Below, one piece after another: positions 1-32,145 of a stretch of DNA of 32,145 nt. Position 1 is the stretch's first letter. Every line of letters starts with the position of its first letter. Made by a program: the position numbers and the translations under genes. The notes beneath the pieces are model-generated. The model was not told the origin of the DNA, searched no databases, and saw only the letters and a list, made by a program, of their open reading frames with translations. The DNA is taken from the NCBI GenBank assembly GCA_001776905.1, contig MFDM01000011.1, positions 69,747-101,891 of the forward strand, read 5' to 3'. This DNA is from Candidatus Daviesbacteria bacterium RIFCSPLOWO2_01_FULL_39_12. Its GTDB lineage: Bacteria; Patescibacteriota; Microgenomatia; Daviesbacterales; UBA10151.

Positions 1-1615
1 CGGCAAAAAATAAACCCTGTCCCACCCCCTCAGACAAAAGCAGTCTTTGTTCGCCTTCGGATAAGTTAAACACTCTGGTCAAAAGGTCGAGGGAGGAAGG
101 AGCCTGTTTTAAAAGGATCTGGATGGAGGAGTTGGAAATGATCTCTTTACCTCTGTCTGTGGATAAGAAATCTTCCACATCCTGGGTAATGGTGGTCAGT
201 CCCAGATAATATTTGCGGGCCCTCTTGGCAATATCAACCAAAAAAGAGGCTGAATCAGGATTCATCATCAGATACCAGGCCTCATCTACCACCAGGATCC
301 TTTTTTTCAGCTTATTTTTAATCTTGGTCCAGATAAAATCCAAAATCATATGGATGGCTAAGGGACGAAGTTGATCGTGCAAGTCTCTGACAGAAAAAAC
401 CGTAAAAAGATTTTCCAACTTAATATTTGAATATGATGAGAAAATGCCGGTTAAGGATCCTTTGACAAATCTTTCCAGTCTCGCGGCCAAATCAACAGCA
501 GTTTGCTCTTCCATGCCGATCAGCACCTTATACAAATCCTCCATCAAAGGGGGAGTTCTGTTTTGCGTTTTAGGATCATCGGTGATTCCTTTTAGAAAAT
601 ATGTTTGTTTTAAAGCCCGATCAATTAAAGCAGCTTCTGAGGGGGTTAAATTACCCAAAACCAACTTGAGGAAGGCTGTCAGGGACAAAATTTTTCTGCC
701 CAGCTCATTTTCACCGGCGATTACCTCAGTGGATAAATCAAAAGGATTGATCTTAACCGGCGATGAGGCGGAAAAGTTGATGTAATCACCGCCCACTGCC
801 CGGCAAAGGGGTAAATATTCCTGTTCCGGGTCAATCACCAAAATTTCTGTGCCGAACATCAGAGAACGGACCGCCTCCAGTTTGACCAGGTAGCTTTTAC
901 CTGCTCCTGATTTGGCAAACACCACTGAATTGGCATTTTCCAAAGTGAATCTGTCAAAAAGAATCAGCGAGTCATTGTGCTCATTAATCCCGTACATGAT
1001 GCCCTCATTGGCAGTCAGCTCCGATGAGGCAAACGGGAAGGTGGTGGCAATGGCGGTGGTGTCCATGTTGTGAGCGATGTTTAAAGGGTCGTCTCCCAAA
1101 GGCAGGCAGGATTTAAAGCCATCCTCCATCTGTAAAGTGGCAGATTCGGCATGGAGAGATAATGAAGCCAAAGTTGACTCCACCAGCTTGGAAGTATTGT
1201 GTAAATCTTCCAAGCTGCTGCTGGGCACAGCCACATACAAGGCAAACTGGAAAAACCTCTCGGTTCCTCTGACCAGTTGATCCTGCAGGGCCTTGGCATC
1301 TTCCAGCGCCACTGCCACTGTCGGATCAATGGCTTTGCCTCTGTCCACATCAACTTGAATGGTGGCTTCCATCTCGGCAATTTTTCTTTTTAACTGGTCT
1401 AATACTCCGGCTGACTCCGATGGATAGATGAACATGGAAATCAGCAGGGAGTGGTCAAAAGAGATGACCGGCTCGATCCAGTTGGGTTCAACAAAACGGG
1501 GGTAGTTAGTCACATAGTAAGTTCGAAAAAAGTTGCTGTCGATTTTAATATGACTAAAATCAATCTCAATTTCAGAGGGAGCAAGCACATCCTCCAGCCC
1601 CAGCTGATTGTTCAT
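1..1615 (-). CDS. virB4: VirB4-like type IV secretion ATPase (C-terminus beyond window)
   Basis: Cytoplasmic motor ATPase of a T4SS/conjugation-type machine, expected to power substrate transfer or pilus assembly at the inner membrane. Reading leftwards from the ATG at 1615, the frame stays open to the window edge (538 codons seen). A P-loop (AKSGAGKS, about residues 234-241; the usual first Gly is Ala) is followed by a Walker B strand RILVVDE (about 439-445) and an ALYVAVPSSS stretch typical of the VirB4 N-terminal region. The start codon overlaps the stop of the upstream TraC-like gene (ATGA, 1612-1615), so translation is probably coupled, and PrgI precedes both. VirB4 families usually reach 600-800 residues, so roughly a fifth or more is missing here. 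Family assignment is firm; which substrate is moved is unknown. Confidence 0.9.
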   Translation of the reverse strand, partial: MNNQLGLEDVLAPSEIEIDFSHIKIDSNFFRTYYVTNYPRFVEPNWIEPVISFDHSLLISMFIYPSESAGVLDQLKRKIAEMEATIQVDVDRGKAIDPTVAVALEDAKALQDQLVRGTERFFQFALYVAVPSSSLEDLHNTSKLVESTLASLSLHAESATLQMEDGFKSCLPLGDDPLNIAHNMDTTAIATTFPFASSELTANEGIMYGINEHNDSLILFDRFTLENANSVVFAKSGAGKSYLVKLEAVRSLMFGTEILVIDPEQEYLPLCRAVGGDYINFSASSPVKINPFDLSTEVIAGENELGRKILSLTAFLKLVLGNLTPSEAALIDRALKQTYFLKGITDDPKTQNRTPPLMEDLYKVLIGMEEQTAVDLAARLERFVKGSLTGIFSSYSNIKLENLFTVFSVRDLHDQLRPLAIHMILDFIWTKIKNKLKKRILVVDEAWYLMMNPDSASFLVDIAKRARKYYLGLTTITQDVEDFLSTDRGKEIISNSSIQILLKQAPSSLDLLTRVFNLSEGEQRLLLSEGVGQGLFFA

Positions 1616-2343
1616 AGTAACTCCTCCACCACAAATGGGTGATTTTGGGCTTTATTGGTGGCTATCGCAACAGCAGGTTGGGCTGGTGGAGCTTTAGAGA
1701 TGACAGGCGGTGATTGAGGAGGGGGAGGCGGAGGGAGAGGAGGGGCTGATTCAGCCTTTAAAGCTGTGGGGGCAGATTGAGTTGGCTGGCTAAAGTTCTC
1801 CCGATTGTAGATATTATAAAAAAGCTCAATGATTTTTTGGTTATCCAGTTGTTGAGCTCTCAGTCCGATTCTACCCAGTAGCCTGATGATCTGTTCCCTT
1901 CTGGGTAGCAGTACTGTCTTGACCTTGTGCCAAAACAGCTCCTCAGAGTATTTCAGACCAACCTCTTCGCTAAAAAGAGGAATAACTAAATAAAACTTTT
2001 TATCCAACACCTCATTTTCCTTAATAGTTGATTGAATAAATGATCTATATGAGCCCATCATCTTCAAAAGCAGGGGGTTGGTTTGCGAAGCTCGCGCCTT
2101 ATCCAAAAGCTCAAGATAGGATGAGATATTCAGCCTTTCCGAATAGATGCAGATTTGAATGGTTGAGGAGAGTGAGTTAATCAACTGGGCAAAGGAGAAA
2201 ATAATACCGGCCTGCTCTCTTTCTGACAGCAGGCCAAAATTGACAGCCGGCACTTGCAGTATCAAAGCCGCCCCGCCTTTTTTCAACAAACATATGTCAT
2301 TTTTAACAGCGGCAATCGGGATGTGTTCTTGGGTGGTCTTCAT
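1612..2343 (-). CDS. TraC-like T4SS accessory protein (VirB4 N-domain-like), Pro-rich tail
   Basis: A 243-residue protein without signal peptide or membrane helix. Residues 1-170 (KKGGAALILQVPAVNF, then a long helical middle) resemble the N-terminal, ATPase-free domain of TraC/VirB4 proteins, found as a separate gene before VirB4 in Patescibacteria. The last 60 residues are low complexity, with a PPLPPPPPPQSPP run and a short conserved-looking end (HPFVVEELL). It lies one base after PrgI (TAA then T then ATG) and overlaps VirB4 by four bases, so the three form a tight operon. A likely role is as a partner of VirB4 at the inner membrane; this is inferred from context and resemblance. The polyproline run would be expected to need EF-P for efficient translation. 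Confidence 0.75.
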   Translation of the reverse strand: MKTTQEHIPIAAVKNDICLLKKGGAALILQVPAVNFGLLSEREQAGIIFSFAQLINSLSSTIQICIYSERLNISSYLELLDKARASQTNPLLLKMMGSYRSFIQSTIKENEVLDKKFYLVIPLFSEEVGLKYSEELFWHKVKTVLLPRREQIIRLLGRIGLRAQQLDNQKIIELFYNIYNRENFSQPTQSAPTALKAESAPPLPPPPPPQSPPVISKAPPAQPAVAIATNKAQNHPFVVEELL

Positions 2344-2344
2344 A

Positions 2345-3406
2345 TTAACTGACTGCCACCTCCTTGGCTGTGATAATCAGTGGCGGTAGAATCTGTCCTG
2401 TCAGCTCTATCTGTAAAACATCAAATTTAAAATGGTCTTTTTCCAACTCCAATCTGTAAACTCCGTTTGGTAAAGGCGTGGCTCCGGAAAACTGACCCAA
2501 TTTATTGGTCTTTAAAGCCCTGACCGGCAAACCCTCTTTGTCATAGATGACCGCCACTACCCCATCCAGATAATTGCCCAATCTGTCAGAGGTGACTCCG
2601 TTAATCACATTAGGAAAAGTGGTTAAAGCCAGTTGCTGTTTTGGTTTTGGCACAGGAGCGACTTTAACTATCCTGGGGAGATTGGGTCCTTCGCTAATCA
2701 CCTTGCCTGTCTCAGCGTGAGTGATTATATCTAATTTACTTCTGATATCCGATGCTTGGGTGATTAGATTTTGCAGATCAGAGATGATTTTGTTGGCCTG
2801 ATGGGTATAATCTACAGGTACTGAGGACGGTTTGGCAGATGCGGACTTAATTTCTGCCAAGGCTTTCTCGGACTGGACGATTTTGAGCTTAAGAGCCTGT
2901 GCTTCTTTGGCCAACTCCACTGTTTTTTTTAATTCTTCGCCGGTGGGCAGATCAGCGGATGGGGGTTGGGGAGGAGGTGGAGTAAGATGGGTCAAGGAGG
3001 TGACATCTATGGCCGGCGGTGCAGCCGGCTGTTCTTCTGCCGCAGCCTGTTTTAAGCCCTGATAAAATATCAATAACCTGCTTTTAAAAAGAGGGTCATC
3101 ACGGTAAATTTTGCCATTTTTAATCCAGACTCTTTTGGTGGGAGAATAGATGGCCTTAAAAAAAGATTTCACCCAGGTGTCCAAAGGACGGCCTTTAAAA
3201 GGTAGGAAAGCAAAAGCCACTCCCAAAAGCACAAATACTAGCACTAAAGGCCAGCCAAAGATTGGGTAGTGCGGCACCACCACCAGAAAAATCAGATAAG
3301 CAGTACCCACCCCGGAAGCCAAGTAGATAAATTGTTTTAAAGTCATATCCCCCACCAGCTTAAACTGGAAGGTGGTGACATTTTGCGGGACAGGATGCGG
3401 TTCCAT
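2345..3406 (-). CDS. PrgI family T4SS membrane protein with prealbumin-like C-terminal domain
   Basis: 353 residues from the ATG at 3406. An in-frame TTG at 3463 would add 19 residues, but the MEPHPVPQNVTTFQFKLVG start is the classic PrgI N-terminus. Two membrane helices at about residues 27-75 are followed by LDTWVKSFFKAIYSPTKRVW, also typical of PrgI. The rest is unusual: a Pro-rich linker, a helical probable coiled coil (about 150-230), and an 85-residue C-terminal module (VNGVTSD-like start, YDKEGLPVRALKTNKLGQFS, LPNGVYRLELEK) resembling carboxypeptidase-regulatory/Cna-B beta-sandwich domains. PrgI-type proteins are the VirB3-like partner of VirB4, which is two genes downstream. Possible -10 boxes (TATATA near 3415-3420) precede the start; no good Shine-Dalgarno is visible. 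Confidence 0.85.
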   Translation of the reverse strand: MEPHPVPQNVTTFQFKLVGDMTLKQFIYLASGVGTAYLIFLVVVPHYPIFGWPLVLVFVLLGVAFAFLPFKGRPLDTWVKSFFKAIYSPTKRVWIKNGKIYRDDPLFKSRLLIFYQGLKQAAAEEQPAAPPAIDVTSLTHLTPPPPQPPSADLPTGEELKKTVELAKEAQALKLKIVQSEKALAEIKSASAKPSSVPVDYTHQANKIISDLQNLITQASDIRSKLDIITHAETGKVISEGPNLPRIVKVAPVPKPKQQLALTTFPNVINGVTSDRLGNYLDGVVAVIYDKEGLPVRALKTNKLGQFSGATPLPNGVYRLELEKDHFKFDVLQIELTGQILPPLIITAKEVAVS

Positions 3407-3485
3407 GCTAATCTTTATATACAACGTGAAAATACTATAGTCTAGAGATACAAAATAGATCAAAAAAGACTCAATATCTGGTATC

Positions 3486-3513
3486 TTGTAAATTAGGTGA
3501 GAATGAGTAAAAT
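3486..3513 (+). promoter_or_regulatory. Possible promoter of the riboswitch transcript
   Basis: TTGTAA (3486-3491), 16-nt spacer, TAAAAT (3508-3513). Transcription would begin near 3519-3521, at the very start of the riboswitch P1 helix. The -35 is a weak match, so this is tentative. Confidence 0.4.
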
Positions 3514-3516
3514 TAA

Positions 3517-3641
3517 AAATGTGGTGTCCTAATCTGAATATTAAGCAGATGAAAGGACAAATGGGAACTCTGTGTAATTCAGAGACTGTGCCGCAACTGT
3601 AAAGTCAGGAGACCGACCACATTTAAATCCCGTTGCAGGAG
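3517..3641 (+). promoter_or_regulatory. Compact cobalamin-riboswitch-like RNA
   Basis: The 5' leader of the downstream gene carries the conserved cobalamin aptamer blocks in order: GGGAA (3563-3567), a P4-like hairpin CTCTG/CAGAG (3568-3572 with 3580-3584), CCGCAACTGTAA (3591-3602) and the B12 box AGTCAGGAGACC (3603-3614). The outer helix P1 is a perfect 9-bp pair, AAATGTGGT (3517-3525) with ACCACATTT (3616-3624). Inside are GTCCT/AGGAC (3526-3530 with 3554-3558) and a hairpin ATCTG/CAGAT (3532-3536 with 3546-3550). The peripheral extension that normally separates CAACTGTAA from the B12 box is absent: they are directly joined. Downstream GTTGC (3632-3636) abuts the Shine-Dalgarno AGGAG (3637-3641) and can pair with GCAAC (3593-3597) in the aptamer, suggesting translational control. 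Confidence 0.85.
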
Positions 3642-3645
3642 AAAT

Positions 3646-4581
3646 ATGTCAAACGAGCGTGCTGAAATCACCCCATTTTTAGGTACCTGGAGAAATAAGA
3701 CAATATCCCAAGCAGCAGAAGAGTTAGCCTCATATTTACTAGAAACCAAAAGGATTCCTGATCCATATTATTTTTCCTTTGATGAGGATGGTGATCTGTT
3801 TTCTCCATCTGCCAGGTGCAAAGTAAAAGATGTCATCAGAACTGTAAATGTCATAGGCCAGCAAGAGGTTATAGCATTTGATGCTATAACTGGTTGGACA
3901 AAGTCTGCCAAATCAGGAGCGGCTGTCTGGTTTAGCCCCGCCAGTGAAGGAGTATACCCGGTTTCCAAGATAATTATCAGTGAGCTGGAAGAAAACAATG
4001 GAGTCAGGAGATTACGCAACAGAGCCATACTTTTGGATATAGATGCAGAAAAATGTTTAGAGTATGCAAGGCAAGTGTCTGGCTACTCTATCAATCGTCC
4101 GTTTTTGACCCATCTGGAACAGTTAAGAACGACCCCGATCATCCTTGGGACAGAAGGTAGTTGTTGGATCAATATATTTGAGGAAGTCATTGCTGATGAT
4201 GTTTTATGGGATTTAATTAAAACAGGGCAGGATATAGAGGAAAAAAGACAAGCTCTATGTCAGGCTCAGAGAATTTTTACATCCGCATTAACTGACGAGA
4301 CAGGTGTAAGATTGACGCAGGATGATATGGAGAGACGAGTTTTAAGTATGCTGGGTACAAGGAGCGGTAGTTGTCCTGTTCTATTTTTAAAAAGTATATT
4401 CCAAAGCATAGTTTCAGGTAGCGCTTTTGAAATTTTCTCTGCACATTCTCTGATGGTAGGATCTGATAAGTATGGCTCTTTGGAATTTGAATGTCCTAGG
4501 TGTAAAAGAACCAACAGAAGACCACACGGTCGGCTTATCCCAAATTGTCAGCACTGCGGCTCTTCAGAAGTTGGCTGTTGA
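3646..4581 (+). CDS. Unknown protein with C-terminal zinc ribbon, riboswitch-controlled
   Basis: I do not recognise the main body of this 311-residue protein. It has no signal peptide or membrane segment and reads as a soluble mixed alpha/beta protein. A motif region around residues 85-125 (AVWFSPASEGVYPVSKIIISEL, split here as AVWFSPASEG and VYPVSKIIIS) looks like a conserved core. The C-terminus is a four-Cys zinc ribbon: CPRC at 283-286 and CQHC at 301-304, plus a final Cys311. The start is well set: AGGAG ends four bases before ATG. The gene is alone behind a cobalamin-type riboswitch, so its level should respond to a corrinoid; a role in B12 uptake, handling or a B12-sparing function is conceivable but not shown. 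Its last 47 bp overlap the convergent CoA-synthesis gene. Confidence 0.85.
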   Translation: MSNERAEITPFLGTWRNKTISQAAEELASYLLETKRIPDPYYFSFDEDGDLFSPSARCKVKDVIRTVNVIGQQEVIAFDAITGWTKSAKSGAAVWFSPASEGVYPVSKIIISELEENNGVRRLRNRAILLDIDAEKCLEYARQVSGYSINRPFLTHLEQLRTTPIILGTEGSCWINIFEEVIADDVLWDLIKTGQDIEEKRQALCQAQRIFTSALTDETGVRLTQDDMERRVLSMLGTRSGSCPVLFLKSIFQSIVSGSAFEIFSAHSLMVGSDKYGSLEFECPRCKRTNRRPHGRLIPNCQHCGSSEVGC

Positions 4582-5572
4582 GGAGTCTGCAAAGATAATC
4601 TTTAATTTTGAGATCTACTTTAACTTCAACCAAACCCTTATTTGGTTGGCCATAATAGACTTTGGAGCCAAGTGGGGACAAGAGTATGGCCGGGATGGTG
4701 GCTAAATCTTCTTCGCCTTCAATTAGAATCAAGAATTTAGAATTATACACCCTTTCTTCGAAAGCAAGAATTAAGGGAACTTTTAAACCTTTCTCTACTG
4801 CCAAAATAAGGGCTTTGGAAATTTGGCCAGGAGGGTTTTTAAGTTTGATCACTCTACCGTCATTGCGAGGAAGGAGTGTAGCGACTGACGTGGCAATCTT
4901 TACTCTTTGCGCCTTTTCATCCACTACAGCCAGATTAGGAGTCAGCCCTGCTTTTAAAAAATTGGCTGTGGTAATATCTCCTACGGTGAGATAGGGGGTG
5001 TTGGGGTGGTAAGGGAGAGAGGAGAGAATTGGGCCTAGTGGTTTTTTAAGCTTGGTTCTGATAGTCTGATCTAGCTTTTTGCCGGCAATTTTTAACAGCA
5101 ACTTTTTGTAGCTTTTGCCCTCAGGGTTGACCTCACCTACTCTGATTCTGGATGAAGAAATGATCCGGCCTGTTTCATCCTTGATATAGGGGAAAATAAT
5201 AATGTCGAGTTTTTTTAAACCCAACTCGGCTCTTTTTTGATTAATCAGCTTAGCTACTCTCCCGGTGGCCCGGCTGACCATGATGGCCTCAATGGTGGGA
5301 TCTGTTAGGCTAGTGCCAAATTGATCTTCTATAAAAACAATCCCGCTTCTTTTTAAAAGTCCCCTTTCTTTTAAGAAGTTTTTCAAAGAATCCATCCTTC
5401 TCCTTTGATTTTGGGCAGATGGTTTAGAGCGCTTTTGATTAAACTGATCAGTGGTTATACCGATGGTGACAAATTTACCCAGTTGGAATGAGCAGGAAAT
5501 CATGGACAGATGACCAATGTGTAAAAGGTCAAAAGTGCCACCCAAAACAAGATGGTGGTATCGATAGCTCAT
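4535..5572 (-). CDS. Fused phosphopantetheine adenylyltransferase / GTP-dependent dephospho-CoA kinase
   Basis: Predicted bifunctional enzyme for the last two steps of coenzyme A synthesis: ATP + 4'-phosphopantetheine to dephospho-CoA, then GTP-dependent phosphorylation to CoA. Residues 1-160 are an archaeal/eukaryotic-type PPAT: GGTFDLLHIGH (11-21, with the nucleotide-binding HxGH) and ISSSRIR (138-144). Residues about 175-325 are the archaeal DUF359 kinase: VGD (197-199), VDEKAQR (217-223), KNPPGQIS (245-252), IEGEEDLATIP (284-294) and YYGQPNKG (307-313). In archaea these are normally separate genes. Residues about 226-238 are encoded by a palindromic repeat. The ATG at 5572 follows a perfect TATAAT by six bases, so the mRNA is likely leaderless. 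The 3' end overlaps the convergent zinc-ribbon gene by 47 bp. Confidence 0.88.
   Translation of the reverse strand: MSYRYHHLVLGGTFDLLHIGHLSMISCSFQLGKFVTIGITTDQFNQKRSKPSAQNQRRRMDSLKNFLKERGLLKRSGIVFIEDQFGTSLTDPTIEAIMVSRATGRVAKLINQKRAELGLKKLDIIIFPYIKDETGRIISSSRIRVGEVNPEGKSYKKLLLKIAGKKLDQTIRTKLKKPLGPILSSLPYHPNTPYLTVGDITTANFLKAGLTPNLAVVDEKAQRVKIATSVATLLPRNDGRVIKLKNPPGQISKALILAVEKGLKVPLILAFEERVYNSKFLILIEGEEDLATIPAILLSPLGSKVYYGQPNKGLVEVKVDLKIKDYLCRLLNSQLLKSRSADNLG
4859..4898. repeat. CATTGCGAGG-type interspersed palindromic repeat inside a gene
   Basis: The segment begins GTCATTGCGAGG and ends CGTGGCAATC, with imperfect terminal complementarity (ATTGC 4862-4866, GCAAT 4893-4897) and an AGCGAC core. 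It matches the widespread CATTGCGAGGAGCGAAGCGAC...GCAATC repeat family as I remember it. It is read in frame as about 13 residues (ATSVATLLPRND) of the dephospho-CoA kinase domain. Only one copy is seen in this window. Confidence 0.65.
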
Positions 5573-5578
5573 GGTAGG

Positions 5579-5607
5579 ATTATACTCAATCTATTGACAC
5601 TGTGCAA
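5579..5607 (-). promoter_or_regulatory. Promoter of the CoA-synthesis fusion gene
   Basis: On the minus strand: TTGCAC (5602-5607), 17-nt spacer, perfect TATAAT (5579-5584), then six bases to the ATG. The predicted transcription start falls on or next to the start codon, giving a leaderless mRNA. It overlaps the divergent promoter of the AAA ATPase. Confidence 0.65.
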
Positions 5608-5621
5608 TTTAGTAGTAAAAT
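5594..5621 (+). promoter_or_regulatory. Promoter of the AAA ATPase gene
   Basis: Perfect TTGACA (5594-5599), 16-nt spacer, TAAAAT (5616-5621). The leader of about 38 nt contains AAAGGA (5656-5661) before the ATG at 5666. The -10 box lies inside a long dyad. Confidence 0.65.
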
Positions 5622-5647
5622 GTAGTATGACAGACTACGATTTACTA
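5613..5647. promoter_or_regulatory. 35-bp dyad over the promoter/leader of the AAA ATPase (operator or hairpin)
   Basis: Left arm TAGTAAA (5613-5619) and GTAGT (5622-5626); right arm ACTAC (5634-5638) and TTTACTA (5641-5647). That is 12 paired positions around a 7-nt centre, with a symmetrical 2-nt bulge on each side. It covers the -10 box and the expected transcription start, so it could be a repressor operator or a 5' UTR stem-loop. Confidence 0.6.
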
Positions 5648-5665
5648 ATAAAATGAAAGGAAACC

Positions 5666-6820
5666 ATGTTTTTTAAAAGAACGATTGAAGAAGATATAAA
5701 AAAATACTTAAACAGTAAGGAAACGAAAACTTTATTTATCTGGGGTCCGAGGCGCTCTGGTAAAACCACCCTCATCAGTAAATTGGCTTCCGAGCTGGGA
5801 GTGAAAAGGTACAACTTTGATTTGGAATCTGACAGGGAAAAATTTGCCCCCAGAAAGGAAGAGCTTGAGGCAATCGTTAAAGAGAACAAAGTGATCCTGA
5901 TTGACGAGGTACAAAACTACCCGGAGGCAACGGTGATGATAAAACTCTTACATGATGAGTTTGGAGTGAAAGTAATTGCCACGGGTTCCTCGGAGCTTCG
6001 CCAAAAGTCAAAAGACTTTGATACTATGGCCGGTAGATTCCATGAAATCTATTGTTTACCGCTGTCCATATTTGAGATTTTTGAAAATCTCAAGCCAAAA
6101 ACTGACGAGGAAAAGGAATTTAAAAAACAATTAGCAGAAAGACTGCAAATTTTTGGGTCGTACCCTGAAATATATGCCAGAGAGGAATTATCGGAAAAAG
6201 AGAGAATTGATCTTTTGCAGTACATACTAGATGCTTATGTATTAAAAGATATAATTGATATTTATGAGCTAAAAAATGAAAAGCTGGCCAAGGATATTTT
6301 AATTAAAGTTGCCTTGCAACTTGGATCGGAAGTTTCCATACGCGAGATAGCAGAATCCTTACGGGCATATCCCTCAACTGTCTCAAACTACATTGAGATT
6401 TTTATTAAAAACTATATTCTGATTCCTCTACCATCATTTAAAACAAATATTAGAAAAGCTGTATCCGAGAATAGGAAGCTCTATTTTTATGATCTTGGTA
6501 TTCGTAATATCCTGATACAGGATTTTAGAGATTTAGATCTGCGCCCGGATAAGGGAGGAGTGTTTGAGAATTTCATTATCTTGGAGCTGGAAAAATGGCG
6601 CAGGCTGACTAATGCAAAGGTCAATATCTATTTTTATAGAGAGTACGGAGGGAGAGAGGTAGATATTGTGATAGAAGACTATAAAAAGAATTATACTGCC
6701 TGTGAAGTCAAGATTGATAAAGGGCAAGTTAAGGACATCTTTCCTCTGCCTCATATAATGGAAACGATTACCGGGCAGGTTTACTTTGAAAAGATAGCTG
6801 CGGTTTTAAAAAACAAGTAA
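5666..6820 (+). CDS. AAA ATPase with DUF4143 C-terminal domain
   Basis: 384 residues, full length for this family. The N-terminal AAA_14 domain has Walker A GPRRSGKTT (27-35), Walker B VILIDE (76-81) and a sensor-1 like ATGSSE (105-110). A winged-helix-like middle (about 205-260, SIREIAESLRAYPSTVSNYI split at RAYPSTVSN) leads to a C-terminal restriction-endonuclease-like fold: GREVD (329-333) and ACEVK (345-349) give the E/D...ExK pattern. Such proteins are common and often laterally moved in archaea and CPR bacteria; their cellular function is unclear, and DNA- or protein-remodelling roles have been suggested. It has its own strong promoter, a Shine-Dalgarno AAAGGA and an upstream dyad, and looks monocistronic. 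Confidence 0.9.
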   Translation: MFFKRTIEEDIKKYLNSKETKTLFIWGPRRSGKTTLISKLASELGVKRYNFDLESDREKFAPRKEELEAIVKENKVILIDEVQNYPEATVMIKLLHDEFGVKVIATGSSELRQKSKDFDTMAGRFHEIYCLPLSIFEIFENLKPKTDEEKEFKKQLAERLQIFGSYPEIYAREELSEKERIDLLQYILDAYVLKDIIDIYELKNEKLAKDILIKVALQLGSEVSIREIAESLRAYPSTVSNYIEIFIKNYILIPLPSFKTNIRKAVSENRKLYFYDLGIRNILIQDFRDLDLRPDKGGVFENFIILELEKWRRLTNAKVNIYFYREYGGREVDIVIEDYKKNYTACEVKIDKGQVKDIFPLPHIMETITGQVYFEKIAAVLKNK

Positions 6821-6901
6821 GACACCTTAAAATTATTACCCTTATTCCCGTCAGGATTTTATCAGTTTTTTATCAAGCAGTCACCTTGCTGGTCTATTAA
6901 G

Positions 6902-7180
6902 ATGCCGTTAAAAGAGTCATCTATGAGTCAGTTTGAGCAAGAAATTAAACATAATCTAGACCAAGGCAGGATGTATGCTGATCAAACTGCCAGCAGAATG
7001 GTTCAAAGCTGGCAAGCTATCACCGGAGCAGCCGGAGTATTTTGGCACGAATATAGCACAGAATATGTTCCAGGTCTGGGCTATCTGGTGATTGAGGAAC
7101 CAAGTCTCTGGAATAGACTTAGAGGAGGATCCCAGGCAGTGCCCAAGGTAGTAAGGACGTTAAAGTGTAAAAATTTGTAA
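6902..7180 (+). CDS. Small protein of unknown function
   Basis: A 92-residue hydrophilic protein with no domain I recognise. The first half is helical (about residues 8-45), and the middle is Gly/Tyr-rich (GLGYLVIEE), ending basic (KVVRTLKCKNL). There is no good Shine-Dalgarno before the ATG at 6902; an alternative ATG at 6923 removes seven residues. It ends 19 bases before the giant gene and runs in the same direction, so it is probably co-transcribed with it. Reality as a gene is supported only by length, position and the absence of a competing frame. Confidence 0.5.
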   Translation: MPLKESSMSQFEQEIKHNLDQGRMYADQTASRMVQSWQAITGAAGVFWHEYSTEYVPGLGYLVIEEPSLWNRLRGGSQAVPKVVRTLKCKNL

Positions 7181-7199
7181 TTTATTAAAGGAATAATCT

Positions 7200-10100
7200 A
7201 TGATGAAAGAAGGAATGGCAGAAGATTTACCATCAAATGCAGGGCCTGAAAGTAGTCAACCTCCTCCAAGCAGGGGATTGGGAGGTTTTTTTGGCGGGTT
7301 ACCTCCTCCACCGGAAGCCCCCCCGATAGGTACCCCTGAAGAAGGGGAGGAACCTCGTGAAGAAGGAGCGATTTTACCAGAGGTTGGGGTAACTGCTCCA
7401 GGCTGGTGGGATGAGAAAATTGGGAACTGGGAAAAAGTAGATGCGGATCCTAAAGAAAGATTACTCAAAGGTTCGGCCATGGCTGTTTTGTATTATGATG
7501 AGGCACTGCGTTATACAGATGAAGCCCGGGATCAAGGTAGTGGCCAGGTTTTAGGCAGGGAATCGGAAAATTGGAAATCCATGTATGCTAATTACGAGCA
7601 AGCTGTAGCAGCTTTTGAGAGGCATGCCGAGCAAAACAGGCTTTATCGAAGGGATGCCCGGATAGTGCAGATGGTGGAGGATTTTAGAGCTGCTGAAGAT
7701 CAGGCTTTGGCAGGGAAAGATCCCCAGATCCGCCTGGATATTTATGAGCATGATCGTTTAACAAAAGAACTGGATTTTTTAAATGATCATGGGGTAGGTG
7801 TAGGTAACCCAAGGCACCAGTTATATTCCCAAGAACAATGGGACAGGGCAGTGGAAAGAAAACAAGAGGTGGAAAAAAGAATTGAGCAGCTGACAGGAGA
7901 AATTAATGGCGAAATAGATCCAACTTATCTGGGCAAAAGAGATGATCTAAGAGGGGGAATTGAACGGGCTAAGAAATTGGTAGAGATAGAAAAACTTAAA
8001 GAAGCTGAGGAAGATAAATTAGAGGAAGAGGCTGATTGGGAAAAGAGACTGGGGGAGCCACAACTGCCAGCCGGATATAATGCCTTTAATAATGTCTTGG
8101 TAACCCGTAGAAGACAGGAATTGCTAAGAGGGAAAGCCGGATTAATTGCCCAAAGAGACGCAGAAAGACAGCGGGTTATCAACAGGGAAATAGCTAGGGG
8201 TAGAGATCCAAGAGACATCAGGATTGATGAAGTAGACGGCTTGCCACCTGAATTAATCAACGAACTTGATCACTTTGGGATAGATTTAGATGCTGTTGAA
8301 GAGTATGACGAAGCCAGAAAGGTGGAAGCTGATAAGGCAGCCGACCGCTTTTTGATTGAGGCGGAAAGAGCCGATGCTTTTGGCAATTTGATCCAGCCTA
8401 TTATTAATGAATGTATTAGTCTGGCCGAGCTGGTGGCTGAACATCCTGAACAGTTTTTACAGATGGATCTTGCAAGACAAGGGGAAGGCATAGCTAATGC
8501 CCAAAGTAACGGTCCTTACGCCGGAGAAAGAGGGGAATATGTCCGCCGGGCCTTTAGAAATATCCAGGCTTTGGTTAACGAGATTATCACCAGGAAAGAA
8601 ACAGGCATCAGCAGTTTAGAATCTCCCGCCAAAGTTGATACAGCCACTCTTGAGCCGACACCGGGAATTAACTGGGCAGAGATCAGGGATACCTTAATTG
8701 AGGGCAAAAAGTGGTATACCCAAAGCGAGTTTGGTACCTTCACATTTAATGATCAATCAGCCGTCACTCTCAGACTGGGAGTAGCTCAGTTCCGCTATGA
8801 TATTCTGCATGGTTCCAATTATTATGATCAGCAGCAGATGCTGGGTGATATGCAGGCGTTCACCAAAGCTCTCAGGATTGTCAATATAGAAAAATTGGCC
8901 AAAAGAGAAGGTTGGACCAGAGAGAAAGCCATTGCCTTCCGCGATTCATTAAGACATGAAGGAGAAAATGGGATTTCCTTGACCTTAATGAAATTTTGGG
9001 GAGACTGCGTGATGATGCCTCAGATGAATGGTTTCTACGCTGATTACTGGGCTAAGGAAGGACCGGGTCGGCTGGAAGATTTATTAAAAGCACATGATGG
9101 ATATAAAGCTTTAGCCACCCGCTTTCTGCGTACTAAATACGGGATGATTTATAACCTGGAAGGTTATACAGGATTGCTCTTAGGCAAAACTCAAGTTCAG
9201 GGTGCTTTAATGGAAGCTGACAAAAAACTTTTAGCAGAGGAGATGATGCAGTGGGAGTTGGTGGGTGTACCAGGACCAAGACGAGATAGACTGATTGAAT
9301 TAAGGGCTCGAGCCAAAGCTGAGGAAAAATTAAATCCAGACGAGCAAAAGGAACTGATTGATTTTGAGACCAAAGCCAGGGAAGATTTGACCACTTGTCA
9401 ATCCGAAGATGAGCTGATGGACAGATTCCAGAAACGGGATGTTAATTTACAGGAGATAATGCTTCAGGCAAAAGATGCTTATGAAAAGAAAAAGAAGGAT
9501 TTGGGGACAAGAGCGGAGCAAGTGGATGGCAAATTGGTTATCAAGGATAAAGCCGAGGATGGCAACATCCTCCCGCCAGAACAGCAAAAAGAACAGATTG
9601 ATAGATTAAAACAACTCAGAAAGGCCTATGTAGAGGCCAAACAGAGATATGATCAGGTTAAGCAAACAGCCACCGAGGGTGTGGAACTGGCTCTGCAGGT
9701 AGATCATGTGTTTGGAGAAGCATATGAGTTGGGTCCCAGAAAAGTCAGGATGGAGAATGGGGATCTTATCTCCATCATGGATATAGACAAAGCCTTAAGA
9801 TATGCTGCCATGGAAGAGGCCCAACAGACATTCAAAGAAAAGTATGGCTTTAAAGACAACCTGGCATTGCTGAGAGAAAGAGCGGCGAGCTGGAATGGGG
9901 ATTATGCCGAGTACAAAGCAATTTTAGGATTCTGGAAGTATCTGGATGATTTAAGTAATAAGAGGGGAGGTTTAAACAGGATGCAGGCAGAGTGGGCTGA
10001 TCTTTACCGGCAAGTTGATAAAGACATGAAGAGCATATTGCAAACACTACTCCCCAACGCAGCCCACCAACTGGCATTAAAAGTTGAGGAAGGACATCCG

Positions 10101-11579
10101 CAAGTGACCATTGTAAGCAGTAAGTCTATTGGCAGCCCCTATCAAAGGATATTACAAATGATACCGCCGCAGGCAATAGAGTCTTTCGTCACAGTGGATG
10201 TTACCATGGATGAAAATAAGGATGAAAATAATCCTGCCTCCAAAAAAACTGCCAAACACTTTGATCTGGCCAAGGGGTATGAGTACACCGGCCTGACAGC
10301 CGAGCAGCTCCCTTTTGTGATGAGAGCCTGGGACCAGTTAAACAAAGATGGGTTTAATACTACCATCGGCGGCAGGAAATTTAGAGACATCAAAAATATG
10401 ACTGAGCTGGAAAGTGTGGAAAGCTTCTTTCTAGGTCGTTATGCCGGCACCCGGGAAGGTCAGGATTCTCAGGATGCTATTTTAGGTGGTTTAACAGGAG
10501 AGCTGCCCTGGTTGAATAAAAATAGGCACAAGCTGGCCAAAACAGGCAGAAGGGGATTTATCGGTTCAGAGTCTTTACAGGGCACTCCCCAGCAGAGAAA
10601 TAATCAGTATATCCGGGCAGTGGGAGATACTGTTTATTTTGACAGAGTCATGAGTATCTTAGCTTATCAGCTGGCCACCACAGATGCCCAAGGTAAATTT
10701 AGCCCTGATAAATTAAGTACGGGAGTGCCCTGGAATGGCACCTGGGGAGGTAATATCGAATTTGACTACCCGGGTTATGGTCTGACCAACATTAGAAGGA
10801 TAATCGGCAGATTCCCCAAGATCTTAAGAGGCGCGCCCATCCGCGAACCTTCTCTAGCCAGATATATCGGCTTTAATGGTTTACATGAAGCAGTAGGCAA
10901 TAAGGCCTTCAGTCCCACCGATCCCTGGGTTTTTGAAACGTGGGGTAAAATTAAGGATGCAGGACAAAAATTTCAATCCGCTTATATCAGTGTTTTTAAT
11001 CCGGAGGATCTTCAGTTACGGTTCGGAGGCAGTGATAAATTGCTTAATGATGCTGATAATTTAAGGGTGACGGGGCAGCATCTCATATCACAGTGGGGAG
11101 TTCATAAAGCAGCTCATCTCATTGCCAGAATCATGTTAAGCGGTCAAGTGCTGCTAAACGGGGAGCCTAAAGAGGCTAAAGCTGAAAATGAACAATCCCT
11201 CCTTAATCCCGCCCAAGAAGAAGAAATGGTACAGGCAGGTATAGAAAGATGGATGAGGATTACTTCGCAACTCGGACCAATTGCAGCTTCTTACCAACAC
11301 TTAAGAGGAGCAGAAGATGCCGGATTGGGACTGGAGATGAATGATTTATATCACAACAGTATGATTCTGCCGGTTTTATTATCCGAGGGAGAAGGAGCGG
11401 AAAGATGGCAGCAAGGCGGGCTGGATGCCTATGATACGGCAGTGCCAATGTTTGCTGCATTGACTGTGCCTTGGGGGTGGTTTGGACGCGATAATTTTAT
11501 CGGACATGAATATCGGAAAATTAGACCAGGCCGTAATTCGGGAGCTGCCAAATCTACAGTTTTGGTCAGAGTCAACTAA
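7200..11579 (+). CDS. Giant (1459 aa) soluble protein of unknown function
   Basis: No family recognised. The start is supported by AAAGGA eight bases before ATGATG. The N-terminus (1-75) is disordered and Gly/Pro-rich (GLPPPPEAPP). Residues about 85-480 are very rich in Glu, Arg, Lys and Ala and read as long helices with coiled-coil character; about 500-1000 stay charged and helical (KLNPDEQKELIDFE); the last third is more globular with Gly/Trp (WNGTWGGNIEFDYPGYG). No signal peptide, no hydrophobic helix and no P-loop were seen, so it should be cytoplasmic. It ends six bases from the convergent TrbL-like gene and lies between the two T4SS blocks, so it may be a structural partner of that machine; this is positional inference only. 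Confidence 0.85.
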   Translation: MMKEGMAEDLPSNAGPESSQPPPSRGLGGFFGGLPPPPEAPPIGTPEEGEEPREEGAILPEVGVTAPGWWDEKIGNWEKVDADPKERLLKGSAMAVLYYDEALRYTDEARDQGSGQVLGRESENWKSMYANYEQAVAAFERHAEQNRLYRRDARIVQMVEDFRAAEDQALAGKDPQIRLDIYEHDRLTKELDFLNDHGVGVGNPRHQLYSQEQWDRAVERKQEVEKRIEQLTGEINGEIDPTYLGKRDDLRGGIERAKKLVEIEKLKEAEEDKLEEEADWEKRLGEPQLPAGYNAFNNVLVTRRRQELLRGKAGLIAQRDAERQRVINREIARGRDPRDIRIDEVDGLPPELINELDHFGIDLDAVEEYDEARKVEADKAADRFLIEAERADAFGNLIQPIINECISLAELVAEHPEQFLQMDLARQGEGIANAQSNGPYAGERGEYVRRAFRNIQALVNEIITRKETGISSLESPAKVDTATLEPTPGINWAEIRDTLIEGKKWYTQSEFGTFTFNDQSAVTLRLGVAQFRYDILHGSNYYDQQQMLGDMQAFTKALRIVNIEKLAKREGWTREKAIAFRDSLRHEGENGISLTLMKFWGDCVMMPQMNGFYADYWAKEGPGRLEDLLKAHDGYKALATRFLRTKYGMIYNLEGYTGLLLGKTQVQGALMEADKKLLAEEMMQWELVGVPGPRRDRLIELRARAKAEEKLNPDEQKELIDFETKAREDLTTCQSEDELMDRFQKRDVNLQEIMLQAKDAYEKKKKDLGTRAEQVDGKLVIKDKAEDGNILPPEQQKEQIDRLKQLRKAYVEAKQRYDQVKQTATEGVELALQVDHVFGEAYELGPRKVRMENGDLISIMDIDKALRYAAMEEAQQTFKEKYGFKDNLALLRERAASWNGDYAEYKAILGFWKYLDDLSNKRGGLNRMQAEWADLYRQVDKDMKSILQTLLPNAAHQLALKVEEGHPQVTIVSSKSIGSPYQRILQMIPPQAIESFVTVDVTMDENKDENNPASKKTAKHFDLAKGYEYTGLTAEQLPFVMRAWDQLNKDGFNTTIGGRKFRDIKNMTELESVESFFLGRYAGTREGQDSQDAILGGLTGELPWLNKNRHKLAKTGRRGFIGSESLQGTPQQRNNQYIRAVGDTVYFDRVMSILAYQLATTDAQGKFSPDKLSTGVPWNGTWGGNIEFDYPGYGLTNIRRIIGRFPKILRGAPIREPSLARYIGFNGLHEAVGNKAFSPTDPWVFETWGKIKDAGQKFQSAYISVFNPEDLQLRFGGSDKLLNDADNLRVTGQHLISQWGVHKAAHLIARIMLSGQVLLNGEPKEAKAENEQSLLNPAQEEEMVQAGIERWMRITSQLGPIAASYQHLRGAEDAGLGLEMNDLYHNSMILPVLLSEGEGAERWQQGGLDAYDTAVPMFAALTVPWGWFGRDNFIGHEYRKIRPGRNSGAAKSTVLVRVN

Positions 11580-11585
11580 ATTACT

Positions 11586-13418
11586 CTAAGGACCTTCTTT
11601 GGCTGATGCTGGTTTCTCAGGTATCGGTACTGCCTCACCTCCCGATCTCAATATTTCCATCGGAGACGGATATCGGCTTCTGATATAGACATCTCTGCCT
11701 GGACTATATTCCCACCTGCGCTCAGGTCTGAATACACCATAGGCCCCCCCGAAAGTTCTGCCGATGGCCCCGCCTCTTTCAGCCGCTTCCTCCCAGTATC
11801 TTTGCCCCCTTAAGTTGGCGCCTATTTCCTGACCAATCAGCTGTCCCGCCACTCCCACTCTGCCGATAGTCCGGCAGATAATTTCCGGTATGGCCGGGCT
11901 GGCCACCAATGCTCCAAAAGCCAGCAGGATTCTGATAAAAGATAAATCCAGACCGCCAAAAAGAGGTAGGACATTGGAACCTGTGATCTGAGTGCCTGTG
12001 GGAGAGACTATGTTAAACGGCGAGCCTGAAGTATCGGCCGAGCCCAGCAGATAGTTGACAAAATAAAAAACCGTCATCACCGCCGGGAAAGCCAGTACAT
12101 TACATAACATATTCAATATCCAATCCGTGGCAATGCTTTGTCGGCCGGGCATGGAGGCTGCCAGGAAATGGAAAGGCGCGGTCACCACCAGAAAAATGAT
12201 GCTTAAGAAATTATTGATCAGACGCAGGATCAATCTAAACATGGTATAAACTAAAACAACCATGGCCAGAAACCACAAAATTACGCCTAAGAAAGCCGAT
12301 GGATTACCAACTGCGAAGAGAGCGAGGGCTGTTGTGATGGCGGTGGAGATTATTGGACCGGCAACTGGTGTCAGATCATTCGTGCAAGCACTGAGCGTTC
12401 CCAGGCTAGCCACTGTGCCAACACCAGGTAGCGCAATATTTATCCCCAAGGCAGCCAAAGCACAGGCAATCACAGCCAGGAATTGTCCCGCAAACGGTCC
12501 GATCACCGAGCCGATAAAACCACCCAGAGCAGCCGAGAATCCTCTGATAAATAAAGCCGGCCAGAATGGCAGCTGGTAGATAAAATCTAAGCCTTTGGTG
12601 ATGGGATCTTTGCCAATGCCATTCATTAAACTGCCCATGATGGAAAAAACATTCTGCCCGGATGCAGCCTGCACTAAATTGGTGGGCGGAGGAGATGCTC
12701 CCGGTGGCGGGGCAGTTTGGGCCGCCACAAAATAGTAACCCATCACATTGGTGCCCACGAAAGCGATATCCACCAAAAGTGCCCCCAAAAAGTAGGAGAA
12801 GGTGATCAAAATCAGTCCGATCACCAAACCGGGGATGGCTGATTGGGCAGTCACCACTGTCTGGGGATTGATTCGTTGCCTAAACATCACCATCAGGCCA
12901 ATAATCACAAACACTAAAATCATGAAAAGATAAGAAATGTTTCTTGATACCTGCCAAAGCCTGACAATCGGATTTAAAATTAAATTACCCGATCCGCCCA
13001 CCTGGGCATGAGCCTCTCTGATTCCCAAATCCTCACCCAAGACTGCCAAATAATCGGCTGCTCTGATGGGAGGGTTGGTATATAATGCTCCTAAAAGCGA
13101 AGATTCGGCGCCCAGGATGCCATTGGAAAAATTGGTTTGGGACAAATAAGGGATGGATTTTATCCTGCCCTGGGCATCTTGGCTGATTTGATAAGTTAGA
13201 CAAGGTTGACCAATGGCAGAGCGGCCGGCTACTATACAGGAAGCAGTGTGGAACAGATTATGGACTAAAAGATCCGTATATAAGGGAGAGGTGGGGGAGA
13301 CTGTGGCCGGAATAGCACTACCGGTGGCAGGCAGGGTTTGAGCGGAAACAGCAGGTACAAGTAACAAGTAACTGGTAACAAGTAGAAAAACAACAATACT
13401 AATTTTTATGGCAGTCAT
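11586..13418 (-). CDS. TrbL/VirB6-like polytopic T4SS channel protein
   Basis: 610 residues with a signal peptide (hydrophobic stretch ISIVVFLLVTSYLLLV, cut near VSAQ) and about seven further hydrophobic helices, including LFMILVFVIIGLMVMF, VIGLILITFSYFLGALLVDI and WFLAMVVLVYTMFRLILRL. The polytopic layout with a hydrophilic C-terminal tail (from about residue 530, Arg/Gly-rich) resembles TrbL/VirB6 inner-membrane channel components, and the neighbours are pilin-like T4SS genes. A long periplasm-side segment between helices is Gly/Pro-rich (PPPGASPPPTN). A perfect TTGACA at 13447-13452 lies upstream, with a weak -10 (TATAGC) near the start codon, so a very short leader is likely. It converges on the giant gene with a six-base gap and no terminator hairpin that I can see. 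Confidence 0.75.
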   Translation of the reverse strand: MTAIKISIVVFLLVTSYLLLVPAVSAQTLPATGSAIPATVSPTSPLYTDLLVHNLFHTASCIVAGRSAIGQPCLTYQISQDAQGRIKSIPYLSQTNFSNGILGAESSLLGALYTNPPIRAADYLAVLGEDLGIREAHAQVGGSGNLILNPIVRLWQVSRNISYLFMILVFVIIGLMVMFRQRINPQTVVTAQSAIPGLVIGLILITFSYFLGALLVDIAFVGTNVMGYYFVAAQTAPPPGASPPPTNLVQAASGQNVFSIMGSLMNGIGKDPITKGLDFIYQLPFWPALFIRGFSAALGGFIGSVIGPFAGQFLAVIACALAALGINIALPGVGTVASLGTLSACTNDLTPVAGPIISTAITTALALFAVGNPSAFLGVILWFLAMVVLVYTMFRLILRLINNFLSIIFLVVTAPFHFLAASMPGRQSIATDWILNMLCNVLAFPAVMTVFYFVNYLLGSADTSGSPFNIVSPTGTQITGSNVLPLFGGLDLSFIRILLAFGALVASPAIPEIICRTIGRVGVAGQLIGQEIGANLRGQRYWEEAAERGGAIGRTFGGAYGVFRPERRWEYSPGRDVYIRSRYPSPMEILRSGGEAVPIPEKPASAKEGP

Positions 13419-13469
13419 GTGGCTATATGTTTAGCGTAGAACTTATTGTCAAAATTTTCAACCCTTAAC

Positions 13470-14051
13470 TTATGGAGGAAACAGTGTTCTTAAATTGAAT
13501 ATGGTCACATTGATGCCGGTAAAAACTGCAATCAGTTGTAACACCAGCCAGGCAATGGCCAAAAAGATCACTCCCAGTAAAGCCCAAGTGACAGTCTGGT
13601 GAGCCAAATGGACTGTCTTAGGTTCTCCTCCGGAGGTCAGATATTTAAATCCGGCCCAGGTTAAAAATACAAACAGGGCTATAAAGCCCAATCCCACTGC
13701 CACAAAAACTATGTTAATAAACAACTGCTCAAGCTGTACTATGCCGGCCGGATCAGACCCTACCTCAAAAGGTACGGCAGATGGTGGAGGAGGGGTGGAG
13801 GTTATACATTGAGCGGCGCAATTATCAACCTCCTTTTGGCACTCTCCGCAATAGTTGCCGTTAGGGTCATATACACAGTAGGTATGGCCGGTAGCGCACT
13901 GGTCACCGCCGCTGCATCTTTGATAAACACATTCACCGCAAGCCACTCCGGGCGTGCTGCACTGGGCAAAGATAGGGGTAGTCAGTAGTAAATAGAATGT
14001 AGAAAATAGCAAAACAAGCAGCAAGACTAGGATATACTTCATACTAACCAT
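13470..14051 (-). CDS. VirB2-like T4SS pilin paralogue 1, Cys-rich ectodomain
   Basis: 193 residues. The signal peptide (YILVLLLVLLFSTFYLLL, cut near IFAQ) is followed by a Cys-rich segment with eleven Cys over about residues 31-80, a short Pro linker (TPPPPSAV), and two membrane helices (about 103-135 and 150-175) joined by the family loop FKYLTSGGEPKTVHLAHQ. The two-helix core with a SGG[D/N]KE-type loop is the VirB2-like 'T4SS pilin' pattern seen in five other genes here. The ATG at 14051 is favoured: TTGACC (14083-14088), 18-nt spacer and TAAGTT (14059-14064) place transcription start at the codon. An in-frame ATG three codons later is the alternative. Subunit or ectodomain ligand is unknown. 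Confidence 0.75.
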   Translation of the reverse strand: MVSMKYILVLLLVLLFSTFYLLLTTPIFAQCSTPGVACGECVYQRCSGGDQCATGHTYCVYDPNGNYCGECQKEVDNCAAQCITSTPPPPSAVPFEVGSDPAGIVQLEQLFINIVFVAVGLGFIALFVFLTWAGFKYLTSGGEPKTVHLAHQTVTWALLGVIFLAIAWLVLQLIAVFTGINVTIFNLRTLFPP

Positions 14052-14058
14052 TACCTTT

Positions 14059-14088
14059 AACTTAACAGAAAATTACTATCAAGGTCAA
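14059..14088 (-). promoter_or_regulatory. Promoter of pilin paralogue 1 (leaderless)
   Basis: Minus strand: TTGACC (14083-14088), 18-nt spacer, TAAGTT (14059-14064), then seven bases to the ATG at 14051. The bases AAAGGTA lie between, too close to the codon for a normal Shine-Dalgarno. Confidence 0.5.
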
Positions 14089-14148
14089 CCGAGAGTGTGA
14101 TACATTTAACTGAGCGAAAGATTAACAGAGGAATATAAACTTTCCAGA

Positions 14149-14520
14149 TCAACCGGGAGCCGGAATATTAATCTGATTGAGATTGTTGAAGCCTAAGAAC
14201 TGAGCAGCTACCACCGCCAGGGCAAATGCCACAGCCAAAATAGCCAGCCCGATTAAGGCATTGAGGATTCTGCCTCTGGCTTTGCCGACTGCCTCTTTAT
14301 CTCCGCCTGATGTAATCCATTCATATGCTCCCCAAACCAGCATAAAAAGTACCACCAGTGCTGCAATAGCAAACAAAACTGTCAGGACATTGCCGATAAA
14401 TAGTCCCAAATTTTTATAACCTTGCTCCGGAGTAGCCACCGTAATGGTCTGTTGAGCAAAAACTCTACCTGAGGATAACAGGTATGCTGCTGTTGTGGAA
14501 AGTGCTGCTAACTTTTTCAT
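14149..14520 (-). CDS. VirB2-like T4SS pilin paralogue 2 (short, canonical)
   Basis: 123 residues from the ATG at 14520; an upstream in-frame ATG at 14544 would add eight residues but lies where the -10 element is expected. The product has a signal peptide (KKLAALSTTAAYLLSSGRVFA), a 25-residue spacer and the two-helix pilin core: VLTVLFAIAALVVLFMLVWG, loop AYEWITSGGDKEAVGKARGR, then ILNALIGLAILAVAFALAVV. It is the smallest paralogue with a signal peptide and the closest to a plain VirB2 pilin, so it is the best candidate for the main structural subunit. TTGACA (14555-14560), 17-nt spacer and TATCGT (14532-14537) form its promoter, with an expected leader of only about five bases. Confidence 0.8.
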   Translation of the reverse strand: MKKLAALSTTAAYLLSSGRVFAQQTITVATPEQGYKNLGLFIGNVLTVLFAIAALVVLFMLVWGAYEWITSGGDKEAVGKARGRILNALIGLAILAVAFALAVVAAQFLGFNNLNQINIPAPG

Positions 14521-14531
14521 GTTATATATAT

Positions 14532-14560
14532 ACGATATCCTCATTTTTTCCCCTTGTCAA
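14532..14560 (-). promoter_or_regulatory. Promoter of pilin paralogue 2
   Basis: Minus strand: perfect TTGACA (14555-14560), 17-nt spacer, TATCGT (14532-14537). Transcription would begin about five bases before the ATG at 14520, which also argues against the upstream ATG at 14544. Confidence 0.6.
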
Positions 14561-14583
14561 GACCCCATTTTGAGGCTAAATCT

Positions 14584-15846
14584 TTATGGGCAGACACCGG
14601 CACACACCGTAGTGCATTCAGGACGTATCACAGTAAACCTTGAGCCGTCCGTCAGACACTGTTGAACCAGAGCCTCACCAGCATCTGTATTACAACCCCC
14701 ACAAGCGCCTGTGCAGGCGTACTTCAATTCTCCGGGAGTACAGACAGTCTGCGGAGGTGATCCACCTCCTTCGCACTCCTCTCCGGTAATTTTAAAGCCG
14801 GTGAAGTTGGCCAATATATCAATCAGCGCAAAAGCTAAGGCAAAAAGCATCAGACCGATGATGGCATGAATGATTCTGCCCCTGGCACCGGCTATTTTTT
14901 CCTTGTCTCCGCCGGAGGTTAACCACTCAAATGCTCCCCAGACAATCATAAACACCAACACAATGCCGGCCACCCCGTAGACCAATTTAATTAAATTGGA
15001 TACAAATAAGGATATTCCGCAAGTACCGGTGGTATCCCCGGTAAACGGTCTCAGCTCGGGGGGAGCCTGGATCTTGCCGAAGATATTCTCGATCAATCCT
15101 CCGCCCGGCGGCAGACCCTGAAAGGGGCCGATATTAGAAAGGGTAGACACAGGAGTAGACACAGGGGTGGATACAGGAGTTGACACAGGAGTAGATACAG
15201 GGGTTACAGGAGGTGGAGCACAGGATCCGCATTGATAAAATCCTTCACAATTGGAGCTGCCCGATGCTTCACATCTGAATAGGGTGGTACTGGTAGCCCC
15301 TGCCGCACTGCAGGGACTTGTATCACAACTGTCAAGGGTGGTATTTCCACAGGTGGTGGTTTTAGGACAAGCGCCACAACTCGTAGCGCAGGTTGTGGGT
15401 GCGCAAGAACCGCACAAATATATTCCTTCACAATCATTATTTGCCGAAGCCCTACATGTATATGTTGTGCTGACAGTTGCTCCAGGAGCAGAACAAGGAC
15501 TTGTATCACAACTGTCATAAGTGTTATTTCCGCAGGTGGTTATTTTTGCACATAAATTACAATCTGTAGTGCAATTTGGTGTAGAGACGGAGCATGTTGT
15601 CGGAGCGGAACATTGAGAAGTGGTCCAGGCCCAGGTGTTTACCCCTGCCGGACACTGGCCGAATTCGGATGCCGTACAGGTGGAACCATCTGCCCATCCG
15701 CAGCCAGCCTCACCTGTACAGCTTGCGCAGTCGCTAAGGCCGCCACAGTGGCTGTAAGCATCAACAGGTGACGGGAAGAGGGCAAAGTAAAAAGTGAATA
15801 GTAAAAAAAACAAAGATAATGCTAAAAGTCCCTTGATACTAATCAT
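14584..15846 (-). CDS. VirB2-like pilin paralogue 3 with Cys-rich repeats and PVST linker
   Basis: 420 residues from the ATG at 15846, which gives a standard signal peptide (LLALSLFFLLFTFYFAL, cut near VDAY); a TTG 14 codons upstream is less likely. The ectodomain (about 30-205) is extremely Cys-rich and contains two near-identical modules of about 57 residues (TTCGN..DSCDTSPCSA..., ending YLCGSCAP or YQCGSCAP). A linker of five PVST repeats leads to the two-helix pilin core with loop FEWLTSGGDKEKIAGARGRI, and a second Cys-rich tail of about 50 residues follows. Extracellular disulfide-bonded adhesin or tip subunit is a reasonable inference. The upstream gene ends 46 bases before the start; a TATGCT about 12 bases before the ATG could serve as -10. 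Confidence 0.75.
   Translation of the reverse strand: MISIKGLLALSLFFLLFTFYFALFPSPVDAYSHCGGLSDCASCTGEAGCGWADGSTCTASEFGQCPAGVNTWAWTTSQCSAPTTCSVSTPNCTTDCNLCAKITTCGNNTYDSCDTSPCSAPGATVSTTYTCRASANNDCEGIYLCGSCAPTTCATSCGACPKTTTCGNTTLDSCDTSPCSAAGATSTTLFRCEASGSSNCEGFYQCGSCAPPPVTPVSTPVSTPVSTPVSTPVSTLSNIGPFQGLPPGGGLIENIFGKIQAPPELRPFTGDTTGTCGISLFVSNLIKLVYGVAGIVLVFMIVWGAFEWLTSGGDKEKIAGARGRIIHAIIGLMLFALAFALIDILANFTGFKITGEECEGGGSPPQTVCTPGELKYACTGACGGCNTDAGEALVQQCLTDGSRFTVIRPECTTVCAGVCP
15143..15202. repeat. Five 12-bp tandem repeats coding the PVST linker
   Basis: Five consecutive 12-bp units of the type GT(A/G/T)GA(C/T)ACAGG(A/G), each encoding four residues of the Pro/Val/Ser/Thr linker on the minus strand. 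Copy number could vary by slippage, changing the linker length. Confidence 0.85.
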
Positions 15847-15891
15847 TGTCTTACTGCTAGCATATACCACACCGTGTAAATTTTTCAATCA

Positions 15892-16215
15892 TTAAAAAGG
15901 AGTAAAGCCCGCTTTTGGCGGGAAAATCTCTGATGCAAATCTGGCCAGAGTATAGGCCAACAGCACCATCAACAGTCCGACTATGGCCCAAATAATTCTG
16001 GATCTGGCTTTGGCCAAATCCTCCTTATTGCCCCTGGCCATAATATATTGATAGGTGCCCCACACCAGCCAGTAAAAGGCCAAAAAAGCAGCTATAAAAA
16101 TGGCCACCTGATATAAAGCTGACAAAAATGAGGCCAAATTATTAAAAGTAGGTTTTAAATTAGTCGGCCCGGCAATATTGCCAAAACCGGGAATTTGGAT
16201 GAATAAGTTGTTCAT
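15892..16215 (-). CDS. VirB2-like T4SS pilin paralogue 4, no signal peptide
   Basis: 107 residues. Unlike its relatives it lacks a signal peptide: a 35-residue hydrophilic start (NNLFIQIPGFGNIAGPTNLK) is followed directly by the two-helix core (ALYQVAIFIAAFLAFYWLVW, loop YQYIMARGNKEDLAKARSRI, then IWAIVGLLMVLLAYTLARFA). The first helix could act as a signal anchor. Its ATG overlaps the stop of paralogue 5 (ATGA, 16212-16215), so the two are translationally coupled. It may be an inner-membrane or base subunit rather than an exported one; this is inference. Confidence 0.78.
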   Translation of the reverse strand: MNNLFIQIPGFGNIAGPTNLKPTFNNLASFLSALYQVAIFIAAFLAFYWLVWGTYQYIMARGNKEDLAKARSRIIWAIVGLLMVLLAYTLARFASEIFPPKAGFTPF

Positions 16216-17417
16216 TTTCCCAACTCTCTCAGTCCTAATATATCAACCCCGATAATTTGCAAAAGTAATACTGAGAATATCACAAACAGCAGTCCAATGA
16301 TGGCCTGGGTAAATCTATCTTTTCCGGCAGTTAATGTTTCCGGGTTACCGGCCGAGGTTAACATCTGAAATGCTCCCAAAAGCATCAGCAAAAATGCCAA
16401 GCCTCCTGATATGCCGATGACAAACTCCAACAGGGCTTTGACGAATTCATTGGGGTTGGTGGGAATACAGCCAATGGCAGTGTTAAAGCCGGGATTGGCC
16501 TCAGTTCCGCACTGGCTTCCTCCGGCTGAGACAGGAGAAACGGGAAGAGGAGTAGGAGTGGGACGCGGACCATATCTGCATCCTATGCCTCCTCCCCAGC
16601 AGTAATAATTGGAACATCCCTCAGTTCCATCTCTGCAATCATTATCACTTGCGCAAGTAATAGCATTCTTAGAGCAGAGGGTTGTAGAATCTACACATCT
16701 TCCTGGGGTCCGGCTTCCAATATATCCTAAGCAAACATAGTTTTCACACCCCGCTCCGGCTTGACACTCTTCAGCACTGGTGCAGGATAACAAAGAAGAT
16801 TGGCAGATGGGAGTTCCTTCTGTAACACATTCACACCGGTATGTTGTAGTAGTCCGTATTAAAGTAGGCAAATAGCCTGTATTACAATTATTCTCAGTCA
16901 ATTGATAACCGGCAGGACATTCACCTGGTAATGCCCTAGAGCCTTCTCTTTTGGTGTATGTGCAGGTATTAGTTCCGTTGTTTGTTGAAGAAATCCGCGG
17001 AGGATTACATGGATTAGTAGAGACGGTTGTAGATGGAGTAACATTATAACTCCTGCCTATTACGGGTACATCAGGACGACAGTTATCTGGTCCATTTGAT
17101 TCGAATGAGTCTGCTGTAGCTGTGGAAACAATCATTGTGTAAGAGCCAGCAGCTGTATAAGGACCTAGGGATTGATTTATTTCACCTGACCCATCTGCCG
17201 GAAAACAATATATATATTGATAAGCCGTATCACTAACATTTAGTTCTTCCCAATAATATAACCTACCTGTCTCTAAACCGGATACCTTAATCCCAATAAC
17301 TTGTCCTACTTGTATATCTGGAATTGGATCCGGATTAATGGATGCTGCATTAATAACTTTGGGGAACTGAAAGAGAAAAATTAAAAGTATTACTGCTGTT
17401 AAAATTATTTTGGACAT
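16212..17417 (-). CDS. VirB2-like pilin paralogue 5 with ectodomain shared with paralogue 6
   Basis: 401 residues: signal peptide (LTAVILLIFLFQFPKVINA), then a module starting INPDPIPDIQVGQVIGIKVS with GLETGRLYYWEE and ESNGPDNC motifs (about 25-130) that is clearly homologous to part of paralogue 6, then a Cys-rich region (about 135-285, some 25 Cys, with CxxxxxCxSxxxC spacing), a short Pro linker, and the two-helix core with loop FQMLTSAGNPETLTAGKDRF at the C-terminus. A TAAGTT lies seven bases before the ATG; the -35 TTGACT (about 17461-17466) is too far to pair with it. Predicted surface-exposed, disulfide-rich subunit. Confidence 0.75.
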   Translation of the reverse strand: MSKIILTAVILLIFLFQFPKVINAASINPDPIPDIQVGQVIGIKVSGLETGRLYYWEELNVSDTAYQYIYCFPADGSGEINQSLGPYTAAGSYTMIVSTATADSFESNGPDNCRPDVPVIGRSYNVTPSTTVSTNPCNPPRISSTNNGTNTCTYTKREGSRALPGECPAGYQLTENNCNTGYLPTLIRTTTTYRCECVTEGTPICQSSLLSCTSAEECQAGAGCENYVCLGYIGSRTPGRCVDSTTLCSKNAITCASDNDCRDGTEGCSNYYCWGGGIGCRYGPRPTPTPLPVSPVSAGGSQCGTEANPGFNTAIGCIPTNPNEFVKALLEFVIGISGGLAFLLMLLGAFQMLTSAGNPETLTAGKDRFTQAIIGLLFVIFSVLLLQIIGVDILGLRELGK

Positions 17418-17444
17418 TACCCTAAACTTAGCATATTTTTGGAA

Positions 17445-17457
17445 TAGTGGCTAGAGT
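17445..17457. repeat. 13-bp direct repeat, copy 1, flanking the RelE/RelB pair
   Basis: TAGTGGCTAGAGT, identical to 18081-18093. The two copies bracket the toxin-antitoxin genes and their promoter. Confidence 0.75.
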
Positions 17458-17478
17458 CTAGAGTCAAGGGAGGAAGGT

Positions 17479-17742
17479 TTAATAAACTTGGTTATGTGTG
17501 CCAATATCAGCAAAGTATGTAATATTATCTTTAATAAAATAGACCACCCGAATATCTCCAGTAATAGAAAAAGCTCTTAACTCTTGGTGTCTCCCCCGTA
17601 GCGGATGATCTTTCAAAATTGGATTATTCGGTGAGATAATAAATAAGTTAACTCTTTCGCTAAATTTAACGTTTAAGTTATGATGAGGTTTAATCCGTTT
17701 ACTAAAGTGTTTTCTAAAAGTATCAGTATATACGATATTCAC
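17479..17742 (-). CDS. RelE/YafQ-family mRNA interferase toxin
   Basis: 87 residues, normal length for the family. The pattern HPLRGRHQELRAFSITGDIR, then VVYFIKDNITYFADIGTHNQVY (here split at YFAD), is that of YafQ/RelE toxins, with the C-terminal His of IGTH matching the catalytic His of YafQ-type proteins. RelE-family toxins cleave mRNA in the ribosomal A site. The ATG overlaps the antitoxin stop (ATGA, 17739-17742), the usual arrangement. The pair sits inside the pilin cluster between two 13-bp direct repeats. Confidence 0.88.
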   Translation of the reverse strand: MNIVYTDTFRKHFSKRIKPHHNLNVKFSERVNLFIISPNNPILKDHPLRGRHQELRAFSITGDIRVVYFIKDNITYFADIGTHNQVY

Positions 17743-18026
17743 GCATTTAGTTGTTTTATAAAATCATCTACACTTTTGGCAGTATAAAGTTTTTCCTTTC
17801 CACTTTCTATATCCCGCATCATTTTCTCATATCTTTTCTCATTTTTTTCAGAAAGATAAACCACTCCCTTTTCCTCAAAAGTCAAACTCACAGTTTTTGA
17901 TGCCAGCTTTTTTATAAATACTCTGAGGATTTCCTGTAAAGAGGAAAACCCATAATCCAAAGCTGCTTTTTCAGCATCCAACTTTAGCTCTTTAGGTAAT
18001 GGAATTTGTAAAACTGCCCGTTGCAT
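17739..18026 (-). CDS. RelB/DinJ-like antitoxin
   Basis: 95 residues. The N-terminal segment (AVLQIPLPKELKLDAEKAAL, then YGFSSLQEILRVFIKKLA) is a ribbon-helix-helix DNA-binding dimer motif; the rest (about 50-95) is charged and probably wraps the toxin. It should neutralise the downstream RelE toxin and repress its own promoter. The promoter is near consensus, and the ATG is nine bases after the -10, so the leader is only a few bases and no Shine-Dalgarno is present. Confidence 0.82.
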   Translation of the reverse strand: MQRAVLQIPLPKELKLDAEKAALDYGFSSLQEILRVFIKKLASKTVSLTFEEKGVVYLSEKNEKRYEKMMRDIESGKEKLYTAKSVDDFIKQLNA

Positions 18027-18035
18027 AATAATACA

Positions 18036-18063
18036 ATTATAATACTTTGGTAATAAATGTCAA
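18036..18063 (-). promoter_or_regulatory. Consensus promoter of the RelB/RelE operon
   Basis: Minus strand: perfect TTGACA (18058-18063), 16-nt spacer, perfect TATAAT (18036-18041), nine bases to the ATG. It is the best sigma-70-type match in the window. Confidence 0.8.
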
Positions 18064-18080
18064 GATACCCACTTTTTAAT

Positions 18081-18093
18081 TAGTGGCTAGAGT
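18081..18093. repeat. 13-bp direct repeat, copy 2, flanking the RelE/RelB pair
   Basis: TAGTGGCTAGAGT, identical to 17445-17457; lies 10 bases beyond the stop of paralogue 6. Confidence 0.75.
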
Positions 18094-18103
18094 GCAGAAA
18101 AAT

Positions 18104-20374
18104 CTACTGGATGACCCTAAAATCAGTCAGCCCAAACAGATTAGACAGCACGAATTGTAAAACTACAAAGGTTAACATCAGCAGGAAAAATCCCACAATG
18201 GCATGTACAATCATGCCTCTGGCTGCGGCCACCTCTTCCTTATCTCCCCCGGCCTTAAGATATCTAAAGGCCCCAAACAGGAAATATAAGATGACCAAAA
18301 CCATGGCTATGGCGAATGTAGAGGGAACCAGTTTCAAAGTGCCCCCAGCCAAAGACAGGATATTGCCAAACCCAAAACACTTACCAATATCAATTCTGCC
18401 ACCGGTCAGACAATTTGGCCCCGGAGGCGGTTGAGGGGTGGTTTGGGGGGTAGATACAGGAGTAGGCTGGGGAGTGGTCGGTGCGCTAACCACCTCAAAT
18501 ACTCTGGAGAAATCTACAAAATTAGGGATACTTCTATCATTACTCCAAAAACAATCTGTCGGTCCATATGATTCTATGGAGCCGGGTGTGGCTGTGATAA
18601 TATCCAGACCATAAGTCCCAATCTGATCGTTACTGTAAGGGCCGATGTTTTGTTGTCGGATTTGACCATTGCTATCTGCTGTAAAACAGGCAATAAAAGG
18701 TGTGACTGCTGTCCCGGATGTCCCGAATAATAATTGTTCCTGCCAGTAGTAAATCTGACCGGGAGTTAAACCTGACACTGTCACGGGTCGAGATTCTCCA
18801 ACCAGTATTGGAGGAATCGGGTCAGGATCAATAGTGACTATTCTGACTTCCGGTGTAGGTTGGGGGGTGGGACCATTGACATTGACCAGCAAGGAATCAG
18901 AACCTGAACCGCCCAAATTGGAGCAACTCAGATTATAAGTTAGACTGTTTGGTCCCACCAGCGATCCGATAGCATCGCTGCCGCCGCTGGGGTCTTTTGC
19001 TCCGGACCAATCACCTGAGGCCGAGCAATTCGTTGGGGAGGAGGTGGTGGTCCAGGACAAGGTGAGAGAATTGCCATTATCCAAAGTGAGAGATCCTGTT
19101 GAGCCGTTACCTGTCAAGCTGACAGTGGGAGGAGGTGGTATTATTTGACTGATCTGGGCTCTAATGCAAGTAAAATTAGGCCCAAAAACTGGTTGGCTAC
19201 AACCAGTATCATTACAGGCATGAACCCACCACTGGTAAGAGTCTCTGGCAGTGGATGAGAAACCGTAGGATGAGGAGGAGGTGTTAGCGCAAAAGTCACC
19301 GCTTACAGACGAACAACTGCCGTCCCAGACATCTGCTAAATTGTTGACTCTTAAGGTATAAAAGGTGGCATTGGTGGTATCAGCCCAGTCTAAACTGGCC
19401 GAACTACCGGGACTGGGACAACTGGCAGTCAAATTGGTGGGGGGTTGGGGAGGAGGAGCATTAACATTAACTATGACTGAATCTGAGGCTGAGCCGGCAT
19501 TATTGGTGCAGGTGATATTGTAGACAAAAGCATTTGGGCCGGCCAAAGCGCCTGTTGTTTGGCTGCCGCCGCTGGGGTCTTTTGCTCCGGACCAATCTCC
19601 CGAAGCAGTACAACTGGTGGCTCGGTTGGTGGTGGTCCAGGATAAGGCGACAGACCCTCCGCTATCAATGGTAATGGGTCCGTTTTGGCCATCAATTTGC
19701 AAATCTACTGTCGGCGTCACAGCCGCCCGGCACTGCCAGTTGTCCCAGCTGCCTGTATTATCGCAATAATTGGCTCCGGTGCAATCAGTATCATCAGTAC
19801 ATCCGACCAGATAAACGTTTGAAGCCGGGGGATATCCGGCTACAAAATATTGCCAGCTGATGGAGTTTTGATCCCAGCAGACAAACTGGACATCCGGCAA
19901 ACCCTGGCTGGGGGCATCATAGGTGACATACCCGCTCAAATTGGTCTCAGAGTCGGAAGATTCCAATAAAGTAAGATCGTAACAGCCGTTGGCATCACAG
20001 GAGGGAACGGCGGAAATTGGCGCTTCACGATAATACACCTTTTTGGCTTGAGCGCAATTATAATAGTATTTGTAAGAAGTGGCACACCAGTTCAAATTAC
20101 CGTCTATAGTACAAAGTTTTAATTCATCTCGGGAATAAGAAGATGCTTCGTAAAATTCCAGATAGACATTACCTCCCGGACAGGTGGTAGTTTCACTCCA
20201 GGCAATTTCATAATTTGGGCCAGGTTCAATGCATTGCGAGACAATCTGGCATGAGCCGACGGAGGAAGAAGTACCCCTGCACCACTCCGGAATAGCAGCC
20301 TGAGCATTATTAGGCAAAGATAGGAAAAACAGGAACAACAGAGCAACTATTAACAAATTTGTCACTTTTTTCAT
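18104..20374 (-). CDS. VirB2-like pilin paralogue 6 with Ig-like repeats (756 aa)
   Basis: The largest pilin paralogue. After a signal peptide (NLLIVALLFLFFLSL, cut near AQAA) comes a Cys-rich region (about 27-220), an Ig-like module (about 222-310), a fibronectin-III-like module (about 312-410, CPSPGSSASLDWADTTNATF), and a second Ig-like module (about 415-505). Both Ig-like modules contain TASGDWSGAKDPSGGS or CSASGDWSGAKDPSGGS. A domain shared with paralogue 5 follows (about 512-640, IDPDPIPPILVGESRPVTVS and GLTPGQIYYWQE), then a Pro/Thr linker and the two-helix pilin core with loop FRYLKAGGDKEEVAAARGMI. A cell-surface adhesin-like subunit is the natural reading. It begins three bases after the stop of the small upstream gene, so the two are co-transcribed. 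Confidence 0.78.
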   Translation of the reverse strand: MKKVTNLLIVALLFLFFLSLPNNAQAAIPEWCRGTSSSVGSCQIVSQCIEPGPNYEIAWSETTTCPGGNVYLEFYEASSYSRDELKLCTIDGNLNWCATSYKYYYNCAQAKKVYYREAPISAVPSCDANGCYDLTLLESSDSETNLSGYVTYDAPSQGLPDVQFVCWDQNSISWQYFVAGYPPASNVYLVGCTDDTDCTGANYCDNTGSWDNWQCRAAVTPTVDLQIDGQNGPITIDSGGSVALSWTTTNRATSCTASGDWSGAKDPSGGSQTTGALAGPNAFVYNITCTNNAGSASDSVIVNVNAPPPQPPTNLTASCPSPGSSASLDWADTTNATFYTLRVNNLADVWDGSCSSVSGDFCANTSSSSYGFSSTARDSYQWWVHACNDTGCSQPVFGPNFTCIRAQISQIIPPPPTVSLTGNGSTGSLTLDNGNSLTLSWTTTSSPTNCSASGDWSGAKDPSGGSDAIGSLVGPNSLTYNLSCSNLGGSGSDSLLVNVNGPTPQPTPEVRIVTIDPDPIPPILVGESRPVTVSGLTPGQIYYWQEQLLFGTSGTAVTPFIACFTADSNGQIRQQNIGPYSNDQIGTYGLDIITATPGSIESYGPTDCFWSNDRSIPNFVDFSRVFEVVSAPTTPQPTPVSTPQTTPQPPPGPNCLTGGRIDIGKCFGFGNILSLAGGTLKLVPSTFAIAMVLVILYFLFGAFRYLKAGGDKEEVAAARGMIVHAIVGFFLLMLTFVVLQFVLSNLFGLTDFRVIQ
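18977..19012. repeat. 36-bp repeat, copy A (Ig-like module core)
   Basis: Identical over 36 bases to 19562-19597; encodes the DWSGAKDPSGGS core of the second Ig-like module of pilin paralogue 6. Confidence 0.85.
19562..19597. repeat. 36-bp repeat, copy B (Ig-like module core)
   Basis: Identical to 18977-19012; encodes the same core in the first Ig-like module. The identity at DNA level suggests recent duplication or gene conversion. Confidence 0.85.
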
Positions 20375-20377
20375 GGC

Positions 20378-20632
20378 TTAGCGTTTAATTTGACCGGCCG
20401 CACTGGTAGGTCCTCCTCCCACTACCGGCTGAAAGGGATGCGGGGGTGGGGCTGGTAGTTTGGGTGTAGGGGAAGGTGAGAGTTTAACTTGACTGGCAGG
20501 AGGTTGTCTCAGTTGAGATTTATTATAAAGGTACATTAAAGCTAAAGTTGCCGCCAAAGACAAAACGAGTAAAATAGTTATGACAATAGTTAAGTATTTT
20601 GATTTCGGATTGTTATCTAAATTATTATCCAT
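20378..20632 (-). CDS. Small single-pass membrane protein, Pro-rich tail
   Basis: 84 residues: a short Asn/Asp-rich cytoplasmic start, one membrane helix (YLTIVITILLVLSLAATLAL, about 13-34), then a Pro/Ser-rich outer tail (SPSPTPKLPAPPPHPFQP). No family recognised. It is the first gene of the leftward pilin transcript, three bases before paralogue 6, with TTGACT, 18-nt spacer and TAGTAT upstream and a predicted leaderless start. Confidence 0.65.
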   Translation of the reverse strand: MDNNLDNNPKSKYLTIVITILLVLSLAATLALMYLYNKSQLRQPPASQVKLSPSPTPKLPAPPPHPFQPVVGGGPTSAAGQIKR

Positions 20633-20639
20633 ATTAATA

Positions 20640-20669
20640 ATACTATCTATTTCGCGACACCGGAGTCAA
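20640..20669 (-). promoter_or_regulatory. Promoter of the leftward pilin cluster (leaderless)
   Basis: Minus strand: TTGACT (20664-20669), 18-nt spacer, TAGTAT (20640-20645), seven bases to the ATG at 20632. It lies back to back with the SpoIID promoter. Confidence 0.55.
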
Positions 20670-20674
20670 GGTCG

Positions 20675-20683
20675 TGATAAAAT
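20675..20683 (+). promoter_or_regulatory. Extended -10 promoter of the SpoIID gene (leaderless)
   Basis: TGATAAAAT: an extended -10 (TGn plus TAAAAT at 20678-20683) seven bases before the ATG at 20691. No clear -35 and no Shine-Dalgarno. Confidence 0.5.
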
Positions 20684-20690
20684 TTAGAAG

Positions 20691-22382
20691 ATGATCCTCA
20701 AACTAACCTTAACTCTAATTGCTGCTGTCTACATACTACTATCTACCTACTACCTGCCTGCCGGCAGGCAGGTCTTACTACCAACTGTTTTTGCTGATGA
20801 GATTGAAGATTTGCAAAAACAGATCAATGATTTAAGCCGTCAGAGAGAATTATCCATCAAGGCCACCACACCTTTGGAAGGACAACTGGATGTTTTGCAA
20901 AATCAACTGGCTCAAATTCAAGCCAGTATCAAAAATTTAACAGCCAATATTAAAGAGAAGGAAAAACAGCTCAATTTAAGAGAGGAAAAACTGGTCATCC
21001 AACAGGCTCTTTTGGAAAAAAGAGTCCGCTCCTACTATATCCGTTCCTATTTAAATGATCCTTTGATAGTGCTCTTGTCTTCATTTGAGTCAGCTGATCT
21101 TTTTCGGGGACTGATCATCCAGCAAAATGTGGCCAGGGAGGATCGACAGATCATCAAATCCGTCACCTCGGAGGTGGTGGATTTTTTGACAGAAAAGGAC
21201 AAACTGGAAAAAGACAAAGACAGACTGGCCGTTCTGCAGATTGAGGTTGATAAAAATGCCCAATTTTTATCAGGCGAGATTAAAAAAGCCAAACAGTTTC
21301 AGTCGGAATTATCTTCCAAGATTGCCGAACTGACAGCCAGACAGCAAGCTATTCTTTCAGCCAAATCAGGCACATTTACCACCTCTGTTGGAGAAGTGCC
21401 TTTGGCAGATGATACGGCAGCCAGGCCTGATTTTAATCCCGGCTTTTCTCCGGCCTTTGCCGCTTTTTCTTTCGGGGGCTATACCCACCGAAATGGCATG
21501 AGCCAATATGGGGCCAAAGGTCGGGCTGAGCAAGGCCAGTCTGCTGAGGCAATTTTGGCTCATTATTATCCGGGAGCCAACTTAAATAAAAGCTACGGGG
21601 TGCCCTCAACAATTAACGTCACGGGTTACGGCAACGTGGCCTTTGAGGATGAGTATATGAAAAGGATCTATGAGATGCCCAACTCATTCCCTAAAGAGGC
21701 GTTAAAAGCCCAGGCAGTGGCAGCCAGGACTTATGCGGTCAGGCAGGGTGGATCAATTTGCCCTACCGAATCCTGCCAGGTTTACAAACCCCAAAACAAA
21801 GGGGGAGCCTGGGAGGAGGCGGTTAATGAAACCCGCGGCTGGGTCTTGGAAGGTGGTGCCAATGCTCAATATTCATCCACCACCGGAGGCTATTTAAATA
21901 ATTCCGGTTGGGACACCAAATGCAGAGGCAGAAATTGCTGGACCAATGACGCTTTTGAAAGATTAGCCGGATCACCCTGGTTTTATAAAGGCTGGTATCG
22001 GGACAGATCAGGTGCTTCTTGTGGTAAATCTCATCCCTGGTTAAATACGGAAGAAATGTCGGATATTTTAAATGCCTGGATTGTTTATTCGGCCGGAGAT
22101 TCCACGGATCGGATTTCACCGGTTGACACATCTTGTTGGTCCGGTAATCCTTTTTCCATCTCCGAGATGAGAGATCATGCCGCCAGCCACGGTGGGGCTG
22201 TCAGCTCCATAACCGATGTGTCGGTGGTTTATTCTGAATCAGGCGTCACAGCCAATGTCATATTTGCCACCAACCGGGGAGCAATCAGTCTGTCCGGGGC
22301 TGACTTTAAAACCATTTTCAATCTAAGAGCTCCGGGGTATATCTCCATTAAGAGCCCGTTATTTAATATGGAAAGAAAGTGA
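20691..22382 (+). CDS. SpoIID/LytB-domain protein with N-terminal coiled coil
   Basis: 563 residues, exported (hydrophobic start LTLTLIAAVYILLS, probable cut near VFAD). Residues about 37-225 form long coiled coils like those of septal murein-hydrolase regulators (IEDLQKQINDLSRQRELSIK). Residues about 260-545 are a SpoIID domain: GYTHRNGMSQYGAKGRAEQG, a YEMP segment carrying the probable catalytic Glu, and KEALKAQAVAARTYAVRQGG. SpoIID proteins are lytic transglycosylases that cut denuded glycan strands, so a role in peptidoglycan remodelling, perhaps to fit the neighbouring envelope machine, is plausible. A 22-bp palindrome within the signal peptide encodes LPAGRQV. The stop codon overlaps the promoter of the next gene. 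Confidence 0.88.
   Translation: MILKLTLTLIAAVYILLSTYYLPAGRQVLLPTVFADEIEDLQKQINDLSRQRELSIKATTPLEGQLDVLQNQLAQIQASIKNLTANIKEKEKQLNLREEKLVIQQALLEKRVRSYYIRSYLNDPLIVLLSSFESADLFRGLIIQQNVAREDRQIIKSVTSEVVDFLTEKDKLEKDKDRLAVLQIEVDKNAQFLSGEIKKAKQFQSELSSKIAELTARQQAILSAKSGTFTTSVGEVPLADDTAARPDFNPGFSPAFAAFSFGGYTHRNGMSQYGAKGRAEQGQSAEAILAHYYPGANLNKSYGVPSTINVTGYGNVAFEDEYMKRIYEMPNSFPKEALKAQAVAARTYAVRQGGSICPTESCQVYKPQNKGGAWEEAVNETRGWVLEGGANAQYSSTTGGYLNNSGWDTKCRGRNCWTNDAFERLAGSPWFYKGWYRDRSGASCGKSHPWLNTEEMSDILNAWIVYSAGDSTDRISPVDTSCWSGNPFSISEMRDHAASHGGAVSSITDVSVVYSESGVTANVIFATNRGAISLSGADFKTIFNLRAPGYISIKSPLFNMERK
20752..20773. repeat. 22-bp perfect palindrome inside the SpoIID signal peptide
   Basis: Arms ACCTGCCTGCC and GGCAGGCAGGT. 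It reads as LPAGRQV in the SpoIID frame. I associate this CTGCCTGCCGGCAGGCAG-type palindrome with interspersed repeats of CPR genomes, but only one copy is present here. Confidence 0.75.
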
Positions 22383-22388
22383 TATACT
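22380..22388 (+). promoter_or_regulatory. Extended -10 promoter of the PH-domain gene (leaderless)
   Basis: TGATATACT: TGn plus TATACT (22383-22388), six bases before the ATG at 22395, and overlapping the TGA stop of the SpoIID gene. No convincing -35. Confidence 0.5.
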
Positions 22389-22394
22389 AGCTTT

Positions 22395-22949
22395 ATGTTT
22401 CCCTCTTTTGTGGAAAATCCTCAAAACTGCTCCTTTGAAGGCCAGGATGCTGATGAGAAAATCTTACTGCTTTTAAGGGCTCACCCCATCACTAATTTAA
22501 GCTGGATCATTTCAGCATTTTTACTTGTGCTATTGCCTTTTCTTATACCCTCAAGCCTCTTCTTTTTAAAAGTGGACACTTCTTTTCTCCCTCCTTTGTA
22601 TGGACTGGTTTTGGCCGTGATCAATTATCTGTTGGTGGCAGTGATTGTTTTTGAAGGTTTTCTGTATTGGTATTTTAATGTTTTCCTGGTGACTGATAAA
22701 AATATTATTGATGTGGATTTTAACTCAATACTTTTTAAAAATATTGACATGGCTCCTTTAAAAAATATTGAGGATGTCTCATCCTCAATCAGCGGTCTGA
22801 TGCAATCAATTTTCCACTATGGCAATGTTTTTATTCAAACAGCCGGGGCAGCCAGAAATTTTGAGTTTAATAATGTATCCCAGCCGGATAGAGTGGCAGA
22901 TTTTATTTTGGATCAGTCTCATAAGATCAACAACAGTCCCAATTTATGA
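22395..22949 (+). CDS. Bacterial PH-domain membrane protein
   Basis: 184 residues. Two membrane helices (about 36-58 and 67-95) are followed by a bPH2/YdbS-type domain: VFLVTDKNIIDVDFNSILFK, then DMAPLKNIEDVSSSISG and GNVFIQTAGAARNFEFNNVS. Such proteins are small membrane proteins of uncertain role. The helix/PH order is typical of the family. The stop overlaps the next start (ATGA, 22946-22949). Confidence 0.8.
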   Translation: MFPSFVENPQNCSFEGQDADEKILLLLRAHPITNLSWIISAFLLVLLPFLIPSSLFFLKVDTSFLPPLYGLVLAVINYLLVAVIVFEGFLYWYFNVFLVTDKNIIDVDFNSILFKNIDMAPLKNIEDVSSSISGLMQSIFHYGNVFIQTAGAARNFEFNNVSQPDRVADFILDQSHKINNSPNL

Positions 22950-23182
22950 CAGCACTGACATTTGACAATATTGTTAATTCCGCTATATTCCTGCTGTTTG
23001 TAAAAGGGGCAGTTTTGCTAATTTTAATCTTTTACGCTATATTTGCATTGCTAATTATCAGACAGGTGGATCTGATGGTCAAAACTTTAATTACTCCGGT
23101 TTCGCCTGTGTTGAAAGTTTTGGCCATTGTCAATGCCACAGTGGCCATAGGATTGATTATTCTGGTATGGGGGGTGTTGTAA
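22946..23182 (+). CDS. Small two-helix membrane protein (DUF5657-like)
   Basis: 78 residues with two membrane helices (about 13-37, FLLFVKGAVLLILIFYAIFA, and 57-77). The sequence RQVDLMVKTLITPVSPVLKV between them resembles the DUF5657 family of CPR bacteria. Function unknown. Coupled to the PH-domain gene by a four-base overlap and one base ahead of the next gene, so it belongs to the same operon. Confidence 0.75.
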   Translation: MTALTFDNIVNSAIFLLFVKGAVLLILIFYAIFALLIIRQVDLMVKTLITPVSPVLKVLAIVNATVAIGLIILVWGVL

Positions 23183-23183
23183 G

Positions 23184-25019
23184 ATGAAATTAAAATACGC
23201 TCAAGTTATTGGATTAAATACAGACCAGAAAGCTGCACAGACTATTTTTAATAGCCAGGATGAAGAGAATGCTTTTTTGGCCATTTTACAACTCGGTTGT
23301 GATGATGCTTTCACCAGAGGCAGACAAACTTTGATTGAAGCAGCGGATTTCTATTTTGATTTTGACGGTTCACCTGCCCAAAAGCTGGTGGCCACTTTTG
23401 AAGAGACCCAGAAAAAATTTCAGGATGCCGAGTCTCAACTGCTTTTAGCTGCCATCTCCGGCAAAGTATTGTATTTGATTGCTCAGGGAGAGGTGGCAGC
23501 TTTCTTAAAAAGAGAGGGCAAAATATCTGATCTTTTGAGTTTGGGTTCTCCCAAACAGTTAATTTCCGGCTTTTTAAACGAAATGGACAAAGTTTTACTG
23601 TCAACCAAAAGTTTCTCCCTTGAGCTGGGAGAGGATCTTAGTAAATCTTTAGATACCACACCGGAGGAGTTTGAACAAGATTTATCAGATAAAGTAGGGA
23701 CACTTGATTCAGCCTCCGGGGAAATGGCAGCCTTACTGATTGAAACACAAAAAACTGAGTCGTCTGAGGGTGTAGGATTGGCGACTGAAGATCAGTCTAC
23801 AGCTCAGGTTTCAGAGGACGAGATCCCGGAGGCTGAGGTGAGCACAAAAGCGCCCAGATCTTGGCCATCCATCAAATTAGCAACAATTATTTTGTCAAAA
23901 ATTTTTCAAAAGTTTCCCTCAAGCGGCCGGAGTAGATTGGTTTTGGCCGTGATCTTAATTGTGATTATCGGGGCGGGAATTGGCTTAAAATTTATCAAAG
24001 ACAGCAATGCCAAACAGGAGACGGTTTTTAAAAATGCCCTGACAGAGGCAGAAAATAATCTGAACACTGCCAAGTCTCTGCAAAGTTTAAATCCGTCAGA
24101 AGCCAGAGCCAAGTTAGAATCTGCCAAAAGTAATCTCAACAAGGCCACAGCCATCAAACCCAAAGACTCACGAGCACAAAAATTAAAAGAGCAGATTGAA
24201 TCTGAGTCCGACTCTATTCTGCAACAATTCCAAACTCAAAACTTTCCTGAGTTTTTAGATTTAAATTTGATTAAAAAAGATTTTCAAGCCACCAACCTGA
24301 CTTTGTCAGGCGGTAATTTATTGCTTTTAGATCCGATCCAAAAGAGTTTAGTCAGTATCAATCTGGATAAAAAATCAAACCAAATCATTGCCGGAACAGA
24401 CCAGATCGGAGAGGGGCTAAAAGCTGCCCTATCAGACAGTTTAGCTTTTGTCTATTCCAAAGATAAGGGAGTGTTAAAAATAGACATCACCAATCAAAAA
24501 GTTACAACTGTTGCCAAGCCGGATGAGAATTGGGGACAAGTCATTACCTTAATGCCTTTCTCGAGCAATGTCTATCTGCTGGATAGTTCAAAAAATAAAA
24601 TTTGGAAATATGTTCCCACTGCCGGCGGCTACTCTGAAAAAAGAGAATATCTCACCTCTGGTACAGAAGTTGATTTATCTAAAGCAGTAGCCATGCAGAT
24701 TGATTCCGCCATTTATGCGTTGACATCCGATGGGCAAATTCTGAAATTTTTAAGAGGAGCCAAAGACAACTTTACCTATGAAGGTTTGGATAAAGGAGTC
24801 AAGGATCCGAAATCCTTTTTTGTCTCATCAGATTCGGAGAACCTGTATGTTTTGGATTCGGGCAATCAAAGACTTTTGATTTTAACAAAAACAGGCAGTT
24901 ATAAAGGCCAAATTGAAGGTGAAAAATTTGGCTCTGCCACGGATTTGGTGGTGGATGAAAAAGGCAAAAAAGTTTATCTTTTGGAAGGTAGTAAAATTTA
25001 CTCCGTGGACTTAAAATAA
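23184..25019 (+). CDS. Membrane-anchored propeller protein with PPM-phosphatase-like N-domain
   Basis: 611 residues. Residues 1-190 resemble a degenerate PPM/PP2C phosphatase fold: a GKVLYLIAQGEVAAFLKREG strand pair and FLNEMDKVLLSTKSFS in the place of the usual 'lllcTDGl'. The metal-binding Asp of 'DG' motifs is not evident, so it may be non-catalytic. One membrane helix (LVLAVILIVIIGAGIGL, about 252-270) is followed by a helical stalk (about 280-345) and a six-bladed-type beta-propeller (about 355-611) with YVLDSGNQRLLILTKTGSYK and GSATDLVVDEKGKKVYLLEG NHL/YVTN-like repeats. The topology suggests an outside propeller sensing or binding and an inside regulatory domain; this is inference. Confidence 0.72.
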   Translation: MKLKYAQVIGLNTDQKAAQTIFNSQDEENAFLAILQLGCDDAFTRGRQTLIEAADFYFDFDGSPAQKLVATFEETQKKFQDAESQLLLAAISGKVLYLIAQGEVAAFLKREGKISDLLSLGSPKQLISGFLNEMDKVLLSTKSFSLELGEDLSKSLDTTPEEFEQDLSDKVGTLDSASGEMAALLIETQKTESSEGVGLATEDQSTAQVSEDEIPEAEVSTKAPRSWPSIKLATIILSKIFQKFPSSGRSRLVLAVILIVIIGAGIGLKFIKDSNAKQETVFKNALTEAENNLNTAKSLQSLNPSEARAKLESAKSNLNKATAIKPKDSRAQKLKEQIESESDSILQQFQTQNFPEFLDLNLIKKDFQATNLTLSGGNLLLLDPIQKSLVSINLDKKSNQIIAGTDQIGEGLKAALSDSLAFVYSKDKGVLKIDITNQKVTTVAKPDENWGQVITLMPFSSNVYLLDSSKNKIWKYVPTAGGYSEKREYLTSGTEVDLSKAVAMQIDSAIYALTSDGQILKFLRGAKDNFTYEGLDKGVKDPKSFFVSSDSENLYVLDSGNQRLLILTKTGSYKGQIEGEKFGSATDLVVDEKGKKVYLLEGSKIYSVDLK

Positions 25020-25023
25020 CCTC

Positions 25024-25464
25024 ATGCGCCTTGTTAACAAAAAAGCCCTCTACAATTACCATATTCTGGAAAAGATTGAGGCTGGAATAGTGCTTTCCGG
25101 TGCTGAGGTCAAATCCATCAGAGCTGGTAGAATAGATCTGGGAGAATCATACGTCAGAATTTTAAATGGAGAAGCCTATTTGGTTAATGCCAATATCCCC
25201 AAGTTTCAGCAATCCGGTGAAAAAGATTATGATGCCACCAAATCCAGAAAATTACTCCTACATAAAGATCAAATAGACTCTTTATTGGGAAAGGTTTCCG
25301 GAAAAGCCACCACTTTGGTGCCAGTAGCAATTTATGAGAAAAATAACAGATTTAAAGTGGAGGTGGGTTTGGCCAAATCCAAGAAAGAATTTGACAAAAG
25401 AAAAATCCTCAAAGAAAGAGATCATGCACGTAGGGTGGAACAGGAATTAAGAGGGAAAGAATAG
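25024..25464 (+). CDS. smpB: SsrA-binding protein SmpB
   Basis: 146 residues, full length. SmpB binds tmRNA, mimics the missing tRNA anticodon arm and delivers tmRNA to stalled ribosomes. Family motifs are clear: NKKALYNYHILEKIEAGIVL, GAEVKSIRAG, ESYVRILNGEAYLVN, DKRKILKERDHARRVEQELR. The tmRNA gene lies about 0.8 kb downstream on the other strand. It follows the propeller gene after four bases; a TAAAAT (25012-25017) six bases before the ATG could also give a separate leaderless transcript. No Shine-Dalgarno. Confidence 0.96.
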   Translation: MRLVNKKALYNYHILEKIEAGIVLSGAEVKSIRAGRIDLGESYVRILNGEAYLVNANIPKFQQSGEKDYDATKSRKLLLHKDQIDSLLGKVSGKATTLVPVAIYEKNNRFKVEVGLAKSKKEFDKRKILKERDHARRVEQELRGKE

Positions 25465-25486
25465 ATTTAGCATAAGTAAATTGTAC

Positions 25487-25515
25487 TTGACGAAATTATT
25501 ATATTACTCTATAAT
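25487..25515 (+). promoter_or_regulatory. Promoter of the AbrB/PIN operon
   Basis: TTGACG (25487-25492), 17-nt spacer, perfect TATAAT (25510-25515). An inverted repeat TATTATA (25497-25503) / TATAATA (25510-25516) overlaps the -10 and is a candidate operator for the AbrB-type antitoxin. A strong Shine-Dalgarno AAAGGAGG (25528-25535) precedes the ATG by eight bases. Confidence 0.75.
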
Positions 25516-25543
25516 ATAGAAAGTTAGAAAGGAGGAAATTCTT

Positions 25544-25801
25544 ATGCAACAACTTTATCAGGAAGAAATTGTCAAAATTCAACCAAAGGGCTTAGTAACT
25601 ATTCCCAAAAAATTCCGTAATGAATTAGGTTTTGCAGAAAATAGTTTGGTGAGAATTAAAGAAGAGAAAGGAAGATTAGTTATGGAGGTTGTGCGTACTC
25701 TCTCCTATCCTGTTAGAAGTTACACAGATTCGGAGATTGATCAGTTTTTTGAGCTTGATGAAAAAGAATCAAAGGATTTGAAAAAAAAGGGGTTGTTATA
25801 G
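25544..25801 (+). CDS. AbrB/MazE-type antitoxin
   Basis: 85 residues. The swapped-hairpin AbrB domain is clear: KIQPKGLVTIPKKFRNELGF, then ENSLVRIKEEKGRLVMEVVR (residues about 10-52). The acidic C-terminus (DSEIDQFFELDEKESKDLKK) probably binds the downstream PIN toxin. It has a strong promoter and the best Shine-Dalgarno in the window, unlike the leaderless neighbours, in keeping with an acquired module. Its stop is immediately next to the toxin start. Confidence 0.85.
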   Translation: MQQLYQEEIVKIQPKGLVTIPKKFRNELGFAENSLVRIKEEKGRLVMEVVRTLSYPVRSYTDSEIDQFFELDEKESKDLKKKGLL

Positions 25802-25803
25802 TG

Positions 25804-26226
25804 ATGAAAAGAACTCCGTCTGTCTTATTTAATGCTTCTGTTGTTCTGACAGGACTTAAATCTCCAACTGGCGGATCAGCAAAGGTTATTTCATGGGTAG
25901 GAAAAGGAAAAATTAAGGGGATAATTTCCGAAACTATTTTAGATGAGATTTTAAGAAATACCCTAAAAATTGGCTTTGAAAAAGTTGATTTGGAAAAAAG
26001 AGTACAGGAAATTTTTCAAATAACAAAAGAACCGAAAGCAGAAACTGTGGATCAATTTAAAGGTATTGTTTTGAATTTTGGAGATGCTCATGTATTGGCA
26101 TCAGCAAAGCAGGCAAAGACAGAATATCTTGTATCTTTGGATCAAAAACACATCTTAATTCTGAAGGATAAAATAAAAGGATTTAAAATAGTAACACCCG
26201 GTGAGTTAATTCAAGAATTTCAATAG
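25804..26226 (+). CDS. PIN-domain toxin with Asn in place of the first catalytic Asp
   Basis: 140 residues from the ATG at 25804; the GTG at 25801 would overlap the antitoxin stop by one base. The PIN fold is seen in SETILDEILR, NFGDAHVLASAKQAKTEYLV, SLDQKHIL and VTPGELIQ. PIN toxins are Mg-dependent RNases using three or four acidic residues. Here the N-terminal motif, normally LDTNVL, reads LFNASVV, so the first Asp is Asn, while the Asp of GDAH and of SLD remain. It may be weakened, inactive, or use a variant site. It pairs with the AbrB-type antitoxin directly upstream. Confidence 0.82.
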   Translation: MKRTPSVLFNASVVLTGLKSPTGGSAKVISWVGKGKIKGIISETILDEILRNTLKIGFEKVDLEKRVQEIFQITKEPKAETVDQFKGIVLNFGDAHVLASAKQAKTEYLVSLDQKHILILKDKIKGFKIVTPGELIQEFQ

Positions 26227-26247
26227 TTTCAGTTGCCATAATATAAT

Positions 26248-26641
26248 TGGTGGAGATGGGGGGTTTTGCACCCCCGTCCAAAATTGGATCTAAAAAAACT
26301 TCTACAAGCTTAGTTTATGTATTTTTGAGTATTAACATTAACCCATAAACAGGAAGGTTAATACTTAATCCAAGTTTCTTGATTCCGATTATGGATTAGA
26401 TATCGCAACTGCATCCAGACTGGGTACATACCTCGGTAATCTAGCCTGGAAAAGATTATCCAAGATACCTTTAAGCGTAAACTACAGCAGGTTGTGCTGG
26501 AGAAAACGCTTCTCGCGCTAAAGCGAGAACGGAACGACCAAATTTATTGGCGTTTGTGTTTTGAAACAATATTTAACGTTTAATGTTTCCTTAACAGCTT
26601 GCAGTTTTTAAAGAGCAATCCTGTCGAGACTATACATCCCC
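26248..26641 (-). ncRNA. ssrA: tmRNA (transfer-messenger RNA)
   Basis: 394 nt, one piece. The 5' end GGGGATG pairs with the 3' CATCTCC, followed by an encoded ACCA. A T-arm GGGGG/CCCCC lies next to the acceptor (loop TGCAAAA, unlike the usual TTCRANT). The likely resume codon is GCC at 26551-26549, nucleotide 91 of the RNA, the same distance as in E. coli. The open frame from there begins ANKFGRSVLA, ends PAVVYA and stops at TAA (26473-26471), giving a 26-residue tag, longer than the common 10-15. The frame contains a TTCTCGC/GCGAGAA hairpin. SmpB is encoded nearby. The boundaries are firm; the tag frame is inferred. Confidence 0.9.
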
Positions 26642-26648
26642 AATACGT

Positions 26649-26654
26649 AGTATA
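26649..26654 (-). promoter_or_regulatory. -10 element of the tmRNA gene
   Basis: Minus-strand TATACT seven bases before the tmRNA 5' end. The -35 region (TTTCAT or ATTTCA) is a weak match. Confidence 0.5.
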
Positions 26655-26710
26655 CTACCACAAACTGCCTATGAAATCAAGCCAAGGATACTTTTTTTGT
26701 CCCAGATTAC

Positions 26711-27409
26711 ATGAACCTTATACTAGATATATTATTTCCCAAAAAATGTGTGGGATGCTCTAAAGAGGGGACATATTTTTGCCAAAATTGTATTTCCCAT
26801 ATTATGCAGACAGACTTGGTTTGCCCAAGCTGTGAAGACTTAGCTATGGGAGGACAAACTCATCCGATTTGTAAGAAAAGATTTGGGTTGGATGGGCTGT
26901 GGAGTCTGGGTATCTACCAGGATCCTTTAAGGTCTGCCATCCAAAAGCTTAAGTACAAGGGAATTACAGAATTGGCTGATATTTTGATTGATATCACGTT
27001 GGAATATTGGGTCAAATATCAGCCTTTTGTTTTAGATCAAATTAAAAAAGATCAAGGAGTGGATTGGGTGGTTGTACCGGTGCCGCTGTATTGGTGGAGG
27101 GTTAATTCTCGGGGTTTTAATCAGTCGTCTTTAATTGGACAAAGTTTATCCAAAAAGCTAGGTTTAGATTACTCGGAAGCTCTTAAACGTACTCGTTATA
27201 CTAAGTCTCAGGTAAAGCTAAAAGAAAAAGACCGACGGAAAAATATTTTTGACGCTTTTGCAATTTCTCCTGACTATACCCTACATCCTAAACCCTATGT
27301 CCTACTTATAGACGACGTCTGGACTACCGGATCAACGCTCAGGGAATGTTGCTATGTTTTAAAGAAGAATGGAGCTAAAAAGGTTTGGGCATTAACATTG
27401 GCTAGATAG
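26711..27409 (+). CDS. comF: ComF family phosphoribosyltransferase-like protein
   Basis: 232 residues, typical length. The N-terminal zinc finger has CVGC (about 13-16), CQNC (24-27) and CPSC (38-41); the C-terminal type I phosphoribosyltransferase fold has VVVPVPLYWWR, SRGFNQSSLIGQ and the PRPP-binding loop VLLIDDVWTTGST (197-209). ComF proteins support DNA uptake, though the enzymatic reaction is not established. It is a lone gene between tmRNA and the tRNA genes. No Shine-Dalgarno or clear -10 at the leaderless distance was found, so the ATG is chosen by homology of the N-terminus (LDILFPKKCVGC). Confidence 0.92.
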   Translation: MNLILDILFPKKCVGCSKEGTYFCQNCISHIMQTDLVCPSCEDLAMGGQTHPICKKRFGLDGLWSLGIYQDPLRSAIQKLKYKGITELADILIDITLEYWVKYQPFVLDQIKKDQGVDWVVVPVPLYWWRVNSRGFNQSSLIGQSLSKKLGLDYSEALKRTRYTKSQVKLKEKDRRKNIFDAFAISPDYTLHPKPYVLLIDDVWTTGSTLRECCYVLKKNGAKKVWALTLAR

Positions 27410-27440
27410 TGAAGCTGGATTCTGTTAAAATTGCTTATAC

Positions 27441-27526
27441 GGTGGGTTGCCCGAGTGGTTTAAGGGGGCAGTTCGCTAAACTGCTGGCTCGTAAGGGTCA
27501 CACAGGTTCGAATCCTGTACCCACCG
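27441..27526 (+). tRNA. tRNA-Ser(GCU)
   Basis: 86 nt. Acceptor GGTGGGT/ACCCACC, U8, anticodon stem GCAGT/ACTGC with loop TCGCTAA (anticodon GCT), long variable arm and T-arm CAGG TTCGAAT CCTG. Reads AGC/AGU. No encoded CCA. A TAAAAT at 27426-27431 is a possible -10. Confidence 0.95.
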
Positions 27527-27531
27527 CACAG

Positions 27532-27618
27532 GGAGAGGTCGCATAGCGGCCTAGTGCGGCAGTTTTGAAAACTGCTGAGGGTGTAAGCCCTCCGTGGGTT
27601 CGAATCCCACCCTCTCCG
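27532..27618 (+). tRNA. tRNA-Ser(UGA)
   Basis: 87 nt, five bases after the previous tRNA. Acceptor GGAGAGG/CCTCTCC, anticodon stem GCAGT/ACTGC with loop TTTGAAA (anticodon TGA), long variable arm, T-arm GTGGG TTCGAAT CCCAC. No encoded CCA. Confidence 0.95.
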
Positions 27619-27646
27619 CCGAGTCAGACTTGGCTCCGCCTATCCC

Positions 27647-27675
27647 TTTACAGACTATCTTTTTAGAGTTACACT
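27647..27675 (+). promoter_or_regulatory. Promoter of the membrane-protein gene at 27683 (leaderless)
   Basis: TTTACA (27647-27652), 17-nt spacer, TACACT (27670-27675), seven bases to the ATG. A clear example of the leaderless pattern in this window. Confidence 0.6.
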
Positions 27676-27682
27676 TGAGTGG

Positions 27683-28264
27683 ATGCCCAAACAGGAAAAA
27701 TCTAGTCGGAGAGAAACTTCCAAACCAGAACTTGAGTCAGCTTTTCTCACCCCAAAAATGATGGAGGCAGGAGAGATTAAAACTTTGCTGGAGTGGGAAG
27801 CACCCTCCCGTCCCTTTAGAAAAAAAGATCGTTCTTACTATACCTATTCTGCTGTAATTGTAATTCTGATTATCTTGATTCTGTTTTTTGCCAGACAATT
27901 TTTACTGATCGGTACAGTTTTATCCTTAACTTTTGTGACTTATGTGTTGGCATTTATTCCACCTCACAACATCAAATATAGGATTTCCACTCAGGGAATC
28001 ATCATTGGTGAAGATTTTTACTTTTGGCACTTTTTGGATGCTTTTTGGTTTAAAGAAAAAGATGGTCAAAAAATTTTGCATATCCAGACCGGATTGAGAT
28101 TTCCTGCTCAACTGATGTTAGTTTTGGGGGACGGGAGCGAGGAAAAGGTTAAAAAATTGGTGGCCAGGTTTTTACCATATGTTGAGGTTCCCAGAAAATC
28201 TTGGATGGAAAAATGGTCAGAAGGTTTGCAAAAAAACTTTCCTTTGGAAAACCCTCATAGGTGA
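27683..28264 (+). CDS. Two-helix membrane protein of unknown function
   Basis: 193 residues. A charged 50-residue cytoplasmic start precedes two closely spaced membrane helices (YSAVIVILIILILFFARQFL and LIGTVLSLTFVTYVLAFI, about 55-95). A soluble domain follows (about 96-193; ISTQGIIIGEDFYFWHFLDA), resembling the membrane-plus-PH-like organisation of DUF-type CPR proteins, but I cannot assign a family. It is flanked by tRNA genes on both sides and has its own promoter. Confidence 0.7.
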   Translation: MPKQEKSSRRETSKPELESAFLTPKMMEAGEIKTLLEWEAPSRPFRKKDRSYYTYSAVIVILIILILFFARQFLLIGTVLSLTFVTYVLAFIPPHNIKYRISTQGIIIGEDFYFWHFLDAFWFKEKDGQKILHIQTGLRFPAQLMLVLGDGSEEKVKKLVARFLPYVEVPRKSWMEKWSEGLQKNFPLENPHR

Positions 28265-28311
28265 TTTTCATTTCAGAAAACGCCCTAAAAATGCTAGAAT
28301 ACCCATGTGTT

Positions 28312-28385
28312 GCGCCCGTAGTTCAATTGGATAGAACACCAGATTGCGGATCTGGCGGTTGCAGGTTCGAGTCCCGCCGGGCGCG
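28312..28385 (+). tRNA. tRNA-Arg(GCG)
   Basis: 74 nt. Acceptor GCGCCCG/CGGGCGC, D-stem GTTC/GAAC, anticodon stem CCAGA/TCTGG with loop TTGCGGA (anticodon GCG), T-loop TTCGAGT. The T-stem has one A.C mismatch (positions 51-63). No encoded CCA. G34 replaces the A34 (inosine) usual for bacterial CGN-reading tRNA-Arg. Confidence 0.92.
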
Positions 28386-28392
28386 CTAAAAT

Positions 28393-28479
28393 GGTGGGAT
28401 GCGAGAGTGGCTTATTCGGCTGGTTTCGAAAACCAAGCGAGGCGTAAGTCTCACGCAGGTTCAAATCCTGCTCCCACCG
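28393..28479 (+). tRNA. tRNA-Ser(CGA)
   Basis: 87 nt, seven bases after tRNA-Arg. Acceptor GGTGGGA/TCCCACC, anticodon loop TTCGAAA (anticodon CGA) on a stem whose outer pair is a C.A mismatch, long variable arm, T-arm GCAGG TTCAAAT CCTGC. No encoded CCA. Confidence 0.93.
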
Positions 28480-28848
28480 CTAACGGTTCGGTCTAAAAAG
28501 AGTAAAAATAGGGAAACTTAAGTAGGTAAATGCCAAAATATTTGAAAAAATACGGAATAGAAAGGTTAAATTGTCTTGAGAAAAAGGCCAACTGAACATA
28601 ATAGCAGTTGCAAAAAGAGTATACAAACAAATAGGAAGAGAGATTATAGTTATAAGAGAAAGTGATATTAATTTTAATAATTTATTACTAGTATATAAAA
28701 CTATAATAAATGACAGTAAATCAACTAAGAAAGCAGCTACAAAAATTCCATAAATAGTTGAAAATCTGGTATAAACCCAAGCTGCAGAAAGCAGAATGAA
28801 AAAAATTGAATAAAAAATAATTAATATTTTTTTACTATAAAATCCCAT
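28480..28848 (-). CDS. Small four-helix membrane protein, unknown
   Basis: 122 residues with about four hydrophobic helices (ILIIFYSIFFILLSAAWVY; IYGIFVAAFLVDLLSFIIVL; LISLSLITIISLPICLYTLF; FRIFSNILAFTYLSFPIFTL). Its DNA is more AT-rich than the surroundings. No family recognised. The stop codon begins one base after tRNA-Ser(CGA) on the other strand. A TATAGT lies eight bases before the ATG. It is divergent from the NUDIX gene. Confidence 0.55.
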   Translation of the reverse strand: MGFYSKKILIIFYSIFFILLSAAWVYTRFSTIYGIFVAAFLVDLLSFIIVLYTSNKLLKLISLSLITIISLPICLYTLFATAIMFSWPFSQDNLTFLFRIFSNILAFTYLSFPIFTLFRPNR

Positions 28849-28856
28849 TTTTTTAG

Positions 28857-28873
28857 ACTATAATTCCATTATA
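28857..28873. promoter_or_regulatory. Symmetric divergent promoter region
   Basis: TATAATTCCATTATA (28859-28873) is a perfect inverted repeat that offers a TATAAT on each strand, between the divergent membrane-protein and NUDIX genes. Alternative -10s at leaderless distance are TATAGT (minus, 28862-28857) and TATAGC (plus, 28870-28875). No good -35 in either direction. Confidence 0.5.
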
Positions 28874-28881
28874 GCTTAAAT

Positions 28882-29283
28882 ATGCAAAGAGAATTTTCTG
28901 CTGGAGGGATTGTCCTTAAAAATGGTAAAGTGCTTTTGACAAAGCATTCCCAAAATCACCATTGGTCCTTTCCTAAGGGTTTGATTGATCCCGGACAAAC
29001 CCCACCAGAAGCCGCTGTGCGTGAAGTTCGTGAAGAAGGTGGAGTAGAAGCAGAGATTTTGGACAAAGTGGGATACAACAAATATGTTTACACTCTAAAC
29101 GGGGAAAAAATCTTTAAAGTGGTGACGTATTTTTTGATGAAGTATGTTTCAGGTGACCCCAAAGATCATGACTGGGAAGTGGAGGAAGCAGGATGGTACA
29201 CGCCAGAAGATGCATTAAAACAATTAACCTTCTCTCAGGACAAGGCGCTTCTAAAGAAGGCGTTGGAAATATATGGCAAGTGA
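28882..29283 (+). CDS. NUDIX hydrolase
   Basis: 133 residues, full-length single domain. NUDIX enzymes cleave nucleoside diphosphates linked to another moiety. The box is GLIDPGQTPPEAAVREVREE then GGV (residues 33-55): it keeps the REVREEGGV helix with the metal-binding Glu residues, but the first Glu of the motif (GX5E) is Gln39. The opening REFSAGGIVLKNGKVLLTKH is typical of Ap4A-type and ADP-ribose-type members; the substrate cannot be told. The last 11 bases overlap the next gene, implying co-transcription and coupling. Confidence 0.9.
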   Translation: MQREFSAGGIVLKNGKVLLTKHSQNHHWSFPKGLIDPGQTPPEAAVREVREEGGVEAEILDKVGYNKYVYTLNGEKIFKVVTYFLMKYVSGDPKDHDWEVEEAGWYTPEDALKQLTFSQDKALLKKALEIYGK

Positions 29284-29842
29284 TAAATTTGTCTCCAGAG
29301 GTGGGATTAAACTTCAAGCTGCCTTAGATAAATTCAAGGTTGAAGTTGAAAATAAAGTTGTGCTGGATGTAGGTTCATCAACAGGTGGTTTTGTGGATTG
29401 TCTGCTTGCAAATGGAGCTAAAAAAGTTTATGCCCTGGATACGGCTTATGGTGAATTGGCATGGAAATTAAGAAATGATCCCAGGGTAGTGGTAATGGAG
29501 AGAACAAATATATTATATCTGGACTCTCTGCCAGAAAAAATGGATTTAATCACCATAGATTGTGGTTGGACAAAATTAGAACTAGTTTTACCGGTAGTTA
29601 AAAAGTTTCTTAAAGATGATGGGGTGATTATTGCTTTACTGAAGCCTCAATATGAGACTGATAAAAAAAATTTGGTTAAAGGGGTGGTCAGTCAGGATTT
29701 AGTGGAATCCATAAAAAATGAGGTGATGACAAAGATTAATGATTTAGGATTTAAAGTACAAAATCAAATGGAATCACCAATCTTAGGTGGAGGAGGCAAT
29801 AAAGAGTACCTTTTGTATATCACGGCCACCTCATCCCCATAA
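29273..29842 (+). CDS. TlyA/FtsJ-like rRNA methyltransferase lacking the S4 domain
   Basis: 189 residues. The start matches the TlyA linker (KFVSRGGIKLQAALDKF), then a SAM-binding Rossmann fold: LDVGSSTGGFVDCLL (31-45), GAKKVYALDTAYGELAWKLR (48-67), and TIDCGWTKLELVLPVV. Full TlyA proteins (about 240-270 residues) carry an N-terminal S4 RNA-binding domain that is absent here. TlyA enzymes 2'-O-methylate rRNA; whether this short form does so is unclear. It overlaps the NUDIX gene by 11 bases and the convergent membrane protein by 79 bases. Confidence 0.85.
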   Translation: MASDKFVSRGGIKLQAALDKFKVEVENKVVLDVGSSTGGFVDCLLANGAKKVYALDTAYGELAWKLRNDPRVVVMERTNILYLDSLPEKMDLITIDCGWTKLELVLPVVKKFLKDDGVIIALLKPQYETDKKNLVKGVVSQDLVESIKNEVMTKINDLGFKVQNQMESPILGGGGNKEYLLYITATSSP

Positions 29843-31215
29843 ATTTTTTTCCAGCCTGTTTCTTGAAGCCTTTTAGTAAAACTTTTTGGTTGTTTGGATT
29901 CCCGCCCTGGTATAGCAGACCAAAGAACAGTTTGTATATTATATTTATCAAATATTTCAGTAAAATCTTTGCCATGGAAAATTATGTCACGGTATTCTTT
30001 GTAAGCATTACTACTTTCTCTGTTGCTTGGTGGATTCCATCTCCAGCTAGGCATTCTGCCATCAATAAAAACCTTTTTCTCAGGATAATTTAGGATCAAA
30101 TATCCGCCCCAATCGTACAAAGCAAAAATCTCTCCCTGGGGAGGATTCTGCTTTAAAAATGAGATAGCTTTAGTCGGATAGAGTTTCTCTGCCGACCACT
30201 CAAGATCTGTTTTAAAAGAGGTGGTGATATGATAGGCGGAAATTAAAACTGTTAAAACAAGAAGTATTTTGTATGCAATGTTAAAACGTCTCAACTTAAC
30301 TTGATGATTTTTAACTGCCTTAAAGAGTTCTTCAAAACAAAAAGATAATAATGGAATGTTAATCAGTACCCAAAAAGGTACATTTCTGGCACTGGAAAGT
30401 CCCATCAGAGTTAAAATAGTGTAAACAGGGGCTAATTTTAAATCAAAGTATGCTCTGTATTTTAGGGCCAAAAATATCGAGAGAGCAAAAAGTATTAGAA
30501 AAGTAAGATCAAAGTAAGCCAAAATAGGATGCCATTCTGCCACAGACCATCTTAAAGAGGTGTCGGAAAAAGAATTCCAGACCTCTTTCCAGAGATTTAC
30601 TCCATAAGGAGTGACCAGTGTAGCCAAAATGGAAAAGATAAAAATTAAGAAATCTGATAACAGAAACCTTTTTGCCTGCCATATCTTGGTTATTATTACC
30701 AGAAGTATTATCCCCACTCCTACAGCAAATCCTCCATGCAGATTAGCCCAGATAATAAATATAGAGGGCAATACCAAACGCCATCTCTGCCAAAGTTTGT
30801 CATCTAAAGTAATTTTTAAAATGACAGCTACCAAAAGCCAACTTATTATTTGTGGCCTGATTCCTGCAAAAGAGATCAGTAAGCTGGCAGATAAAATAAG
30901 CGGTATGATTGCCCATTTGCCTTTTAGAGTTACCAGCATTAAAGATAAAACAGCAAATGATGCATATATAAAAGACAGTCCAATAGTACTTGTGAAAGGG
31001 TAAATTTTAAACGTCACAAGATCAGTTAACCATTCATGATCAACAAACGGATAGCTCGGCATGGTAAAAGAGAAGGGGTCTGTATTAGGAATACCTGATG
31101 TTGCAATAATCTCGCCAACTTTGATATGCCAGAAAAAATCAGGGTCAGAAGAAATAAGGCCTTTTGAGAAGAATGCTATCCAGATTAATATAAATATCCA
31201 AATCTTATCTTTCAT
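29764..31215 (-). CDS. GT-C-like polytopic membrane protein, copy A
   Basis: 483 residues with roughly ten membrane helices. The first outer loop (DPDFFWHIKVGEII, then GIPNTDPFSF and DHEWLTDL) has the Asp/His/Glu pattern of GT-C-type glycosyltransferases and related proteins. A soluble C-terminal domain (about 360-480) has GEIFALYDWGGYLILNYPEK and KVFIDGRMPSW. It is paralogous to the next gene on the left-going strand (31205 onward), overlapping it by 11 bases. Its C-terminus runs 14 residues past the paralogue's end (YSLLPPPPKIGDSI), reading into the antisense of the TlyA-like gene. Lipid-linked sugar transfer is inferred only from fold-level resemblance. Confidence 0.8.
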   Translation of the reverse strand: MKDKIWIFILIWIAFFSKGLISSDPDFFWHIKVGEIIATSGIPNTDPFSFTMPSYPFVDHEWLTDLVTFKIYPFTSTIGLSFIYASFAVLSLMLVTLKGKWAIIPLILSASLLISFAGIRPQIISWLLVAVILKITLDDKLWQRWRLVLPSIFIIWANLHGGFAVGVGIILLVIITKIWQAKRFLLSDFLIFIFSILATLVTPYGVNLWKEVWNSFSDTSLRWSVAEWHPILAYFDLTFLILFALSIFLALKYRAYFDLKLAPVYTILTLMGLSSARNVPFWVLINIPLLSFCFEELFKAVKNHQVKLRRFNIAYKILLVLTVLISAYHITTSFKTDLEWSAEKLYPTKAISFLKQNPPQGEIFALYDWGGYLILNYPEKKVFIDGRMPSWRWNPPSNRESSNAYKEYRDIIFHGKDFTEIFDKYNIQTVLWSAIPGRESKQPKSFTKRLQETGWKKIYGDEVAVIYKRYSLLPPPPKIGDSI

Positions 31216-32145
31216 AAATTACTGCTACCTCATCTTCATAAATTTTTTTCCAACCTGATCTTGGTAAATTCTTAGTAAATTCTTCAGTATATTTTTCTCG
31301 GGAAGAGATAGACCAGAGCACTAAGCCTATTTTGTATTTATTAAAAACCTCCTCCAACTGATATTTGTTTTTTAACACATCAAGATATTCCCCCAAAGCA
31401 TATTCGCTTTCTCCCTTAATAAAATCCTGCCTCCAGCTGGGCATCCTGCCGTCTATAAAGACCTTTTTTTGTGGATATTGCCAAATTAAATACCCTCCCC
31501 AGCTATAGGGAGCAAAAATCTCTCCCTCAATCTGCTGTTTTTTTAAAAAAGAGATGGCAGCGGCAGGATAGTTGACAGAATCTATTTTGGCAGGAGAAAA
31601 AATTTGCGCTACTGAAAGTAAAAAGGTGGCCAAAAATAAATAAAATAGAATTATGAGAATTTTTCGATACTTTTGTGAAAAAGTTATCGAAAATGGCATG
31701 GTAGCCAGTATAAAAAATGGCATATTGCGTCCGCTGGAGACTGCCGCTAAAAAAAGTATCGGATAAAGAATTTTTTCAAAAAGAGACAGCCCGGATTTAT
31801 ACTTGATAAAAAAATAAATAAAAATCAAAGACCAGATAATTGTTAAAGGTTGGGGGGCAAAAAGCAGAGGAAACCATTCTTCAATAACTGTCCTTAAAGC
31901 TGGATCAGTTGCCGATTTCCAGATTTCCTGCCAAAGCTTAAATTGGTAAGGATTAATTAAGGTCACCAAAATAGACAGGATTAATACGCTGACTTCTTTA
32001 GTAAGGATTTTTCTCTCAGAGATGGTTTTAGATAGTACATAAATAAAAAGGCTGATCAAACCTATGATGAAACCTCCGTGCAAATTGGCCCACACTAAAA
32101 AAATCAATGGCAGTAGCAAAAAGAAGCGCTGGCTTTTGATAATTT
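31205..32145 (-). CDS. GT-C-like polytopic membrane protein, copy B (N-terminus beyond window)
   Basis: The frame is open to the right edge (codons reading IIKSQRFF precede an in-frame TTG at 32119, which is not a true start), so the N-terminal part with the first catalytic-type loop is missing. The visible 312 residues align with copy A: WANLHGGF, NPYQFKLWQEIWKSATD, SSGRNMPFFILA, and the C-terminal domain GEIFAPYSWGGYLIWQYPQK and KVFIDGRMPSWRQ. It ends EVAVIYER, which is probably the ancestral C-terminus. The stop overlaps the start of copy A by 11 bases. Tandem duplicates in one operon suggest related substrates. Confidence 0.8.
   Translation of the reverse strand, partial: IIKSQRFFLLLPLIFLVWANLHGGFIIGLISLFIYVLSKTISERKILTKEVSVLILSILVTLINPYQFKLWQEIWKSATDPALRTVIEEWFPLLFAPQPLTIIWSLIFIYFFIKYKSGLSLFEKILYPILFLAAVSSGRNMPFFILATMPFSITFSQKYRKILIILFYLFLATFLLSVAQIFSPAKIDSVNYPAAAISFLKKQQIEGEIFAPYSWGGYLIWQYPQKKVFIDGRMPSWRQDFIKGESEYALGEYLDVLKNKYQLEEVFNKYKIGLVLWSISSREKYTEEFTKNLPRSGWKKIYEDEVAVIYER

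Follow-up and report, generated by a model that had tools for sequence, protein, structure and literature searches.

The analysed stretch of DNA (32,145 nt, hereafter the window) most probably carries a compact cobalamin riboswitch that turns off translation of a gene, perhaps one for corrinoid supply, in a member of the Patescibacteria. CPR bacteria are thought to live on metabolites taken from others, and which ones and how are mostly unknown. Here, a single riboswitch reveals which gene is under corrinoid control and singles out one unannotated superfamily, which follows such a switch in roughly half of the searched relatives and offers a testable entry to CPR vitamin dependence. Our literature search, with subscription journals mostly outside its coverage, returned no paper linking cobalamin riboswitches with CPR or Patescibacteria.

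The window element is almost certainly a cobalamin riboswitch, as an earlier note made from the sequence had proposed. In an Rfam scan at gathering threshold, the covariance model RF00174 (Cobalamin) matched it at full model length with 55.4 bits (E 2.4e-11; cut-off 31.5 bits), and the RF00174 scan of its own genome (1.0 Mb, 34 contigs, 95% complete) gave this copy only. The blocks named in that note, GGGAA, CCGCAACTGTAA and the B12 box AGTCAGGAGACC, were found in the same order and at the same place (Table 1), and the element resembles the Rfam family in its core blocks, P4, L5, P6 and B12 box; it differs in dropping 71 positions between the P6 strands and in regulating an undescribed protein. 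Its predicted ligand is a corrinoid. MFE folding of the whole leader was no better than that of shuffled sequences (z -0.9), so thermodynamics alone would have missed the riboswitch.

Table 1. Features of the riboswitch locus (positions are those of the window).
Feature	Position	Strand	Basis or remark
PrgI family gene (type IV secretion-like), divergent neighbour	2345-3463	-	PF12666, E 7.5e-9
Sigma-70-like promoter, TTGTAA, 16 nt, TAAAAT	3486-3513	+	Pattern scan, 9 of 12 matches; just 5' of P1
Cobalamin riboswitch	3505-3635	+	RF00174, 55.4 bits; single copy in genome
P1 5' arm, AAATGTGGT (= AAAUGUGGU)	3517-3525	+	9-bp pairing with 3616-3624
GGGAA block	3563-3567	+	Sequence
P4 hairpin, CUCUG-UGUAAUU-CAGAG	3568-3584	+	98% of cells paired (3568-3572 with 3580-3584) in 41 homologues
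L5 loop, UGCCG, kissing half	3589-3593	+	Found in almost all homologues; can pair with L13 (3631-3637), UU bulged
Block CCGCAACTGTAA	3591-3602	+	Sequence
P6 closed on itself, CUG-UAAAGU-CAG, 2-nt insert	3597-3608	+	Middle pair covaries, 44/44
B12 box, AGTCAGGAGACC (= AGUCAGGAGACC)	3603-3614	+	Sequence; aligned in Rfam match
P1 3' arm, ACCACATTT (= ACCACAUUU)	3616-3624	+	9-bp pairing with 3517-3525
P13 hairpin carrying L13, UCC-CGUUGCA-GGA	3628-3640	+	Between P1 and start codon
Shine-Dalgarno AGGAG	3637-3641	+	Almost wholly within P13; 4 nt before ATG (3646)
Riboswitch-controlled ORF, 311 aa, uncharacterised family	3646-4581	+	C-terminal zinc ribbon C283, C286, C301, C304

The earlier note had named covarying homologues as a check, and compensatory changes were found in P4, P6 and P13. 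When the 3' partners of P4 were shuffled among sequences, 60% of cells were paired (maximum 66%), and four of the five P4 pairs each show 18-24 two-sided changes. In P6 the middle pair varies: 20 of the 44 scorable homologues have U-A, 17 have G-C and 7 have C-G, with no mismatch, while the P13 stems compensate across homologues as UUC/GAA, UCU/AGA, CCU/AGG and longer forms. P1 is mostly invariant among homologues and thus lends weak covariation support; its inner 5 bp were paired in 23/23 homologues, a tally that took in only those with a P1 of at least 5 bp and is biased towards pairing. The perfect 9-bp P1 described before does exist in the window, closing an aptamer of 108 nt from P1 to P1, but only its inner 5-6 pairs (GUGGU/ACCAC) are kept in relatives and the outer 3-4 are not. 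Against the L5-L13 pairing stand its 2-nt bulge and the near-invariance of L5, which cannot display covariation.

The riboswitch is very likely an OFF switch acting at translation, since its layout matches the arrangement in which L5-L13 pairing hides the Shine-Dalgarno sequence (PMC10653944). In other cobalamin switches, this L5-L13/P13 mechanism has been demonstrated by mutation; the documented partner of L13 is L5, and corrinoid binding stabilises the kissing loop between them and hides the ribosome-binding site (PMC10653944). In the window, L13 and L5 are complementary over five bp around a UU bulge, and in 42/45 homologues, versus 4.5% of shuffled sequences, a CG-N1-3-CA loop closed by 3 bp or more lies 3' of the aptamer, which points to an L5-L13 kissing loop feeding the expression platform. 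Corrinoid binding to the aptamer would stabilise this loop through the pairs U3589-A3637, G3590-C3636, C3591-G3635, C3592-G3632 and G3593-C3631, with U3633-U3634 bulged; the loop would hold P13 and, in turn, AGGAG would be hidden. The 311-aa protein would thus be made when corrinoid is scarce, and the gene would be off when B12 is plentiful. P13 alone is weak (MFE -3.9 kcal/mol, with UCC/GGA formed, not better than shuffles), as expected if the kissing interaction has to stabilise it. Another kissing loop, UGUAAU with UUGCA, was dropped because UGUAAUU forms loop L4 of P4 and L13 is documented to pair with L5.

The E. coli btuB translational switch follows the same OFF logic, its ribosome-binding-site hairpin being stabilised by L5-L13 kissing (PMC10653944), a logic that we infer for the window element. 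However, btuB encodes an outer-membrane B12 transporter, whereas the target here looks cytoplasmic and has a zinc ribbon and no known relative. Similar promoter hexamers, one TTGAxA-like and the other TA-rich and -10-like, stand upstream of the aptamer in most of the family members displayed, at roughly matching positions. In some relatives, T-runs precede the ORF, with clear terminator hairpins where inspected. In loci L051 (genome G053), L050 (G065) and L066 (G083), an intrinsic terminator-like hairpin with a T-run stands directly before the ATG, and this hairpin could both end transcription and mask the Shine-Dalgarno sequence.

The window has no extension separating CAACTGTAA from the B12 box, as the earlier note had observed, and there this absence was taken as a possible mark of a stripped-down or altered-specificity class. 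In the RF00174 alignment, one nucleotide replaces 71 model positions between the P6 strands. Across the 45 homologues with a parsable core, the insert that separates CAACNGU from the B12 box ranges from 0 to 99 nt, being 3 nt or less in 13 of them and 15-99 nt in the other 32, compared with 2 nt in the window. Because its length varies even within one genus (2 nt in G035, 94 nt in G036), the short form is a variation of the peripheral hairpin at P6, not a new minimal class, and what is missing is a variable insert. A new minimal aptamer class was rejected on the same grounds, the reduced architecture not being fixed in the lineage. A distinct minimal or altered-specificity class could draw on the missing P6 extension and on class IIa switches, which likewise lack P8-P12 and prefer MeCbl or HyCbl (PMC11260477); it is nevertheless very unlikely, given the range of insert lengths, a core and P13/L13 that stay unchanged whatever the insert length, and canonical core blocks scoring above the Rfam cut-off. 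Lack of P8-P12 is a mark of class II, and compact aptamers without P8-P12 have already been described (PMC11260477). The riboswitch RNA is thus canonical and compact, another example of an already known kind.

With its 2-nt insert, the window element lacks the P8-P12 extension that characterizes class I, agrees with class II in this respect, and appears to have a class II-like periphery without P7-P12. It shares the absence of P8-P12 and GGAA at J3/4 (3564-3567) with the class II switches env8HyCbl and M. tuberculosis ppe2, the latter a proposed class IIb variant (PMC11260477, PMC10653944); in these, L5-L13 kissing controls translation, which is predicted from sequence for the window element, while homologues of the latter, unlike class II, often carry an unconserved hairpin insert at P6. 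Class IIb combines GGAA at J3/4 with UCU at J6/3, and ppe2 is without UCU (PMC11260477), as is the window element between P6 and the P1 3' arm (3609-3615). GGAA fits class IIb but UCU is absent, so the ligand preference cannot be told from sequence. Methyl- or hydroxocobalamin in place of adenosylcobalamin, that is, class IIa behaviour, is a rather unlikely choice of ligand. The lack of the P8-P12 extension would agree with it, as class IIa prefers these two forms (PMC11260477), and sensing an imported un-adenosylated corrinoid would be sensible upstream of an adenosyltransferase; on the other hand, J3/4 is GGAA as in class IIb, the B12 box side is CAGGAGACC, and NrdJ, the sole B12 enzyme found, uses AdoCbl, points that do not settle selectivity. 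In several relatives the match falls below the Rfam cut-off or is lacking, as might be expected if the element were a non-functional remnant, either decayed or acquired horizontally. Such a remnant is extremely improbable in view of the compensatory changes in three helices and of the promoter, the Shine-Dalgarno masking and the linkage to one gene superfamily, all of which are conserved.

The genome is from the Patescibacteria (CPR), as the earlier note had suspected, and is Candidatus Daviesbacteria-like: the named relatives of the window protein come from Candidatus Daviesbacteria and other Patescibacteria group genomes. The note had also tied the regulation to a scavenged corrinoid in bacteria usually thought to lack B12 synthesis, and the searches fit: CobS, one marker of biosynthesis, was found in 0/57 genomes, while NrdJ and BtuR/CobO are present. 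NrdJ, a class II ribonucleotide reductase, is the only ribonucleotide reductase detected in the window's own genome; NrdB (PF00268) and NrdD (PF13597) were not found in this 95% complete genome, with positive controls detected. Its gene lies in a cluster nrdR-nrdJ-X-cobO together with an NrdR-like gene, an unknown 243-aa ORF and the gene for a BtuR/CobO adenosyltransferase. The 243-aa ORF (L113:10054-10782, +) has no Pfam match. The same genome contains no B12-binding domain PF02310 and neither DUF4430 nor DUF6580, i.e., no known-looking uptake parts. Because CobS is undetected while NrdJ and BtuR/CobO are present, the use of a scavenged corrinoid to feed NrdJ is well supported; on a plain reading, imported corrinoid is adenosylated and then used for DNA precursor synthesis, absences in a 95% complete genome not being proof. 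In relatives such as G023, G032, G065 and G082, the NrdJ matches are split into pieces within 1100-1700-aa open frames, which hints at inteins or large insertions.

Of the 95 relatives, 53 each have one and only one cobalamin riboswitch match, followed in nearly all by one long ORF. Most of the proteins preceded by the riboswitch link into one undescribed, fast-diverging superfamily, and it is this protein family that is new. BLASTP joined 41/52 of them, partly through exchanged zinc ribbons, and most of the superfamily carries C-terminal zinc ribbons. As an example of such exchange, the G009 protein shares 79% identity with the window protein over 38 residues near its end and shows no match in the rest. 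Profile comparisons by hhalign without the zinc ribbon still link several sub-families; being pairwise and uncalibrated, they serve only as support for one superfamily. The sub-family of the window protein comprises 11 aligned members with 30-42% identity to it and has 32 invariant columns, including W95, S97, P98, N125, R126, C243 and the four ribbon cysteines.

Searches of the window protein against Pfam, NCBIfam, PHROGs and PDB sequences gave only sub-threshold matches, mostly to zinc ribbons; neither these nor the fold search matched a transporter, B12-binding or adenosyltransferase family, and no signal peptide or membrane span was seen. Its AlphaFold2 model has a mean pLDDT of 62, with core residues 70-180 mostly at 70-90, and Foldseek against PDB and BFVD returned nothing at E 1e-3 or better, the weak hits being PAS-like; the fold was set aside as evidence. 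Homology of function with HypA was rejected, as the profile match (E 0.0017) covers mainly the zinc ribbon and the preceding stretch. A phage origin was also rejected: no relative occurs in viral contigs, and the PHROGs matches are weak and mostly of unknown function.

The switch stands head-to-head with a PrgI-like gene in 22/23 loci examined of the window's family. In 11 genomes (G048, G050, G061, G062, G065, G069, G074, G078, G082, G083 and G087), the riboswitch shares a strand with nrdJ and lies about 3 kb or less downstream of it, in most cases with a cobalamin adenosyltransferase gene in between (PF01923 or PF02572 in the mapped loci). Further along in G065 lies a gene for a TraG/VirD4-like ATPase, and proteins with similar ends follow in several others. 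A clear NrdJ co-occurs with the riboswitch in 51/53 genomes with the switch versus 30/42 without it (Fisher p 0.0009, ignoring phylogeny). Phylum-wide, at least 76/380 genomes have a cobalamin riboswitch match, and in other classes of Patescibacteria the switch is often followed by DUF4430 and DUF6580-like genes. Transcobalamins carry DUF4430 as their C-terminal domain (PMC4350170), and transcobalamin-like DUF4430 proteins with an ECF-like DUF6580 likewise lie behind a cobalamin riboswitch, some of them downstream of nrdJ and cobO; by contrast, both domains are absent from the window genome, and no sequence similarity to the 311-aa protein was found. In one Patescibacterium (L129:3414-4970, +), a riboswitch-preceded gene encodes a prenyltransferase-like toroid plus DUF4430, the domain plan of transcobalamin.

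On balance, the window protein is somewhat favoured to serve NrdJ by acquiring scavenged cobalamin or maintaining its homeostasis. Cobalamin riboswitches usually control uptake genes, the same switch precedes DUF4430 and DUF6580/ECF-like genes in other Patescibacteria, and the gene adjoins nrdJ and the adenosyltransferase in several lineages, all of which argue for this role. As no transporter or B12-binding homology, signal peptide or membrane span was detected, uptake is suggested by association only. A low-B12 response, in which the protein would spare, reactivate or adjust NrdJ or, as a zinc-ribbon protein, would regulate dNTP synthesis during adenosylcobalamin shortage, is distinctly less probable. 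The cytoplasmic look of the protein, its zinc ribbon with weak similarity to HypA, and the position of the gene after nrdR-nrdJ-adenosyltransferase in several families would fit such a response; yet no RNR-related or B12-binding domain was detected, the ribbons are exchanged between otherwise unlike proteins and may be mere modules, and in the window's own genome the gene lies away from nrdJ. It is also conceivable, though quite unlikely, that the superfamily is an undescribed Patescibacteria machinery which, turned on at cobalamin shortage, takes corrinoid from a host or neighbour together with the adjacent type IV secretion/pilus genes (the head-to-head PrgI gene in the window's family, a downstream VirD4/TraG-like ATPase gene in others), its fast-diverging bodies and exchanged ribbons reflecting partner-specific targets.

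Other features were also noted in the window. On the minus strand, a gene at 4535-5572 encodes a CoaD-like cytidylyltransferase fused to DUF359 (dephospho-CoA kinase family), otherwise archaeal-type CoA genes. A run of membrane proteins at 11586-17417 (-) resembles a type IV secretion or pilus-like cluster, with some cysteine-rich parts. Moreover, a tmRNA at 26248-26641 (-) has a long predicted tag peptide, ANKFGRSVLALAREAFSPAQPAVVYA.
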